The translations under genes and the position numbers were made by a program. Positions 1 through 64,000 of a stretch of DNA of 64,000 bases are shown here, in pieces; position 1 is the first letter of the stretch; every line of letters starts with the position of its first letter. The DNA is from Arthrobacter sp. AFG20 (lineage in GTDB: Bacteria > Actinomycetota > Actinomycetes > Actinomycetales > Micrococcaceae). The DNA lies in the NCBI RefSeq assembly GCF_002892795.1, contig NZ_PJMC01000006.1, positions 62,001 to 126,000 on the forward strand. The letters run 5' to 3'. The notes below the pieces were generated by a model that was not told where the DNA came from, did no database searches, and saw only the letters and a list, made by a program, of their open reading frames with translations.

Positions 1-1833
1 GACGGCCAGTTCGGCAAGTGGCTGGCCAACGCCCGGGACTGGTCCATCAGCCGCAACCGCTACTGGGGCAGCCCCATCCCGGTATGGCAGTCCAGCGACC
101 CCGAGTACCCGCGCACGGACGTGTACGGCTCCCTCGCGGAAATCGAGGCCGACTTCGGCCGGCTGCCGCTGAACAAGGACGGCCAGGTGGACCTGCACCG
201 GCCGTTCATCGACGAGCTGACCCGGCCCAACCCGGACGACCCCCGCACCCCCGAAGAAGGCCAGTCCGTCATGCGCCGCGTGGAGGACGTGCTGGACGTC
301 TGGTTCGACTCCGGCTCCATGCCCTACGGCCAGGTGCACTACCCGTTCGAGAACGAGGCCTGGTTCGACACCCACAACCCGGCTGACTTCATCGTGGAGT
401 ACATCGGACAGACCCGCGGCTGGTTCTACATGCTGCACATCCTGTCCACCGCGCTGTTTGACCGCCCGGCCTTCCGTAACGTCATCAGCCACGGCATCGT
501 GCTGGGCTCCGACGGCCAGAAGATGTCCAAGAGCCTGCGCAACTACCCGGATGTCTCCGAGGTGCTGGACCGCGACGGCTCCGACGCCATGCGCTGGTTC
601 CTCATGTCCAGCCCCATCCTGCGCGGCGGCAACCTCGTGGTCACCGAACAAGGCATCCGCGACGGCGTGCGCCAGGTCATCCTGCCTCTCTGGAACGTGT
701 ACAGCTTCTTCACGCTGTACACGAATGCCGCGAAGGGCGGCAACGGGTACGACGCGCAACTGCGGTACGACGGCTACATGGACACGCTGGACCAGTACCT
801 GCTGGCCAACACCGGCGACCTCGTCCGGAACATGACCGCCCAGCTGGACACCTATGACATCTCCGGCGCCTGCGATGAACTCCGCAGCTACCTGGACATG
901 CTCACCAACTGGTACGTCCGCCGCAGCCGCCAGCGCTTCTTCGACGAGAACGCCGACGCCTTCGACGCCCTGTACACCGCCCTCGAGGCCGTGTGCCGCG
1001 TGGCCGCCCCGCTGTTGCCGCTCGTCTCCGAGGAGATCTGGCGCGGCCTGACCGGCGGCCGCTCCGTGCACCTCGCCGACTGGCCGGACCCGGAGCTGTT
1101 CCCGTCCAACGCAGCCCTGGTCGAGGCGATGGACCGCGTGCAGCAGATCTGCTCCACCGGCTCCTCGCTGCGGAAGGCCGCCAACCTGCGCGTGCGCCTG
1201 CCGCTGCAGGAACTCACTGTCGTGGCACCCGGTGCAGATACGCTGGAAGGCTTTGCCGCCGTCGTCGCCGACGAACTGAACCTGCGCTCGGTCCGCCTGC
1301 TGGACGCCGCCTCTGCCTCCCCGGAGGAGTTCGGCATCGAGCAGAAACTCGTGGTCAACGCCCGGGCCGCGGGTCCGCGCCTCGGCAAGAACGTGCAGCT
1401 GGCCATCAAGGGCTCCAAGTCCGGCGACTGGTCAGTCTCCGACGCCGGCGTGGTCACCGCGGGCGGCCTTGAGCTGGAACCGCAGGAATACACGCTGGAG
1501 ACGGTGGTGGCCGAGTCCGAAGGCGGTTCGGCTTCCGTCGCAGTTCTGCCGGGCGGAGGTTTCGTCGTGCTCAACACCGAGGTCACCCCGGAGCTTGAGG
1601 CCGAAGGCCTGGCCCGTGACATGGTCCGTGCCATCCAGCAGGCGCGCAAGGACGCCGGGCTGAACGTCAGCGACCGGATCCGGACCAGCGTCACGGCGTC
1701 GATGGATGTTGTCGAGGCCGTGAAAGCGCACGAAAACCTTGTGGTCACCGAGACGCTCACCGTGGAACTTGGCTTGTACTCCAGCGGCGACGACACCGGG
1801 CTGCAGATCACTGTCGAAAAAGTGGGGGCCTGA
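1..1833 (+). CDS. ileS: Isoleucyl-tRNA synthetase, C-terminal part (5' end outside window)
   Basis: Class I aminoacyl-tRNA synthetase that charges tRNA-Ile in the cytoplasm. The frame is open from base 1, so 610 residues are present, a little over half of the usual length of about 1,100. The fragment opens in the catalytic domain ([14 protein letters not shown]), shows the KMSKS loop at about residue 174 of the fragment ([11 protein letters not shown]), and continues through the anticodon-binding helical domain (SEEIWRGL). It ends three bases before folC, suggesting co-transcription. The family and fragment assignment are secure. Confidence 0.97.
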
Positions 1834-1836
1834 GCA

Positions 1837-3198
1837 ATGACCGACGAATTCTCCGTGGAGAGCGTCTACGCCGAGCTGCTGGGCCGGGCGCCGGAAAACA
1901 AGATGGAGCCCCGGCTTGCGCCGCTGTTCCGCGCCATGGATGTGCTGGGCGAGCCGAACAAGGCCTACCCGATCATCCACATCACCGGGACCAACGGCAA
2001 AACGTCCACGGCCCGGATGATCGAGGCCGGCCTGCGCGCCCACGGCCTCAGCACCGGTCGCTACACCAGCCCGCACCTGTCCAAGGTCACGGAGCGGATC
2101 AGCCTGGACGGCGAGCCCGTCTCCGACGAGACGTTCGTGCGCATCTGGGACGAGATCCGGCCGTACCTGCAGATCGTCGACGACGAACTCACCGCCGAGG
2201 GCCAGCCCCGGCTGACGTACTTCGAGTGCCTGACCATCCTGGCCTTCGCCGTGTTCGCCGACCAGCCGGTCAACGTGGCCATCATGGAGGTGGGCCTCGG
2301 CGGCATCACCGACGCCACCAACGTGGGCGACGGCCAGGTGTCCGTGGTGACTCCCATCTCCCTCGACCACACCGACCTGCTGGGCGACACCACCGAGGAC
2401 ATTGCCTACGAGAAAGCCGGCATCATCAAGCCCGGCGGCTTCCTTGTCAGCGCAGTCCAGCCGCTGGATGCCGCGCAGGTCCTGCTGGAGAAGGCCAAGG
2501 AGGTGCAGGTGCCGTTCCGCTTCGAAGGCGTGGAATTCGGCGTCGAATCCCGGCAGGTCGCCGTCGGCGGTCAGGTGGTGACCGTCCAGGGCCTCGCCGG
2601 ACGCTACCCGGACCTCATGATCCCGCTGCACGGTGCCCACCAGGCCGAGAACGCCGCCGTGGCCGTGGCCGCCCTGGAGGCGTTCCTTGGGGGCGGGGAA
2701 AAGGAGCTGTCCCTGGAGGTCCTGCAGGAGGCCTTCGCCACCGTCTCGTCCCCGGGGCGTCTGGAAGTTATGCGCACAGCCCCCACCATCATCGTGGACG
2801 CTGCCCACAACCCGGATGGCATCCGGGCGTCCGCCGAGGCGATCCAGGAGGCCTTCAGCTTCAGCAAGCTGGTGACCGTCGTTGGCGTGCTCAAGGAAAA
2901 GGACGCCGAGGAGATCCTGCGCCAGCTCAAGGAATCCCTGGGCGGCCTCGCGGAGGAGTTCTGCTTCACCCAGTCCAACTCCCCGCGGGCAGTGCCTGCA
3001 GCGGAACTGGCGGAGCTCGCCGTCGACCTCGGCTTTGGCGAGGAAAACGTGCACATCGCCGAAAAGCTGGACGATGCGCTGGAGTGGGCTGTTGAACGCG
3101 CCGAAGCGAACGACGACCTCGCTGGCGGCGTACTGGTGACCGGCTCCATCACGCTGGTGGCGGACGCCCGCATCCTGCTTGGCAAGGCAACCGCCTGA
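1837..3198 (+). CDS. folC: Bifunctional dihydrofolate/folylpolyglutamate synthase
   Basis: Mur-ligase-family ATPase that joins glutamate to dihydropteroate and extends the polyglutamate tail of folates. The 453-residue protein has the P-loop GTNGKTS at residues 51-57, the SLDHTDLLG segment of the central domain, and the DAAHNPDG signature of the C-terminal glutamate-ligase domain near residue 320. It starts with ATG three bases after the ileS stop, and its stop TGA shares one base with the ATG of the next gene (TGATG). Folate supply connects it functionally with metF and metE later in the window, although they are not in the same operon. Confidence 0.96.
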   Translation: MTDEFSVESVYAELLGRAPENKMEPRLAPLFRAMDVLGEPNKAYPIIHITGTNGKTSTARMIEAGLRAHGLSTGRYTSPHLSKVTERISLDGEPVSDETFVRIWDEIRPYLQIVDDELTAEGQPRLTYFECLTILAFAVFADQPVNVAIMEVGLGGITDATNVGDGQVSVVTPISLDHTDLLGDTTEDIAYEKAGIIKPGGFLVSAVQPLDAAQVLLEKAKEVQVPFRFEGVEFGVESRQVAVGGQVVTVQGLAGRYPDLMIPLHGAHQAENAAVAVAALEAFLGGGEKELSLEVLQEAFATVSSPGRLEVMRTAPTIIVDAAHNPDGIRASAEAIQEAFSFSKLVTVVGVLKEKDAEEILRQLKESLGGLAEEFCFTQSNSPRAVPAAELAELAVDLGFGEENVHIAEKLDDALEWAVERAEANDDLAGGVLVTGSITLVADARILLGKATA

Positions 3199-3662
3199 TG
3201 GCCCGGCTGACCAAGGCCCAGCGTGAATGGCGCCCGGGCATGCCCAAGAAGCGGCGGTCCACCAAGGTCATGTTCGCCTCTACGGTCCTGCTGCTGGAAG
3301 CCTTCGTGGTCTTCTTTGCCACGCTGGCGGTGTTCGGCCTGCGCCGCGCCGAGATCTCCCCGGCGCTGATCCTCTCAGTGGGCATCGGACTGAGCGTGGT
3401 CCTGATCCTGGCCTGCGCCGTCCTGTCCAAACCGTGGGGCGTGGCGCTGGGCTGGATCCTGCAGCTGGTGCTCATCCTGAGCGGCTTCGCGGAACCCCTG
3501 ATGTTCCTCGTGGGCGCGCTCTTCGCCGTTGCCTGGTGGTACGGCATCCGTGCCGGCATCCGGATTGACCGTGAATCTGCCAAGCGGGACCGCGAGCAGG
3601 CGGAATGGGATGCCGCGCACCCGGAGGCCGCCGGCAATGAAGGCACTGCCCAGACCCCGTAG
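3198..3662 (+). CDS. DUF4233 membrane protein
   Basis: A 154-residue protein with a basic N-terminus (MPKKRRSTK), about four hydrophobic segments between residues 28 and 120, and a charged tail ([13 protein letters not shown]). This matches the DUF4233 family, which usually sits directly behind folC in Actinobacteria. The start ATG overlaps the folC stop, so translational coupling is likely. The biochemical role is unknown; the position suggests only a link to folC or ndk expression. Confidence 0.85.
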
Positions 3663-3703
3663 ACTTACCGTCGAAACCCACAACCAACCTCATTGGAGCA
3701 ACT

Positions 3704-4123
3704 GTGAGCATTGAGCGCACCCTTGTCCTGATCAAGCCGGACGGCGTCACCCGCAACCTGACCGGTGAAATCCTCAAAAGGATCGAAGCCAAGGGCTACA
3801 CCCTGGCCGAACTCAAGAAGACCAACGCCAGCCGGGAACTGCTCGAGCAGCACTACGAGGAGCACGTGGGCAAGCCGTTCTACGAGCCGCTCGTGGAGTT
3901 CATGCTCAGCGGCCCCGTGGTGGCGGCGATCTTCGAGGGCCACCGCGTGATCGAGGGCTTCCGGTCGCTGGCCGGCACCACGGACCCGACGACGGCGGCC
4001 CCCGGCACCATCCGCGGCGACTTCGGCCGCGACTGGGGCCTGAAGGTCCAGCAGAACCTCGTCCACGGCTCGGACTCGGTGGACTCGGCGGAGCGCGAAA
4101 TCAAGATCTGGTTCCAGGCCTGA
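3704..4123 (+). CDS. ndk: Nucleoside diphosphate kinase
   Basis: Transfers the gamma phosphate from ATP to nucleoside diphosphates through a phosphohistidine. The protein has 139 residues, the normal family length. It begins [11 protein letters not shown], and the active-site histidine is H121 in NLVHGSDS. The start is GTG at 3704; the N-terminus [14 protein letters not shown] fits the family exactly. It lies 41 bases after the DUF4233 gene and is followed by a strong hairpin, so it is probably the last gene of the ileS-folC operon. Confidence 0.97.
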
Positions 4124-4157
4124 CCCTCCCGGCAGGCTAACCGCGCCGGCAGGCTAG

Positions 4158-4221
4158 GCGCGAACGTACAGTTGTGGCCCCTCACTCCTCGGAGTGGGGG
4201 GCCACAACTGTTCGTTCGCGC
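4158..4221. terminator. Long hairpin between convergent ndk and VKOR genes
   Basis: CAGTTGTGGCCCC at 4169-4181 pairs with GGGGCCACAACTG at 4198-4210, and CACTCC/GGAGTG continue the stem to a tiny loop at 4189-4190. The flanks GCGCGAACG (4158-4166) and CGTTCGCGC (4213-4221) extend it further. There is no clear T-run, but the position between convergent genes suits a bidirectional terminator. The flank can also pair with a second copy at 4240-4252. Confidence 0.75.
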
Positions 4222-4270
4222 AAACGAGCGGGGCTTAAGTGTACGTTCGCGCTGTTAGAAGTTCGAGCTG

Positions 4271-4954
4271 CTAGAAGCCTGACGTGCCGGCGAACACCTG
4301 GATGAACGCGAAGAAGATCGTGGCAACCACGGCTACGTAGAGCAGCGCCGTGATGATCCAGCCGGAATCGCCCAGGATGCGGGCCAGGCCTGCCGGTGCC
4401 GGGATCACGCCATGGACCACGTTCCGCACGGTGACCCAGACGAAGAGCGGGATCATCGCAGCCCAGACCACCATGCAGAACGGGCACAGGATGTGGATGG
4501 AGTACAGCGCCTGCGACCACAGCCACACCACGAAGATGAAGCCGAGGGTGATGCCGGCCTGCAGCCCGAGCCAGTACCAGTGCGCGAACCGGGCGCCGGC
4601 AAGCAGCGCCGTTCCCACTGTGGCCGTGATGGCGAAGGCGACAATTCCGATGAACATGTTCGGGAAGCCGAAGACCGAACTCTGCCACGTCTGCATGACC
4701 TGCCCGCAGGAAATCCAGGGGTTTACGTCGCACACGGTGGCATGGTTGGGATCTTTGAGGACCTCAAGCTTTTCCAGCACCAGAATGCCGGATGCCAGCC
4801 AGCCCACAACGCCGGTGATGACCAGCAGCCAGCCGAAGGGGCGGTCGCGCGTCATGGCCGGTACTGCGGCACCGGCCGAAGCCGCGGCGGCCCGGGCACC
4901 GTCCTGCTGGTCCTGTTCGTAGTCGGTGCCGGGGGAAGGCGAAGTGCGTGGCAT
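4271..4954 (-). CDS. Vitamin K epoxide reductase family protein
   Basis: Membrane quinone-linked thiol oxidoreductase that regenerates a periplasmic-side disulfide catalyst in Actinobacteria. The chosen start (ATG 4954) gives 227 residues and follows an AAAGGA ribosome site; an upstream ATG at 5062 lacks support. Visible features are a soluble N-terminus of about 38 residues, roughly five membrane segments, the loop cysteines C75 and C83 (CDVNPWISC), and the CPFC active site at C157/C160. No DsbA-like partner is encoded in the window. The gene is convergent with ndk and divergent from RNase E/G. Confidence 0.9.
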   Translation of the reverse strand: MPRTSPSPGTDYEQDQQDGARAAAASAGAAVPAMTRDRPFGWLLVITGVVGWLASGILVLEKLEVLKDPNHATVCDVNPWISCGQVMQTWQSSVFGFPNMFIGIVAFAITATVGTALLAGARFAHWYWLGLQAGITLGFIFVVWLWSQALYSIHILCPFCMVVWAAMIPLFVWVTVRNVVHGVIPAPAGLARILGDSGWIITALLYVAVVATIFFAFIQVFAGTSGF

Positions 4955-5411
4955 GGGATGGCGTCCTTTGTCTGGGGTGCTCCTGCCCAGATTGTATCGC
5001 CGCCGGCTTGACGCAGGCTGTACCTGTAGCCAATCGCGGCATTGACCGGCTCTGTCACACAATTACGGCGTATTTGAACAGCAATATGAGAGAATAAACG
5101 TGGCTGGAGCGCGAACCACATTCGAACTCCAGTCCGGTGGCTTGTTCCCAAGACCGCCAATGAGCAGTGGTGCAGGCTTTGGAAAGAAGATCCAGCCCCC
5201 CACCTTCCATTGGACGGCACCTGGTTGTGGTTGTTAGAAACAACGGGTTCCAGTAACAATCCCGCCGGCCTGTCAGGCCTGCCGCACCCCACTGCCGGTG
5301 CGAGCCTGCTGGTATCCAATTGACTTCTGTCAATGCCTGCGGGTTTTGACAATATGTGCCCCAATGGGTGCCGAATGTGGCGGCATGTCAGGGGCAGGAG
5401 TGTTGCCACAT
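4955..5411. other. Divergent intergenic region of VKOR and RNase E/G
   Basis: About 460 bases without a convincing gene. It should hold divergent promoters. On the minus strand a TACAAT -10-like hexamer lies at 4991-4996, without a good -35. On the plus strand TTGACT (5320-5325) and TTTTGACAAT (about 5344-5353) are AT-rich promoter-like elements without clean spacing. GGCCTGTCAGGCC at about 5269-5281 is palindromic. A reading frame extends upstream of the RNase E/G start here but does not look coding. Confidence 0.4.
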
Positions 5412-8400
5412 ATGGATAATGACCAAGTTATAGCCGTCAACGAAGAACCGGCTGCCACCGGCGAAGCCGCCGCTGAGGCCCCCAAGAAAGCCACCCGGAC
5501 CCGCCGTAAGGCGACGCCCAAGGCCGCTCCGGAGAGCCTGACGGCTGAAGGCACAGCACCGGAAACTGCAATGCCGGAAACTGCAATGCCGGAGTCGGCT
5601 GTCGGAGAGGCCGCAGAAGCCCCGGCCAAGACCCCGGTCCGCCGGACCCGCGCCCGGAAGAAGGTCGACGAAGAACCGCTGCCCGCGTTCGCCGAAGCTG
5701 CCGGGGCCGAAGTTGATGTGCAGGAAGCTGGCGCGCAGGTAGCCGCCACGGAGCCGGCAGTCGAGGCTGCGGCCGTTCCGGCCACCAATGAGCCGGCGGA
5801 TGCAGAGCCGGCCGCCGAGTCCAAGCCTGCGCGCCGCCGCCGGGCAACAAAGCCCAAGGCCACGGACTTGGCCGAAAGTCCCGCTGAGTCAGCGCAATCT
5901 GCCGAGTCACCCGCTGCGGCCGCTACCGGAACAGCGGCTGAGGCGCCTTCAGGCGGACAGGCTGAAGAGCCCGCCGCTGCCATCGGCACCCCTGATATGC
6001 AGGCAGCGCCAGCCGACGCAGCCCCTGCCGCGCCGGCGGCTGCACAGGAAGCCGCTGTCGAGGAAGAGGCCGAGGAAGAGGCCGCAGCGCAGTCGCCTCT
6101 GGGCTCGCTTTTCCTGGAACCGTCGTCCGTGACGTCGATTATCTTCCAGGCCCCTGACCTGAACACGGTGGCCCGACCTGTGGCTTCCGCGGCGAAAGAG
6201 GAAGCGGCCGCCGAGGACGGCGAGGACGAGCTGGAGGACGACGACGGCAGTCGGCGCCGGCGGCGCAGCCGCGGACGCCGCGGCCGCAGCCGGACCGACC
6301 GTGAAGTCACCGACGGCGATGAAGGCACTGAACTTTCTGACGAGGCCGGCGAAGACGACGGTGCGCCGCTCGAAGATGGCGTGACGTCCCGCCGTCGCCG
6401 TCGCCGCCGCCGCGGCGACCAGGATCTGGAACTGACCGGCGGCGGAGAAGACGATCCCCCCAACACGGTCACCCGCGTCCGCGCCCCCCGGACCATCAGC
6501 GAAGCCCCGGCGAGCAACCGCGTCACCAGCGTCAAGGGCTCCACCCGCCTGGAAGCCAAGAAGCAGCGCCGCCGCGAATCGCGGGACACCGGCCGCCGCC
6601 GCACGGTGATCACCGAGGCTGAGTTCCTGGCCCGCCGGGAATCCGTGGACCGCCAGATGATCGTGCGCCAGCGCGACGACAGAATCCAGATCGGTGTCCT
6701 GGAAGACGGCGTCCTGGCAGAACATTTCGTCTCCAAGACGCAGCAGGACTCCCTGATCGGCAACGTCTACCTGGGCAAGGTCCAGAACGTTCTGCCGTCC
6801 ATGGAAGCTGCCTTCGTGGACATCGGGCGCGGCCGCAACGCCGTGCTGTACGCCGGCGAAGTGAACTGGGAAGCCGTCAACCTTGAAGGCAAGCAGCGCC
6901 GCATCGAGAACGCGCTGAAGTCCGGCGACTCCGTCCTGGTCCAGGTCACCAAGGATCCGGTGGGCCACAAGGGTGCGCGGCTGACCAGCCAGATCTCCCT
7001 GCCCGGCCGTTACCTCGTGTACGTCCCCGGCGGGTCCATGACCGGCATCTCCCGCAAGCTGCCCGACGTCGAACGCAACCGCCTGAAGCGAATCCTCAAG
7101 GACCGCCTCCCCGAGGACGCCGGCGTCATTGTGCGCACGGCCGCCGAGGGGGCCTCCGAGGAGGAACTGACCCACGACATCAACCGCCTGCGTGCCCAGT
7201 GGGAGGGGATCGAGAGCCAGGCGAAGTCCACCAAGGTCCTCGCCCCCGAACTCCTCTACGGCGAACCGGACCTGACCATCAAGGTTGTGCGCGACGTCTT
7301 CAATGAGGACTTCTCCAAGCTGATCGTCTCCGGCGACGAAGCGTGGGACACCATCGAGGCATACGTCACCTACGTTGCCCCGGACCTGGTGGGCCGGCTC
7401 GAAAAATGGACCAAGGACGAGGACATCTTCTCCGCCTGGCGCATCGACGAGCAGATTCACAAGGCTCTCGACCGTAAGGTATTCCTGCCGTCCGGTGGCT
7501 CACTGGTCATTGACCGGACCGAGGCCATGACGGTGGTTGACGTCAACACCGGCAAATTCACCGGCAGCGGCGGCAACCTTGAAGAGACCGTCACCAAGAA
7601 CAACCTTGAGGCTGCCGAGGAAGTTGTCCGCCAGCTGCGGCTGCGCGACATCGGCGGCATCATCGTCATCGACTTCATTGACATGGTGCTGGAGTCCAAC
7701 CGCGACCTGGTCCTCCGCCGTCTGGTGGAATGCCTGGGCCGCGACCGGACCAAGCACCAGGTGGCCGAAGTGACCTCCCTGGGACTCGTGCAGATGACGC
7801 GCAAGCGCATGGGCACCGGCCTTCTGGAAGTCTTCGGCGAGCAGTGCGAGGCATGTGCGGGCCGGGGCATCGTAACCCATGACGAGCCGGTGGAGCACCG
7901 CCGCGCCAACACCGTGGCCGCGGAGCACCACGTGCACCGTGCCGAGGTCCAGCCCCCTGCCCGGTCAGAGCGGAAGCGCCGCCGCGGCAAGGGCGGACAG
8001 CCGTCCTCCGAGGCGATCCCGGCCGCCCCCGCCGCGCTGCACCACCCCGAACCGTCGGACGCGGAGCGCCACGCCAAGGCTGAAGCGACCCGCGCTGCCC
8101 TCGCCAACATCGCCGCAGCGGCCCACGCCGCGCACGTGCATGAGGAAGAAGCAGCGCACAGTGCCGCAGCGTCGGGCGAGTCCGCCCGGCCCGCCGCACC
8201 CGCTGCCGCCGCGCCGGAAAGCCCCGTGGTGCACCGCGCTCCGGAGACGGAAAGCGTCTCCGGACGGCCCGGCGCAGTGCTCACCTTCGGCGGGGAGAAA
8301 GTGGTTCTTCCGTTCGTCGATCACAGCGAGGAACCGGTCAAGGAAACGCCGGCCCTGACGCTGGACCGCCTGGAGGAAGCCTTCGCGCACCTCGGTGCTC

Positions 8401-8747
8401 CGCTTGCCCCTGCCGAAGAGGAGGAGGCCAAGGACGAGGCTGCCGTGCCGGCCCGCCCGGAAAGCCAGCCCGCGGGTCAGCCCGCGGCACGGCAGCCGGT
8501 GGAAAGCCCCGCAGCACCGTCCCGCAGCCGCCGTCCGCGCCGCAACCGCAGTGCCAGCCGCGCCCAGGGTGCAGCCAACGAGACATCCGTGGAACACCAC
8601 GAGGTTTCTCCGGCTGCAGCCGCCGGGCACTCGCACGCGGCCAAGGCGCCGGAAACGGGCAATGCGCAGGAAGCGCCTAAGGTTACCCGGCAGCCGGCCA
8701 GCGAACCGATCATTCTGGGGGTCGGGGTGCCCGCCTCAGAACTGTAG
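5412..8747 (+). CDS. rne: Ribonuclease E/G with long Ala/Glu-rich extensions
   Basis: Endoribonuclease for mRNA decay and rRNA/tRNA processing. The protein has about 1,111 residues. Residues 1-400 are a low-complexity Ala/Pro/Glu region with Arg-rich patches (RRRRSRGRRGRSR). An S1 domain begins near 425, the catalytic DNase-I-like core has VVDVNTGKFTG near 709 and IDFIDM near 752, and the zinc-link cysteines are in CEACAGRG near 812. A second disordered tail ends with Arg-rich RRPRRNR. ATG 5412 was chosen because GGCAGGAG precedes it; ATG 5385 is an in-frame alternative. A strong terminator follows. Confidence 0.93.
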   Translation: MDNDQVIAVNEEPAATGEAAAEAPKKATRTRRKATPKAAPESLTAEGTAPETAMPETAMPESAVGEAAEAPAKTPVRRTRARKKVDEEPLPAFAEAAGAEVDVQEAGAQVAATEPAVEAAAVPATNEPADAEPAAESKPARRRRATKPKATDLAESPAESAQSAESPAAAATGTAAEAPSGGQAEEPAAAIGTPDMQAAPADAAPAAPAAAQEAAVEEEAEEEAAAQSPLGSLFLEPSSVTSIIFQAPDLNTVARPVASAAKEEAAAEDGEDELEDDDGSRRRRRSRGRRGRSRTDREVTDGDEGTELSDEAGEDDGAPLEDGVTSRRRRRRRRGDQDLELTGGGEDDPPNTVTRVRAPRTISEAPASNRVTSVKGSTRLEAKKQRRRESRDTGRRRTVITEAEFLARRESVDRQMIVRQRDDRIQIGVLEDGVLAEHFVSKTQQDSLIGNVYLGKVQNVLPSMEAAFVDIGRGRNAVLYAGEVNWEAVNLEGKQRRIENALKSGDSVLVQVTKDPVGHKGARLTSQISLPGRYLVYVPGGSMTGISRKLPDVERNRLKRILKDRLPEDAGVIVRTAAEGASEEELTHDINRLRAQWEGIESQAKSTKVLAPELLYGEPDLTIKVVRDVFNEDFSKLIVSGDEAWDTIEAYVTYVAPDLVGRLEKWTKDEDIFSAWRIDEQIHKALDRKVFLPSGGSLVIDRTEAMTVVDVNTGKFTGSGGNLEETVTKNNLEAAEEVVRQLRLRDIGGIIVIDFIDMVLESNRDLVLRRLVECLGRDRTKHQVAEVTSLGLVQMTRKRMGTGLLEVFGEQCEACAGRGIVTHDEPVEHRRANTVAAEHHVHRAEVQPPARSERKRRRGKGGQPSSEAIPAAPAALHHPEPSDAERHAKAEATRAALANIAAAAHAAHVHEEEAAHSAAASGESARPAAPAAAAPESPVVHRAPETESVSGRPGAVLTFGGEKVVLPFVDHSEEPVKETPALTLDRLEEAFAHLGAPLAPAEEEEAKDEAAVPARPESQPAGQPAARQPVESPAAPSRSRRPRRNRSASRAQGAANETSVEHHEVSPAAAAGHSHAAKAPETGNAQEAPKVTRQPASEPIILGVGVPASEL
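5559..5588 (+). repeat. 15-bp tandem repeat inside RNase E/G
   Basis: CCGGAAACTGCAATG occurs twice in a row (5559-5573 and 5574-5588), followed by a partial third copy. It encodes the in-frame repeat PETAMPETAMPES in the disordered N-terminal arm and is probably length-variable between strains. Confidence 0.85.
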
Positions 8748-8806
8748 GACTAGCGGACCCTGAGCTGCCCGGATTCTGGGGTGGCTGACCTCCGGGCCCG
8801 CCAATA

Positions 8807-8842
8807 AAAGGTCCGGCACCGCGGCTGCGGTGCCGGACCTTT
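8807..8842 (+). terminator. Rho-independent terminator after RNase E/G
   Basis: AAAGGTCCGGCACC (8807-8820) pairs perfectly with GGTGCCGGACCTTT (8829-8842) around an 8-base loop. It ends the RNase E/G transcript before the thiamine riboswitch gene. Confidence 0.9.
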
Positions 8843-8945
8843 CTGGTTCCGGGCATTCGTCGGCCTGCAAGGGCAGAAGGCAAAGGGCGCAGAAGGCAAA
8901 GGGAAAGGGCGGGGGACAACAGGGCCCGCGGAAGCCTGTCGCAAA

Positions 8946-8959
8946 CGCCAAATTTGGCG
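8946..8959. promoter_or_regulatory. 14-bp perfect palindrome upstream of the TPP riboswitch
   Basis: CGCCAAATTTGGCG is a perfect palindrome 35 bases before the riboswitch. A -10-like TAGGCT lies at 8980-8985, so the palindrome would overlap the -35 region. It may be an operator for an unidentified regulator. An imperfect direct repeat GCAGAAGGCAAAGG lies just upstream (about 8873-8910). Confidence 0.4.
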
Positions 8960-8993
8960 CCGGGCGCCGAACGAACGGCTAGGCTGGAGGACT

Positions 8994-9071
8994 GACACGG
9001 GGTGCCGCGCATGGGCCGGCTGAGATCCAAACCCGTTGAACCTGTCCGGTTAGCACCGGCGAAGGGATGTC
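8994..9071 (+). promoter_or_regulatory. TPP riboswitch (THI element)
   Basis: The conserved thiamine pyrophosphate aptamer is readable in order: GGGGTGCC, GGCTGAGAT, ACCCGTTGAACCTG, CCGGTTAG, and CACCGGCGAAGGGA. GACA at 8994-8997 can close helix P1 with TGTC at 9068-9071. The 3' strand GAAGGGA also forms the ribosome-binding sequence of the downstream gene. TPP binding should therefore hide the initiation site, a translational OFF switch. Confidence 0.93.
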
Positions 9072-9075
9072 TTCC

Positions 9076-10650
9076 TTGTCATCAGCATCACTCCTGCCCG
9101 CACCTGTGGCTGCCGCCAGTTCCCTTCTGGAAATCGATGAGCCGGCCATTCAGACCCCCCGCGACGTGCCCCGGGTCCTGGCCATCGCAGGCTCGGATCC
9201 CTCCGGCGGTGCAGGCATCCAGGCCGATCTGAAAAGCATTGCGGCCCACGGCGGCTATGGGATGGCCGCAATAACAGCCCTCACTGCGCAGAACACCACG
9301 GGCGTGCGCGGCGTGCACGTTCCGCCGGCTTCCTTCCTGTCAGCCCAACTGGACGCTGTCAGCGACGACATCCACGTGGATGCCGTGAAGATCGGCATGC
9401 TGGGCGATGAACGTGTTATCTCCGCCGTCCGTGACTGGCTCGAAAAGGTAAGGCCCGGCGTCGTGGTTCTCGATCCGGTGATGGTGGCTACCAGCGGTGA
9501 CCGACTCCTCCAGGAGTCTGCAGAGGCAGCCCTCCGGAAACTGCTGCCTCTGGCGCACCTGGTCACCCCCAACCTTCCCGAACTGGCCATGCTGCTCGGA
9601 GAGCCGGAGGCCGCGGACTGGGCGGCCGCCCTTGAGCAGGGCAGGCGGCTCGCTGACCAGACCGGTACAACGGTCCTCGTCAAAGGCGGGCACCTGAACG
9701 GCTCAACCTGCCCGGACGCGCTCGTGAACACGGCCGGGCTGCTCTCGGCCGAGGTGGTGGAGATTGCGGGCGAACGGATCACTACGCGGAACAGCCACGG
9801 CACCGGGTGCTCGCTCTCCTCGGCCATGGCCACGGCGCAGGCGCGCCTGGGTGACTGGGAAGCGTCACTGCGGGCGGTCAAGCCCTGGCTGGCTGGAGCC
9901 CTCCGCACATCCGGGCAGCTGGAGGTCGGCGCAGGCAACGGACCGATCAACCATTTCCACCACGTGGCCCAGACGGAAACGACACCCCAGCCCGAGCCCA
10001 GGGACGGGTTCGCGGAACTGCTGCGCGCCGAGACCGTTGCCCACCTGCAAGATATCTACGGCCTGGGGTTCATCCGTGGGCTTGCCGACGGCACCCTGAC
10101 GGAGAAGGAATTCGCGTACTACCTGGCCCAGGATGCCATTTACCTCAACGGCTACTCCCGGGTCTTGGCCAGGGCCAGCGCGCTAGCGCCAACCGAGTCC
10201 GAGCAACTGTTCTGGGCGCGCTCCGCCCAGCAATGCCTGGAAGTTGAATCGGAACTGCACCGCAACTGGCTCAGCACGCGCACCGTGCAGACGGAGCTTG
10301 GCCCGGTCACGAAGGCATACGTCGATCATCTGGTGGCGGCTTCGGCGGGCGGCAGCTACGCGGTGCTGGTCGCTGCGGTCCTGCCTTGCTTCTGGCTGTA
10401 CGCCGAGGTGGGGGAGACCCTGCACGCCGAATACGTGGCCGCCGGGGCGCAGGCCGGGCACCCGTACGCGGAGTGGCTGCGGACGTACGCCGACGAGGAC
10501 TTCGCCGCTGCCACGTTGCGGGCCATCGAAATCGCCGACGACGCCGGCCGTGCCGCGTCAGCGGGGGAGTGCGAGGCGATGATCACCGCTTTCCAGCAGT
10601 CCTGCCGGTACGAGGTGGAATTCTTCGACGCGCCGAGCCGCCACAGCTGA
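9076..10650 (+). CDS. thiD: ThiD-TenA fusion (HMP/HMP-P kinase with thiaminase II domain)
   Basis: The N-terminal ribokinase-fold half (to about residue 280) has AIAGSDPSGGAGIQADLK and the NSHGTGCSLSSAMA catalytic loop of hydroxymethylpyrimidine (phosphate) kinase. The C-terminal 220 residues are TenA-like, with YYLAQDAIYLNGYS, the probable nucleophile cysteine in LPCFWLY and EVGETLHAEY. The product phosphorylates pyrimidine precursor and probably salvages it from degraded thiamine. TTG 9076 was chosen because it lies 9 bases after GAAGGG; ATG 9067 is in frame but sits inside the riboswitch with no room for a ribosome site. The gene stands alone between RNase E/G and rplU. Confidence 0.9.
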   Translation: MSSASLLPAPVAAASSLLEIDEPAIQTPRDVPRVLAIAGSDPSGGAGIQADLKSIAAHGGYGMAAITALTAQNTTGVRGVHVPPASFLSAQLDAVSDDIHVDAVKIGMLGDERVISAVRDWLEKVRPGVVVLDPVMVATSGDRLLQESAEAALRKLLPLAHLVTPNLPELAMLLGEPEAADWAAALEQGRRLADQTGTTVLVKGGHLNGSTCPDALVNTAGLLSAEVVEIAGERITTRNSHGTGCSLSSAMATAQARLGDWEASLRAVKPWLAGALRTSGQLEVGAGNGPINHFHHVAQTETTPQPEPRDGFAELLRAETVAHLQDIYGLGFIRGLADGTLTEKEFAYYLAQDAIYLNGYSRVLARASALAPTESEQLFWARSAQQCLEVESELHRNWLSTRTVQTELGPVTKAYVDHLVAASAGGSYAVLVAAVLPCFWLYAEVGETLHAEYVAAGAQAGHPYAEWLRTYADEDFAAATLRAIEIADDAGRAASAGECEAMITAFQQSCRYEVEFFDAPSRHS

Positions 10651-10758
10651 GCGGAAGCGGACCCGCTACCCGGTAAGATAGTCGCGCACGGCATCGGATG
10701 TCCGGAACGGCGGCCTCTGTGGCGCTTATCACGGACAACCCGCCGCTGCCAGCCTCAT

Positions 10759-10788
10759 TTGCAGCCGACGACGGAATTAGCGTATTCT
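10759..10788 (+). promoter_or_regulatory. Promoter of rplU-rpmA
   Basis: TTGCAG (10759-10764) and TATTCT (10783-10788) are separated by 18 bases, a good sigma-70-type match in an otherwise GC-rich area. Confidence 0.6.
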
Positions 10789-10794
10789 AGATCT

Positions 10795-10977
10795 TCGGTG
10801 CTTACGCCAACACTTGGGTTATGACCCGGGATCGTCCACTCGGACATGTTCCTGGGATAGCTCACGGGTTCCCCCGGGGAATCCACGGCGTTGAGGCACA
10901 GCGAGAACCAGTCCAATTCCGGACCCGGCTTCCGCACGCAAATTTAGTAATAAACGTCGAGAGAAGTGAGTTCCCAA
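10795..10977 (+). other. Long 5' leader of rplU
   Basis: About 180 untranslated bases separate the promoter from the L21 start. Local inverted segments such as GGGTTCCCCCGGGGAATCC (about 10867-10885) can fold. Autogenous leaders are known for L21 operons in other phyla, so a regulatory RNA is possible, but the sequence alone does not prove it. Confidence 0.35.
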
Positions 10978-11286
10978 GTGGTGTACGCGATTGTCCGCGC
11001 AGGCGGCCGCCAAGAGAAGGTTTCCGTTGGAGACTTCGTTACCCTGAACCGCGTCGCCGGTGGAGCTGGCAGCACGATTGAGCTGCCCGCGCTGCTCCTG
11101 GTAGACGGTGACAAGGTCACCTCCGCAGCTGCGGACCTGGCCAAGGTAACTGTTACGGCTGAGATCCTCAACGACCTCCGTGGTCCGAAGATCGTCATCC
11201 AGAAGTTCAAGAACAAGACCGGTTACAAGAAGCGCCAGGGTCACCGCCAGGAACTGACCAAGGTCAAGATCACCGGCATCAACTAA
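10978..11286 (+). CDS. rplU: 50S ribosomal protein L21
   Basis: Structural protein of the large ribosomal subunit. The 102 residues begin [19 protein letters not shown] and end [18 protein letters not shown], characteristic of L21. GTG at 10978 is preferred over upstream candidates because it gives the standard N-terminus and follows a GAGAAG sequence. It forms an operon with rpmA 57 bases downstream. Confidence 0.97.
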
Positions 11287-11343
11287 CCCACCGGTTACTG
11301 TTCAGGTTTCCCGCAGTCTCAGAATTAAAGGCAGGCATTCCAA

Positions 11344-11607
11344 ATGGCACACAAAAAAGGCGCGAGCTCCACTCGCAACGGTCGTGACTCCAACGCCCAG
11401 TACCTCGGCGTCAAGCGCTTCGGCGGCCAGGTAGTTTCCGCTGGCGAGATCATCGTCCGCCAGCGCGGCACCCACTTCCACCCCGGTGCGGGCGTTGGCC
11501 GTGGCGGCGACGACACCCTGTTCGCACTGCAGGCAGGTGCTGTTGAATTCGGCACTCGCCGCGGCCGTCGGGTCGTCAACATCGTTGCTGCTGCAGCTGC
11601 AGAGTAA
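11344..11607 (+). CDS. rpmA: 50S ribosomal protein L27
   Basis: Large-subunit protein near the peptidyl transferase centre. The 87 residues start [28 protein letters not shown], the classical L27 N-terminus without a Firmicutes-type cleaved extension. AAAGGCAGG precedes the ATG. It follows rplU and is closed by a terminator before obgE. Confidence 0.98.
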
Positions 11608-11624
11608 CAACAAGTTCTGAACCG

Positions 11625-11661
11625 GTGGAGCGGGCCATGATGGCTCGCTCCACTGTTCTTT
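11625..11661 (+). terminator. Terminator after rpmA
   Basis: GTGGAGCGGGCCA (11625-11637) pairs with TGGCTCGCTCCAC (11641-11653, one G-T wobble), followed by TGTTCTTTT. A TACAAT hexamer at 11671-11676 just downstream may be the -10 of a separate obgE promoter. Confidence 0.85.
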
Positions 11662-11664
11662 TAA

Positions 11665-13314
<1,650 letters not shown>

Positions 13315-13324
13315 ACCCGCACAC

Positions 13325-14476
13325 GTGACTGATACTTCCGCAATTGTCATCGAGGAACCCAAGACCGACGACCGCAGCATGCTCGCCAGGGCGCGCCGCA
13401 TTGTGGTCAAAGTAGGATCGTCGTCCCTTACCAGCATCAAGGGCGGAATATCGGAGGAGGCGCTGACCGAGCTTTCGGACGCGCTGGCCGCCAAGTGCAA
13501 TGCGGGCACCGAGATCATCCTCGTGTCTTCCGGCGCCATCTCGGCCGGTCTCGCGCCGCTCGGCCTGGCGAAGCGTCCGCGTGACCTCGCTACCCAGCAG
13601 GCCGCCGCCAGCGTGGGGCAGGGGCTCCTGATGGCCCGGTATACCCATGCGTTCGCCGCGCACGGAGTCACCGTGAGCCAGGTGCTCCTCACCGCTGATG
13701 ACCTCATGCGTCGCAGCCACCACCAGAATGCGTTCCGGGCCCTCAACCGGCTGCTGAACCTCGGCATCGTGCCTGTGGTGAACGAGAACGACACCGTCGC
13801 CACCCACAAGATCCGTTTCGGCGACAACGACCGCCTGTCAGCGCTCGTGGCGCACCTGGTGCGCGCCGATGCACTGGTGCTGCTGTCCGACGTCGACTCC
13901 CTGTATGACGGTCCACCCGCCCAGGGCGCCAAGCGGATTCCGCAGGTGGACGGTCCGGAGGACCTCGACGGCGTCTCCATCGGCAAGCCCGGCAAGGCTG
14001 GCGTGGGCACCGGTGGCATGCAGACCAAGGTGGAGGCGGCCCTGATGGCCGCCGACTCGGGCATCCCTGCCCTCGTCACGTCCACCGCCAACGCCGCCTC
14101 CGCGCTGGCCGGCGAGGACGTCGGAACCTGGTTTACCGTCAATGGCGGACGCAAGTCCGTCCGGATGATGTGGCTCGCGCACCTCGCCCATGTGCAGGGG
14201 CGGCTGATCCTCGACGACGGCGCCGTCCGGGCCGTGCGGGACAACCGCACCTCGCTGCTGCCCGCCGGAATCAAGGCCGTTGAAGGCGACTTCGAAAGCG
14301 GCGACGCCGTTGAAATGGTTTCGCTGGATGGCACGGTGATCGCCCGCGGCCTGGTGAACTACTCCGCGGCCGAACTGCCGCAGATGCTCGGACGGTCCAC
14401 CGTGGAGCTGGGCGTGGCTCTGGGCCGCGGCTTCGACCGTGAAGTTGTTCACGTTGACGACCTGGTTCTGGTCTAG
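13325..14476 (+). CDS. proB: Glutamate 5-kinase
   Basis: First step of proline synthesis: ATP-dependent phosphorylation of glutamate. The protein has the amino-acid-kinase motifs VVKVGSSSLTS, SSGAISAG, NENDTVA and FGDNDRLSALVA, then a C-terminal PUA domain (GRLILDDGAVRAV to the end). GTG 13325 was chosen (383 residues); an in-frame ATG at 13304 overlapping the obgE end is possible. proA follows after 23 bases. Confidence 0.95.
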   Translation: MTDTSAIVIEEPKTDDRSMLARARRIVVKVGSSSLTSIKGGISEEALTELSDALAAKCNAGTEIILVSSGAISAGLAPLGLAKRPRDLATQQAAASVGQGLLMARYTHAFAAHGVTVSQVLLTADDLMRRSHHQNAFRALNRLLNLGIVPVVNENDTVATHKIRFGDNDRLSALVAHLVRADALVLLSDVDSLYDGPPAQGAKRIPQVDGPEDLDGVSIGKPGKAGVGTGGMQTKVEAALMAADSGIPALVTSTANAASALAGEDVGTWFTVNGGRKSVRMMWLAHLAHVQGRLILDDGAVRAVRDNRTSLLPAGIKAVEGDFESGDAVEMVSLDGTVIARGLVNYSAAELPQMLGRSTVELGVALGRGFDREVVHVDDLVLV

Positions 14477-14499
14477 GCGCCGGACTCGCCTAGACTTGA

Positions 14500-15852
14500 A
14501 TGATGACTGAGGCACTGATGAACCAAGCAGCCGAGACATCCAACGACGCTACGACGGTCCCCACCCTGCCGGAAGACAGGCAGCCCACACCGGCTGAGAT
14601 CGAGTCCGCCGTGTACGCGATCGCCGACCGTTCCCGCCAGGCCGCCCGCAGCATGGGCCGCGCCAACCGGGCCTGGAAAGACAAGGCCCTGCGCGCCATC
14701 GGGGACGCCCTGCTTGCGAACAAGCAGCGGATCCTGGCCGCGAACACCAAGGACGTGGAAGCGGGCCGCGCCAACGGTACGTCCGCCGCACTCCTGGACC
14801 GGCTGACCCTCAACGAAACCCGCATTGCCGCCCTCGCGGCCGCGCTGGAAAACCTGGCCGGTCTTCCCGATCCTGTGGGCAATGTGGTGCGCGGCCAGAC
14901 CCTGCCCAACGGCCTGCGCCTGCGCCAGATCAACGTCCCCATGGGCGTGGTTGCCGCGATCTACGAGGCTCGACCGAACGTGACCGTGGACATCGCGGGT
15001 TTGGCGCTCAAGAGCGGCAACGCCGTGATCCTCCGCGGCGGTTCGGCAGCAGGCTTCACCAACGAAGCCCTCATCCGCGTGCTGCGCGACGCTCTGGAGT
15101 CGGTGGGCCTGCCGGCGGACGCAGTGCAGACCGTGGACCAGTTCGGCCGCGAGGGCGCCAACGTGCTCATGCGTGCCCGCGGACGCGTGGACGTGCTGAT
15201 TCCGCGCGGCGGCCGTGAGCTGATCCAGACCGTCGTCAACAACTCTTCCGTGCCGGTCATCGAGACCGGCGAGGGAAACGTTCACATCTTCATCGATGAG
15301 TCAGCCAGTGAAGACATGGCGGTGGAGATCCTCCTCAACGCCAAAACGCAGCGCCCCAGCGTCTGCAACACGGTGGAGACGCTCCTCGTGCACTCCGGCT
15401 CCACGGTTCTGCCGGCGGTCGCCGCAGCCCTGAGCAAGGCGGGTGTCCGGCTGCACGCCGATGACCGCGTGCGGGCCGCGCTTCCCGCCTCGGTGGAGTC
15501 CCTGCCGGCTACGGACGACGACTGGGCCACTGAGTACATGGACCTGGACCTGGCCGTGGCCATGGTAGACAGCCTGGATGACGCCGTGAAGCACATCCGC
15601 ACGTGGTCGACCGGGCACACGGAGGCCATTCTCACGAACGACCTGCGAAACGCTGAGCGTTTCATCGCGGAAATCGATTCCGCCGCGGTCATCGTGAACG
15701 CTTCCACGAGGTTTACCGACGGCGGCGAGTTGGGGCTGGGTGCCGAGGTTGGCATCTCCACGCAAAAGCTTCACGCCCGAGGCCCGATGGGGCTGACGGA
15801 GCTGACAACCACCAAGTGGATTGTCCAGGGCGAGGGCCAGGTCCGCGGCTAA
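14500..15852 (+). CDS. proA: Gamma-glutamyl phosphate reductase
   Basis: NADPH-dependent reduction of glutamyl-5-phosphate, the second proline step. The 450-residue protein is an aldehyde-dehydrogenase-superfamily member with [27 protein letters not shown] and the catalytic cysteine region [12 protein letters not shown]. Two adjacent ATG codons (14500, 14503) make the exact start uncertain by one residue. It forms a proBA unit with the preceding gene. Confidence 0.96.
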
Positions 15853-15952
15853 CATCGCGGAAACCGCTCCTGACATAGCGGTAACATAGTAAAGAAGTCC
15901 GGACCGGCGGGAATCTCCGCCGTTGTCATCCTTATTATTCCTAGGGGAGAAA

Positions 15953-16177
15953 ATGCTGCTCCAGCAGATTGCCGCGTCAGTTGCCGAACACGAAGAGAGG
16001 GCGCCCTTGCTGGCCGAGCCATGGGTCTTCGGCATCTCGATGTTTGGCATCCTTGTGGTGCTGATGCTCGTTACCCTCTCCTACGGCAACCTGGGCAAGC
16101 GTCACTCTGCGGTCGACGAGCACGCCGACCCGCACCGCCAGCACCCCAACAAGCACGACCACGGCCAGGGCCACTAG
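15953..16177 (+). CDS. Small single-pass membrane protein
   Basis: A 74-residue protein of unknown function. ATG 15953 follows an excellent AGGGGAG ribosome site. There is one hydrophobic helix ([20 protein letters not shown], about residues 33-52), and the tail is His/Asp-rich ([18 protein letters not shown]), which could bind metal or simply be polar. It sits between proA and nadD and is probably co-transcribed with nadD. I do not recognise a family. Confidence 0.8.
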
Positions 16178-16217
16178 CATTTCCGCCGCACTGCACCACA
16201 AGGATACGCAGCGCCGG

Positions 16218-16847
16218 TTGCGGCTGGGCGTGATGGGCGGGACGTTTGATCCCATCCATCACGGCCACCTTGTGGCCGCCAGCGAGGTGGCCGCCAAGTT
16301 CGGGCTCGATGAAGTCGTGTTCGTCCCCACCGGCCAACCGTGGCAGAAGTCCAGCAAGAAGGTCAGCGAACCCGAGCACCGTTATCTGATGACGGTGATC
16401 GCGACGGCGTCCAACCCGAGTTTCACGGTGAGCCGGGTCGACGTGGACCGGCCCGGTCCCACGTACACCATTGACACGCTCCGCGATCTGCGAACGCAGC
16501 GGCCCGACGCCGACCTGTTCTTCATCACCGGCGCCGACGCCCTGGCACAAATCCTGTCGTGGAAGAACATCGACGAGCTCTGGTCGCTGGCCCACTTCGT
16601 GGGAGTTACCCGGCCAGGCCATGAGCTCGACGGCATGGGCCGAAAGGACGTTAGCCTGCTCGAGGTCCCCGCCATGGCGATCTCGTCAACAGACTGCCGC
16701 GCCCGCGTTGCTGCCCATAACCCCGTCTGGTACCTGGTGCCGGATGGAGTGGTGCAGTACATCGCGAAATACGGACTCTACGCCGCACCGGCCGGGAACA
16801 GCAGCTCCGAAACTACCGAGACAAACGATCCAGCCAGCACTGAATGA
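16218..16847 (+). CDS. nadD: Nicotinate-nucleotide adenylyltransferase
   Basis: Makes deamido-NAD from nicotinate mononucleotide and ATP. The nucleotidyltransferase signature [12 protein letters not shown] lies at the N-terminus and the second motif [11 protein letters not shown] near the C-terminus; about 209 residues. The start is unclear: TTG 16218 was used, but it has no good ribosome site. The reading frame stays open upstream to ATT at 16179, just after the previous stop, and GTG 16230/ATG 16233 are shorter options. It is followed closely by an uncharacterised gene and rsfS. Confidence 0.92.
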
Positions 16848-16854
16848 GTTTGAG

Positions 16855-18135
16855 ATGAGTCAGGAACAGCAACCGATCCGCAGTCGCCGAGAACTGCGCA
16901 AGGCCCGGGATGAAGCCCTGGCCCAGAACCGGAACGCCGCGCCCCCGGGTGCCGGCGAGTCAGCCCCTGCCTCCAAACCGCCTGCTTCAAAGGCTCCCGC
17001 TCCAAACCCGGCGACCTCGAAGCGCCCGGCCCCCGCAGGCACGGGCACGCCAGCTCCTGCCGGCCCTGATTCCCCGCTAGTCGGCTCAGCCGCCGAACGC
17101 TCGTCGCAGATCCGTGCCCGCGACAGGGCCGCCCTGCGAACCATCAAGGAGCTTTCTGAAAAGGAAGAGCAGCTTTCCGGTGGCGGCCCGCCGACGCGCC
17201 GCCAGCTGCGGCTGATGCAGCTCAAGGAGCAGGCGGTTACCTCGGCAATGCCCGTTGTGCCCCCGGCCGAGGGCGGCGCCCCCAGCGGGAAATCGCCCGC
17301 TTCTTCGTCTGACTCTTCGTCCGGTACGGCCGGCAAACCCGCTCCAGCCACCGGGTCGAAGCCTGCAGGCCAGCCCTCCAGCGGCCCGGGTCCGCGACCC
17401 GCGACGCCGGCCGGGGACGAGCTGCCCGGGGGCATGACCGTGGAGCAGGCCCTTGAAGCGCGTACCCTCCTCGCCGAACAGGCCAAGAACCAGATCGCCA
17501 AGATGGAACACATCGCGGCGACGGACCCTGAAGCCGTGGATCCGGACATCCTGGCCCAGCAGATTGCCCTGGCCGAACGGGCCGCTGTGCTCAACAAGCG
17601 GGCCATGGCCAAGCAGAAGCTTGCCGAACAGAACACACCGCAACAGAGCGGACAAAACGGTCCGTCCACCGCCAGCAACCTCGCCATGGTGACGCCGCTG
17701 GAATTCGAACAGGTGCCTGGTGTGGACCGTCCCGTCATGAAGCGGCCGGCCACCTCGCATGTTCCCGTGGTGACCAACCCTGGTCCGCGGGTTCCGGCGC
17801 GTGGCAACCGGACAGCCAAGGCGTCCCGCCCAAGCACGCCGTCCACCGGCCGGTCGCGGGTCATTGCCCGGGCGGAAGCGGCGGCGCGGTCGGCAGCGGC
17901 GCCTCCGGCCGGGGCGCGCCAAAACGCGGCCTGGACAGACGAGTCCGGCGAAGACGTGACGGCGCTGCCGCCAGTGTCTGCCAAATCGGCCTACGGGCTG
18001 GAACCCCTGGACGCAGCTACCGCCGGACTCGCCCGGGCCAACCGGTTGAGGCTGATTCAGCTTGGCGTCCTGGCGCTCGGTGCAATCGCCCTCGTTGCCG
18101 GCATCATCATGATCATCAGCGGCCTTTCACGCTGA
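16855..18135 (+). CDS. Disordered protein with one C-terminal membrane helix
   Basis: A 426-residue protein of unknown function between nadD and rsfS. The N-terminus (RSRRELRKARDEALAQ) is basic and helical. Then comes a Pro/Ala/Ser-rich disordered stretch, a coiled-coil-like part (EQALEARTLLAEQAKNQIAKM), another disordered segment, and a single helix at the end (LGVLALGAIALVAGIIMIISG). This is a tail-anchored cytoplasmic topology. ATG 16855 starts seven bases after the nadD stop; a longer frame reaching into nadD is not coding there. Confidence 0.85.
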   Translation: MSQEQQPIRSRRELRKARDEALAQNRNAAPPGAGESAPASKPPASKAPAPNPATSKRPAPAGTGTPAPAGPDSPLVGSAAERSSQIRARDRAALRTIKELSEKEEQLSGGGPPTRRQLRLMQLKEQAVTSAMPVVPPAEGGAPSGKSPASSSDSSSGTAGKPAPATGSKPAGQPSSGPGPRPATPAGDELPGGMTVEQALEARTLLAEQAKNQIAKMEHIAATDPEAVDPDILAQQIALAERAAVLNKRAMAKQKLAEQNTPQQSGQNGPSTASNLAMVTPLEFEQVPGVDRPVMKRPATSHVPVVTNPGPRVPARGNRTAKASRPSTPSTGRSRVIARAEAAARSAAAPPAGARQNAAWTDESGEDVTALPPVSAKSAYGLEPLDAATAGLARANRLRLIQLGVLALGAIALVAGIIMIISGLSR

Positions 18136-18183
18136 CTTCAGCCAATACCACCACCTACGCTTTTCATCACCACAAGGAGTCCC

Positions 18184-18585
18184 GTGACCGCATCCGAATC
18201 GTCCGTCACCATAGCCCGGCACGCAGCCAGGGCCGCGGCGGACAAGATCGCCCACAACATCGTCGCCCTCGACGTCAGCGAACGCCTGGCTTTGGCGGAC
18301 GTGTTCCTCGTTGCCTCAGCACCCAGCGAACGCCAGGTCAACGCCATTGTCGACGGCATTGAAGAGGAGCTCATCAAGCAGGACCTCCGCCCGGTCCGCC
18401 GGGAGGGCCGCTCGGCCGGCCGGTGGGTCCTGCTGGATTATGCAGATGTTGTCATCCACGTTCAGCATGAGGAAGACCGTGTCTTCTATGCCCTGGAACG
18501 TCTCTGGAAGGACTGCCCGGTGGTGGACCTGCAGCTGGGAGACGACGCTTCGGCCAAGGCCGCCGCTGCCGCCGAGCAGGAGTAG
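18184..18585 (+). CDS. rsfS: Ribosomal silencing factor RsfS
   Basis: Binds L14 on the 50S subunit and blocks subunit joining when nutrients are short. The 133-residue protein shows ALDVSERLALADVFLVASAPSERQVNAIVDGIEEEL and GRWVLLDYADVVIHV, diagnostic for the RsfS/Iojap family. The GTG start follows ACAAGGAGT. The nadD-rsfS linkage is conserved in bacteria. Confidence 0.96.
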   Translation: MTASESSVTIARHAARAAADKIAHNIVALDVSERLALADVFLVASAPSERQVNAIVDGIEEELIKQDLRPVRREGRSAGRWVLLDYADVVIHVQHEEDRVFYALERLWKDCPVVDLQLGDDASAKAAAAAEQE

Positions 18586-18607
18586 CGCGCGACCAAATAT
18601 GCCCGAT

Positions 18608-18637
18608 TTGGAATTTTCGGAAACGCTGTTCTAAGAT
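18608..18637 (+). promoter_or_regulatory. Promoter of first tRNA-Ala
   Basis: TTGGAA (18608-18613) and TAAGAT (18632-18637) are spaced by 18 bases, in a short AT-rich segment about 80 bases before the tRNA. Confidence 0.55.
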
Positions 18638-18715
18638 ATTTGAGTTGCTTCGGAGAGATCCGGACAGAAGTGCGGATGCCACAGGCATGACGTGGGCCTG
18701 AAGCAGCAAGAATAC

Positions 18716-18788
18716 GGGGCTGTGGCGCAGCTGGTAGCGCACCTGCATGGCATGCAGGGGGTCAGGGGTTCGAGTCCCCTCAGCTCCA
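18716..18788 (+). tRNA. tRNA-Ala(GGC), copy 1
   Basis: 73 bases fold as a cloverleaf: acceptor GGGGCTG/CAGCTCC, anticodon stem CCTGC/GCAGG with loop ATGGCAT giving anticodon GGC (reads GCC and GCU), and T-loop GGTTCGAGTCC. The discriminator is A. The 3' CCA is not encoded (ACCG follows), so it must be added after transcription. Confidence 0.95.
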
Positions 18789-18795
18789 CCGGGCG

Positions 18796-18830
18796 ATCCG
18801 CCGGAATCGAAAGATTCCGGCGGATTTTTC
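18796..18830 (+). terminator. Terminator after tRNA-Ala copy 1
   Basis: ATCCGCCGGAATC (18796-18808), tetraloop GAAA, and GATTCCGGCGGAT (18813-18825) followed by TTTTTC make a textbook intrinsic terminator between the two tRNA copies. Copy 2 therefore needs its own promoter. Confidence 0.95.
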
Positions 18831-18977
18831 TTTGCCCTAAAGTGGCGCCGGACGGGCTTTGGGTGCCCGGGGGAGCGTGACGGAAGCCACATGCCGCCGA
18901 TTCGCATCTTGGCGGTTTCTGGACTACGCTGGTCGGGTTGCTTCGGGAAAACGCAAAGATTCCTGAGGGAACAGCTT

Positions 18978-19050
18978 GGGGCTGTGGCGCAGCTGGTAGC
19001 GCACCTGCATGGCATGCAGGGGGTCAGGGGTTCGAGTCCCCTCAGCTCCA
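18978..19050 (+). tRNA. tRNA-Ala(GGC), copy 2
   Basis: Identical over all 73 bases to the copy at 18716-18788, with anticodon GGC. Unlike copy 1, it is followed by an encoded CCA (19051-19053). The flanks differ, so the duplication covers little more than the tRNA itself. Confidence 0.95.
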
Positions 19051-19124
19051 CCAAGTAGCCGCCTGATCATAGACTGACCGTGATCCGGCGGCTTTTCTCT
19101 TTAAATCCACTGCCGGTACCGCGA

Positions 19125-19181
19125 TCTTTGACGAATCTTGGATATTCCTTGGACGCGTCTTTTCCGTCATGCCCCTACAGT
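19125..19181 (+). promoter_or_regulatory. 11-bp-phased heptad array and -10 of first EPGDDKGG gene
   Basis: TCTTTGA (19125), TCTTGGA (19136), CCTTGGA (19147) and TCTTTTC (19158) repeat with exactly 11 bp between starts. A -10-like TACAGT lies at 19176-19181, seven bases before the ATG. Direct heptads with 4-bp spacers are the classical target of OmpR/PhoB-family response regulators. The same array, at the same distance, precedes the paralogous gene. Confidence 0.65.
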
Positions 19182-19187
19182 GGAGCC

Positions 19188-19718
19188 ATGAAGACGGGAG
19201 CTGCTCTGGTGCTGTCCGTTGCAGGCATACTCGCAGCGGGCTCGGCCGCACTTGCCGTCAATACGCAGGTGCTGAACGTCTCGCCCCCGGGCACCGGAAA
19301 TGCCAACATCGTCCTCCTGCCCAATGGTGCAGTGCCGCCCATTTCTGGCACCAGTGACGGACCGAAGGCCACACCACAGGCAACTGGCACGCCGGCCGGT
19401 GCGCAGAAGGCGGCCACTCCGGCGAAATCCAGCTCCGCAAAGCCGGGGTCCGCGAAGTCCAGTGCAGCGGCTTCAAACGCAGCGAAATCGAATCCGGCAA
19501 AATCTGCCCCGGCCGCCGCGCACGGGATTGCCGGCGGTTCCGCGGCAGGACCGTCTTCTTCCGGCCCCGGTGGCGGGTTGGCCGGTGGAGCGGTGACCGT
19601 TCAGCCCGTGCCCGTCCCGGGCAGCGTGATCCCCGTTGAGCCAGGGGATGACAAGGGCGGCCTGCGGAAGGCGCCGGAGCCCGGCGATGACAGCGGCGGC
19701 CACGGCGCCGACGACTGA
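19188..19718 (+). CDS. Secreted EPGDDKGG-repeat protein, short paralog
   Basis: A 176-residue exported protein of unknown function. The signal peptide is MKTGAALVLSVAGILAAGSAALA, cleaved near residue 23. The middle is Ala/Ser/Lys/Pro-rich (AKPGSAKSSAAASNAAKSNPAK), and the C-terminus carries two acidic units, EPGDDKGGLRKA and EPGDDSGGHGADD. ATG 19188 follows GTGGAGCC very closely to a -10 element, so the mRNA may be almost leaderless. The next gene is a clear paralog with eight units. Confidence 0.85.
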   Translation: MKTGAALVLSVAGILAAGSAALAVNTQVLNVSPPGTGNANIVLLPNGAVPPISGTSDGPKATPQATGTPAGAQKAATPAKSSSAKPGSAKSSAAASNAAKSNPAKSAPAAAHGIAGGSAAGPSSSGPGGGLAGGAVTVQPVPVPGSVIPVEPGDDKGGLRKAPEPGDDSGGHGADD

Positions 19719-19891
19719 CCAGCAGGTCGCATCTGTTCCCGCCTGGGCACCGTTTCCTGCCCGCCTTCTGACCTGCGTTCCTCCCTGCCTGACCTGTGTC
19801 AGCTGACTGGGCATTCCGTCCTGTGCCGATGCGGCTGGCCGCCGCGCGGCCGCGGGACGGCGGCCCGGGTGGGGGAGAACCCCGTAGGCAA

Positions 19892-19948
19892 TCTTGGACA
19901 AGTCTTGGATTTCCTTTGCACCTATCCTCGACGGCGAGTTCCTAGTGT
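19892..19948 (+). promoter_or_regulatory. 11-bp-phased heptad array and -10 of second EPGDDKGG gene
   Basis: TCTTGGA (19892), TCTTGGA (19903), CTTTGCA (19914) and TCCTCGA (19925) are spaced by exactly 11 bp. TAGTGT at 19943-19948 is a -10 candidate. The first heptad lies 63 bp before the ATG, as in the paralog, while sequence between the array and the start has diverged. Confidence 0.65.
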
Positions 19949-19954
19949 GGAGCT

Positions 19955-20602
19955 ATGAAAACAAGAGCAGCCCTCGCATTATCCGTCGCCGGCGTTCTCC
20001 TCACCGGAAGTGCCGCCTTCGCCACCACCCAGTCGCTGAGCAAGACCGGCACGGGTACCAGTGACGACGCCAGGAACGTCCTCGTAACGGACGACTCTGC
20101 CACCAGAACCTCCGCCCCCGCCGTCAGCTCCGCCGGAACCACCCCCAAGTCAGCCGCTAAGTCCAGCGACGATACCCAAGCCGACGACAAGAAGGCACCA
20201 GCCGCCAAGAAAGCGTCCAAGCCTGCGGAAGCGGGCGACGACAAGGGAGGGCTCCGGACCACCCCTGAGCCCGGCGACGACAAGGGCGGAACCGCGGCAG
20301 CGCCTGCAGAAAACTTCGTCGGCAGCGGCTCCCTCTCCGTTGAACCCGGTGACGACAAGGGCGGCCTCCGGACTGCCCCCGAGCCCGGTGACGACAACGG
20401 CGGTCTCCGCTCAAACCAGGCGCCGCGGGTTGCTGAACCCGGCGATGACCACGGTGGACTGCGGACGGCTTCCGAACCCGGCGACGACAAGGGCGGCGAT
20501 CGTAAGGCCGTTGAACCCGGCGACGACAAGGGCGGCGACCGTAAGGCCACTGAGCCCGGCGACGACAGCGGAGGCAGCGGCGGCCACGGCAGCGACGACT
20601 GA
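19955..20602 (+). CDS. Secreted EPGDDKGG-repeat protein, long paralog
   Basis: A 215-residue exported protein of unknown function. Its signal peptide (MKTRAALALSVAGVLLTGSAAFA) resembles the previous gene's. After a Thr/Ser/Lys linker come eight units of the form EPGDDxGG with short spacers (LRTA, DRKA, LRSN), ending GGSGGHGSDD. The dense Asp pairs and glycines suggest an extended acidic surface polymer or cation-binding array, but that is inference. A terminator follows. Confidence 0.85.
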   Translation: MKTRAALALSVAGVLLTGSAAFATTQSLSKTGTGTSDDARNVLVTDDSATRTSAPAVSSAGTTPKSAAKSSDDTQADDKKAPAAKKASKPAEAGDDKGGLRTTPEPGDDKGGTAAAPAENFVGSGSLSVEPGDDKGGLRTAPEPGDDNGGLRSNQAPRVAEPGDDHGGLRTASEPGDDKGGDRKAVEPGDDKGGDRKATEPGDDSGGSGGHGSDD

Positions 20603-20641
20603 ACGAGACGACAGAGCAAGCAAGCAATCGACTAATAGCCA

Positions 20642-20679
20642 GAAGGCCCTCCTGCACCTCGGTGTCATGGAGGGCCTTC
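20642..20679 (+). terminator. Terminator after the EPGDDKGG gene pair
   Basis: GAAGGCCCTCC (20642-20652) pairs with GGAGGGCCTTC (20669-20679), with TGCACC/GGTGTCA partly pairing inside; CGTCT follows rather than a long T-run. Confidence 0.75.
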
Positions 20680-20766
20680 CGTCTGCCAAGGACGCTCGGA
20701 AGCCGGGCCGGGACGAGCCTAGGATGAAGACATGAAGCGGATCAGCGAGCCAGGGGAGCGGCACTA

Positions 20767-21924
20767 TTGAGCGGTGGCACTGTAAACGGTGGATTGAGCC
20801 GCAATGCCGACGTCGTGGTCATCGGCGCAGGGCAGGCAGGCCTCTCCGCGGCCTTCCACCTGGCCCGCCGCGGCTTCACGCCAGCCCCGGCCGCAGAACA
20901 GCCAGATGGTGCAATGACGGCAGCCGGTCGAGGGCGGACGTACGCGGTGCTGGACGCCGAGGAGGGGCCGGGTGGAGCCTGGCGGCACCGCTGGAAGAGC
21001 CTGCTCATGGCCACCGTAAACGGCATCAGTGACCTTCCCGGGATACCGCAGCCGGATGTCGACCCGGCGGAACCAAGCTCGGCATTCCTCAGCCGCTACT
21101 TCGCCGCCTACGAGCGGCAGGTCGGGCTGGCTGTCGAGCGGCCCGTCAAGGTGCTCGCCGTCGAACGTGCGGACGCTGACCCGGCGGGGCGGCTAAGGAT
21201 CACCACGTCCGACGGCGGCTGGACGGCCCGGGCAGTCATCAATGCCACCGGAACCTGGACCAGGCCTTTTTGGCCGATCTATCCGGGCCAGTTCACGTTC
21301 GGGGGCCGCCAGTTGCATGTCGCCGACTACGTGTCCGCAGAGGAGTTCCGCGGGCTGCACGTCGTCGTGGTGGGCGGTGGCATCTCCGCCGTTGGGCTGC
21401 TGGACGAAATCTCCAAGGTCACAACGACGAGCTGGTTCACGCGCCGCGAGCCTGTATGGCGGGACGGGTTCAACCGGCAGTCCGGGCACGACGCCGTCGC
21501 CCTGGTGGAAGACCGGGTACGGCGGGGGCTGCCGCCGCAAAGCGTCGTCGCTGCCACCGGTCTCATCTGGACTCCGGCACTACGGGCGGCAGCGGCGCGC
21601 GGCGTACTGGACCGCCGGCCGATGTTCACGGCGATAGAACCCGGCGGCGTCCGGCTCGCGGACGGCGGGTTCCTCGAGGCGGACGTGATCCTGTGGGCCA
21701 CCGGGTTCCGCGCCGAGCTGGAGCACCTGGCGCCGCTGCACCTGCGGGGACCAGGCGGCGGGATTGCCATGGAAGGAACGCAGGTGGCCGCGGAACCCCG
21801 GGTGCACCTGGTGGGCTACGGCCCGTCGTCGTCGACCATAGGCGCAAACCGCGCTGGGCGGGCCGCCGTGACCGAAATCCTCAAACTCCTGTCAGCCTCC
21901 GCAGCCGTGGCTGATCCGCGGTAG
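20767..21924 (+). CDS. FAD-dependent NAD(P)-binding oxidoreductase (flavin monooxygenase-like)
   Basis: A 385-residue flavoprotein. It has an N-terminal FAD Rossmann motif (VVVIGAGQAGLSAAFHLARRG), an internal NAD(P) motif (VVVVGGGISAVGLLDEI), and the ATGF-type motif VILWATGFRAEL near the C-terminus. These are typical of flavin-containing monooxygenases and related reductases; the substrate is unknown. The start is TTG 20767, eight bases after AGGGGAG. An RNA methyltransferase gene follows after 57 bases. Confidence 0.85.
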   Translation: MSGGTVNGGLSRNADVVVIGAGQAGLSAAFHLARRGFTPAPAAEQPDGAMTAAGRGRTYAVLDAEEGPGGAWRHRWKSLLMATVNGISDLPGIPQPDVDPAEPSSAFLSRYFAAYERQVGLAVERPVKVLAVERADADPAGRLRITTSDGGWTARAVINATGTWTRPFWPIYPGQFTFGGRQLHVADYVSAEEFRGLHVVVVGGGISAVGLLDEISKVTTTSWFTRREPVWRDGFNRQSGHDAVALVEDRVRRGLPPQSVVAATGLIWTPALRAAAARGVLDRRPMFTAIEPGGVRLADGGFLEADVILWATGFRAELEHLAPLHLRGPGGGIAMEGTQVAAEPRVHLVGYGPSSSTIGANRAGRAAVTEILKLLSASAAVADPR

Positions 21925-21981
21925 ATTTGCACGGGCGGATTTCTGCCCGGGCAACCAGTAAGGAAAAGGCGGCGGCAACAC

Positions 21982-23130
21982 GTGACGGAAAACGGTCTTG
22001 GGCAGGTCCTCCGATTGCTTCGAAGGCACCCCGATGTCGAGGCCGCCAACCTCCAGGCGTGGGACGCCACGGACTCTCTCCTTTTGGATGCCGCTTCGGA
22101 TCTGCTCACCCCGGACAGCACGGTTGCCGTCATCGGGGACAATTACGGGGCGCTCACGCTCGGGCTGCTGGCCAGCGGTTCCGGCCCGGTTCCGGCCGAG
22201 GTGAGGGTGCACCAGGACCTGGTCACAGGGGAGCGGGCACTGCGCAACAACGCGGCGGCACTGGGAGTTTCGGGAGGCTTTGCACAGCTGCCGCTCGGCG
22301 CCGAACTGCTGGCCGGCGCGGACCTGGTGCTGGTGCAGCTTCCCAGGACCCTCGCCGAACTCGAGGAAATTTCCGATGCCGTTGCCCGGCACGCGCCTGC
22401 CGGCGCTGTCTTGCTTGCCGGCGGCCGGGTCAAACACATGTCGCTGGGCATGAACGCCGTGCTGGGCAAATACTTCGGCACGGTGCAGCCGCAGCTGGCC
22501 CGGCAAAAATCACGGCTGCTCCTCGCCAGCGGCCCGAAGCGTGCGGACGGCGAACCGCCCTACCCCGTGACGGAACACAACGCCGAACTCGACCTGGACA
22601 TCTGCGCGCACGGCGCCGTTTTCGCAGGCACCCGGTTGGACATTGGAACTCGCTTCCTGCTGTCATTCCTGCCGCAGATCCCCGCCGCAGCCAAGGCCGT
22701 GGACCTGGGCTGCGGCACCGGGATCCTGGCAGCAATGTATGCCCGCCGGTACCCGGGAGCCGAGGTCATCGCCACGGACCGGTCTGCGGCCGCAGTCGCG
22801 TCGGCCAGGGCAACTGCCCGGGCCAACGGCCTGGCTGCCAGCATCACGGCTGTCCAGGATGACGCGATGAGCACCCTTCCGGCCGGGAGCGCGGACCTCA
22901 TCCTGCTGAACCCCCCGTTCCACCTCGGTTCCAGCGTCCACGCCGGGGCCGGGCTGAAGCTCTTCGAGGCAGCTGGCCGGGTGCTGGCGCCCGGAGGGCA
23001 GCTCTGGACGGTTTTCAACAGCCACCTGCGCTATGTGGCGGCCCTGGAGCGGCTGGTTGGTCCCACCACCGTGAGGGGCCGGAACCCCAAATTCACGGTG
23101 GCCGTCAGCGTCGGGCGGGCTGTCACCTGA
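21982..23130 (+). CDS. RsmC/RlmG-type rRNA guanine-N2 methyltransferase
   Basis: SAM-dependent methyltransferase of 382 residues. The C-terminal domain has the SAM motif VDLGCGTGILAAMYAR and the catalytic LLNPPFHLG motif (NPPF) used for exocyclic guanine amino groups. The N-terminal half is a degenerate methyltransferase-like RNA-binding domain, giving the two-domain layout of RsmC and RlmG. GTG 21982 follows AAGGAAAAGG at a long spacing. The target (16S G1207 or 23S G1835) cannot be decided here. Confidence 0.85.
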   Translation: MTENGLGQVLRLLRRHPDVEAANLQAWDATDSLLLDAASDLLTPDSTVAVIGDNYGALTLGLLASGSGPVPAEVRVHQDLVTGERALRNNAAALGVSGGFAQLPLGAELLAGADLVLVQLPRTLAELEEISDAVARHAPAGAVLLAGGRVKHMSLGMNAVLGKYFGTVQPQLARQKSRLLLASGPKRADGEPPYPVTEHNAELDLDICAHGAVFAGTRLDIGTRFLLSFLPQIPAAAKAVDLGCGTGILAAMYARRYPGAEVIATDRSAAAVASARATARANGLAASITAVQDDAMSTLPAGSADLILLNPPFHLGSSVHAGAGLKLFEAAGRVLAPGGQLWTVFNSHLRYVAALERLVGPTTVRGRNPKFTVAVSVGRAVT

Positions 23131-23252
23131 GCCCCGCCGGCCGTCGTCGAACGCGCCTGCGCAGCCCTGAGCGTGGGGGCGTACCCGTTCACCGGGGCGT
23201 AACGTACGATTCAGACATTGATAGTGGCCAACAGAAGATGTAAGGGGAATCC

Positions 23253-24506
23253 TTGACCGAGATCCGCCCGCCCTCGCCGAGGCGCGGAACCAACCTGCCG
23301 CGGATGGGCGACTTCAACCTGACTGTCATTCTCGATGCCATCCGCCGTGCCACCGGAGGGCTCAGCCGCGTTGAACTTGCCCAGATCGTTGGTCTGTCCC
23401 CGCAAACCATTTCGAACATTTCCCGCCGGCTGCTGGACCAGAACCTCATTGTCGAGGCGGGCAAAGAGGGCAGCGGACCCGGCAAGCCGCGAACCATCCT
23501 TCGCCTGAATCCTGCCGGCATGTATGCGGTCGGCGTGCATCTGGACCCTGCTGTGGCAACGTTCGTCGTCCTTGATCTGGTGGGTGCAGTGGTCCTGCAT
23601 TCGAGCGTGAAAACGCCGGACAGCTCCCGGCCCGAGGCGGTCATTACGGCCATTGCCGCCGAAATCGACAAGCTGATCGAGGCCTCGGGTGTGGATCGCG
23701 CCAAGATTGCCGGCCTGGGCGTCGCGGCACCCGGACCCATCGACCATGACAACGGCACGGTGGTGGAGCCGCCGCTCATGGACGGATGGGACAGTGTTCC
23801 GCTCCGGGATGCGCTGGCTGAGGCGACAGGACTGTCTGTGCTGATGGACAAGGACGTCACGAGCGCTGCGGTCGCGGAAACCTGGGCCGGCGGAGCCAGC
23901 GGCGCCGGCAGCTTTGTTTTTATGTACATGGGCACCGGCATCGGCTGCGGCATTGTCCTCAATGACGAGGTGGTCCGCGGCACGTCAGGCAACGCCGGCG
24001 AAATCGGCCACATCATCGTTGACCCTGACGGAGCCCCCTGCGACTGCGGCCTGCGCGGCTGCGTCAAGTCCACCTGCATACCCCAGGTCCTCGTCGCGCA
24101 GGCCCAGGCTGCGGGCATTCTGGATGAGCCCGGCGCAGCCACCAGCAACTCTGCCGTCCAGGAAAGGTTTGCCATGCTCTGCGAAGCAGCCGACGCCGGC
24201 AACAGCGAAGCGGCTGCCATCATCGACAAATCAGCCGAACTCGTGGCCCGGGCGGCGTCAGCGGTGGCCAACACGCTGGACGTGGACCGGGTGGTGTTTG
24301 GCGGCCCCTTCTGGCCGCTGCTGTCCGCGCGCTACCTGGCGAAGATCCCCGGCCTGATCCAGCAGAACAGCGACGCCGGCAACATCCACGCCGTCGAAGT
24401 CGTGGGCACGGGCGTGGGAGAGGACGTGGGAGCCGTGGGCGCTGCATGCCTGGTCCTCGAGCACACCCTTGCGCCCCGGGCCCAGCGGCTGCTGCTGGAG
24501 GGCTGA
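23253..24506 (+). CDS. ROK-family transcriptional regulator
   Basis: A 417-residue protein. Residues 25-75 form a winged helix-turn-helix (LSRVELAQIVGLSPQTISNISRRLLDQ). The rest is an actin-like ROK sugar-kinase fold with MGTGIGCGIVLN, GNAGEIGHIIVD and the zinc-binding CDCGLRGCVKS. ROK repressors usually sense a sugar or sugar phosphate. The TTG start follows TAAGGGGAA. No transport or sugar gene is adjacent, so its targets lie elsewhere. Confidence 0.88.
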   Translation: MTEIRPPSPRRGTNLPRMGDFNLTVILDAIRRATGGLSRVELAQIVGLSPQTISNISRRLLDQNLIVEAGKEGSGPGKPRTILRLNPAGMYAVGVHLDPAVATFVVLDLVGAVVLHSSVKTPDSSRPEAVITAIAAEIDKLIEASGVDRAKIAGLGVAAPGPIDHDNGTVVEPPLMDGWDSVPLRDALAEATGLSVLMDKDVTSAAVAETWAGGASGAGSFVFMYMGTGIGCGIVLNDEVVRGTSGNAGEIGHIIVDPDGAPCDCGLRGCVKSTCIPQVLVAQAQAAGILDEPGAATSNSAVQERFAMLCEAADAGNSEAAAIIDKSAELVARAASAVANTLDVDRVVFGGPFWPLLSARYLAKIPGLIQQNSDAGNIHAVEVVGTGVGEDVGAVGAACLVLEHTLAPRAQRLLLEG

Positions 24507-24509
24507 GCC

Positions 24510-24707
24510 CTAGTCGATGTCCTCGACGATTGTCCCGTAGGGAATCGTATCGTCGAGGTGTGCCTGGTGCCCCCGGGGGATGTACAGCACCCGGACGCCA
24601 TGCAGCTGGTCCGCTGCCGACTGGAGGAGGATCGGACGGACCATGTCGACGAAGCTTGGGTCCTTGCCAACGAGATATTCCTCGTAGCTGGCTGGTAGCT
24701 GGATCAT
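24510..24707 (-). CDS. Conserved small protein of unknown function
   Basis: A 65-residue protein beginning MIQLPASYEEYLVGKDPSFVD and ending PYGTIVEDID. ATG 24707 was chosen over an upstream frame start because the upstream part reads as low-complexity antisense of the neighbouring gene. A -10-like TATTCT lies about eight bases before the ATG, so it may be near-leaderless. The stop lies three bases from the convergent ROK gene. I do not recognise a domain. Confidence 0.65.
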   Translation of the reverse strand: MIQLPASYEEYLVGKDPSFVDMVRPILLQSAADQLHGVRVLYIPRGHQAHLDDTIPYGTIVEDID

Positions 24708-24741
24708 GGCATCAGAATAGACCTGATCGTGGGCTAAGGGG

Positions 24742-24773
24742 AGGGTGCCCGGTAACCTCCCGCCGGGCACCCT
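24742..24773 (-). terminator. Hairpin after the lipoprotein gene
   Basis: AGGGTGCCCGG (24742-24752) and CCGGGCACCCT (24763-24773) form an 11-bp stem between the lipoprotein stop and the small downstream gene on the same strand. It lacks a strong T-run on the minus strand. Confidence 0.6.
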
Positions 24774-24798
24774 TTCCGGTATTGGACGCTCGTACTGG

Positions 24799-25881
24799 CT
24801 AGTAGCCGGGCTGAACAGTTGGGCTGTCGCCCGTAGCCGGGCTGCTGGCAGGCACAGACGTTTCAGTGGCAACCTCAGCCTTGTCCGTCTTGGCATAGAC
24901 GTTCTTGCTGACCTGGTAGGCATGTTGGTCCAGCTTGAGCGCCTCCTGGTTGATTTCCTTCAGCTTGGCGTCGGTGAGCTGTTCGATCTTGGCGAGCTCC
25001 AGCGTCTCCTGGCTGTCGCCGCCCACAGCAGTCACCTTCACCAAACCCGTTCCGGCCGAGTAGAACTTCCGCTGGTGGCCCACCGCAGGCTCCAGCGGGT
25101 TGCGTTCGTCAATCACCAGCACATCGTCATAGCAGCCCGTGGCGACGCACACATGCTCGTTCTGCTTGAAGACCTGCCCGCAGTCCAGGAAGTCGATGTT
25201 CGCCGCGTGGGCCTGGACATAACTGGACGTGTTGGTCTGGGGGTCCGCCTGCATGGCGATGCCGGCCTGGGCCTCGTCCAGGCTATGGATGAAGGTGGCA
25301 GGCGCGCCGGTGAACTTCCCGCCTTCATATTCCTCCGGGTATTCCCCGAACAGCCAGACGTCGCCGCTCTGGGTCTGGGCGAAGAAAGCCAGTTCGGATT
25401 CCACGAGCTCACCGTCGGCGTAGTCCCGGTCCCACATGACCTGGGTCTTCACGCCGTCGATGACTTTGGTCAGGCCCGTTATTGAGTGCACCACCGTCCG
25501 TTTGATGTCTCCCTCGGCACTCTTGACGTCGCCTGTTGTGGTGTACTGCATGCCCGGCTTGAGCGGGAACCATTTGTTGTCGACGTTGGGCGATGACTGG
25601 AATTGGGACGCGTCAAAGTTGATCGCAGAGCCGGGACCGCAGAGTTCGTCCGCGCCGGCTGTCCCGGTTGAACCGGGGGTGGTGGATCCCGAAGCCGCAG
25701 ATCCAGTTGGCGAGGCTGCGGCCGACGTCTCTGTCGGTGCGGCGGAACCGGAGGTAGCCTGCGGGGCGGTATTTTGCTGTGGGGCGCAGGACGTAACTGT
25801 GGCCAGCGCGACGAGGAGTACAAGGGCGGAGCCCGGGGCGGACGGTGATTTGGAATGGGATGGTTTGTGAAGCTGGAACAT
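24799..25881 (-). CDS. Putative lipoprotein
   Basis: A 360-residue exported protein. The N-terminus is a signal peptide with lipobox VTSC (LVLLVALATVTSC), so the cysteine near residue 32 is probably lipidated. A Thr/Ser/Ala linker follows, then a globular region with paired cysteines (DCGQVF, HVCVATGCYDD) and the phrase NKWFPLKPGMQYTTTGD found in uncharacterised actinobacterial extracellular proteins. The tail is Ser/Pro-rich. Function unknown; the conserved cysteines suggest a disulfide-stabilised extracellular domain. Confidence 0.8.
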   Translation of the reverse strand: MFQLHKPSHSKSPSAPGSALVLLVALATVTSCAPQQNTAPQATSGSAAPTETSAAASPTGSAASGSTTPGSTGTAGADELCGPGSAINFDASQFQSSPNVDNKWFPLKPGMQYTTTGDVKSAEGDIKRTVVHSITGLTKVIDGVKTQVMWDRDYADGELVESELAFFAQTQSGDVWLFGEYPEEYEGGKFTGAPATFIHSLDEAQAGIAMQADPQTNTSSYVQAHAANIDFLDCGQVFKQNEHVCVATGCYDDVLVIDERNPLEPAVGHQRKFYSAGTGLVKVTAVGGDSQETLELAKIEQLTDAKLKEINQEALKLDQHAYQVSKNVYAKTDKAEVATETSVPASSPATGDSPTVQPGY

Positions 25882-26277
25882 CTCGGTGGCCTTTCGCCGT
25901 GGGGATTTCTGGCTTTCAGCAACTCCACCGCGGCATCAGTGCCGTGCCCGGCCGCAGCAGAACGCTGGCTAACCGCGCCCTGCCGGCGGGCGAATCATGG
26001 GAGGGTGCGGGCTCCGGCGGGCGCGGATTTTTTCTCGGGACGATTCACCGAGGAAGAACCAGAAGAAGCATCCAGCCTCCTCAACCTGAGACCTTGCCGA
26101 GTCCGATACGACGTGACAAAAGAATGGACTAATTTCCCCGGTTTGAAAAGGGGCATGCCTGGGCTGGCTCACCGCACGTCTCCGGGCTACCAAGAACGCT
26201 GAGCTCCCTTTTGGCGAAAATAATTCTGAACGGGCAATCCAATCAGGCGTAAAGCAGCGTCTTAATTCGGCGTCAAC
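25882..26277. other. Intergenic stretch upstream of the metF promoter
   Basis: About 400 bases with no convincing gene. Open frames on both strands lack family resemblance. It should contain the promoter of the minus-strand lipoprotein gene near 25900-26060, but no clear hexamers were found. Confidence 0.4.
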
Positions 26278-26330
26278 TTGAAGACGTCCCCCGACGGCTT
26301 CTAGAGTTCTATACAAGTTACCCAGGTAAC
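26278..26330 (+). promoter_or_regulatory. metF promoter with palindrome at the start site
   Basis: TTGAAG (26278-26283) and TAGAGT (26302-26307) are 18 bases apart, placing the RNA start near 26314. GTTACC-CA-GGTAAC at 26317-26330 is a perfect 6+6 palindrome right at the start, either an operator or a 5' hairpin of the mRNA. Confidence 0.6.
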
Positions 26331-26331
26331 G

Positions 26332-26409
26332 TGTCAGCGATCCTCCGCTGCGGATGTGCCGCCTGCCGGCCGCCAAGGAGGGTGTGGGTGCCCCCATGTG
26401 GGCCTGACA
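26332..26409 (+). promoter_or_regulatory. Candidate structured leader RNA of metF
   Basis: TGTCAG (26332-26337) can close a domain with CTGACA (26404-26409). Inside, CCTCC (26342-26346) can pair with GGAGG (26377-26381), and GGGTGCCCCC (26386-26395) is self-complementary. A second hairpin GCTGCCG/CGGCAGC lies at 26506-26532 before metF. The layout resembles a metabolite-sensing leader, but no known SAM, SAH or cobalamin consensus could be confirmed. Confidence 0.35.
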
Positions 26410-26565
26410 TTTGCTCACGGTGGACTTCTTTACAGGCGTAACAGTCGCGGCTGCGCCCTGCCGAAGTCCGTCCCGTGTTCCCCAAACTCAATTCATTGAC
26501 CGCATGCTGCCGGGGTTTTCCGTCACGGCAGCGCAGCCTTCAATGGCCCAAAGCCAAGGACGCAA

Positions 26566-27531
26566 ATGTCACCACCAAGCCTTATTGAAACGCATCCAAA
26601 TCTCTCCGACACCGCGCCGGTGGCGCTTTCCTATGAGCTGTTTCCGCCCCGTTCGCCCGCCGCCGCGGAGACCCTGTGGAACACCATCCGGGAACTGGAA
26701 GCCACCGATCCCGACTACGTATCGGTCACCTACGGTGCGAGCGGCTCCAACCGGGACACCGCCGTCGAACTCATCAACCGCCTGGTGCTGGAGACCACCC
26801 TCCGCCCGCTTGCCCACCTGACATGTGTGGGCAACACCCCAACCGAGCTCGCGGAAATCATCGGTGAACTGCTCGACGCCGGTGTCCGCGGAATCCTCGC
26901 CCTCCGTGGCGACCTGCCCAAGGACAGCGGCGAACCGGTCAGCGGCTCGCTGCGCTACGCCCAGGACCTGATTGAGCTCATCCGCCGGGTGGAGCAGCGG
27001 CGCTCGGCACTGCTGTGCGCCGGGAAGGTTGCGGTTGGCGTGGCGGCCTACCCCACGCGGCATCCGGAATCGCCCAGCGAGGCCCATGACGTGGAAGTGC
27101 TGCTGGCCAAGCAGCGGTCCGGTGCCGACTTCGCGATCACCCAGGTGTTCTTCCACACGGAGCAATACGCGGACCTCGTGACCAGGGCACGCAGGGCCGG
27201 CGTCACCATCCCCATCATCCCCGGCGTCATGCCGCTCACGAGCCTGCGGAGGCTCAAGCGCCTCGGCGAGCTGACCGGCGTCGAACCCGCCCCGGAGCTC
27301 ATCGAGCGGATGGCTGCCGCGGATACCGACGCCGAGCGGCTCCGGATCGGCGTCAGCGCAACGGTGGACCTGGCCAACGCGGCCCTGGACGCAGGCGCAC
27401 CCGGACTCCACATCTATACATTCAATGAGCACCAGAGCGCGCTGGAGGTGCTGGACAAGCTGTCGCTTGCCCGGCCAGCACGCCCGTCGACCCGCCTGAA
27501 CGCGCTCGCCCGCCGCCAGCTCGCCAGCTGA
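26566..27531 (+). CDS. metF: 5,10-methylenetetrahydrofolate reductase
   Basis: Flavoprotein that makes 5-methyltetrahydrofolate, the methyl donor for MetE. The 321-residue protein has the MTHFR motifs SYELFPPRS, DPDYVSVTYGASGSNRD, HLTCVGNT and GADFAITQVFFHTEQYADL. ATG 26566 follows AAGGACGCAA. It lies directly upstream of metE, forming a methionine-synthesis unit. Three 32-bp tandem copies derived from its last codons extend past the stop. Confidence 0.96.
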   Translation: MSPPSLIETHPNLSDTAPVALSYELFPPRSPAAAETLWNTIRELEATDPDYVSVTYGASGSNRDTAVELINRLVLETTLRPLAHLTCVGNTPTELAEIIGELLDAGVRGILALRGDLPKDSGEPVSGSLRYAQDLIELIRRVEQRRSALLCAGKVAVGVAAYPTRHPESPSEAHDVEVLLAKQRSGADFAITQVFFHTEQYADLVTRARRAGVTIPIIPGVMPLTSLRRLKRLGELTGVEPAPELIERMAAADTDAERLRIGVSATVDLANAALDAGAPGLHIYTFNEHQSALEVLDKLSLARPARPSTRLNALARRQLAS

Positions 27532-27604
27532 CCGGATTCGTCCGCCGTCAGCTCGTGAGCTGACCGGATTCGCCTGCCTTCAGCCTGCCAGCTGACCGCA
27601 TTCC
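27509..27604 (+). repeat. Three 32-bp tandem repeats covering the metF stop
   Basis: Copies at 27509-27540, 27541-27572 and 27573-27604 each contain AGCTGACCG(G/C)ATTC. Copies 1 and 2 share about 28 of 32 bases and copy 3 is more diverged. Copy 1 includes the metF stop codon. The period is not a multiple of three, and the later copies fall between metF and metE. Confidence 0.8.
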
Positions 27605-27647
27605 TCCCCGACATTGACAACTTTTCGCAACCATTCAAGGAACTGAC

Positions 27648-29978
27648 ATGACTGAACAGAACACCGCGTTCCCGTCCGCCTCCGTCCTCGGCTACCCCCG
27701 CATCGGCCGCCGCAGAGAGCTGAAGAAGGCCGTTGAAGCCTACTGGTCAGGCAAGATCGACGCCGCTGCACTGGACGCTGCCGTCAAGGAGATCCAGCTG
27801 GGCACCGCCAAGCGCCTCCAGGGCCTCGGGCTTACCGACGCCGCAGCAGTTCCGGGCACATTCTCCTTCTACGACCAGGTGCTCGACGCCGCAACCCACG
27901 TCGGCGCCGTTCCCGCCCGTTTCGGCAACCTCCTCGACGCCGAGGGACAGCTGGACATCGACGGCTACTTCACCCTGGCCCGCGGCAACAAGGAACAGCA
28001 GCCGCTGGAAATGACCAAGTGGTTCGACACCAACTACCACTACCTCGTGCCGGAAATCGGCCCGGAGACCAACTTCTCCCTGACCTCCAACCGCATCGTT
28101 GAAGAGTTCGAATACGCCCTCGCCAATGGCGTGGAGACCCGCCCGTACATCGTCGGCCCCGTCACCTTCCTGCTGCTGAGCAAGGCTTCCGACGACGCCC
28201 CCGCCGGATTCAGCCCGCTGTCCCGCCTCGAGGACGTCCTGCCGGTCTACACCGCGCTGCTCGAGAAGCTGGCAGCTGCCGGCGCCAGCTGGGTCCAGCT
28301 GGACGAGCCCGCCCTGGTTGTGGACCAGGACACCCCTGAGCAGGAGGTCCAGGCCGCCGTGGCCCGTGCCTACGAGGTCCTCACCGCTGCCGGCAGCCGC
28401 CCGCAGGTGTTCGTCTCCACTCCGTACGGCGCACTGAACGGCCAGCTCGGCACCCTTGCCGCCACAAACATCGATGCCCTGCACATCGACATCTTCAAGG
28501 GCGAGGTTCCCTCCGCCGCAGCACTGGCTGCGCTGGGCACCAAGACCCTCGTTGCCGGCGTCGTGGACGGCCACAACATCTGGCGCAACGACCTTGCCGC
28601 CTCGGCCCACAAGATCGCCGAGCTGCAGAAGAGTGTCGCCAAGCTGGCCATCAGCACCTCCACCTCCACCCAGCACGTCCCGCACGACGTCGAAGAAGAG
28701 GCCCAGCTGTCCGAGCAGCTGCGCAGCTGGCTGGCTTTCGCCGACCAGAAGGCCGTTGAGGTTGTGACCCTCGCCGGCCTGCTGACCGACGCCGCCGCAG
28801 TCCAGCCGGCCATCGACGAGGCCACCCGCGTCATCGCCTCCCGTGCGGAAGCCGAGGGCGTCCGCCGCGCCGACGTCCGCGCCCGCACCGAGGCCCTGAC
28901 CCCGGCCGACTTCAACCGCTCCGAGTACGCGGTCCGCGAAGCCGCCCAGGAAGCAGCACTGCACCTGCCGCCGTTGCCCACCACCACCATCGGCTCCTTC
29001 CCGCAGACATCCGAAATCCGTTCGGCCCGCGCCCGCAACAACAAGGGCGACCTGACCAACGAGCAGTACGAGCAGCTCATGAAGGACGAGATCAAGCGCG
29101 TCGTCGACCTGCAGGAAGAGCTCGGCTACGACGTTCTGGTGCACGGCGAGCCCGAGCGCAATGACATGGTCCAGTACTTCGCCGAGAACCTGGAAGGCTT
29201 CGACGTCACGGTCCACGGCTGGGTCCAGTCCTATGGCTCCCGCTGCACCCGTCCGTCCATCCTCTGGGGCGATGTCACCCGCAGCGCCCCCATCACCGTG
29301 AAGTGGGCCGAGTACGCCCAGTCGCTGACCAACAAGCCGATGAAGGGCATGCTGACCGGCCCGGTCACCATCCTTGCGTGGTCCTTCGTCCGCGATGACC
29401 AGCCGCTGGGCGAAACCGCCAACCAGGTGGGCCTGGCGCTGCGCGACGAGATCGCCGACCTCGAAGCTGCCGGCATCAAGATCATCCAGGTTGACGAGCC
29501 GGCCCTGCGCGAACTGCTCCCGCTGCGCAAGGCCGACCAGCCCGCCTACCTGGACTGGTCCGTCAACTCCTTCCGCCTGGCCACCGCCGGTGCGGCTGAC
29601 GGCACGCAGATCCACACCCACCTGTGCTACTCCGAGTTCGGCGTGATCATCGACGCGATCGACGGCCTGGACGCCGACGTGACCTCGATCGAGGCCGCCC
29701 GCTCCCGCATGGAGGTTGTCCACGACCTCGAGTCCCACGGCTTCGGCCGCGGCGTCGGACCCGGCGTTTACGACATCCACTCGCCGCGCGTCCCGGGCGA
29801 GCAGGAAGTCACCGAACTGCTGAGCACCGCCGTGAAGCACGTTCCGTCCCGCCAGCTCTGGGTCAACCCGGACTGCGGCCTGAAGACCCGCGGCTACGCC
29901 GAGACCGAAGCGTCCCTGCGCAACCTGGTCACGGCCACCAAGACGGTCCGCGCCGAACTCCTCGAAGCAGCCAAGTAA
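27648..29978 (+). CDS. metE: Cobalamin-independent methionine synthase
   Basis: Transfers the methyl group of 5-methyltetrahydropteroyl-triglutamate to homocysteine. The 776-residue protein has the duplicated barrel of the family: N-terminal SVLGYPRIGRRRELKKA and C-terminal TTTIGSFPQTSEIR. Zinc ligands are visible in THLCYSEF (near residue 657) and NPDCGLKTR (near 742), plus GEPERNDMVQYF. The ATG follows CAAGGAACTGAC. A strong terminator follows. Confidence 0.97.
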   Translation: MTEQNTAFPSASVLGYPRIGRRRELKKAVEAYWSGKIDAAALDAAVKEIQLGTAKRLQGLGLTDAAAVPGTFSFYDQVLDAATHVGAVPARFGNLLDAEGQLDIDGYFTLARGNKEQQPLEMTKWFDTNYHYLVPEIGPETNFSLTSNRIVEEFEYALANGVETRPYIVGPVTFLLLSKASDDAPAGFSPLSRLEDVLPVYTALLEKLAAAGASWVQLDEPALVVDQDTPEQEVQAAVARAYEVLTAAGSRPQVFVSTPYGALNGQLGTLAATNIDALHIDIFKGEVPSAAALAALGTKTLVAGVVDGHNIWRNDLAASAHKIAELQKSVAKLAISTSTSTQHVPHDVEEEAQLSEQLRSWLAFADQKAVEVVTLAGLLTDAAAVQPAIDEATRVIASRAEAEGVRRADVRARTEALTPADFNRSEYAVREAAQEAALHLPPLPTTTIGSFPQTSEIRSARARNNKGDLTNEQYEQLMKDEIKRVVDLQEELGYDVLVHGEPERNDMVQYFAENLEGFDVTVHGWVQSYGSRCTRPSILWGDVTRSAPITVKWAEYAQSLTNKPMKGMLTGPVTILAWSFVRDDQPLGETANQVGLALRDEIADLEAAGIKIIQVDEPALRELLPLRKADQPAYLDWSVNSFRLATAGAADGTQIHTHLCYSEFGVIIDAIDGLDADVTSIEAARSRMEVVHDLESHGFGRGVGPGVYDIHSPRVPGEQEVTELLSTAVKHVPSRQLWVNPDCGLKTRGYAETEASLRNLVTATKTVRAELLEAAK

Positions 29979-29990
29979 CACCACCAAGCA

Positions 29991-30029
29991 CGACTGCGCC
30001 CGTCACCGGGAAGGTGACGGGCGCAGTCG
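29991..30029. terminator. Bidirectional terminator between metE and the DUF2004 gene
   Basis: CGACTGCGCCCGTCACC (29991-30007) pairs perfectly with GGTGACGGGCGCAGTCG (30013-30029); TTCGTT follows on the plus strand. Confidence 0.92.
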
Positions 30030-30044
30030 TTCGTTAATCAGTGT

Positions 30045-30554
30045 TCAGGACTCCCAGACGATTTCGTCGTCGACGACGCCGTCCTCGTCCGCGGACGCCA
30101 CCAGGACCTCGTCGGTGAAGTGCTCGCCCAAAGTGAAGTCCAGGACGAAGTAGCGTTCGGGCTGGCCGGGGTAGATTCCCACGTGGCCGAGCTTCAGGGC
30201 CTTGAGGAACACCGCATTGGTGAGCTGGCTCTTCTCCTGCACGCCGAAGACCTTCTGCAGGTGCTCGTCCTTGATGGCGTTGCAGTGGAAGCGGAGGTAT
30301 TCCTGCGGGCTGGTGCCCTCCTGCTCGAGTTCCTCGGCAATCATCTCCCTGACCTCGTCCACGAGCTCGGGGAGGTACCGCAGCCGGTAATCCACCTTGT
30401 GCATGGCCGCTTCGTCGAAGTGGTCATGGGCATTGATGTTCAGGTCCAGCTCAAGGCGTTGGCCGGCCAGCTCGTGCTCCGCGGCAACGTTATGGTCCCT
30501 GCCGTGGTTCAGCTCGATTACTCCGAAGTGCTGGCTCGCTACCTTGGTGGTCAT
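30045..30554 (-). CDS. DUF2004-like protein
   Basis: A 169-residue acidic protein starting MTTKVASQHFGVIELNHGRDHN. It contains DYRLRYLPELVDEVREMIAEELEQ and AVFLKALKLGHVGIYPGQPERYFVLDFTLGE, which I associate with DUF2004 proteins of Actinobacteria. ATG 30554 was preferred over a start 39 bases upstream because the family-like sequence begins there. Role unknown. It is convergent with metE and downstream of the LysR gene on the same strand. Confidence 0.65.
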   Translation of the reverse strand: MTTKVASQHFGVIELNHGRDHNVAAEHELAGQRLELDLNINAHDHFDEAAMHKVDYRLRYLPELVDEVREMIAEELEQEGTSPQEYLRFHCNAIKDEHLQKVFGVQEKSQLTNAVFLKALKLGHVGIYPGQPERYFVLDFTLGEHFTDEVLVASADEDGVVDDEIVWES

Positions 30555-30599
30555 ATCTTCAACATAGACCCGAAAAGCAGAGCATTCCAGCATCGGGGA

Positions 30600-31517
30600 T
30601 CATTTAACTGACTGCCCCAGGCCGCCCATCGTTTCGGCCAGCAGGTCAACGAACAGCTGCACCCGGGCCGTCTTCTTGTCGTTGATGAGCAGCGCGAAGA
30701 CGTTGCGCGCCAAACGGATTTCGGGGACGTCCAGCACCACGACGCTGGCCGGCCGGTGCAGCAGCGCAAGTTCCGGCACCAGCGCCGCCCCCAGCCCGGC
30801 GCCCGCCATTTCAAGGCTGGCATGGAAGTCGTCGCTGTACGCCACCACGCGGGGGTGGAGATTGCAGCCGGCGAAGAGCCGCTCAATGACGGTGGCATCG
30901 CTTGTGCCGGGGTGGTGCATGATCCACGGCATGTCCGACAGGTGGTCCGCGGCCACCTTCGCCTCGGTGCGGAATCCCCAGCCCGCGGGGAGGACCACGC
31001 GGAAGTTGTCGTCACCGATCCACTGCCGGTTGATGGTGTGGGGCCAGGCCAGCCCGGACTGTCCCACCTGGTACACCAGCGCCACATCCGTGTCGCCGCC
31101 GGTTCGCAGCCCCTGGATGGTCTGGGCGGGTTCGGCGACGGACACCCGCAGGTCGATGCCCAGGTCCTTCCATGCGGGACTGCGCAGGATGCGCGGCAGA
31201 ACATAGGTGGCGAGGCTCGGGAAGATACCCAGCCGGAGCTCCTGGCTCGTGGCGTCCTGCGTTCTGGAGGCCGCGGCCATCAGCGCCTCGATGTCCGTCA
31301 GGACCTTCGCCGCGTGGCGCGCCATCACCATCGCCGCGTCTGTAGGAACCACGCTCCGGGCGGAGCGCTGGAACAGGCGGACGCCCGTGTCCCGCTCCAG
31401 GGCGGACATCTGCTGGGACACGGCTGAGGCCGTGTAGCCAAGCCGGGTCGCCGCCGCCGCGAAGGAACCCAGCCGCGTCACTTCAAGGAGCGTTCTCAAA
31501 TGCACCGGGTTGACCAC
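30600..31517 (-). CDS. LysR-family transcriptional regulator
   Basis: A 305-residue regulator. The N-terminal winged helix-turn-helix reads LRTLLEVTRLGSFAAAATRLGYTASAVSQQMSALERDTGVRLFQR. The remainder is a periplasmic-binding-like effector domain (GIFPSLATYVLPRILR). GTG 31517 follows TAAGGTTGGCTG. It is divergent from the FAD oxidoreductase-DUF1365-CFA operon, the classical arrangement for a LysR protein controlling its neighbour; that link is inference. Confidence 0.9.
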   Translation of the reverse strand: MVNPVHLRTLLEVTRLGSFAAAATRLGYTASAVSQQMSALERDTGVRLFQRSARSVVPTDAAMVMARHAAKVLTDIEALMAAASRTQDATSQELRLGIFPSLATYVLPRILRSPAWKDLGIDLRVSVAEPAQTIQGLRTGGDTDVALVYQVGQSGLAWPHTINRQWIGDDNFRVVLPAGWGFRTEAKVAADHLSDMPWIMHHPGTSDATVIERLFAGCNLHPRVVAYSDDFHASLEMAGAGLGAALVPELALLHRPASVVVLDVPEIRLARNVFALLINDKKTARVQLFVDLLAETMGGLGQSVK

Positions 31518-31643
31518 CAGCCAACCTTACTGCGGCTGCTTTGGGACGGGAAAACAACTCCGCACCCATCCGGCACGCAGTACTGCTCCGAATAGCCGTT
31601 GACTACCCAAATCAGCGGCAACAGTTCAGCAGAGGAGCAAAGA

Positions 31644-33026
31644 TTGCCACCGAGCCCAGCATGGAATGGAGACGACAAACGGCACATCGCCGTCGTCGGA
31701 AGCGGAGTGGCGGGCCTGACGGCCGCGCATATCCTCAGCCGCCGGGACAACGTGACCCTTTTCGAGTCGGATGACAGGGCGGGCGGGCATGCCCACACGC
31801 ACGATGTCCGGCAGGAGTCAGGGAGGCTCGCCGTGGACACCGGCTTCATTGTGCACAACAACCGCACCTACCCGAACCTCATCCGGCTGTTCGCTGAGCT
31901 CGGCGTCGAGACGCAGGATTCGGACATGACCATGAGCGTCCGCTGCGACGGCTGCGGCCTGGAGTACGCCGGGGCCAAGGGCGCTTCCGGCGTCTTTGCC
32001 AGGCCTGCCAACCTCGCACGGCCGCGGTTCCTGCTGATGCTTGCCGATGTCCTGCGGTTCTGGCGGAAGGCACGCGCGCTGCTGGCCAACACTGCGGACG
32101 CCGGGGGACCGGAGGAAACGCTGGGCGAGTTCCTTGAACGCGAACGCTTCAGCGACTACTTCACCTCGCACTTCATGGCGCCCGTGGTCAGCGCAGTCTG
32201 GTCCTGCGACCCCACCACCGCGCTGGCCTATCCCGCCCGGTACCTCTTTACCTTCCTCGAACACCACGGCATGCTCGGCGTCAAAGGCTCCCCGCAGTGG
32301 AAGACGGTGAGGGGAGGATCGCGGCGCTATGTTGACCGCGTGGTCGAGGGGCTCCAGGATGTCCGTCTCTCCAGCCCTGTGCTCGCCGTGCGCCGGATCC
32401 CCACGGGAGTGGAGATTACGACGGCGGCCGGAACCGAGCACTTCGACGCTGCGGTCATCGCCGCCCACCCCCGCGAAGCACTCGCCATGATGGCTGAACC
32501 GACCCCGGCGGAGGTCGAGGTCCTGGGGCATATTCCGTATTCCGTGAACCACATCAAGTTCCACCGCGATCCTGCGGTCCTTCCACGCAGCGGCGCCGCC
32601 CGCGCGTCGTGGAACTACCGGCTGCCGTCCTGCGCAGCTCGCCCCGGGCATGTCCTGGTCAGCTACGATCTCACCCGGCTGCAGCGGCTCACCCCCGACG
32701 ACGGCGGCAGCTACATCGTGAGCCTCGGTGAATCGGAACTGATCGAGGCGGACTCAGTGCTGCAGGACCTCGTGTACGAGCACCCCCAGTACACGCCCGA
32801 ATCGATGGCCGCCCAGAAACGCCTGGGGGAGCTGGGCGACCACCGGCTGGCCTTCGCGGGGGCCTACCACGGCTGGGGTTTCCACGAGGACGGCGCCGCC
32901 TCCGGTGTCCGGGCGGCAGCGCAGCTGGGCCGCGAGTGGGAGGATCCCTTCGCCGAGGTGCCGGAGCCCGCTGCCGGTGCCCGGCAGGCCACGGACGCCG
33001 GGCAGGCCGCGGAGCTCGTGCCATGA
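31644..33026 (+). CDS. FAD-dependent amine-oxidase-like oxidoreductase
   Basis: A 460-residue flavoprotein with the N-terminal FAD motif HIAVVGSGVAGLTAAHILSRRDNVTLFESDDRAGGHAHT. It belongs to the NAD(P)-binding/amine oxidase family that is regularly linked to DUF1365 and cyclopropane synthases. The start is TTG 31644, six bases after GAGGAG; TTG 31599 upstream lacks a ribosome site. Its stop overlaps the next ATG (ATGA). In proteobacteria related genes act on unsaturated membrane fatty acids under photo-oxidative stress. Confidence 0.85.
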   Translation: MPPSPAWNGDDKRHIAVVGSGVAGLTAAHILSRRDNVTLFESDDRAGGHAHTHDVRQESGRLAVDTGFIVHNNRTYPNLIRLFAELGVETQDSDMTMSVRCDGCGLEYAGAKGASGVFARPANLARPRFLLMLADVLRFWRKARALLANTADAGGPEETLGEFLERERFSDYFTSHFMAPVVSAVWSCDPTTALAYPARYLFTFLEHHGMLGVKGSPQWKTVRGGSRRYVDRVVEGLQDVRLSSPVLAVRRIPTGVEITTAAGTEHFDAAVIAAHPREALAMMAEPTPAEVEVLGHIPYSVNHIKFHRDPAVLPRSGAARASWNYRLPSCAARPGHVLVSYDLTRLQRLTPDDGGSYIVSLGESELIEADSVLQDLVYEHPQYTPESMAAQKRLGELGDHRLAFAGAYHGWGFHEDGAASGVRAAAQLGREWEDPFAEVPEPAAGARQATDAGQAAELVP

Positions 33027-33748
33027 CCGCGGCCATCTACCGGACCAGCATCCGCCATGTGCGGCAGGACCCGCTGAAGAACGCCTTCACCTACCGCAGC
33101 TACAGCTGGTACGTCGACCTCGATGACATGCCAAAGCTGCCCTGGTGGCTGCGGCCGCTCGCCGGATTTCATACGAAGGATCACCTGGGTGATCCCGCGG
33201 CGAGCATCCGCGAAAACGTGGACCACTTCCTCGCCGTGAACGGTGAAAAGCCCGACGGCGGCACGGTCACCATGCTGGCCAACGCCAGGGTCCTGGGCCA
33301 CCTCTTCAACCCGATCAGCATCTTCTGGTGCCGCGGCGCCGACGGTGCCCTGCGTGCTGTCATCGCCGAGGTTCACAACACCTACGGCGAACGGCACTGC
33401 TACCTTCTGCACCCGGACGGCGCCGGCCGCGCCCGGACCAGCAAGGAATTCTTCGTGTCCCCGTTCAACGCTGTGGACGGCAGCTACCGGATGAGCCTGC
33501 CCGAACCGGCGGGAAAACTCGCCGTGGCCGTAGTGCTGGAGCGTTCCGGACGGAAGCCTTTAACCGCCACCATGACCGGCGTCCGCCGGACTGCGACTCC
33601 GCGCAGTATCCTCGCCGCCGCGCTCGCCGTTCCGCTCGCGCCGCTCCGCGTTGTCCTGCAGATCCGCTGGCAGGGAATCAAACTCTGGGCCCGGGGGCTG
33701 CCCATCATCAACCGCCCCCGCCACCCAGCACAGGAAGCCGTCTCATGA
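33023..33748 (+). CDS. DUF1365 protein
   Basis: A 241-residue protein matching DUF1365, with IRHVRQDPLKNAFTYRSYSWYVDLD, ARVLGHLFNPISIFWC and SPFNAVDGSYR. It overlaps the gene before it (ATGA) and the one after it (ATGA), so the three proteins are made together. DUF1365 proteins are almost always next to an FAD oxidoreductase and a cyclopropane synthase and are thought to work in lipid modification; the exact reaction is not visible. Confidence 0.88.
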   Translation: MTAAIYRTSIRHVRQDPLKNAFTYRSYSWYVDLDDMPKLPWWLRPLAGFHTKDHLGDPAASIRENVDHFLAVNGEKPDGGTVTMLANARVLGHLFNPISIFWCRGADGALRAVIAEVHNTYGERHCYLLHPDGAGRARTSKEFFVSPFNAVDGSYRMSLPEPAGKLAVAVVLERSGRKPLTATMTGVRRTATPRSILAAALAVPLAPLRVVLQIRWQGIKLWARGLPIINRPRHPAQEAVS

Positions 33749-35103
33749 CACTCACAGACCCGGTCTACACCAGTCCCGCTTACACGGATCCTTCACACCT
33801 GGGACACGCGCCAGACGGGGCCGTCAGGGTTCCGCCGGCGCCGGCGGCCATCGACGCGGAGGTGTGGCCCGGCGTCGCCCGTCCGCCGGCGGGGATAAAG
33901 GCGCAGGTGGCGGGCAGGGCGGCCGATGCGCTGTTCCGGGCGGCGGTCCGCCGCCTGCCGCTCCGGGTGGAATATCCCGGCGGCACGGTGCTGGGCACCG
34001 GCGGTGCAGACGAGCCGGTGATGACCATGGTTCGTCCGGGGGACTTCGCCGTGCGCATCGGCGACAACGGCCTGATCGGGCTGGGGGAGTCCTTCATGGC
34101 AGGGGACTGGGAGGCATCAGACCTCGCCGGCGTCCTGGAGGTCTTTGCCTCCTCGGTGGACACGCTCATCCCCGCGCCGCTGCAGAGGCTCCGGAGCTTG
34201 TACCTGCCGCGGGCGCCCCGGCAGGAGCGCAACACCGAGCAGAATACCCGTGGCAACATCTCCCGGCACTACGACCTCTCCAACGAGCTGTTCGGCAGCT
34301 TCCTGGACCGGACCATGAGCTACTCCTCGGCGCTCTTTCCGGCCTCGGCGGGCCAGTTGGCAGAGGTGGGCTGGGACGCCCTGGCGGCAGCGCAGCACGC
34401 CAAGATCGACAGGCTGCTGGACAAGGCCGGGGTGGGGGAGGGCACCCGGCTGCTGGAGATCGGCACCGGCTGGGGCGAACTGGCCCTGCGGGCCGCAGCC
34501 CGGGGCGCCACCGTGTACACGGTGACTCTCTCCAGTGAACAGCAGGCGCTCGCACAGCAGCGGATCGAGGAAGCCGGCTTCTCCGGGCAGGTCACTGTGG
34601 GCCTGCAGGACTACCGCGCCGTGGAAGGCGCGTACGACGCCGTCGTATCCGTGGAGATGATCGAAGCCGTGGGCTACGAATACTGGCCCGTCTACTTCCG
34701 GACCATCGACCGGGTGCTGGCACCCGGCGGCAAGGTGGCCATCCAGGCCATCACCATGCCGCACGGCCGGATGCTCGCCACCCGCAACGCCTACACCTGG
34801 GTGCACAAGTACATCTTCCCCGGCGGGTTCCTGCCCTCGGTGCGGGCGATCGAGAGCGTCACGGAGCAGCACACCACCCTCCGGGTCCGTGAGCGCCGGG
34901 GGATGGGCGACCACTACGCCGCCACGCTGAGACTGTGGGAGGAGCGGTTCCTGCAGCGTGCGCAGGAAGTGCGCGGGCTCGGTTTCGACGAGGTCTTCCA
35001 GCGGATGTGGCTGTTCTACCTTTGCTACTCCCGCGCCGGCTTCCAGTCCGGATACCTGGATGTGCAGCAGATCGTCCTCGACCGCCGGGAGGCACAGCTC
35101 TAG
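33745..35103 (+). CDS. cfa: Cyclopropane-fatty-acyl-phospholipid synthase family methyltransferase
   Basis: SAM-dependent enzyme that adds a methylene or methyl group to unsaturated phospholipid acyl chains at the membrane. The 452-residue protein has an N-terminal domain (FAVRIGDNGLIGLGESFMAGDW), then NISRHYDLSNELFGSFLDRTMSYSSALF, the SAM motif LLEIGTGWGELALRAA and YEYWPVYFRTIDRVLAPGG. ATG 33745 overlaps the DUF1365 stop. Whether the product is cyclopropane, methyl-branched or furan fatty acid is open. Confidence 0.9.
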   Translation: MTLTDPVYTSPAYTDPSHLGHAPDGAVRVPPAPAAIDAEVWPGVARPPAGIKAQVAGRAADALFRAAVRRLPLRVEYPGGTVLGTGGADEPVMTMVRPGDFAVRIGDNGLIGLGESFMAGDWEASDLAGVLEVFASSVDTLIPAPLQRLRSLYLPRAPRQERNTEQNTRGNISRHYDLSNELFGSFLDRTMSYSSALFPASAGQLAEVGWDALAAAQHAKIDRLLDKAGVGEGTRLLEIGTGWGELALRAAARGATVYTVTLSSEQQALAQQRIEEAGFSGQVTVGLQDYRAVEGAYDAVVSVEMIEAVGYEYWPVYFRTIDRVLAPGGKVAIQAITMPHGRMLATRNAYTWVHKYIFPGGFLPSVRAIESVTEQHTTLRVRERRGMGDHYAATLRLWEERFLQRAQEVRGLGFDEVFQRMWLFYLCYSRAGFQSGYLDVQQIVLDRREAQL

Positions 35104-35122
35104 TCTGGCGTTCGCTTAATCA

Positions 35123-35160
35123 CAGTGGGGGTCCCGAGGCTTGCTTCGGGACCCCCACTG
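35123..35160 (+). terminator. Terminator after cfa
   Basis: CAGTGGGGGTCCCGA (35123-35137) pairs perfectly with TCGGGACCCCCACTG (35146-35160). It ends the lipid-modification operon. Confidence 0.9.
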
Positions 35161-35339
35161 CTGTGTTCCGGCCCACTCAAAAGGCGCTGCCGGAGGTGCC
35201 GCGACACGCCGTCTTCGGGACGACACGCAGGGGTTTAAATGTGGGCAACTACTCCACAGGGTGTGGATTCCGTCCATCAAAAACCCGGAAATCCGGACAT
35301 TTTTAGGGCACCGGCCTGTGGATTAAGAGTGCATTAAAT

Positions 35340-35399
35340 GACATACTTGTAATACATCATCTTGGGGTCCCATTCGGGGCCGCGCACTACATGTAGTAT
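35340..35399 (+). promoter_or_regulatory. Two NrdR-like boxes before nrdH
   Basis: The stretch 35161-35556 has no gene. It holds ACTACATGTAGT (35386-35397), a perfect palindrome inside a 16-mer that resembles the NrdR box, and a weaker partner GACATACTTGTAATAC (35340-35355). Their centres are 44 bp apart, about four helical turns. NrdR represses ribonucleotide reductase genes through tandem boxes. The surrounding DNA is AT-rich and likely contains the operon promoter. Confidence 0.65.
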
Positions 35400-35556
35400 C
35401 GACATACAGATTGAGCGGGAGACCGGCGCAGCCAGTACTGGGCGGTAATGTCCGGGCAGAGTCCACCGCTACGATGCCAGAGATTTCAATACCGAGACAC
35501 CAGCAAGGTCTCAGAAGAGTGCAGCAGCAGTGACTTCAACAAAGGGGACAGGAACC

Positions 35557-35802
35557 ATGACCGTTACGGTTTACACCAAGCCGGCCTGCGTACAGTGCAA
35601 CGCCACCTACCGTGCACTGGACAAGAAGGGTATCGCCTACCAGAGCGTGGACATCTCCCAGGACGCGGACGCCCTTGAGCGCCTGAAGTCGCTCGGCTAC
35701 ATGCAGGCGCCGGTAGTCGTCACGGACCAGGACCACTGGTCCGGTTTCCGCCCGGACAAGATCGAAGAGCTGGCGCTGAGCGCCTCCGCTTCTGTGGCCT
35801 AA
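35557..35802 (+). CDS. nrdH: Glutaredoxin-like NrdH-redoxin
   Basis: Electron donor for class Ib ribonucleotide reductase, itself reduced by thioredoxin reductase. The 81-residue protein has the CVQC redox pair near residue 11 (YTKPACVQCNATYRALDKKG) and the WSGFRPDKI signature that separates NrdH from glutaredoxins. ATG 35557 follows GGACAGGAACC. It is the first gene of nrdHIEF. Confidence 0.96.
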   Translation: MTVTVYTKPACVQCNATYRALDKKGIAYQSVDISQDADALERLKSLGYMQAPVVVTDQDHWSGFRPDKIEELALSASASVA

Positions 35803-35856
35803 GGCTGCGCCACGCCGTTTCCGGCAGAGAATTCCCAAGTAGATGAGGTGACTAGC

Positions 35857-36363
35857 ATGGCCGCGCCGGCACTTGCCGATGCGCCGGCCGCAGCCCGTGC
35901 TGCGGACACGACGCCCGTCAACCAGACACCGCCCGTGAACCAGACGCACAGCCGCCTCATCTACTTTTCCTCGGCCTCCGAGAACACCAGCCGCTTCATT
36001 GGGAAGCTTGGTGCGGACGCAGCCAGGATCCCCCTGCATGCCAAGGATGAACCCCTCGTTGCCTGTGAGCCGTTTGTGCTCGTGGTCCCCACCTACGGCG
36101 GGACAGGCGGCGAGGGTTCAGTGCCGAAGCAGGTCATCAGGTTCCTGAACTACCCGCAGAACCGAAGCCTGCTTAGGGGAGTTATCGGGGCCGGAAACAC
36201 AAATTTCGGGGACAACTACTGCATGGCGGGCGACATTATCGCCGCTAAATGCAAGGTCCCCCACCTATACAGGTTTGAACTCATGGGTACGCCGGAAGAC
36301 GTCTCCCGTGTACAAGAAGGATTGGAAGAGTTTTGGACACGACTGTCGCAGACACAGAAGTAA
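35857..36363 (+). CDS. nrdI: Ribonucleotide reductase flavodoxin NrdI
   Basis: Flavoprotein that activates the dimanganese-tyrosyl cofactor of NrdF. The 168-residue protein has an unusual 25-residue Ala/Thr/Pro-rich extension with a repeated PVNQT, followed by [14 protein letters not shown] (FMN phosphate loop), VPTYGG and [15 protein letters not shown] 35857 was chosen because GAGGTG precedes it by seven bases; GTG 35848 is possible. nrdE starts 26 bases later. Confidence 0.94.
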
Positions 36364-36389
36364 CCAGGCCCGGAGGAAAGGACGCGTCC

Positions 36390-38546
36390 ATGGAGACGGC
36401 TGTTGACAAGCAGGAGAAGCCGGCGCTCCCCGCTGCCTATAAGGGCCTCGGCTATCACGAGCTGAACGCGATGCTGAACCTGTACGGTCCGAACGGCGAG
36501 ATCCAGTTCGAGGCGGACCGCGAGGCGGCCCACCAGTACTTCCTGCAGCACGTGAACAACAACACGGTCTTCTTCCATGACCTCGAAGAAAAGCTCGAAT
36601 ACCTGGTCAAGAACGACTACTACGAGCGCGAAACCCTCGACCAGTACACGATGAACTTCATCCGTGACCTGTTCAACCGCGCCTACAAGAAGAAGTTCCG
36701 GTTCGAGACCTTCCTGGGCGCCTTCAAGTTCTACACGTCCTACACGCTGAAGACGTTCGACGGCAAGCGCTTCCTGGAGCGCTACGAGGACCGCGTGTGC
36801 ATGGTTGCCCTGCACCTGGCCCGCGGCAACGAGCAGCTGGCCACCCAGATGGTCGACGAGATCATCGAGGGCCGCTTCCAGCCTGCTACCCCGACGTTCC
36901 TGAACGCCGGGAAGAAGCAGCGCGGCGAGCTGGTCTCCTGCTTCCTGCTCCGCATCGAGGACAACATGGAGTCGATCGGCCGCTCCATCAACTCCGCGCT
37001 GCAGCTGTCCAAGCGCGGCGGCGGCGTGGCGTTCGCCCTGACCAACATCCGCGAGGTCGGTGCGCCGATCAAGCAGATCGAGAACCAGTCCTCCGGCGTC
37101 ATCCCCGTGATGAAGCTCCTCGAAGACAGCTTCTCCTACGCCAATCAGCTGGGTGCCCGCCAGGGCGCCGGTGCCGTGTACCTGCACGCCCACCACCCGG
37201 ACATCTACCGGTTCCTGGACACCAAGCGGGAGAACGCGGACGAGAAGGTCCGCATCAAGACCCTGTCGCTCGGCGTCGTGATCCCGGACATCACCTTCGA
37301 GCTCGCCAAGAAGGACGAGGACATGTACCTGTTCTCGCCGTACGACGTCGAACGCGTCTACGGGATGCCGTTCTCCGACGTCTCGGTCACCGAGAAGTAC
37401 TACGAGATGGTGGACGATTCCCGGATCAAGAAGACCAAGATCAAGGCGCGCGAGTTCTTCCAGACCCTCGCCGAGATCCAGTTCGAGTCCGGCTACCCGT
37501 ACATCATGTTCGAGGACACCGTTAACCGGGAGAACCCGATCGACGGCAAGATCATCATGTCCAACCTGTGCTCGGAGATCCTCCAGGTTTCCCAGCCCAC
37601 GACCTATCACGATGACCTGTCCTACGACGAGACCGGCAAGGACATCTCCTGCAACCTGGGCTCGCTGAACATCGCCAAGGCCATGGACTCGCCGGACTTC
37701 GGCCTGACCGTCGAGACGGCCATCCGTTCGCTCTCGGCTGTGTCGGACATGTCCAACATCACCTCGGTGCCGTCCATCGCCCGCGGCAACGACCAGAGCC
37801 ACGCGATTGGCCTGGGCCAGATGAACCTGCACGGCTACCTGGCGCGGGAGCGGGTCCACTACGGTTCAGAAGAGGGCCTGGACTTCACCAACATCTACTT
37901 CTACTCGGTGGTGTACCACGCGGTGCGGGCCTCCAACCTGCTCTCCATCGAGACCGGACAGACGTTCGGCGGCTTCGAGAAGTCCAAGTACGCATCCGGC
38001 GAGTTCTTCGACAAGTACACCGAGCAGGAGTGGGTGCCGCAGACCGAGAAGGTCAGGGAGCTCTTCAAGAACGTGCACATCCCCACGCAGGATGACTGGC
38101 GGGCGCTGAAGGCCTCCGTCATGGAGCACGGCATCTACAACCAGAACCTGCAGGCTGTGCCGCCGACGGGCTCGATCTCCTACATCAACAACTCCACCTC
38201 CTCGATCCACCCGGTGGCGTCCAAGATTGAGATCCGCAAGGAAGGCAAGATTGGCCGCGTCTACTACCCGGCGCCGTACCTGACCAACGACAACCTGGAG
38301 TACTACCAGGACGCGTATGAGATCGGCTACGAGAAGGTCATCGACACCTACGCGGCTGCCACCCAGCACGTGGACCAGGGCTTGTCCCTGACGCTGTTCT
38401 TCAAGGACACCGCCACCACGCGCGACATCAACAAGGCGCAGATCTACGCCTGGCGCAAGGGCATCAAGACCATCTACTACATCCGTCTCCGCCAGCTCGC
38501 GCTGGAGGGGACCGAGGTTGAGGGCTGCGTTTCCTGCGCACTTTAG
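36390..38546 (+). CDS. nrdE: Class Ib ribonucleoside-diphosphate reductase, alpha subunit
   Basis: Catalytic subunit that reduces ribonucleoside diphosphates. The 718-residue protein carries the active-site cysteine in SNLCSEI, the partner cysteine in [28 protein letters not shown], and the C-terminal redox pair [12 protein letters not shown] 36390 follows AAAGGA at eight bases and was preferred to TTG 36333, which would overlap nrdI. A hairpin separates it from nrdF. Confidence 0.97.
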
Positions 38547-39617
<1,071 letters not shown>

Positions 39618-39631
39618 CCAACCAGGTCATT

Positions 39632-39660
39632 CGGCCCCGCACCATTTGGGTGCGGGGCCG
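39632..39660 (+). terminator. Terminator after nrdF
   Basis: CGGCCCCGCACC (39632-39643) and GGTGCGGGGCCG (39649-39660) form a perfect stem followed by TACTTGGTTTTC. Confidence 0.9.
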
Positions 39661-39720
39661 TACTTGGTTTTCGCTTCCGCAGCCCCTCGCTGGTTGTAAC
39701 TCGGCGGGCGAACATACGTT

Positions 39721-39772
39721 GTTGTCAGGGTGATAATAAGGATGCTATTGTACTTATTGTCAGCTTGATAAT
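39721..39772 (+). promoter_or_regulatory. pnuC promoter with two TTGTCA-N3-TGATAA operators
   Basis: GTTGTCAGGGTGATAAT (39721-39737) and ATTGTCAGCTTGATAAT (39756-39772) are imperfect palindromes of one pattern, 35 bp apart. The first supplies a -35 (TTGTCA, 39722-39727) that is 18 bases from the -10 TATTGT (39746-39751); the second covers the region just after the start site. A regulator bound at both would block the promoter. The obvious candidate is the NrtR-like protein encoded two genes downstream. Confidence 0.7.
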
Positions 39773-39788
39773 GACGAATGGAATCCTG

Positions 39789-40457
39789 ATGAACGCCTTG
39801 CTCGACTGGATGAACTCCGCAGCCATCCCCAACCTTCTCGGCAATCCGGTGAGCTGGATCGAGATCATCGGCTTCGTCACCGGCGCGGTCTGTGTCTACG
39901 GAGTGGCCCGCCAAAAGCTCTGGAACTGGCCGGTCGGGATCCTGAACAACCTGGCGTTTACCATCCTGTTCCTAGGGGCCGGGCTCTACGGTGAAACCGT
40001 GCTGCAGGTCATCTTCGCCGCCGTTGCTGTTTACGGCTGGTACAACTGGATCCGCGGCAGCGTCGCCACCGAAGGCAGGAACGACCTTCCCATCCGTGAC
40101 GCCTCCCGCATCGAGATTCTCCTCGGCCTCGGCGCGACCATCGTCGGCACCGCCGCCGTAGCCATGATCCTCACGCACGGAACCGACTCCCAGGTGCCGT
40201 GGCCCGACGCCTTCGTCTTGACAGCCTCCCTCGTCGCCACCTATGCGCAGGCCAAGAAGATCTTCCAGCACTGGCACGTCTGGATCCTCATCGATCTCGT
40301 TTCCATCCCGCTGTACTTCAGTCGCGGACTGACACTCACTGCCATCCTCTACGTCGGATTCCTCGCCCTGTGTGTCTACGGCCTCATCGACTGGAAGCGC
40401 ACCCGCGGCTTCCAAACGCCGGCCAGCACTCCCGAAACCGTCACCGCAGGAGCCTGA
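39789..40457 (+). CDS. pnuC: PnuC-family nicotinamide riboside transporter
   Basis: Membrane facilitator for nicotinamide riboside. The 222-residue protein has about seven hydrophobic helices and the family features WIEIIGFVTGAVCVYGVARQ, LWNWPVGILNN, AVYGWYNW and WHVWILIDLVSIPLY. ATG 39789 was chosen; ATG 39771 would lie inside the second operator. nadR follows one base after the stop, indicating one operon for uptake and phosphorylation. Confidence 0.93.
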   Translation: MNALLDWMNSAAIPNLLGNPVSWIEIIGFVTGAVCVYGVARQKLWNWPVGILNNLAFTILFLGAGLYGETVLQVIFAAVAVYGWYNWIRGSVATEGRNDLPIRDASRIEILLGLGATIVGTAAVAMILTHGTDSQVPWPDAFVLTASLVATYAQAKKIFQHWHVWILIDLVSIPLYFSRGLTLTAILYVGFLALCVYGLIDWKRTRGFQTPASTPETVTAGA

Positions 40458-40458
40458 C

Positions 40459-41568
40459 ATGTACAAGAACTCCATGGTCATCGGCAAGTTCTACCCGCCC
40501 CACGCCGGCCACGCCCACCTCATCGCCACCGCAGCCGCGCAATCCGAGAACGTCTCGGTCCTCGTCCAGGGCAACCGCTTCGAATCCGTCACGGTAGCCG
40601 AACGGACCAGGTGGCTGTCAGGAGAGTTCGCGGACACTGCAGGAGTGCAGGTCATCGGAATGCGCAACGACTGCCCCGAGGACTACCACTCGGATGAGAT
40701 CTGGAAGGCGCAGAACGAACTGATGCGCCTGGCACTGAAGTCCAACGGGGTCACAGCCATCGACGCGGTCTTCAGCTCCGAGGAGTACGGAGTCCAGCTG
40801 GCGGAGGCCTTCGGTGCGGAGCATGTTCTTGTGGACTTGTCCCGAGCCACCTACCCCATCAGCGGGACGCTGTGCCGGGAAGACCTCGGAGCCGCCTGGC
40901 CCTACATCATTGCGCCGGCTCGGCAGGAATTGGCCACACGGATCATCGTCATCGGCGCTGAATCCACCGGCACCACCACGTTGGCCCAGGCGCTCATCGC
41001 GCACTACCGGCCCCGGTTCCCCCGGCTCGCGGATGTGCCCGAGTACGGCCGCGAGTACACGTACGAAAAGTTCGACGCGCTGCGCGCCGAGAAACCGGAC
41101 GCTGTACTGGAGGAGATGGTGTGGACCGAACAGGACTTTGGCCGCATCGGTGCCCGGCAGAACGAGATGGAAAACGCGGCCGCCGACCTCTGCCCGCTGG
41201 TCATCGCCGACACCGACTCCCTGGCCACCACCCTCTGGGAGAGGTTTTACATCGGCGAACACAGCTACGGCTCCTACCATGCCGCAGGCCAGCTGCCCCA
41301 CCGGGACCTGTACCTGATCACCGATCATGAAGGTGTGGACTTCGAAGACGACGGCTGGCGTGAAGGGGAACACCGCCGGGCCGAAATGACGGAATGGTTC
41401 AAGGAGACCCTGACCGAGGAAGGGCACTCCTGGATCTTGCTCAACGGCGACCATGACAGGCGCATGCAGACCGCGATCGAGATCATCGACCTTATCCTGG
41501 CCCAGCGGAGCGGTTTCACCTCCCCGCCCTGGGCCACGCGCACCGTCCTGGACGGAGCCCAGGCATGA
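40459..41568 (+). CDS. nadR: NadR-like nicotinamide riboside kinase / NMN adenylyltransferase
   Basis: Bifunctional NAD-salvage enzyme of 369 residues. The N-terminal nucleotidyltransferase has GKFYPPHAGHAHL (HxGH at 15-18) and the ISGTLCRED region. The C-terminal kinase has the Walker A-like IGAESTGTTTLA near residue 165 and DTDSLATTLW. It lacks the N-terminal DNA-binding domain of enterobacterial NadR. It starts one base after pnuC, and its stop overlaps the next gene's ATG, so import, phosphorylation and adenylylation are coordinated. Confidence 0.93.
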   Translation: MYKNSMVIGKFYPPHAGHAHLIATAAAQSENVSVLVQGNRFESVTVAERTRWLSGEFADTAGVQVIGMRNDCPEDYHSDEIWKAQNELMRLALKSNGVTAIDAVFSSEEYGVQLAEAFGAEHVLVDLSRATYPISGTLCREDLGAAWPYIIAPARQELATRIIVIGAESTGTTTLAQALIAHYRPRFPRLADVPEYGREYTYEKFDALRAEKPDAVLEEMVWTEQDFGRIGARQNEMENAAADLCPLVIADTDSLATTLWERFYIGEHSYGSYHAAGQLPHRDLYLITDHEGVDFEDDGWREGEHRRAEMTEWFKETLTEEGHSWILLNGDHDRRMQTAIEIIDLILAQRSGFTSPPWATRTVLDGAQA

Positions 41569-42311
41569 ACCGCGAACCGAGGGACGAGAAGGAATTCCTC
41601 GACGCCTATAAACCCAAGGATTACCCCTCGATCGCGTTGACCGCGGACCTGGTCGTCTTCGCGGTGGCCGGGGGAGTGCTGCACGCCGCCCTGGTTCGCC
41701 GCGGCGGCCACCCCTTTAAGGATGCGCTAGCCCTGCCCGGCGGCTTCGTCGGCCCAGACGAGTCGGCAGAGCAGGCCGCGCAGCGGGAGCTCGCTGAGGA
41801 AACCGGCCTGGACCTGGGACGCTTGCCGGTTCACGTCGAACAGCTGGCCACGTACAGCGACCCGGACCGGGATCCGCGGATGAGGGTAGTCTCTGTAGCC
41901 CATCTGGCCCTGCTGGCCACGGACGGCCAGACCCTACCGGATATCTCGGCCGGCACCGACGCCGCGGCCGCCGCATGGCATCCTGTTCACGATGTTCTCC
42001 ACGGCACTGACCTGGCCTTCGACCACACCACGATCCTGACCAACGGACTTGACCGGCTGGCCGGAAAAATGGAGTACACGACCGTCGCTGCCCGGATGTT
42101 GCCCGAAGAGTTCACCATGACGCAGCTTCGCACCGTGTACGAGGCCGTCTGGAACACCACCCTCGCCGCCGGGAACTTCACCCGAAAGATGCTGCCCCAG
42201 CTCGAAGACACGGGCCGGAAATCCAAGGCTTCGACCGGGGCACCCGCGGCGCTGTTCACCGCCACCGACCGGCATATCCATCCACCCTTGGCGAAGCCGG
42301 TCAGCAAGTAG
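41565..42311 (+). CDS. nrtR: NrtR-type NUDIX transcriptional regulator
   Basis: A 248-residue protein with an N-terminal NUDIX domain (LALPGGFVGPDE, then RELAEETGL, so the Nudix box is intact) and a C-terminal winged helix (AARMLPEEFTMTQLRTVYEAVWN, GNFTRKMLPQLEDTGR). This is the architecture of NrtR, which represses NAD genes and is released by ADP-ribose. It overlaps nadR by ATGA and probably autoregulates the operon through the two palindromes before pnuC. The intact box leaves open catalytic activity. Confidence 0.92.
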   Translation: MNREPRDEKEFLDAYKPKDYPSIALTADLVVFAVAGGVLHAALVRRGGHPFKDALALPGGFVGPDESAEQAAQRELAEETGLDLGRLPVHVEQLATYSDPDRDPRMRVVSVAHLALLATDGQTLPDISAGTDAAAAAWHPVHDVLHGTDLAFDHTTILTNGLDRLAGKMEYTTVAARMLPEEFTMTQLRTVYEAVWNTTLAAGNFTRKMLPQLEDTGRKSKASTGAPAALFTATDRHIHPPLAKPVSK

Positions 42312-42353
42312 GAGCAGCTGGCGCAGGTATCTCGAATTTACGGAGGAAACAGC

Positions 42354-42818
42354 ATGTGGGACTCGGTGCCTGAGGGCCTCCCGGCCAGGGGGTGGGCTGA
42401 ACTTGATGAGACCGGCTGGGGCGCCCTGATTGGCTGGGCTGCCGGTTCGGAGAACCTCCGCCGGGGACCCCGGCAGGACGACAGCGCCAGGACGGTGGCC
42501 GTGACGAGGACCGACAGGGACGGAAACGTTGTGAAGTCCGTCGAAGCCTTTACCGCTGAGGACCGGCGCATCGTCGAGGAGGAAGCCAATGCATATCTGG
42601 CCGAGGCCGGTGTGGAGCAGCGCCCTCCGGGTTTCCGCTGGTTCGTCAGGCTCCCCACACAGTTCCTCAGTTGGGACGAGTTTTCGGCCGCCGCCACCCA
42701 ATCTGTTTACGCCCTGGCGCCTCAGCCGATCCGCCCGTCCGAGATCGCACCCGTCATGAAGCAGGCCATTCATCAGCTGTACGGCGGTCAGACGGATGCG
42801 CACCGCAGGCGGGGCTGA
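42354..42818 (+). CDS. Conserved hypothetical protein
   Basis: A 154-residue soluble protein, not assigned to a family. It begins MWDSVPEGLPARGWAELDET and contains a basic/acidic middle (VKSVEAFTAEDRRIVEEEANAYLAE) and PPGFRWFVRLPTQFLSWDEF. ATG 42354 follows an excellent ACGGAGGAAA ribosome site, supporting a real gene. It lies 42 bases behind nrtR and could be read through from that operon. Confidence 0.7.
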   Translation: MWDSVPEGLPARGWAELDETGWGALIGWAAGSENLRRGPRQDDSARTVAVTRTDRDGNVVKSVEAFTAEDRRIVEEEANAYLAEAGVEQRPPGFRWFVRLPTQFLSWDEFSAAATQSVYALAPQPIRPSEIAPVMKQAIHQLYGGQTDAHRRRG

Positions 42819-43232
42819 AATAGTCCGCCGGGTCCGGATGCAAGGGGGGAATGCGTTCCGGACCCGGCGATCTGAAGCCCAGATTCGCGGCTACCTGTGC
42901 TTCAGTGACAAGACCCAGTGTGTACCCGGCACATTGTGAAATGCGTGGTCTACCTGAGAGCCGTCGCCCAATTCCACCCCCCTATTTGAGGGGGCTGGGG
43001 GCAGCCTCCGAGGTTTTCCCAAGCTGCGGTGACCGGTTCGGATCGTAACGAAGGGGTCCGCCGGCGGCGGACAGATCCGGCGCGAACGTCGCCCGAGATT
43101 GAGGCTAGGCTAAAGTCCATGACGCTGGGGACGCGGGGGAGCGGTGTGAGCCGACCAGCGCCGAACCCGCCGACCTGCGCCGGATTCCACCGGTCCCGAG
43201 CTCTGATTACGCCGCAAGAATTATCGCAGGCC
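42819..43232. other. Non-coding stretch after the hypothetical gene
   Basis: About 410 bases. CCCCCTATTTGAGGGGG (about 42978-42994) is a hairpin, and GCCGGCGGCGGACAGATCCGGC can fold. A 74-codon plus-strand frame (43029-43253) overlaps the next gene's end and has no ribosome site or family resemblance. Nothing else seen. Confidence 0.4.
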
Positions 43233-43811
43233 TTAGGCGCCGGGGAACCGTGACCTGACGTCACCACCGGGGCACCGGTCCGCCTCCGTACCGTCAACGG
43301 TCACCTTCGCTGACCACTCGAACTTGTCCCCGAGTCCCTTCAGCTTGGCTAGCGGGTACCGGGCGCTGACCTGCTTGTTTGCGGCCACAGCTCCGTTGGT
43401 GATGTCTTCCTGCTGGCCGCTCCCGACGTCGGTCACGAAGTTAGCGATCTCTTTGCCGTCTTTAAACTTCACTCCCAACTGGTATTCCTTGCTGCCGTCC
43501 GCGCTCCACGCCCTCACGGAATACAAAACGGTCCCGGTGGTCGGGAGGTTCGCCACCGTGTTGAAGGTGGTAGACATCTCCGTGCCGTCGCTCTGTAGCC
43601 GAGCCTGGGCGAGGTCAACAACCTTCGACGCTGAGTCGCCCGCCTTGTCCTTGCAGATCGACTCGCCGCCCGTGGCCTTGCTCACGATGTTAGGTTCCGT
43701 GGCTGGCGTCGTTGCCGCCGACGGTTCCGGACTGGACTGCGTGCTGGAGGCGGATCCGCAACCCGTGAGCGCGAGCACTGCGATGGCCAAAATCCCGCAA
43801 GATTTCCTCAT
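43233..43811 (-). CDS. Putative lipoprotein
   Basis: A 192-residue exported protein of unknown function. The signal peptide MRKSCGILAIAVLALTGC has a lipobox (LTGC), followed by a Ser/Thr/Pro linker and a compact domain with ICKDKAGDSASKVVDLAQARLQSDG and YSVRAWSADGSKEYQLGVKFKDG. A pair of cysteines (ICKD near the linker, DRCPGG near the end) may form a disulfide. ATG 43811 was chosen because the signal peptide begins there; the longer frame reads as noise. Confidence 0.75.
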   Translation of the reverse strand: MRKSCGILAIAVLALTGCGSASSTQSSPEPSAATTPATEPNIVSKATGGESICKDKAGDSASKVVDLAQARLQSDGTEMSTTFNTVANLPTTGTVLYSVRAWSADGSKEYQLGVKFKDGKEIANFVTDVGSGQQEDITNGAVAANKQVSARYPLAKLKGLGDKFEWSAKVTVDGTEADRCPGGDVRSRFPGA

Positions 43812-44215
43812 GCGCTTATCTAACCATGGGACGGGGCGGCAGCATATGGCCTCCGGGGCAGCGGTCAGATTGCGTTGGAGCGCCGTCGCATTCCTGCGCA
43901 GACGGGTAGCCGTATGGGCCGAAAAACAGGTAACGGCCACTGCTGCTCTATTTTCTCAAGGGGTGTTAACTATGAGACGGGCGGATAACAGTGTTGAAGC
44001 CCTCCGGACGGTCTGCCGGCGTCCGTCCGGGTCAGGTTAGCCGGGCTTGGCGCCACTCCCCCAGCAGGTGCCCGGCCCGGCTACCCGTCGGTTTCCGGTG
44101 GTGCGGCCTGCCGAAGCCTCCTCGCGACAAGACCTTCGCCTATCTTGCCTGAAACTTTCGCCGATCTTGCCCCAGCGGAGTGAGCATTAATTCGAGCCTA
44201 AGGGGGTGAACATCA
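43812..44215. other. Intergenic stretch with mini-ORF and direct repeats
   Basis: No ordinary gene. A 22-codon frame (43972-44040, MRRADNSVEALRTVCRRP...) has a good AAGGGG ribosome site. Its stop is followed by a stem TAGCCGGGC (44038-44046)/GCCCGGCTA (44075-44083). Two copies of TTCGCC(T/G)ATCTTGCC lie at 44135-44149 and 44157-44171, 22 bp apart, just before the 43-residue gene. The parts could be a leader and operator, but this is uncertain. Confidence 0.4.
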
Positions 44216-44347
44216 ATGGCTGACGACAAAGAGGTGCTGGACTGGCTGTCTCCCCGCAAGCAGCGGGAAATCGACAACCAGGCTGCGTTCCTGCGCTACC
44301 TGCTGGAGCGTGAAGACGCTGCCGCTGCAGGGGGTGACAAGTCGTAG
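44216..44347 (+). CDS. Small 43-residue protein
   Basis: A short frame beginning MADDKEVLDWLSPRKQREID and ending AAAAGGDKS. It has an AGGGGG ribosome site at proper spacing and a charged, helical composition (RYLLEREDAAA). I do not recognise a family. It stands alone, convergent with the alpha/beta hydrolase gene, and is preceded by two 15-bp direct repeats. Confidence 0.6.
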   Translation: MADDKEVLDWLSPRKQREIDNQAAFLRYLLEREDAAAAGGDKS

Positions 44348-44385
44348 GGCACGTGCGGGACGCTGCCAGGACTGAAGCGGCATCT

Positions 44386-45387
44386 TCAGGGCGCTCCGGA
44401 CGTATTGGTGGTCAGGAAGGCGTTGATCTTGCTGGCCATTGCCGGCGCATGGGTCCAGTGCAGGTAGTGCCCGGCGGGGAGTGTCACTGTCTCGTGCTTT
44501 CGAACGTTTTGCAGCCGGCCTTCGTGTAGCGCAAGGTCCGCAGGGGTCTCCTTCGCCGAGGCGAGGAAAGTCAGCACGGGGACGTCGTCCGGGTAGCGCA
44601 TTCCTTGCACTTTGCGTGCGTTGTCGGCGATCCGGTTGGTCTCGTCGAGGACGGCGGGGTTGCCGAAGTTCCAATTGGCAATCTTGAGCATCTGGTCCCG
44701 CTCACGGGACGTGTAAGCTGTGCCGTCCGGTTCTATCAAGCCTGGCGCTAGCATGGTGGCCCAGCGGAGCAGGCCGCTGGTGGCGATCATGCCTTCCCAG
44801 TTGATACCGCCGCCGGGAACGCTGGTCTCGTCGGCGTGCATCGTTCGGGCCGCGGGCACCGTGGGGTCTATGCCGATGACGGCCGAGACGTCGTTCCGGT
44901 ACCGGTTGGCATAGGCGAGCGTGTAGAAACCGGCGATGGAGTGGCCAGCCAGAACGTAGGGTCCGGGAACATCCGCGTTTGCCAGGGCCTCATGCAGTTC
45001 GGTGGTGATGTTCTCGACAGTGCGCTCCACCGGGGCCTGATCGCTGTACCCGTAGCCGAAGCCTTCGACGACGACGACGTCGTAGTCCCCGAGTTCCCGG
45101 ATGAGCGGAGCAAAGTCCAGCGCCGGTGCCGGTGTGCCGAGGCCACTGAGCAGCACGATGGACTGTCCTGTCCTGCCATTCCCTGGTGTGCGGACGACGT
45201 TGAGCGCACCGTGGCTTGTCTGCACCCTTTGTCCGTACGGAGCGGTCGCGGACCGCTCGGCCTGGTTCATGGCGAGGTTGGCGAATGTGGAGACGAGAAG
45301 GAGGCCAGCCACGATGGCAGCCGTGTAGCCCAGTGTGCGAAGCCGGCGGCGCGGTTTCTTGTTCCGGCGTGATGCAGTGGCGGTCAT
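44386..45387 (-). CDS. Membrane-anchored alpha/beta hydrolase
   Basis: A 333-residue protein with a basic start (MTATASRRNKKPRRRLR), one membrane helix (residues 20-40) and an extracytoplasmic alpha/beta hydrolase domain. The nucleophile elbow is AGHSIAGF, the oxyanion region VLLSGLGTPAP, and the catalytic histidine probably in PAGHYLHW. The substrate is unknown. Its ATG overlaps the stop of the DJ-1-like gene (ATGA), so the two are translationally coupled. Confidence 0.88.
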   Translation of the reverse strand: MTATASRRNKKPRRRLRTLGYTAAIVAGLLLVSTFANLAMNQAERSATAPYGQRVQTSHGALNVVRTPGNGRTGQSIVLLSGLGTPAPALDFAPLIRELGDYDVVVVEGFGYGYSDQAPVERTVENITTELHEALANADVPGPYVLAGHSIAGFYTLAYANRYRNDVSAVIGIDPTVPAARTMHADETSVPGGGINWEGMIATSGLLRWATMLAPGLIEPDGTAYTSRERDQMLKIANWNFGNPAVLDETNRIADNARKVQGMRYPDDVPVLTFLASAKETPADLALHEGRLQNVRKHETVTLPAGHYLHWTHAPAMASKINAFLTTNTSGAP

Positions 45388-46841
45388 GACGGATCCCTTC
45401 GGGCCATGTGTTCGGGCTCTGGTGTGCGGGTCTTCCGGCCCCTGAAGTACGGGGCACGGCGAACAAGGCTGGGCAGGGCACCGGCGCTGGCAGCCAGGAC
45501 AGCTGTAAGGAAAAGCAGCCAAATGGAGCGGGTGTCGGTGGCGTTGGCGTCCAGATGCAGCTGCCCCGTGGGGTAGTCGATGAACTTCGCAGTGGCTATT
45601 GCTGTTGCGTTCCCGGCGTGTCCGGCCAGCTCTTCGAGAGCCACGTCGAAGGCGGCGCGCTCCGGTGATTGGATCAGAGCCGTGGACGTAAGCTGTCGGC
45701 TCCTGGCCCAGGACAGGAGTCCGGAGTCGTGGGCGGCGTTCCCGGGAAGGATCAGCCTGTCCAGATGGGGCTCTTGTGATGCGAGGGGGGTGGTGAGCAG
45801 CACGAGCCCGTGCTTCGTTCGGACAGTTGGGGCTGCGGCGAGGGCAAGTGTGCGGGCGGCGCCTGAGATGGTGTAAACCTCGAACGCGGCTACGGCGTCG
45901 AGTTCGCCGATGCCGTCCGTCAGCCCTATTCCCACTGTCGGCCGGAACCAGGGCAGGACGGCGTTGAGGACCACGGGAGCGTCACCGGTGGTGAAAGTCT
46001 GATCGGCGATCGCCGTACCCCTGGCCGTTGACCAGCCGGGATAGCCGATCTCGGCGCCCACTCTTGCGGCCTCAGATTCACCGGCGAGATCGTGCACCAG
46101 CTGGAGGGCCCCGGGGATCCCGGAGGTGACGCCCGCCGTCGTCGTGATGCGGCCGTCCCGCACGAACCGCTGGCCGGTGACCCAGTGTACGGCGGGCCGG
46201 TTTTCGCGCAGCGAGCTGATGCGCGACCAGTGGGACGTCGCGCGGTGCCCATCGAGGACGCCGGCCTCGGCGAGCAGCATTGAGCCGGCGCAGACCCCGA
46301 GGATACGGATGCCGCGCGCCGATTGGCGGGCAATCCAGGACCGGGTTGCCGCTTCGCCGTCGCCGCCTGGATCCACCACGGCCGGAACCACCAACAGGTC
46401 CGGTGCCGGCGCCCTGCCGGCATCGATGTCACCGAACGTCACCGCCGGGACCAGGGCGGGAGCTCCAGCGAGCTGGACGGGCGACCGGTCGCCGGCGACG
46501 GTTGTGACCGTGAACCTCGGGGACGTGGCGAAGACTTCATAGGGTGCCAGCACGTCAGCTGCCTCGGTCCCACTGCTGCCCAGCACGAACGCGACCCGGA
46601 TCTTTCCTGTGCCGTCGGCCGCCGCTGAGCCGCCGGGCCCCGTCCCCTCGGGAAGGGCGGGCCTGCTTTCCAGACCGTTGTCGCGCCCGACCGCGGCGAT
46701 CCCGGCAACCAGGACTGAGGCAATGACGGCGGCCGCGAGCGCCGCAGCCAGCACAGCCCGCACCAGTCGCCGAGCCACCGTACTGGCCCTCCGCTTGGCG
46801 GGCGGGGAAGAAGCCGGTTGTGAATGGCGAACATTGGTCAT
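45384..46841 (-). CDS. Membrane protein with extracytoplasmic DJ-1/PfpI domain
   Basis: A 485-residue protein with helices near residues 28-50 and 445-462, and a large outer part. Residues 80-245 resemble a DJ-1/PfpI (glutamine-amidotransferase-like) domain with the nucleophile C184 in LGVCAGSMLLAEAGVLDG and RATSHWSR. A second, cysteine-free DJ-1-like copy seems to follow (GIGELDAVAAFEVYTISG). It is the membrane-anchored counterpart of the divergent GlxA regulator. Function unknown; it may sense or process a small ligand. Confidence 0.8.
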   Translation of the reverse strand: MTNVRHSQPASSPPAKRRASTVARRLVRAVLAAALAAAVIASVLVAGIAAVGRDNGLESRPALPEGTGPGGSAAADGTGKIRVAFVLGSSGTEAADVLAPYEVFATSPRFTVTTVAGDRSPVQLAGAPALVPAVTFGDIDAGRAPAPDLLVVPAVVDPGGDGEAATRSWIARQSARGIRILGVCAGSMLLAEAGVLDGHRATSHWSRISSLRENRPAVHWVTGQRFVRDGRITTTAGVTSGIPGALQLVHDLAGESEAARVGAEIGYPGWSTARGTAIADQTFTTGDAPVVLNAVLPWFRPTVGIGLTDGIGELDAVAAFEVYTISGAARTLALAAAPTVRTKHGLVLLTTPLASQEPHLDRLILPGNAAHDSGLLSWARSRQLTSTALIQSPERAAFDVALEELAGHAGNATAIATAKFIDYPTGQLHLDANATDTRSIWLLFLTAVLAASAGALPSLVRRAPYFRGRKTRTPEPEHMARRDPS

Positions 46842-46875
46842 GGGCTAAGACTGCCAAGCGTCAGCAGCGCGGGGG

Positions 46876-46894
46876 AGTGGTAAAAATCACCACT
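46876..46894. promoter_or_regulatory. Palindrome between divergent DJ-1-like and GlxA genes
   Basis: AGTGGT (46876-46881) and ACCACT (46889-46894) form a 6-7-6 inverted repeat in the 111-bp divergent spacer. It is a candidate operator of the GlxA/AraC regulator encoded next to it. Confidence 0.55.
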
Positions 46895-46952
46895 ATGAAA
46901 AGGATCCTGCAGGCCGCGATCGGGGCGGTGGTCGCGTGGGTACAGTGGCCTC

Positions 46953-47909
46953 ATGCATCGTGTTGTAGCGCTCGCCTTGCCGGACGTCGTCGCCTTTGAC
47001 CTCGCCATTCCAGCGCAGGTCTTCGGCCATGAGGACGAGCGGCAACTGTACTCGTTTGCGGTCTGCGCAGCCGAACCCGGCCTGGTCCCGACCACCACCG
47101 GGTATGCCATTCACGCCGCGGAGGGGCTCGAAGCCCTGCTGTCAGCCGACACCGTCGTTGTGCCCGGGTTCAGCCCGCTTACGGACCCTCCGGCCAGCGT
47201 ATGCGACGCGCTTCGCGCGGCTGCCGGGAACGGGGCCCGGGTGGTGTCCGTCTGCACAGGGGCTTTTGCGCTGGCGGCTGCCGGACTTCTTGACGGGAAA
47301 CGCGCCACGACGCACTGGAGGAACGCCCAGCGCCTGCAAACCCTGCACCCGGCGGTCGCCGTCGACGCCGGGGTGCTGTACATCGACGAGGGACGCGTCA
47401 GCACCAGCGCCGGTGTCGCGGCAGGAATCGACCTATGCCTGCATCTGGTCCGCAGAGACTATGGCACCGAGGCAGCGAACCGCATCGCCCGCCGGATGGT
47501 TGTTGCCCCCCACCGCGAAGGCGGGCAGGCCCAGTTCATCGAGCGCCCGGTGGCCGCGCCGCTGACCCACTTCGCTGAAACTTGCGCCTGGGCCAGGCAA
47601 CATCTGGCAGAGCCGCTGACCGTCGTCGACATGGCTGCTCACGCCGGCTGGGCACCGAGCAGCTTCGCGCGGAAATTCCTGGCAGACGCGGGGACAACGC
47701 CTTTGCGCTGGCTGACCAGCCAGCGCATTGCCGAGGCCTGCCGTCTGCTCGAAACGACCGACCTGACCGTGCAGGCGGTTGCGGCCAGGACAGGCCTGGG
47801 AACGGCAGCCAACTTCCGGCTCCACTTCATGCGCGAACTCAACACCACACCCTCCAGCTACCGCCGCCTCTACCAGGGGCGGAACCGCAGCCTGACGCGG
47901 GAGGCCTAG
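46953..47909 (+). CDS. GlxA-family AraC-type transcriptional regulator
   Basis: A 318-residue regulator. It combines an N-terminal DJ-1/PfpI-like sensing domain (C101 in VVSVCTGAFALAAAGLLDGKRATTHW) with a C-terminal AraC double helix-turn-helix (DMAAHAGWAPSSFARKFLADAGTTPLRWLTSQRIAEACRLLE). It is divergent from the membrane DJ-1-like/hydrolase operon, which it likely controls. The effector is unknown. Confidence 0.9.
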   Translation: MHRVVALALPDVVAFDLAIPAQVFGHEDERQLYSFAVCAAEPGLVPTTTGYAIHAAEGLEALLSADTVVVPGFSPLTDPPASVCDALRAAAGNGARVVSVCTGAFALAAAGLLDGKRATTHWRNAQRLQTLHPAVAVDAGVLYIDEGRVSTSAGVAAGIDLCLHLVRRDYGTEAANRIARRMVVAPHREGGQAQFIERPVAAPLTHFAETCAWARQHLAEPLTVVDMAAHAGWAPSSFARKFLADAGTTPLRWLTSQRIAEACRLLETTDLTVQAVAARTGLGTAANFRLHFMRELNTTPSSYRRLYQGRNRSLTREA

Positions 47910-48011
47910 TGGCCAGGAGCACGCCCCTGAGTGCAGCGCGCCGGGTGGCACAGCGCGCAGATGGTAAGTACCGTCGTCGTAAGAACCAACGCGCAATCAG
48001 TCAGGGGCAGC

Positions 48012-49268
48012 ATGAGCAAGAGCAGCAGGAACCGGAACAAGCGCAAGGGTCCCGCTGGCACCGGAAGTCCCGCCGCACGCGGCTCTTCGCCCGCTTCCCT
48101 GAGCTCGTTCCGGGCCGGGCGGGCCGTGGACTCGCTCGCACCGGCGTTTGTCCGGTGGTTCGACGACGGTGCTCCGGGTGCTGCTGCCACCGCCCTCGAT
48201 TGCCTGGCAGCCATAGAAAGCGTCATGGGCCGGTACATGGACCGTGTGGCCGCTGCCGACCTGACACGCCTTGATCCTGTGATTCTGGCCGACGCTCTCG
48301 CTGCCGATCTCGCCGCCACAGCGGCAGTCGACGACGACGACGACCGTGGTGAGTTTGTCGTCGCCGCCGTGCACGGGTTCGTCGACTTTCTCGCGGAAAC
48401 TGACCGGTGGTCAGGCCCAGCGGAACAGCTCGCCGACGTCGTTGACCTGCTCAGCGCCCTTCTGGGGGAGACGGAAGATTGGAAGCTCGTCGACGTGCCC
48501 GTTATTTCCGACGACGACGCCCTGAAGGTCTTCTCGGGGCTCCCGCTGATCCAGCGGACCACGGCATTGCTTCAGTGGATCGGCGATGCGAAGCCAGTGA
48601 CCGGAACCGGTGCACTCCGGACGAAGGACATCGAAGCGGCGGCTGCGTGCGTCGGATTGAAAGCCAGGGGCGGCCCCAAACAGGCTGGGGTCCCGCAGGC
48701 CGGTAACGGCGGTTCGGAGCAGCCCGTGCCAACAGTCCGCAGCATGTATGAGGTGCCGCTGCTGGCGCAGGTGTGGGAGGCGCTGGCCCGCACTGAACTG
48801 ATCGAGATCGGCTCCACGAAGGCGGCGCCGTCACCGGCCACGGCCGTCTTCCTGGCCGGCGGCACCGCGGACCGGCTGGAGGAGCTGGTGTTCTTCGTCG
48901 AAGAGTTCCTCTCGGCCTCCGTGCTCCGCTACGACCCGGAACAGCCGTGGGAAGTCCTCGTTGCCGCAACGGTGGCCTCGATCCTGCTGGCGGCGGCCTC
49001 GGAGGATCCTCCGCGGAGGGACACTGTGCTGGACCCGCGGACCGGTGCGTCACCAGAGGAAAGGGCGACGGTCGAGGCGCTGAAGGCCGCGGCCATGAGC
49101 CAACTGGAAGCACTCGCCGGGCAGGGGATCCTGGCGATCGACACGCATTTCCGGGTACCGCCTGCCCTGGTCCGGTGCATAGCGAGCACGTATGAGGACG
49201 CAACGGTGCTGGAGGACCTGGGTCTGCTGGACATTCCGGACCTCGATCTGGATTCCGAGGATGCCTAG
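48012..49268 (+). CDS. Hypothetical protein with helical-repeat character
   Basis: A 418-residue cytoplasmic protein without recognised family. The start is basic (MSKSSRNRNKRKGPAG), followed by a long mostly helical, acidic region (LDCLAAIESVMGRYMDRVAAADLTRLD, DVVDLLSALLGETEDWKLVD). ATG 48012 follows CAGGGGCAGC; an upstream in-frame start at 47931 has no such site. Its stop overlaps the convergent RelA/SpoT-like gene by four bases. Confidence 0.75.
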   Translation: MSKSSRNRNKRKGPAGTGSPAARGSSPASLSSFRAGRAVDSLAPAFVRWFDDGAPGAAATALDCLAAIESVMGRYMDRVAAADLTRLDPVILADALAADLAATAAVDDDDDRGEFVVAAVHGFVDFLAETDRWSGPAEQLADVVDLLSALLGETEDWKLVDVPVISDDDALKVFSGLPLIQRTTALLQWIGDAKPVTGTGALRTKDIEAAAACVGLKARGGPKQAGVPQAGNGGSEQPVPTVRSMYEVPLLAQVWEALARTELIEIGSTKAAPSPATAVFLAGGTADRLEELVFFVEEFLSASVLRYDPEQPWEVLVAATVASILLAAASEDPPRRDTVLDPRTGASPEERATVEALKAAAMSQLEALAGQGILAIDTHFRVPPALVRCIASTYEDATVLEDLGLLDIPDLDLDSEDA

Positions 49269-50290
49269 GGAGACCCAAGCTTTTTGAGGCGAAAGCGGAG
49301 CTTTGATGCGCGAGCGGGGTCATCGCCGAGGGCTTTCGTTTCCTCTATGTACTGGTGCCCAAATTCCTTGAGGAGAAGGTCATCGACTATCCGCACGTGT
49401 CCGGCAGGAAACTTGTAGTCCATCCTTTCACGCACGAAATTCCAGTCCGCGCTGCCTATCAGGTCCACGGCTTCCTCCACCGTTGTGATGTCCACCGCGT
49501 TGAGCAAATTTACCAACCAGTCATATTGTTCTTTTTTACTTCGCGGATGGTCCGGGAGTTCGGCCACTAGAACCTCTGCCAACGCGTCCGGGGTTATGGG
49601 CTCGGCGCGGCTGCTTGCGTCGTCAGGAATACTCACGTCTTCCTGGGCAACAGCCTGATGGATTTTCACGAATTCGTTGTCTGCCAATTCAAGGAGGCCG
49701 GAAGCCAGCGTAAACGCGCGGTCGATTGCGGGCGGTATTGCACCAACAGCTTTGTACCGGATATCGTGCTCAAATTCTGCCCAAGCGTGCTGCAGAACAG
49801 TTTTCACCTGGACCTCGAAGCGCTGGCCTATACATCCGGCACATCCAGTGGGTGTGCTGTCCGCGTCTACCTCGAGGACCAGATGATGGGCCGCGTACCC
49901 GAGAACGCCCTTGTTGACCTGCTGTGCCTTCTTGTCCGTATTCTCCAAGACCCGGAACTGGCCAGTCAGGGCAGAAACAACATTGGCTACGTCGGGCTCA
50001 ATGTAAGTGATCACGCGAACGGCCAAAATGTCATCCAGGTCGTCCAACCCGTTGGGGTATTTCAGGGTGCCTTCGGACCCGATCTTGCTGAGCTTTCCCT
50101 TGACCGATTCAGAACTCTTGACACGACCTTTGACGAGGTGGTAATTGAGGCCGTCGTCCCGTAAGCGGGCCTCGATAGCCGCTTGAATTGCCGTGAGTGA
50201 GGCGGACAAGTGAGCATGCTGCTCCGTCAGCCTCGCAACGTGGGCGTCGATGGCAACACCAATTTGGGAAGTACGTTCCTGTTCAGTCAT
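49265..50290 (-). CDS. RelA/SpoT-domain nucleotide pyrophosphokinase-like protein
   Basis: A 341-residue single-synthetase-domain protein with no HD hydrolase, TGS or ACT domain. The RelA_SpoT fold is visible in KGRVKSSESVKGKLSKIG, DLDDILAVRVITYI, YAAHHLVLEVD and FEVQVKTVLQHAWAEFEHDIRYK (the EVQ and HAWAE..H signatures). A further 130-residue helical C-terminal part (SKKEQYDWLVNLLNAVD, DWNFVRERMDYKF) is unassigned. It may make (p)ppGpp or a related alarmone, or be a toxin-like synthetase. DNA is locally AT-richer. ATG 50290 chosen; ATG 50302 possible. Confidence 0.82.
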   Translation of the reverse strand: MTEQERTSQIGVAIDAHVARLTEQHAHLSASLTAIQAAIEARLRDDGLNYHLVKGRVKSSESVKGKLSKIGSEGTLKYPNGLDDLDDILAVRVITYIEPDVANVVSALTGQFRVLENTDKKAQQVNKGVLGYAAHHLVLEVDADSTPTGCAGCIGQRFEVQVKTVLQHAWAEFEHDIRYKAVGAIPPAIDRAFTLASGLLELADNEFVKIHQAVAQEDVSIPDDASSRAEPITPDALAEVLVAELPDHPRSKKEQYDWLVNLLNAVDITTVEEAVDLIGSADWNFVRERMDYKFPAGHVRIVDDLLLKEFGHQYIEETKALGDDPARASKLRFRLKKLGSP

Positions 50291-50477
50291 GCGCGCCCCC
50301 ATGTTCCCCCAACCCAGTAGGCGACAGCCTATCCAACGGCCTTCGCGCGCACTATCGGCCATACGGGAAAATTTTGAACAGGTCTCTCCTCACCACATGC
50401 CCATGCAAAAGCTAAGCATCAGTGCCAAGCTGGTTGCATCCGCATGAACCGGTAGTTTATGAAGGAGCGTTGGTGGC

Positions 50478-50903
50478 ATGCCCAAGACCGGCAAAAACGA
50501 TCACGCCCGCAAGGACGAGCTTCCGTCGACCCTGCAGCGTTCTGAGCAGAAAGCCCAGGACACTTTCGCCAAGACCTACGATTCAGCCCTTGAGTCCTAT
50601 GACGACGACGAGGGCCGGGCTGCCCGGACAGCCTTCGCGTCCTTGAAGCACAGCTATGAGAAGGTGGGCGACCACTGGGAGCCGAAGGAGAAGCGCGGCC
50701 CCTCTGACCAGCACGCGGAAGAGGGACTGGGGTCATCTGCACCCACCGCAGGCGGCGTGGACGCGAATGCCTCGAAGGGACACCTCTACAAGCGGGCCCA
50801 GGAACTGAACATCGAAGGACGTTCGAAGATGGGCAAGGACGAACTTGTCGAGGCGATCCGGAAGGCCAACGATGCCGCAACCCGGAAGGCGCGGGGGGAC
50901 TGA
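50478..50903 (+). CDS. ChaB-family protein with Rho_N-like C-terminus
   Basis: A 141-residue protein. The N-terminal half matches ChaB (DELPSTLQRSEQKAQDTFAKTYDSALESYDDDEGRAARTAFASLKHSYEKVGDHW). The C-terminus is a small nucleic-acid-binding Rho_N/SAP-like motif (GHLYKRAQELNIEGRSKMGKDELVEAIRKAN). Such combinations are common in Actinobacteria and are usually stress-induced. ATG 50478 follows GAAGGAG. Two bases separate it from the convergent next gene. Confidence 0.85.
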   Translation: MPKTGKNDHARKDELPSTLQRSEQKAQDTFAKTYDSALESYDDDEGRAARTAFASLKHSYEKVGDHWEPKEKRGPSDQHAEEGLGSSAPTAGGVDANASKGHLYKRAQELNIEGRSKMGKDELVEAIRKANDAATRKARGD

Positions 50904-50905
50904 AC

Positions 50906-51430
50906 TTACCCTTCCCTGGGGCGAAAGTATGAGGATCCCGACGGCGTGCGCTCCAGCACGCCGAAGTCGATCATGTAGCGGCGCAGCAGCACCACATCGT
51001 CGGTGTAGCTCAGCAGCCGTTCATTGACCTTTCGTTCGGAGAGTTCCTCGCCCGGTTCGAAGGTCTCGCCGGCAATCCAGGCCAGAAGCTCCCGCCGTTC
51101 CGTCTGGTTGGCCGGATACCTGTCGATCCGGCCGAGGCGCATGAAGCGCGCCACTCCGGTTTTCGGTTGGCGTTTGGGCTGCTGTGTGAGGAGGTCGTGA
51201 AAGATGGACTCGGACGCCTCCAACCCATTGCCGGCACTCCGTTCGACCAGGCCGGCGTCGAGCAGGGCGGCGATGGCCCGGTCCCGCCGTTGGCCGGGCA
51301 GCCCGGAAGAAAGGTCGTCGGGCATGGTTCCGAGGACAATGTGTGCGTAGGCGGTACGCGCGTCGCGGTTGGCGAGGGCTGCTATGACCCGCCGCCAGTG
51401 AGGCCCGCTCTGCCTGGTCTCTCTGCTCAC
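50906..51430 (-). CDS. DUF2087-domain protein
   Basis: A 174-residue protein. The C-terminal 85 residues match DUF2087, a winged-helix-like domain (ELLAWIAGETFEPGEELSERKVNERLLSYTDDVVLLRRYMIDFGVLERT). The N-terminal part (RRVIAALANRDARTAYAHIVLG) also looks like a small helical DNA-binding region. A regulatory role is plausible. GTG 51430 follows GGGAGAAG and was preferred over a much longer upstream frame. Confidence 0.78.
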   Translation of the reverse strand: MSRETRQSGPHWRRVIAALANRDARTAYAHIVLGTMPDDLSSGLPGQRRDRAIAALLDAGLVERSAGNGLEASESIFHDLLTQQPKRQPKTGVARFMRLGRIDRYPANQTERRELLAWIAGETFEPGEELSERKVNERLLSYTDDVVLLRRYMIDFGVLERTPSGSSYFRPREG

Positions 51431-51833
51431 GGAACTTCTCCCTTGTGCTCTGGTGCTTGCAGATTGTGCTCTGGCGCTGCCGGGCCGGTGCCGGGTTAGC
51501 GTTGGCGGGTGCAACAGGCAAAATCGTAGTCCGGGGCGGTTCTGGCCGAAAGGCGCCGTCGACCCCGGAGCTGAAGTGGCGCCTAAAGCCTCTGGCGCCT
51601 GGCCGTCGTCGTGATGTGGAATGGTGCTGGGATAAACACCGTGAGGATAAATCTCAATGAGCGGGCCTGAAACGGCGGAGAACAACCTGGGCTATTGCGC
51701 TGGCCGTGTTGGGCGCATGGCTTTGCAGAAAGTCATACCAATGGTCCAGGTGGCCCGCTCACCCTGAGGGGTGCTCAGCCGCCCGGGTGGGAGGCATACT
51801 TGGGATTGCCTGCCCGAGCAACGGAAGATTCTG
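51431..51833. other. Intergenic stretch between DUF2087 gene and aldo/keto reductase
   Basis: About 400 bases. A 36-codon plus-strand frame (51657-51767, MSGPETAENNLGYCAGRVGRM...) has a weak GAGGAT ribosome site and may be nothing. TGGCGCC and GGCGCC motifs repeat near 51570-51601. No clear promoter was found. Confidence 0.35.
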
Positions 51834-52673
51834 ATGACGACACACCCAGCCATACCGAATGTCACCCTGAACAACGGCGTCAAGGTCCCGCAGCTCGGCT
51901 TCGGCGTCTTCCAAGTTCCGCCGGAGGAGACCCAGCGCATTGTCGAGGACGCCCTGGAAGCCGGCTACCGCCACATCGACACGGCCGCGGCGTACCGGAA
52001 CGAGGCCGCCGTCGGCGCCGCCATCACTGCCTCGGGCATTCCGCGTGAGGACATCTTCCTCACCACCAAGCTGCGCAACGGCGAGCAGGGCGTGGCCCAG
52101 GAAGCCTTCCAGAACAGCCGCCAGGCCTTGGGCGTCGACTACATTGACCTGTACCTGATCCACTGGCCGGTGCCATCCCGAAACCTTTTTACCGACGCAT
52201 GGAAGGCGATGGAGAAGCTGCACGCCAGCGGCGAGATCCGCGCGATCGGTGTGTCCAACTTCCTGGCGGACCATCTGGAAGCACTCCTCCAGAGCGCGGA
52301 CGTCATTCCGGCGGTCAACCAGTTTGAGCTGCACCCGACGTTCCAGCAGTCTGAACTGGCGGCGAAGAGCCGTTCCCTGGGCATTGCCGTGGAGGCGTAC
52401 AGCCCGCTGGGCCAGGGCGCTGATCTGGAGGCCGGGGCTGTGACATCCGTTGCCGGCAAGTACGGCGTCACCCCTGCCCAGGTGGTGCTGGCATGGCACC
52501 TCGTCCAAGGCACCATCGTCATTCCCAAGTCGGCCAACAGCGGCCGCATGCGGGACAACCTGGCCGCCGTCGGCGTCGTACTGACGCCTGAAGAGATAGC
52601 CGACATCACGGGGCTCGAAGCCGGTGCCCGCATCGGTTCTGATCCTGCCGTCGCCGCCCACAGCCAGATGTAA
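51834..52673 (+). CDS. Aldo/keto reductase
   Basis: NADPH-dependent carbonyl reductase of 279 residues, probably a 2,5-diketo-D-gluconate reductase-type enzyme. Seen are GYRHIDTAAAYRNE (catalytic Asp/Tyr), TTKLRNGE (Lys), YLIHWPVP (His), AIGVSNF and IVIPKSANSGRMRDNL for cofactor binding. ATG 51834 follows GGAAGATTC. Its last 21 bases are duplicated immediately after the stop. Confidence 0.92.
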   Translation: MTTHPAIPNVTLNNGVKVPQLGFGVFQVPPEETQRIVEDALEAGYRHIDTAAAYRNEAAVGAAITASGIPREDIFLTTKLRNGEQGVAQEAFQNSRQALGVDYIDLYLIHWPVPSRNLFTDAWKAMEKLHASGEIRAIGVSNFLADHLEALLQSADVIPAVNQFELHPTFQQSELAAKSRSLGIAVEAYSPLGQGADLEAGAVTSVAGKYGVTPAQVVLAWHLVQGTIVIPKSANSGRMRDNLAAVGVVLTPEEIADITGLEAGARIGSDPAVAAHSQM

Positions 52674-52694
52674 GCCGCCCACAGCCAGATGTAA
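52653..52694 (+). repeat. Perfect 21-bp tandem duplication at the reductase stop
   Basis: GCCGCCCACAGCCAGATGTA plus A occurs at 52653-52673 and again at 52674-52694. The first copy contains the last six codons and stop; the second leads directly into the GGGGACC ribosome site of the next gene. This looks like a recent slippage event. Confidence 0.95.
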
Positions 52695-52703
52695 GGGGAC
52701 CCG

Positions 52704-53216
52704 ATGAAATCCAATGAACTGTTGCTGGACGCCTTTGGCCGTGTGCGGGAAATCGTGGACGTCACACTCGACGGGCTCGACGACGGAACTCTGGTCCGCC
52801 GGTCCGCGGGCAACGGGAACTCCATCGCTTGGCTGATCTGGCACCTCAGCCGGGTAGAGGATACGCAGGTTGCGTCCGCTGCCGGTCTGCCCCAGGTCTG
52901 GACCTCGCAGGGCTTTGCCGGCCGTTTTGGGTTGCCGCTTCCCGAACATGACACCGGCTACGGCCATTCGTCAGACAACGTCGACGCCGTTCGGGCCCCG
53001 GCGGAGCTGCTCGCCGACTACTACGAGGCGGTCCACCGGCAGACAGTGGAGGTTCTTAACAGCCTTGGCGACGATGACCTTGACCGGGTCGTTGATACCC
53101 GCTGGGACCCGCCGGTCACTTTCGGCGTCCGGCTGGTCAGCACGGTTGCCGACTGCCTTCAGCACGTGGGGCAGGCCGCATACGCCAGGGGCCTGAAAGA
53201 CGGCGGACGGGCCTAG
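52704..53216 (+). CDS. DinB-like (DUF664) protein
   Basis: A 170-residue four-helix-bundle protein with NSIAWLIWHLSRVEDTQV and DCLQHVGQAAYARG. The histidines in WHLSRVED and LQHVGQ match metal ligands of DinB/DUF664 proteins, many of which are mycothiol-dependent transferases in Actinobacteria. The substrate is unknown. ATG 52704 follows AAGGGGACCCG and it is close behind the aldo/keto reductase. Confidence 0.85.
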   Translation: MKSNELLLDAFGRVREIVDVTLDGLDDGTLVRRSAGNGNSIAWLIWHLSRVEDTQVASAAGLPQVWTSQGFAGRFGLPLPEHDTGYGHSSDNVDAVRAPAELLADYYEAVHRQTVEVLNSLGDDDLDRVVDTRWDPPVTFGVRLVSTVADCLQHVGQAAYARGLKDGGRA

Positions 53217-53296
53217 CAGTCCGGGGTCCACGCGGTCCCCTTGCTTGGCGGTGCGGTTCAGAGGAGGATAAGCGGCAAAAACTCCAGGAGGCCGTG

Positions 53297-54271
53297 ATGA
53301 CCCAGCTTGGCAAGTTTGAGAAGTACCTGATCGAGGAATTTTTCGACGACTACCGTGCCGGGGCCATGAGCCAGCACACCTTCACCCGCCGGGTGGCGTT
53401 CATCACCGGCAGCATGGCTGCCGCCTCCGCCGCGATGCTCCTGGTCGGCTGCTCCCCGCAGGAAGTTCCGCGCAGCACCGATCCCATGCCCACTCCCAAC
53501 CCGACGTCCGGCTCCGCGACAGGCACTGCCTCCGGAGGCGCCGTTCCGGGGGCGAAGAGCCCGCTGTCTGTTCCCGAGGGGACAGCCGGAATTACGACGT
53601 CGACAGTGAAGTTCCCGTCCGGCGGCACCGAGATCAGTGGTTACCTCGCCCGGCCCGAAGCCGGGAAGCCCGGCCCCGCCGTCCTGGTCTGCCATGAGAA
53701 CCGCGGGCTGACTCCCCACATCCAGGACGTGGCCCGGCGCTTCGCTAAGGAAGGGTATGCGGCCCTGGCGATTGACCTGCTGAGCAGGGAAGGCGGCACG
53801 CCGAGCCTGGACCGGGATGCCGTTCCGGGAGCCTTGACGCAGGCCGGCGCGCAGCGGCACGTGGCGGACTTTTCGGCGGGATTCGACTACCTGCAGAAGC
53901 AGGCCTTCGTGGAACAGGGCCGGATCGCCATGACCGGCTACTGCTTCGGCGGGGGCATCACCTGGCAGTCGGCGGTGGAGATTACGGGACTCAAGGCGAC
54001 GTCTGCCTTCTACGGTCCGGCGCCCGACCTGGATAAGGTGCCGTCCCTCAAGCCCGCGGTCTTCGGTGTCTACGCTGAACTCGACGACCGGATCACCGGA
54101 CCCATGCCGCAACTCCGGGATGCCCTGGCGGCCACCAGCGTGCGCAACCAGCTCAAGGTTTATCCCGGCGTCGACCATGCCTTTCACAACGACACAGGCG
54201 ACCGCTACAACGAGCAGCAGGCTACGGCCGCCTGGAACGACACGCTGGCATGGTTCAAGAAGTACGTCTAG
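53297..54271 (+). CDS. Dienelactone-hydrolase-family protein, probably exported
   Basis: A 324-residue alpha/beta hydrolase. A 24-residue polar leader is followed by a twin-arginine-like segment (HTFTRRVAF), a hydrophobic stretch and a lipobox-like LLVGC, suggesting a Tat-exported lipoprotein. The hydrolase has PAVLVCHENRGLTPHIQDVARR, nucleophile cysteine in MTGYCFGGG, and catalytic His in DHAFHND. ATG 53297 follows AGGAGG. The natural substrate is unknown. Confidence 0.85.
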   Translation: MTQLGKFEKYLIEEFFDDYRAGAMSQHTFTRRVAFITGSMAAASAAMLLVGCSPQEVPRSTDPMPTPNPTSGSATGTASGGAVPGAKSPLSVPEGTAGITTSTVKFPSGGTEISGYLARPEAGKPGPAVLVCHENRGLTPHIQDVARRFAKEGYAALAIDLLSREGGTPSLDRDAVPGALTQAGAQRHVADFSAGFDYLQKQAFVEQGRIAMTGYCFGGGITWQSAVEITGLKATSAFYGPAPDLDKVPSLKPAVFGVYAELDDRITGPMPQLRDALAATSVRNQLKVYPGVDHAFHNDTGDRYNEQQATAAWNDTLAWFKKYV

Positions 54272-54278
54272 CGGTCGC

Positions 54279-54875
54279 CTAGCCCACGTCCTGGCCCCCG
54301 GCGTCCTGGCCCGCGCTGTCCTGGCCCGCGGCGTTTCCGGCGTCCGGGCCGGAGGCGTCGCCGGCCAGGGTCTTTTGGCGCCGGTACACCTGGATCGCGA
54401 TGGCTGTCGGAATGACGGCCAGGGCGACGGCCCGCATCCAGGGGCGGTCCAGGACGTGGCCGGTGACGGAGTCGAGGGAGACGCTGCCCGGCCCGCCAAT
54501 CGTGAAGGATGCCGCCGCAAGTCCCAGGACGGCCGGGTATTCCAGGCCGCCTTCCGTGGCGAAGAAGCCGTTCGGGGCGTGCACGCTGGCCGCAACGCCC
54601 ATCGTCGTGGCAGCAGCCGCCCCGGCAGCCGGAGTGCCGAGGCCCAGCGCGAGGGCAAGGCCGGCACCCGCTTCGCCGAGTCCGGCCATGACCGCGCTTG
54701 GCTTCGCCGGCCGGAACCCCATGGCGTGCATGCCCTTGCTGGTGCCCTCGATCCCGCCACCGCCGAACCAGCCGAATAGCTTCTGGGTGCCGTGGGCAAC
54801 AAGGACGCTGCCCAGGCCCACGCGGAAAATGGTCTGTGCTGCAGTGGCGGCGACTGGGCTGATCGTGCGGCTCAT
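54279..54875 (-). CDS. DoxX-family membrane protein
   Basis: A 198-residue protein with four predicted helices. It begins TAAQTIFRVGLGSVLVAHGTQKLFGWFGG, the characteristic DoxX start, followed by MAGLGEAGAGLALALGLG. The tail (GPDAGNAAGQDSAGQDAGGQD) is low-complexity and polar. DoxX proteins are linked to thiol and redox homeostasis in Actinobacteria. The ATG follows AGGAGGATTC. It is convergent with the dienelactone hydrolase gene. Confidence 0.9.
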   Translation of the reverse strand: MSRTISPVAATAAQTIFRVGLGSVLVAHGTQKLFGWFGGGGIEGTSKGMHAMGFRPAKPSAVMAGLGEAGAGLALALGLGTPAAGAAAATTMGVAASVHAPNGFFATEGGLEYPAVLGLAAASFTIGGPGSVSLDSVTGHVLDRPWMRAVALAVIPTAIAIQVYRRQKTLAGDASGPDAGNAAGQDSAGQDAGGQDVG

Positions 54876-54938
54876 GTGAATCCTCCTGTAAACGGTTCAG
54901 CCGTTCGGCTGCTCTTCAGGCGATCTTGTCCGACGATT

Positions 54939-55307
54939 CTACGTCCGGGGGAGATGCCCCTGGCGCCCGGCTTCACGCACTAACAGCCGGATGTTTGCGT
55001 ACAGCACTGCCCGCACCGCGTCGGGCTCCAGCCGCTGCCCGCGCCGGACGCGGGATTCCAGTTCCTTGCAGCACCGCTCCAGCCGCAGGGCTCCGGCCAT
55101 GGCGGACGTCGCCCTGAGGCTGACGACGGCGTCAGCGGCCATCCGCGCGTCGCCGCTGGCCAGGGCGCGGAGGATCTTTGATGCCCGGTCCGGCAACATC
55201 TGCAGGTAGTCATCGATGAAGGCCTCGGCGAAGGCCGGGCCCACCTCGGCGGCAAGGACCTGCAGCGGGCCGGCGTCCAGGACGGGGATGTCTTCTATGC
55301 CGGTCAC
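54939..55307 (-). CDS. Degenerate Hpt-domain protein
   Basis: A 122-residue four-helix protein resembling histidine-phosphotransfer (Hpt) domains: FAEAFIDDYLQMLPDRASKILRALASGDARMAADAVVSLRATSAMAGA. The conserved HxLKGxxxxxGA stretch appears as VSLRATSAMAGA, so the phosphorylated histidine is V62, and Lys/Gly are Arg/Ala. It cannot carry phosphate there and may act as a binding partner instead. GTG 55307 is the start; the ribosome site is weak. No kinase is adjacent. Confidence 0.72.
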   Translation of the reverse strand: MTGIEDIPVLDAGPLQVLAAEVGPAFAEAFIDDYLQMLPDRASKILRALASGDARMAADAVVSLRATSAMAGALRLERCCKELESRVRRGQRLEPDAVRAVLYANIRLLVREAGRQGHLPRT

Positions 55308-55432
55308 ATCGCACCGCCTGCTGTCCGTCGCATGTCAAGCCCATCCGTTCATGCCGCGACCTTGCTGCGCGGCTTACCGGACACTTTCCCGCGGGGACCT
55401 CAAGACAGGAGAAACTTTTGCCGATGTTCGGA

Positions 55433-56578
55433 TCAAGAATGCGGGCCGGCTAGCGAGGCCCGCTCGAGCAGCACAATCACTTCGTAGTGCCTGGTTTGCG
55501 GGAACATGTCCAGCACCCTTGCCCGTCGTGCGGTGAACGAGGGGAGTGCCGCCAGGTCGCGGGCCAGTGACTGCGCATTGCAGCTGGAGTAGACCACGTG
55601 CTTCACAGAGGACGATTCCAGCCAGCCGCACAGTTCCTTGCCGATGCCGCGCCGTGGCGGATTGACGATAACCAGTTCGGGCGCCTGGGCCGCGGCGACG
55701 GCAAAGGCCGTGGCATCGCCCGCTTGGAAGTTCATGCGCTCCAGTCCTGCCTCGTCGCGGCTGAGCTTGGCTGACACAATGGCTTCACGGCTGGTTTCAA
55801 TCCCGGTGACCTCGCGGGAGGGACCAGCGCAGTGCAGGGCAAAACCGCCCACGCCGCAGTACAGGTCCCAGACCGATGCGGGCGCCACTTCGTTGACCCA
55901 GTCGCGCCCCTGCCGGTACAGGGCCGCCGCCATGTCGCTGTTCGTCTGGAAGAAGCTCTGCGGCCGGAGGTGGAGGTCGAGGTCATTGACACGCATGCGC
56001 AGCGTGGACTGCTCGGTGAGCAGGATCTCGCGGTCGCCTTCCAGGACTGCCTTGTGTTCCGGGTGCAGGTTGACGGAGACAACCTTCACCTGCGGCAGGG
56101 AGGCCAGGAGGGTGGGGAGGTGCTCCCGGATGCGCGCCACCAGCTTTTCGGAACGCAGGACCAGGCGCAGCATGATCTCGCCCTCAGGGGACTCGGTGAT
56201 GATCAGGTGCTTGAGCTCGCCGCTGCGCCGGGGGACATCGTAGGGCGTCAGGTGGGCCCGGCTGATGAACGCCGCCAGGACAGGGAAGCAGGCGAGAAGG
56301 CCGGGCGAGCAGACGCCGCACTCGCGCAGGTCCACGCCGCGGCCCTCGGCATCCAGGATCCCGATGGTGGGGTTTTTGGCCGTTCCGCCCACCACCATCT
56401 TGGCCTTGTTGCGGAACCCGGACTCACGGCTCCCGACAGGGGGCAGCCACTCTGCGGACGTGTGGTCGGAGAGAAGTGTCTGGCAGTGGAGCTGCTTGCC
56501 GGCCAGCTGCTCGTCATAGGGCCGGCCCATGTGGGTGCAGGAGAGGCAGCGGGCGGCATCGAAGTAGGAACATTGCAT
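55433..56578 (-). CDS. rlmC: 23S rRNA (uracil(747)-C(5))-methyltransferase
   Basis: SAM-dependent m5U methyltransferase of 381 residues. Iron-sulfur cysteines C3, C11, C14 and C90 (CSYFDAARCLSC, ECGVC) are present, with the SAM motif VWDLYCGVGGFALHC, VIVNPPRRG and the nucleophile in VYSSCNAQ. The absence of an N-terminal TRAM domain fits RlmC rather than RlmD or TrmA. It is followed on the same strand by the Hpt-like gene. Confidence 0.92.
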   Translation of the reverse strand: MQCSYFDAARCLSCTHMGRPYDEQLAGKQLHCQTLLSDHTSAEWLPPVGSRESGFRNKAKMVVGGTAKNPTIGILDAEGRGVDLRECGVCSPGLLACFPVLAAFISRAHLTPYDVPRRSGELKHLIITESPEGEIMLRLVLRSEKLVARIREHLPTLLASLPQVKVVSVNLHPEHKAVLEGDREILLTEQSTLRMRVNDLDLHLRPQSFFQTNSDMAAALYRQGRDWVNEVAPASVWDLYCGVGGFALHCAGPSREVTGIETSREAIVSAKLSRDEAGLERMNFQAGDATAFAVAAAQAPELVIVNPPRRGIGKELCGWLESSSVKHVVYSSCNAQSLARDLAALPSFTARRARVLDMFPQTRHYEVIVLLERASLAGPHS

Positions 56579-56623
56579 GTCTGGTTAATTCTACTTTTTC
56601 TGCAGGCCACTTCTGGCCGAGGG

Positions 56624-57517
56624 TCAGGACGGCGGCCGCAGCCGCTTGGGAAGGCTGATCCGGTCCAGATCATTGGCAGGTACGACGACGGTCCTTCCCG
56701 ACCGTGCCCGGGCCTGCCCGGCCAGAATGTTCACGTCGCCGTACCGGGAGGAAAAGTGCGTGAGGACCAGCGTTCCGGCGCCGCCGTTGGCGGCCAGATC
56801 CCCGGCCTGCCCGGCCGTGAGGTGCGCGTACTGTGCCGCCAACGCGGCGTCGTCGTCGCTGAACGTGGACTCCGTGACGAGGAGATCGACGCCGTCGGCC
56901 AAGCCCTCGGCTCCCTCGCAAGGGGCGGTGTCCATAATGAAGGCGAAGCCCTGGCCGGCGCGTGGAATGCTGACGTCCGCAAGCCGCACACCCCTTAGGA
57001 CTCCTTCCCGCTGGAGACGGCCTGCGTCCGGGCCCGTGATGCCCGCGGCTGCCAGCCGTTCCGGCAGCATGGTCCGGCCAGCCGGCTCGGTCAGCCGGTA
57101 GCCGTAAGTTTCAATGCGGTGGCGCAAGGGCCGGACTTCCAGCCCCGCGGCGATTTCGCCGGCAGCCGAGTGCGGTTGCAGGCGGAGGTCGATGCCGGGC
57201 GAGGCCACGGAGACGAGCGCCCGGACCACGTCCTCTCCGGACGCGGGATAGTGCAGGTGCACCGGGTGCTTTACACCGTCCAGGGCCATGCGGGACAGCA
57301 CGCCGGGAAGTCCGTAGCAATGGTCACCGTGAACATGGGTCAGGCAGATGCGGGTGATCTGGTTGGCGGAAACACCCGCATGGATCATCTGCCGCTGCGT
57401 GCCCTCGCCGGGGTCGAAGAGGAGGCCCTCCCCGTCCCACCGCAGCAGGTATCCGTTGTGGTTGCGCGTCCGCGTCGGGACCTGCGATGCGGTTCCAAGG
57501 ACGACGAGTTCGCGCAT
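56624..57517 (-). CDS. rnz: Ribonuclease Z
   Basis: Metallo-beta-lactamase-fold endonuclease that trims tRNA 3' ends; needed for tRNAs without encoded CCA, such as tRNA-Ala copy 1 here. The 297-residue protein starts MRELVVLGTASQVPTRTRNHNGYLLR. It has the zinc motif THVHGDHCYG (H61, H63, D65, H66), VTESTF and LTHFSSRY. ATG 57517 fits the family start; the longer upstream frame is noise. Confidence 0.94.
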   Translation of the reverse strand: MRELVVLGTASQVPTRTRNHNGYLLRWDGEGLLFDPGEGTQRQMIHAGVSANQITRICLTHVHGDHCYGLPGVLSRMALDGVKHPVHLHYPASGEDVVRALVSVASPGIDLRLQPHSAAGEIAAGLEVRPLRHRIETYGYRLTEPAGRTMLPERLAAAGITGPDAGRLQREGVLRGVRLADVSIPRAGQGFAFIMDTAPCEGAEGLADGVDLLVTESTFSDDDAALAAQYAHLTAGQAGDLAANGGAGTLVLTHFSSRYGDVNILAGQARARSGRTVVVPANDLDRISLPKRLRPPS

Positions 57518-57734
57518 GACACCGAGTGTCTCACAGGCACGGCGGTCAGCAGGCGGGTCGCCGGGAACGGCTGCGCTTGCAGGCGGCAATATCCGGCAAC
57601 GTTCCACCCATCCACCGGGACGGCGGCAACGAATACAGACTGAACCAAGTGTTCCGGTGCCCCGTGCTGGCCTCGGAATGCAGCCGCTGTAGCCGAACGG
57701 CGGTGCCATGCACACGTGCGAAAAGAGCCTACCT

Positions 57735-57989
57735 GTGGCTGATAAACAGTTTGACCAGTTCCTCATGGAGGCCACTACCTCCGACGACGGCTCCGGATTC
57801 ACCCTCGGGCCGGACCCCCTGTACGGCTTGTACACGAGTTGGTGTCATGTCACCGGCACCGTGCCAGACCCGGAGGAGGCCTTCTGGGAGGGCATGCAAG
57901 GGCGCCTTAACCCCGAACCCAACGGCCTCCGCATGAAAGGGCCGGCAGCTGCGGATTACATCCTCGCCAGCTATCCGGCGTCGGTCTGA
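57735..57989 (+). CDS. Conserved small hypothetical protein
   Basis: An 84-residue acidic protein: MADKQFDQFLMEATTSDDGS, then TLGPDPLYGLYTSWCHVTGTVPDPEEAFWEGMQGRLNPE. GTG 57735 follows AAGAG at eight bases; ATG 57708 gives nine more residues. I do not recognise a domain. It is followed by a bidirectional hairpin. Confidence 0.65.
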   Translation: MADKQFDQFLMEATTSDDGSGFTLGPDPLYGLYTSWCHVTGTVPDPEEAFWEGMQGRLNPEPNGLRMKGPAAADYILASYPASV

Positions 57990-58042
57990 ACACAGTTCCG
58001 GGTCCCTTGCGCCCCAAAACCTGAACGGCAGCAAGGCCAAGT

Positions 58043-58084
58043 GAGCACCGAGGGTGCCCGCTCACGCGGAAACCCTCGGTGCTC
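58043..58084. terminator. Bidirectional terminator
   Basis: GAGCACCGAGGGT (58043-58055) pairs with ACCCTCGGTGCTC (58072-58084) between two convergent genes. Confidence 0.85.
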
Positions 58085-58106
58085 GATACCGATCACTGCG
58101 GGCTGT

Positions 58107-59228
58107 CTACTTGTAGACGCGAACCCAGTCGACCTGCATCCAGGAAGGCGTGGTGCTGGAACCGTCAGGGAACCAGTCGAGCTGCAGCGTCTGGTGCACG
58201 CTGCCGGAGGGCTGATGGGCCGGGATGGTGTCGGTGAAGGTCTTGACGCCGTCGATGTAACCGGTGATGCCCGTGGGAGTCCACTCCACCGCGTAGTTGT
58301 GCCACTGGGTGGTGTCAACGGCCTTACTGGCGTAGGTCTGCTTGGTGCCGCTGCATGCATAGTGCAGGAAGAACTTGACCAGGGTTGTATCGGCGGTGCT
58401 CTCGGCGTAATCAACCTCGTCGCAGGTCGAGGACTTGATGACCGGGTTGAGAATGAGGACCGGGTGGTATTCGGAATCCCGCCGGTTGGTCTTCATGCGG
58501 GTTTCCCAGCGGCCGTACTTCTGGTTGGCAAACTTTGCCGACATGCCGCCGGTGGTACCTGCGGAATCGCCGCTGACCGTTGCGACACCGCTTGCGACCG
58601 ACCAGGCTTGGGGGCTGCGCACGCCCTTGCCGGCATGTCCGGGGCTGTTGTATACGCTCCACTTGGTCCGGTCCGGGGTGCCCGTGTAATTGAATTCGTC
58701 GCCTGCGACGACCGAGCCCCAGCCAAGGGTGCTGGCGGCCTGAGTGCCGCTTGCGGGCGTGGTGGCTGCCGCAGCGACAGGGGCCGGAGCAGGCTGGGCG
58801 GGAGCCGCCGGCGCCTTCTGCGCAGCGGCTGTGGCGGCAGAAGCGGCGGCAGGAGCGACGACGGCGGGCGCCGCCTTTGCAGGAACGGCAGCAGTAGCGG
58901 CTGCCGGCACAGCAACAGCTGCCGGCACAGCGGCGGTTGCCGTCTTGGCCGCTGCCGTCTTGGCTGCCGCTGCCTTTGCGACGGCGGCCGTCGCCGCTGC
59001 GGCCTTCGCCGCTGCTGCCTTAGTGGCCGCAGTCTTCGCAGCGGCAGCCTTGGCGGCGTGGGCCGATACGGTCTTGGCGGAAGCCGACTCGGAGGCCTGG
59101 CCCGTGGAAGCCGTTCCCACGGCGGCGCCGGCCTGGCCGGCAGCCTGTTCCGCGGAGGGAGCGAGGCCGCATCCGGTCAGCGAAAGTGCGCCGATGCTAA
59201 TGGCAATGGCTATGTTCTTCTTAAGCAA
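58107..59228 (-). CDS. GH16-family glycoside hydrolase lipoprotein
   Basis: A 373-residue exported protein. The signal peptide MLKKNIAIAISIGALSLTGC has a lipobox at C20. Residues 21-160 are an Ala/Lys-rich rigid linker (AKAAAAKTAATKAAAAKA) and Ala/Pro segment. The catalytic domain resembles family 16 beta-glucanases; the acid triad E-D-E is intact in DEVDYAES, near residue 270, with WDFP-like VDWVRVYK at the end. TTG 59228 was chosen because GGAGGGG precedes it. The substrate may be a beta-glucan or galactan. Confidence 0.82.
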   Translation of the reverse strand: MLKKNIAIAISIGALSLTGCGLAPSAEQAAGQAGAAVGTASTGQASESASAKTVSAHAAKAAAAKTAATKAAAAKAAAATAAVAKAAAAKTAAAKTATAAVPAAVAVPAAATAAVPAKAAPAVVAPAAASAATAAAQKAPAAPAQPAPAPVAAAATTPASGTQAASTLGWGSVVAGDEFNYTGTPDRTKWSVYNSPGHAGKGVRSPQAWSVASGVATVSGDSAGTTGGMSAKFANQKYGRWETRMKTNRRDSEYHPVLILNPVIKSSTCDEVDYAESTADTTLVKFFLHYACSGTKQTYASKAVDTTQWHNYAVEWTPTGITGYIDGVKTFTDTIPAHQPSGSVHQTLQLDWFPDGSSTTPSWMQVDWVRVYK

Positions 59229-59618
59229 AAGACCCCTCCGGGCAAACGGCTGCCGCGCAGGAGGCAGCCACAATCTAGGTGGTAAAGAAAAGCACGAAGC
59301 GATTCTGGGCCCCGATCGACGGGGCCGGCGCGGCCGAACTGCCGCCCTGCGCATTCGGAGCCCAGCGGGGGCCTCCGACGCCCCAAAAAGGGGCCGTTCC
59401 TTAGGGAACAGGGGTCAACGTTACTTGATCGTTACCAAGGCCCGCAAAACGCCGGGAAGGCCGCGGACGGGCCGCGCGTCCGTTTCCCCGAACTGACCTG
59501 CGGGAACACTTTTATGACGGGCGCCGGAAACGACGCGTCACCCCCGCAGTAATTAATGACGACCGGGGCCAGGAGACGGGAGGTGGACTGCCCGGCGCCC
59601 GGCGGAAAGAATGAGCGG
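59229..59618. other. Divergent spacer of GH16 and AlkD genes
   Basis: About 390 bases without a gene. It holds a hairpin region near 59360-59402 (CCCCAAAAAGGGGCCG) and the GTTAC direct repeat described separately. No clear -10/-35 pair was found on either strand. Confidence 0.4.
59420..59435. promoter_or_regulatory. GTTAC-N6-GTTAC direct repeat (MtrA-like site)
   Basis: GTTAC at 59420-59424 and 59431-59435 are 11 bp apart. This spacing and core resemble sites of the actinobacterial response regulator MtrA, which controls cell-wall and exported hydrolase genes. It lies about 190 bp upstream of both divergent genes. Confidence 0.5.
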
Positions 59619-60275
59619 ATGAGTGCTGCCGGCGAGTTCGTGGATGACACCTTACAGCGCGAGGCTTCGTGGTACCGGGCCGAGGAATTGCGCCACCGGT
59701 TCGGCAGCGGGATGCAGTACTACGGCGCGACGGTGGGCGCGGTGCGCGGAACGGTCCGTGATGCCCTTCGCCGCCATGCCGGACTGACCCACGATGAGAT
59801 CACCGCCCTCAGTTCCGAACTGTGGGAGGTGCCTGTTTACGAGCGGCGCCTGGCCGCCGTCGTGCTCCTGCAGTCCAAGCTGGAGCTGCTGACCAACTCC
59901 GACCTGACGCGCATGGAGGGCTTTGTGCGGGAGGCGCAATTGCCGACGCTCGTCGACCCTCTCACCGTCGACGTCGTTGGTCCGCTGGTGGAGAGGCTCG
60001 AGCGCCAGGCGCGCGTGCGTGCGAATGCGGTGCTGGACAGATGGGCGGGTGACCCGGACGTCTGGCTCCGCCGCGCAGCGCTGATGGCGCCCCTGCGGGC
60101 ACTTCGGTCGGGTGGCGGTGACTGGGACGGATTCGTCCGCCGCGCCAGGATCGCTGCCGAGGCGCTACCGGCGCTGACGACGGCGGACAGGAGCCCTGAG
60201 CAAGAGGCCGTCGACGCCGTGCTGGACGCCGTGGCGGAGCGGCGGCCGGAGCTCCGGCTGGCCTTCCGCAGGTAG
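59619..60275 (+). CDS. AlkD-like DNA alkylation repair protein
   Basis: A 218-residue HEAT-repeat DNA glycosylase-like protein. The signature RWAGDPDVWLRRAALMAPL corresponds to the WxRRxA motif of AlkD, and ELWEVPVYERRLAAVVLLQ matches an earlier repeat. It may excise bulky N3/N7-alkylated purines. ATG 59619 was chosen because the preceding 21 codons are unlike the family. It is convergent with the ammonium transporter. Confidence 0.85.
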   Translation: MSAAGEFVDDTLQREASWYRAEELRHRFGSGMQYYGATVGAVRGTVRDALRRHAGLTHDEITALSSELWEVPVYERRLAAVVLLQSKLELLTNSDLTRMEGFVREAQLPTLVDPLTVDVVGPLVERLERQARVRANAVLDRWAGDPDVWLRRAALMAPLRALRSGGGDWDGFVRRARIAAEALPALTTADRSPEQEAVDAVLDAVAERRPELRLAFRR

Positions 60276-60303
60276 GACCCGGATCCCGCGGACAGTGGAA
60301 GTA

Positions 60304-61653
60304 CTAAGCCGAAGCCGGTGCTGGCTGCAGCTCCTCTGCAGCCTCGGAGGGGTTGCCCGGTGTGGCCCCCGGGCGAACGGCCGGAGCCGCGGCAATGTGC
60401 TGGCGGAGCGGGTGGAACTGGCTGTGACCCATGCTGCCGAATTCGTAGGCGCTCTCGGCATGCTCGGAGCGGTCAACGCCGGCAACTTCGGCCTCATGGC
60501 TGACGCGGAAGCCGATGGTCTTGTGGATCGCGATACCAATAATTGCGGTCATCAGGCCGGAGAGCGCGAGCGTGATGAGTACGGCAACGGTCTGGGCGAC
60601 GAGCTGCTGGACGCCACCGCCGTAGAAGAGCCCGCCACCTTCGCCATTGACGGGGAGGGCGATAAAGCCGAGCGCGAGGGTGCCGACCAGGCCGGAGCCC
60701 AGGTGCACGCCGACAACGTCCAGCGAGTCGTCAAAGCCATACTTGAACTTCAGTTCGACGAAGAGTGCAGACGCCACGCCCGAAACGAGTCCCAGGCCGA
60801 TGGCGGCCACTGGGCTGATGTTGGCGCACGACGGCGTGATGGCCACGAGGCCGGCGACGGCACCGGACGCTGCGCCCAGGGAGGTGGGGTGCCCGTGGCG
60901 GACCTTCTCCGTGAGGAGCCAGCTCAGCATGGCGGCGCACGGCGTAACCAGGGTGTTGACCCAGATCAGTCCGGCCTGTTCTGCCGTGGTGGCGGCGCCG
61001 GCATTGAAGCCGAACCAGCCGAACCAGAGGAGGCCCGCGCCGAGCATGATGAACGGGACGTTGTGCGGGCGGTGCCCGGGGTCCTTTCCGAAACCGTGGC
61101 GCTTGCCGACGATCAGGGCCAGCACGAGGGCGGCAACGCCGGAACTGATTTCGACGACGGCGCCGCCGGCGAAGTCGATGACCTGACCGAAGATGGCGGT
61201 CACTGCGCCGCCCTGGCTCATGAGGCCGCCGCCCCAGATCATGAAGGCAAGCGGGCAGTAGACGGCCGTGATCCAGATCGGCACGAAAAGAACCCAGGCG
61301 GTGAACTTGGCGCGGTCGGCGATCGCGCCGCTGATGAGGGCCACAGTGATGATTGCGAAGGTTCCGGCGAAGCCGGCCTTGATGAGGTCGGGAGTGCCCA
61401 TGAGGCCACTCAGGCCGAAGCTGGCGAACGGGTTGCCGAACAGGCCCAGGACGCCTTCGCCGGTGCTCATGGAGTAGCCCCACAACACCCAGACGACGCC
61501 CACGATGCCGGCTGACACAAAGCTCATCATGATCATGTTGAGGGAGGCCTTGGCGCGGGTCATGCCGCCATAGAAGAGCCCCAGTGCCGGGGTCATGAGC
61601 AGCACCAGTGCCGCCGACACCATCATCCAAACGTTCGCCGCAGTGATTTCCAC
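60304..61653 (-). CDS. amt: Ammonium transporter
   Basis: Trimeric ammonium/ammonia channel of 449 residues with about eleven membrane helices. Family features include ALVLLMTPALGLFYGGMTRAK, FAGTFAIITVALISGAIADR, VPFIMLGAGLLWFGWFGFNAG and the pore histidine in DVVGVHLGSGLVG. The cytoplasmic tail is polar and Pro/Ala-rich. GTG 61653 follows GGGAAAG. No GlnK gene follows on this strand. The upstream region carries strong GlnR-type sites. Confidence 0.95.
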   Translation of the reverse strand: MEITAANVWMMVSAALVLLMTPALGLFYGGMTRAKASLNMIMMSFVSAGIVGVVWVLWGYSMSTGEGVLGLFGNPFASFGLSGLMGTPDLIKAGFAGTFAIITVALISGAIADRAKFTAWVLFVPIWITAVYCPLAFMIWGGGLMSQGGAVTAIFGQVIDFAGGAVVEISSGVAALVLALIVGKRHGFGKDPGHRPHNVPFIMLGAGLLWFGWFGFNAGAATTAEQAGLIWVNTLVTPCAAMLSWLLTEKVRHGHPTSLGAASGAVAGLVAITPSCANISPVAAIGLGLVSGVASALFVELKFKYGFDDSLDVVGVHLGSGLVGTLALGFIALPVNGEGGGLFYGGGVQQLVAQTVAVLITLALSGLMTAIIGIAIHKTIGFRVSHEAEVAGVDRSEHAESAYEFGSMGHSQFHPLRQHIAAAPAVRPGATPGNPSEAAEELQPAPASA

Positions 61654-61759
61654 GCGCTTTCCCTTCCCAGGAAACTCATCCTCTCCGCGGACCGCTGATG
61701 CCGGCGCCACGCCCCTCATCGATATTCGTGGATTTATGTTTCGGGTCTGGGCGTGGCAA

Positions 61760-61828
61760 GTTACACGGGCGTTTCAAAAATCGTGTCTACGTAAAGCCGG
61801 CGTGACTGTCGTGTTTCGAAATTGTTAA
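61760..61828 (-). promoter_or_regulatory. GlnR-type operator arrays upstream of amt
   Basis: Reading the minus strand, TTAAC-N6-GAAAC-N6-GTCAC-N6-TTTAC spans 61828 down to 61791 with every spacer exactly six bases. A second unit, GAAAC-N6-GTAAC, spans 61775 to 61760. These match the actinobacterial GlnR pattern gTnAC-n6-GaAAC. Nitrogen-limited activation of amt is the expected result. Confidence 0.8.
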
Positions 61829-62045
61829 CGGCACCTGATGGCCAGGGAGCTTTTTTGCTGACTCTGCCGTCATTTGGCCGGAACTGCGCGTAGAAGCGCG
61901 GGCGCCGCGGTGAGGGCTGCCGCTGTAATGCCGCGTTACCAGCACATGAATGAAACATATCCATCCCGGGGCCCGTTGCCGGGCGCCGGATGGTTTCCCT
62001 GCCGGACCTGTTGACCGGGTCTGGGCGGTGCAGCCACCATGGGAT

Positions 62046-62318
62046 ATGACTGAATCTGCAGCTACCGGCGATGACTACTTCACGGAGAATCCGCACGCGG
62101 ATGTTGTGGCGGAAGCGGGTGATGCCGCGGCGGGAGCGGACAGCTCCGCTACGGTCGAAGACATCGCCGAGGACGTGCGGGACGAGATCCGGCTCGGCCA
62201 TGTGGAGGACGAGGTGAGCCACGTGCTTGAGGAACGGCTGGACGAAGCCGGCATCAGCATGCGGCCTGAAGAAGTGGACGACCTCGCCGAAGATATCGAG
62301 CGGGACGTCTCCAGCTAG
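62046..62318 (+). CDS. Small acidic hypothetical protein
   Basis: A 90-residue, strongly acidic protein (MTESAATGDDYFTENPHAD, VEDIAEDVRDEIRLGHVEDEVSHVLEERLDEAG). No family was recognised. ATG 62046 lacks a clear ribosome site; an in-frame start at 61950 has less acidic, noise-like sequence. DUF1810 follows after 11 bases and may be co-transcribed. Confidence 0.65.
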   Translation: MTESAATGDDYFTENPHADVVAEAGDAAAGADSSATVEDIAEDVRDEIRLGHVEDEVSHVLEERLDEAGISMRPEEVDDLAEDIERDVSS

Positions 62319-62329
62319 GAACCACCCCC

Positions 62330-62770
62330 ATGAACGACCCGCATAACCTGGAACGGTTCGTCGCCGCCCAGAATGGCGGTGCCACCTACGCTTATGCTCT
62401 GGAGGAGCTCCGCGCAGGCAGCAAGCGCAGCCACTGGATGTGGTTCGTTTTTCCCCAAATTGCCGGCCTGGGGCAAAGCGCAACCTCCAGAAGGTACGCC
62501 ATCGCATCCCTTGATGAAGCCCGGGCCTACCTGCAGCATCCGGTGCTGGGACCGCGGTTGATCGAGTGCGCCACCGCGGTGGACAACGTGGACAACCGCG
62601 GCGCAGCAGAGATTTTCGGCGGCATCGACGCCCGGAAGCTCCAGTCCTCCATGACGCTGTTCCTGCGTGCGGCACCGGACGAACCGGTGTTCCGGAGCGT
62701 TCTGGAGCACTACTTCGGCGGGAAAGCCGACGCCGCCACCGACGGGCTGCTGGCAAGCCCGCGCATGTAA
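62330..62770 (+). CDS. DUF1810 family protein
   Basis: A 146-residue protein with the DUF1810 features LERFVAAQNGGATYAYALEELRAGSKRSHWMWFVFPQIAGLG and SATSRRYAIASLDEARAYLQHPVLGPRL. The family is widespread and of unknown function. The ATG lies 11 bases after the acidic protein gene. Confidence 0.88.
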   Translation: MNDPHNLERFVAAQNGGATYAYALEELRAGSKRSHWMWFVFPQIAGLGQSATSRRYAIASLDEARAYLQHPVLGPRLIECATAVDNVDNRGAAEIFGGIDARKLQSSMTLFLRAAPDEPVFRSVLEHYFGGKADAATDGLLASPRM

Positions 62771-62866
62771 GTGGTAGCTGCCCTTCACCGGGCTAGTTAG
62801 CCGACCTAGACTGGGGGGACGAGCCAGCCTGCAGCCAGCGGGCTGGGCAGACGGAAGGACAGTGAC

Positions 62867-63043
62867 ATGGGTCTGGACGACAAGATCGACAATGCAGCGG
62901 AAAAGCTTGGCGGCAAGGCCAAGGAAGGGGCCGGCAAGGCCAACGACGACCCGGGCCTGGAGGCTGAGGGTAAAACTGACCAGTCCAAGGCCGATCTGAA
63001 ACAGGCCGGTGAAAAGGTCAAGGACGCCTTCAAGAAGGACTGA
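62867..63043 (+). CDS. CsbD-family stress protein
   Basis: A 58-residue, Lys/Gly-rich protein: MGLDDKIDNAAEKLGGKAKE, then GAGKANDDPGLEAEGKTDQSK, ending KVKDAFKKD. This is the CsbD fold found in general-stress regulons. ATG 62867 follows ACGGAAGGACAG. It stands alone with a terminator behind it, as usual for CsbD genes. Confidence 0.92.
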   Translation: MGLDDKIDNAAEKLGGKAKEGAGKANDDPGLEAEGKTDQSKADLKQAGEKVKDAFKKD

Positions 63044-63090
63044 CCAAACAGGATCACCACGTCTGGCTCTCCGTCTCCAGCGGAGATTCG

Positions 63091-63129
63091 AAGGGAGTCC
63101 CGCCCGGGAAACCGCGGCAGGACTCCCTT
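63091..63129. terminator. Terminator between CsbD and phosphoesterase genes
   Basis: AAGGGAGTCC (63091-63100) pairs with GGACTCCCTT (63120-63129), followed by TCC; the convergent arrangement suggests both directions. Confidence 0.8.
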
Positions 63130-63143
63130 TCCTGTACAGCCAC

Positions 63144-63653
63144 TTAGCGGGCGGCGCTGACCTCCACCAGTTGGACGTCGCCCAGCCTGCCGTTCACGAC
63201 GACGGCGGTCATGTACGTGCACACAGGTTGCCGGCGGCGGTCGGTGGGAGAGCCGGGGTTGAGCAGGCGCAGGCCGCCGGGCGCCACCGTGTCCCAGGGA
63301 ATGTGCGAGTGGCCGAAAACCAGCACGTCGGTATCCGGAAAGAGGGCCTCGCAGCGCTGCTCCCGGCCCCTGGCCTGACCGGTCTCGTGGATCATGCTGA
63401 ACCGGACGCCGTCGAGCGTCACACTGGCCGTCTCGGGCAAACGCCGCCTAAGCTCGTCGCCGTCGTTGTTGCCGTAGACACCGATCAGGCGCCTGCTGCG
63501 CTGTTCGAACTCGTCGAGCAAGCCTGCGCTGATCCAGTCACCCGCGTGTAACACCACATCAGCAGCCTCGACGGCGGCCCACACCTGTTCAGGCAGAGCC
63601 CGGGCGCGCTTCGGGACGTGGGTGTCGGCAACAAGGACCAGGCGCAGGCTCAT
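63144..63653 (-). CDS. YfcE/MJ0936-family metallophosphoesterase
   Basis: A 169-residue calcineurin-like phosphodiesterase with VLVADTHVPKRA (DxH), LHAGDWI (GD), GVYGNNDG (GNxD) and VFGHSHIP (GHSH), the complete dimetal site, and LLNPGSPTDRR. The substrate is unknown. ATG 63653 fits the family; the longer frame is noise. It is divergent from the NUDIX gene with only a short gap. Confidence 0.92.
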   Translation of the reverse strand: MSLRLVLVADTHVPKRARALPEQVWAAVEAADVVLHAGDWISAGLLDEFEQRSRRLIGVYGNNDGDELRRRLPETASVTLDGVRFSMIHETGQARGREQRCEALFPDTDVLVFGHSHIPWDTVAPGGLRLLNPGSPTDRRRQPVCTYMTAVVVNGRLGDVQLVEVSAAR

Positions 63654-63685
63654 CGAAGCATCTTCCCATGAGGCAGACTGGGACG

Positions 63686-64000
63686 ATGGAGAAAATCGTT
63701 CCGCCTTCACCCGGTGATCCCCGACGTCCCCTTGGCCCCCGTGACCCGGGCGATGCCTGGGTGGAGGGCGACCGCGGACGGTTCTGGGGGCGCTTCGGAT
63801 CGGCCGGCCTCCTGGTCCATGATGCGGAGAAGGGCGTCCTGCTGCAGCACCGTGCCACCTGGAGCGACCACGGCGGAACCTGGGGGCTTCCCGGCGGCGC
63901 GCTGCACCAGGGCGAGGACGCCGTGACCGGCGCACTGCGTGAGGCCCACGAGGAGGCGGCGGTACCCGAACAGAGCGTCAAAGTGCTGTTCACGTCCGTG
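63686..64000 (+). CDS. NUDIX hydrolase, 3' end outside window
   Basis: The first 105 residues of a NUDIX hydrolase, running off the end of the window. An N-terminal Pro/Arg-rich segment is followed by FGSAGLLVHDAEKGVLLQHR and the Nudix box GGALHQGEDAV...LREAHEEAAV, with the REUxEE core intact. ATG 63686 is the apparent start, with no strong ribosome site. The substrate is unknown. Confidence 0.88.
   Translation, partial: MEKIVPPSPGDPRRPLGPRDPGDAWVEGDRGRFWGRFGSAGLLVHDAEKGVLLQHRATWSDHGGTWGLPGGALHQGEDAVTGALREAHEEAAVPEQSVKVLFTSV

Follow-up and report, generated by a model that had tools for sequence, protein, structure and literature searches.

Tandem heptads precede genes for predicted exported low-complexity proteins in Arthrobacter and point to an OmpR/PhoB-type two-component system

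Two genes for predicted exported proteins and their promoters

The window analysed here is a stretch of 64,000 nucleotides (G000:C47:62001-126000) within the 4.9-Mb genome of Arthrobacter sp. AFG20 (G000). Two genes follow each other on its forward strand, gene 1 at 19188-19718 (176 aa) and gene 2 at 19955-20602 (215 aa), and both are predicted to encode exported low-complexity proteins. A reading made from the sequence alone (the sequence-only reading) had noted a shared signal peptide, and similar predicted signal peptides, identified by eye, do open both products: 19188-19256 in gene 1, cut after ALA to give the mature N terminus VNTQVL, and 19955-20023 in gene 2, with the mature N terminus TTQSL. 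It had also counted two EPGDDxGG units in the first protein and eight in the second. The counts agree, with two PGDDxGG units and a C-terminal GGHGADD in gene 1, and eight (E)PGDDxGG units, one of them EAGDD, and a C-terminal GGHGSDD in gene 2. The mature gene 1 product carries a net charge of +1, the mature gene 2 product one of -13 with 37 Asp/Glu residues; together the two products contain one aromatic residue and no cysteine. The same reading had placed the proteins in no known family, and no Pfam or NCBIfam model scored above its cut-off with either of them, nor was a CpxP- or ZraP-like family matched in these collections at E ≤ 10. Relatives of gene 2 were found in Arthrobacter ipis, Arthrobacter sp. 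ISL-65 and A. globiformis, and a search of a plasmid collection gave no match. Tandem tRNA-Ala(GGC) genes (18716-18790 and 18978-19053) lie immediately upstream of gene 1.

Each gene is preceded, on the same strand, by tandem heptads that form a predicted response-regulator site. In P1 (19125-19164) these are TCTTTGA at 19125, TCTTGGA at 19136, CCTTGGA at 19147 and TCTTTTC at 19158, and in P2 (19892-19931) TCTTGGA at 19892 and 19903, followed by the weak CTTTGCA at 19914 and TCCTCGA at 19925. The heptad positions, the 11-bp steps and the 63 bp from heptad 1 to the ATG (19188 and 19955) given in the sequence-only reading all hold. Its description of four heptads per promoter stands for the 11-bp phase, but only heptads 1-3 of P1 and 1-2 of P2 are strong, the remaining ones matching TCTTGGA at 4-5 of 7 bases. 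Predicted forward-strand -10 hexamers, TACAGT in P1 (19176-19181; orthologs keep TAnnnT) and TAGTGT in P2 (19943-19948), start 51 bp from the start of heptad 1 in both promoters (19125 to 19176 and 19892 to 19943). Because these hexamers end 6 nt before the ATG, we infer that the transcripts are leaderless. A sigma-70 consensus scan of 18550-20800 returned no promoter, in keeping with a missing -35 box.

Conservation of the array and of the protein family

The sequence-only reading had staked its case on finding the heptads upstream of orthologs. Of the 30 distinct upstream sequences in the family, 24 carry the array at -63/-52, its placement in the window, with 10 or more of 14 bases matching, and TAnnnT lies at -12 in 22 of 23 tabulated family promoters and at -13 in the other. 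The divergence of the DNA between heptads, first noted for the two window promoters, extends to the family, whose promoters keep the heptads while the flanks diverge; the 51-bp spacing is near-fixed across loci of 47-76% GC. The six array-less upstream regions belong to a third-paralog group (L004, L008, L026, L027 and L029) and to L023, the second gene of one tandem.

The periodicity was assessed on 13 representatives under 85% identity, taken from the distinct upstream regions. Their self-match at lag 11 was 0.448, compared with at most 0.343 at the other lags between 5 and 19, as expected where direct repeats at steps of about 11 bp precede a -10 element. When 12 divergent Arthrobacter promoters were scanned against TCTTGGA, with C permitted as first base, the mean match peaked at offsets 0, 11, 22 and 33 (6.3, 7.0, 4.5 and 3.75 of 7; the next-best offset, 34, reached 3.5). 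Because the mean match is highest at these four offsets, a four-heptad phase is, by this measure, present but fades towards the -10. Four equal heptads were considered and rejected, since heptads 3-4 are weak and lag 11 is not the best within -52 to -23 (0.35 versus 0.40 at lag 17). In 14 more distant promoters, offsets 0 and 11 alone stand out.

A genome-wide search for the heptad pair, as the sequence-only reading had proposed, found exact TCTTGGA-N4-YCTTGGAT sites at family promoters with one exception: of 12 sites in 150 congener genomes, 11 have a family gene starting exactly 63 bp on, and the twelfth is a relic beside a regulator gene. With up to one mismatch, the 11 genomes that carry the kinase described below hold 24 sites, 21 of them at family promoters or the relic and three elsewhere (0.27 per genome), and the 139 other genomes hold 36 (0.26 per genome; counted by hand). 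One-mismatch sites away from family genes thus run at the background rate. Three of the 36 neighbourhoods were inspected (G102, G135 and G096), two of which lie at family genes. The motif search also brought to light three family genes overlooked by the protein search: an additional one in G010, one in G102 and, in G135, one with a frameshift; a regular-expression search over the retrieved loci, which broken genes would escape, found no further family gene. As judged from these counts, the arrays exceed chance expectation. No further regulon target stands out at up to one mismatch in the 150 genomes, a level at which poorer sites would not show, and a two-mismatch site in the window genome (C45:262136) is not above the backward control.

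Relatives retain the signal peptide, a cut site resembling AxA and, at the start of the mature protein, an N terminus such as VNTQ-L; a chain rich in Pro, Ser, Thr, Ala and Gly follows. Mean pairwise identity within the genus is 70% for the signal peptide, 46% for the mature N terminus, 32% for the linker and 72% for the C-terminal block. The tail varies in sequence, repeat and charge, some relatives having poly-Asp/Glu tails and others (L132, L138 and L140) neutral or Lys/Pro-rich ones, with the proviso that some tails end at a locus boundary. Repeats and acidity are lineage-specific when compared across family relatives, and the mature product is probably a disordered chain in the envelope space.

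The third paralog of the window genome (G000:C31:66029-66598; L008/L045) is array-less, has a TTG start where its relatives have ATG, and comes just after a short ORF ending AMLAHLQEIQDGG; it is probably regulated otherwise. A truncated family remnant at G000:C45:265471-265530 (L010/L055) encodes only the C-terminal EPGDDSGGHGGHGSDD, and its surroundings are similar to the sequence next to an intact G103 copy (L049). Proteins with the motif NPGNPERALLDHL / YPGHPERALLEHL recur near family genes (L050:7755-8024; L054:6717-7859).

A linked kinase/regulator pair

The nearby response regulator that the sequence-only reading had suggested looking for was found beside family genes in other species, but elsewhere in the window genome. 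In five other species (G010, G050, G110, G103 and G032) a family gene adjoins genes for an OmpR/PhoB-type response regulator and a Cache-like histidine kinase; in G010 it shares the strand of the pair and lies upstream of it, and in the other four it is divergent. The orthologous pair of the window genome is at G000:C11 (about 91.5-93.6 kb; L060), outside the window, with a kinase 77% identical, beside an OHCU-decarboxylase-like gene and purF (names assigned by eye). Up to four family paralogs occur per genome (G103).

The G050 regulator combines Response_reg and Trans_reg_C domains, and the G050 kinase has HAMP, HisKA and HATPase domains. With the PhoB model TIGR02154 the regulator scored 171.8 bits, well short of the cut-off of 296.2. 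Its best NCBIfam match was CseB (197.6 bits), yet this too is below the cut-off of 350. The Streptomyces CseABC locus includes an envelope accessory protein; the likeness to it lies in that CseB match and in this accessory protein, and neither CseA nor SigE was recognised by eye among the listed neighbours. The best-scoring solved regulator was RegX3, by general family similarity. All nine aligned Arthrobacter regulators have an identical presumed recognition helix (its position judged by eye), which is slightly changed in G443, a genome of another family. The outer domain of the kinase matched Cache models at E ≤ 0.1 in 15 of 15 sensor sequences (best 5.9e-9), but the one sensor with a complete table, member 1, stays below the Cache gathering scores. 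Profile relatives in the PDB included 3by9, DctB and WalK, the Cache sensors among the matches being weak (E 3e-4 to 0.04); the sensor domain is tentatively assigned as Cache-like.

Across the 150 congener genomes, the kinase (E ≤ 1e-100) and the family protein (E ≤ 1e-3; 20 candidates per genome scored) pick the same 11 genomes. Because the Obg-similarity ranks of these genomes relative to G000 are 1-5, 7, 13, 22, 25, 71 and 92 of 148 (hand count), they are patchily scattered, the top five nevertheless being close relatives. Two genomes, G102 with an intact gene and G135 (68% complete) with a frameshifted one, carry an array-bearing family gene but no such kinase (best E about 1e-32); with these two counted, co-occurrence in the genus sample is 11 of 13. 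One possibility is that G102 and G135 lost the kinase and that decay followed.

Next to the regulator gene, G000 and G141 have a decayed array, and a search allowing up to two mismatches detected none in G002, G129 and G138; in G028 the array is intact (L102:5132-5150) and the exported-protein gene is gone. From this pattern, the array seems to belong to the exported-protein gene as part of its promoter and not to be needed by the regulator gene. The ATG of the regulator gene is itself closely preceded by CATAAT or GATAAT (L102:5060-5073; equivalents in L060 and L108), so this gene may be leaderless too.

Wider searches covered 396 genomes of the order and 394 of the class, the genome sets used being partly overlapping samples; scoring in the multi-genome protein searches was confined to the top 4-20 candidates of each genome. 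In the order sample the kinase (E ≤ 1e-60) was found in four genomes, three of which also matched the protein profile (E ≤ 1e-6). The fourth is G443, with a kinase 50% and a regulator 64% identical. There, a divergent gene encodes an exported protein that has EPGDD as well as GGHGRDD at its C terminus, and its promoter reads TCTTCAC-N4-CCTTGGA, then TAGCGT 51 bp on.

In the class sample the kinase profile (E ≤ 1e-85) matched 23 genomes, 21 of them besides G000 and G002. All 13 kinase genomes of families f50, f54 and f55 have an opposite-strand gene with a similar N terminus, nine of these partners being identified by regular expression and L135, L138, L139 and L143 by eye, among ORFs following the array or annotated genes. 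A heptad pair lies 50-52 bp from TAnnnT in 12 of the 13, and in L136 at 40 bp, one heptad closer. In a shuffle test, which left the regulator unlocated in three of 22 loci (L142 of this set among them), 0-11 of 1000 shuffles reached the observed score at the 11 f50/f54/f55 loci with a match and in G443. The arrays of L135 and L139 are marginal, with 10 and 11 of 1000 shuffles respectively, and the L139 gene starts about 150 nt past the -10. By the called starts, the f50 and f54 promoters, and L143 in f55, do not give leaderless transcripts. In G842, two partner-like genes (L131:260-712 and L131:2-181) each have a heptad pair of their own, at spacings of 50 and 51.

Eight loci with more distant kinases (seven in f37, one in f29) have no partner N terminus within about 1.5 kb on each flank. 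Six of them could be shuffle-tested, giving four weak sites (9-10 of 14 bases; 1-35 of 1000 shuffles) and two without any; the 10-of-14 site of L151 (f37), where the partner is absent, was reached by one of 1000 shuffles. The f29 locus (L148) has a different exported ORF with an acidic tail, and the array is absent. Altogether, the pair with its partner gene was found in five families of one class (f1, f19, f50, f54 and f55). The two-component control of OmpR/PhoB type proposed in the sequence-only reading is thus strongly supported at the sequence level by neighbourhood, co-occurrence and a footprint across families.

A proposed output and its alternatives

Linkage, co-occurrence, site, spacing and the export-signal-like N terminus suggest, with a probability of about 0.8, that gene 1 and gene 2 are dedicated targets of the OmpR/PhoB-family regulator whose gene adjoins that of the Cache-like kinase at G000:C11. 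The ancestral unit would have been an exported-protein gene divergent from regulator and kinase, and in the window lineage the exported-protein genes would have come to be located elsewhere and been duplicated. The Cache domain would sense some envelope signal. The phosphorylated regulator would then dock as a head-to-tail dimer on the strong heptads 1-2 (TCTTGGA-N4-YCTTGGA, -63 to -46), from where it would probably spread onto the weak heptads 3-4, down to -24. Bound there, it would replace the missing -35 box and bring in RNA polymerase at the TAnnnT -10, some 51 bp from heptad 1. From the leaderless mRNA a protein would be made and exported by its signal peptide as a probably disordered, low-complexity chain with a kept N terminus. 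This protein would be the main output of the system, acting as an effector in the envelope or wall space and possibly also feeding back on the kinase.

According to PMC4832192, M. tuberculosis PhoP binds cooperatively, as a dimer, to direct repeats of 7 bp separated by 4 bp. Those sites have the same head-to-tail 7+4 bp form as the arrays described here, and the regulator likewise joins a receiver to a winged helix. The differences are the heptad itself (TCTTGGA), the 51-bp spacing to the -10 and what is apparently a one-family regulon. The arrays give an uncharacterised kinase/regulator pair a DNA site, a promoter geometry and a target gene, so that its signal and role can be tested directly with a single reporter.

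That the arrays are functionless, either promoter sequence inherited through duplication or chance repeats, is extremely improbable. Both window promoters belong to paralogs and the G028 array is intact though its gene is gone, but heptads conserved between diverged flanks, the near-fixed 51-bp spacing at 47-76% GC, the few shuffles that score as well and the decay of the regulator-side copy after gene loss in G000 and G141 all speak against it. We also consider it very unlikely that the heptads serve another, global OmpR-family regulator and that adjacency to the kinase pair is incidental. G102 and G135 do retain array and gene without the kinase; however, in the 150 genomes exact sites are found only in kinase-positive genomes and only at this family, bar one relic, and heptad pairs accompany the kinase beyond its own family, where kinase identity has dropped to about 50% or lower. 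The DDKGG proteins of L005 and L006, moreover, whose neighbours are other two-component systems, have no heptad pair.

What the exported protein does is a separate matter. CiaX is an exported protein. Together with CiaRH in the CiaXRH system of Streptococcus mutans it is termed a three-component system in PMC8317062, and in PMC10848872 CpxP is the negative regulator of CpxRA and zinc-bound ZraP represses its own operon. The proteins studied here resemble these three by analogy, as small proteins encoded with a two-component system and perhaps tied to its control, and an export signal (by eye) and adjacency to a two-component system (in other species) were both found. They differ in matching neither the CpxP nor the ZraP family, in their low-complexity chain, and in phylum and kinase. 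A role mainly as feedback or accessory partner, in which the regulator would switch on a secreted protein whose signal peptide or N terminus touches the Cache sensor or its membrane helices and tunes it, is a possible reading that we regard as somewhat doubtful. The tight linkage of the family gene to kinase and regulator, the signal-peptide region better kept than the linker (70% versus 32%) and the N terminus as the part common to distant relatives favour it, as do the CiaX, CpxP and ZraP precedents. Up to four paralogs (G103) and a varying repeat number suggest dosage or effector use instead, no CpxP-like family was matched, and a system with no other target found that acted only on its own brake would have no output.

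The cation or phosphate link that the sequence-only reading had ventured is not supported. Extracellular chelators whose acidic GDDxGG/HGGHGSDD tails bind Ca, Mg, Zn or phosphate-linked cations under metal- or phosphate-sensing control would fit the net charge of -13 and 37 Asp/Glu of the mature gene 2 product, the poly-Asp/Glu tails of some relatives and the PGDD...GGHGSDD C terminus well conserved within Arthrobacter. Against this, the mature gene 1 product is at +1, the acidic repeats are not conserved, L132, L138 and L140 have neutral or Lys/Pro-rich tails, and the G050 regulator is far below the PhoB cut-off. Acidic chelation was rejected as a general conserved function, since tails are not consistently acidic among relatives, and this explanation is an unlikely one for the family.

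Because no other target stands out, the exported protein is favoured, at about even odds, as the output itself; a feedback role is the main rival, and the two are not exclusive; exported, probably disordered proteins would then be the likely main output of a two-component system. More speculatively, and in our judgement improbable though worth stating, Cache kinase, regulator and exported disordered protein may form a three-part module, the protein being both essentially the sole output and an extracytoplasmic ligand or reporter for the kinase through its conserved signal peptide and mature N terminus. If so, cells would gauge their own envelope by a secreted chain with a freely diverging tail. 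Among the titles and opening abstract lines returned by literature searches, none describes such a three-part actinobacterial module, and nothing was found there on EPGDDKGG or on TCTTGGA direct repeats with a response regulator.

Secreted DDKGG-repeat or similar proteins also stand beside kinase/regulator genes in a metagenome-assembled genome (L005:4650-5234) and in Glaciihabitans (L006:4320-5354). There the regulators are others (NarL-type and OmpR-type) and a heptad pair with a -10 is absent, so that the pairing with two-component systems is possibly convergent. In the window genome itself, another OmpR-type regulator/kinase pair, followed by a gene for a small secreted protein, lies at about 72-75 kb of G000:C31 (L058:39-3006).
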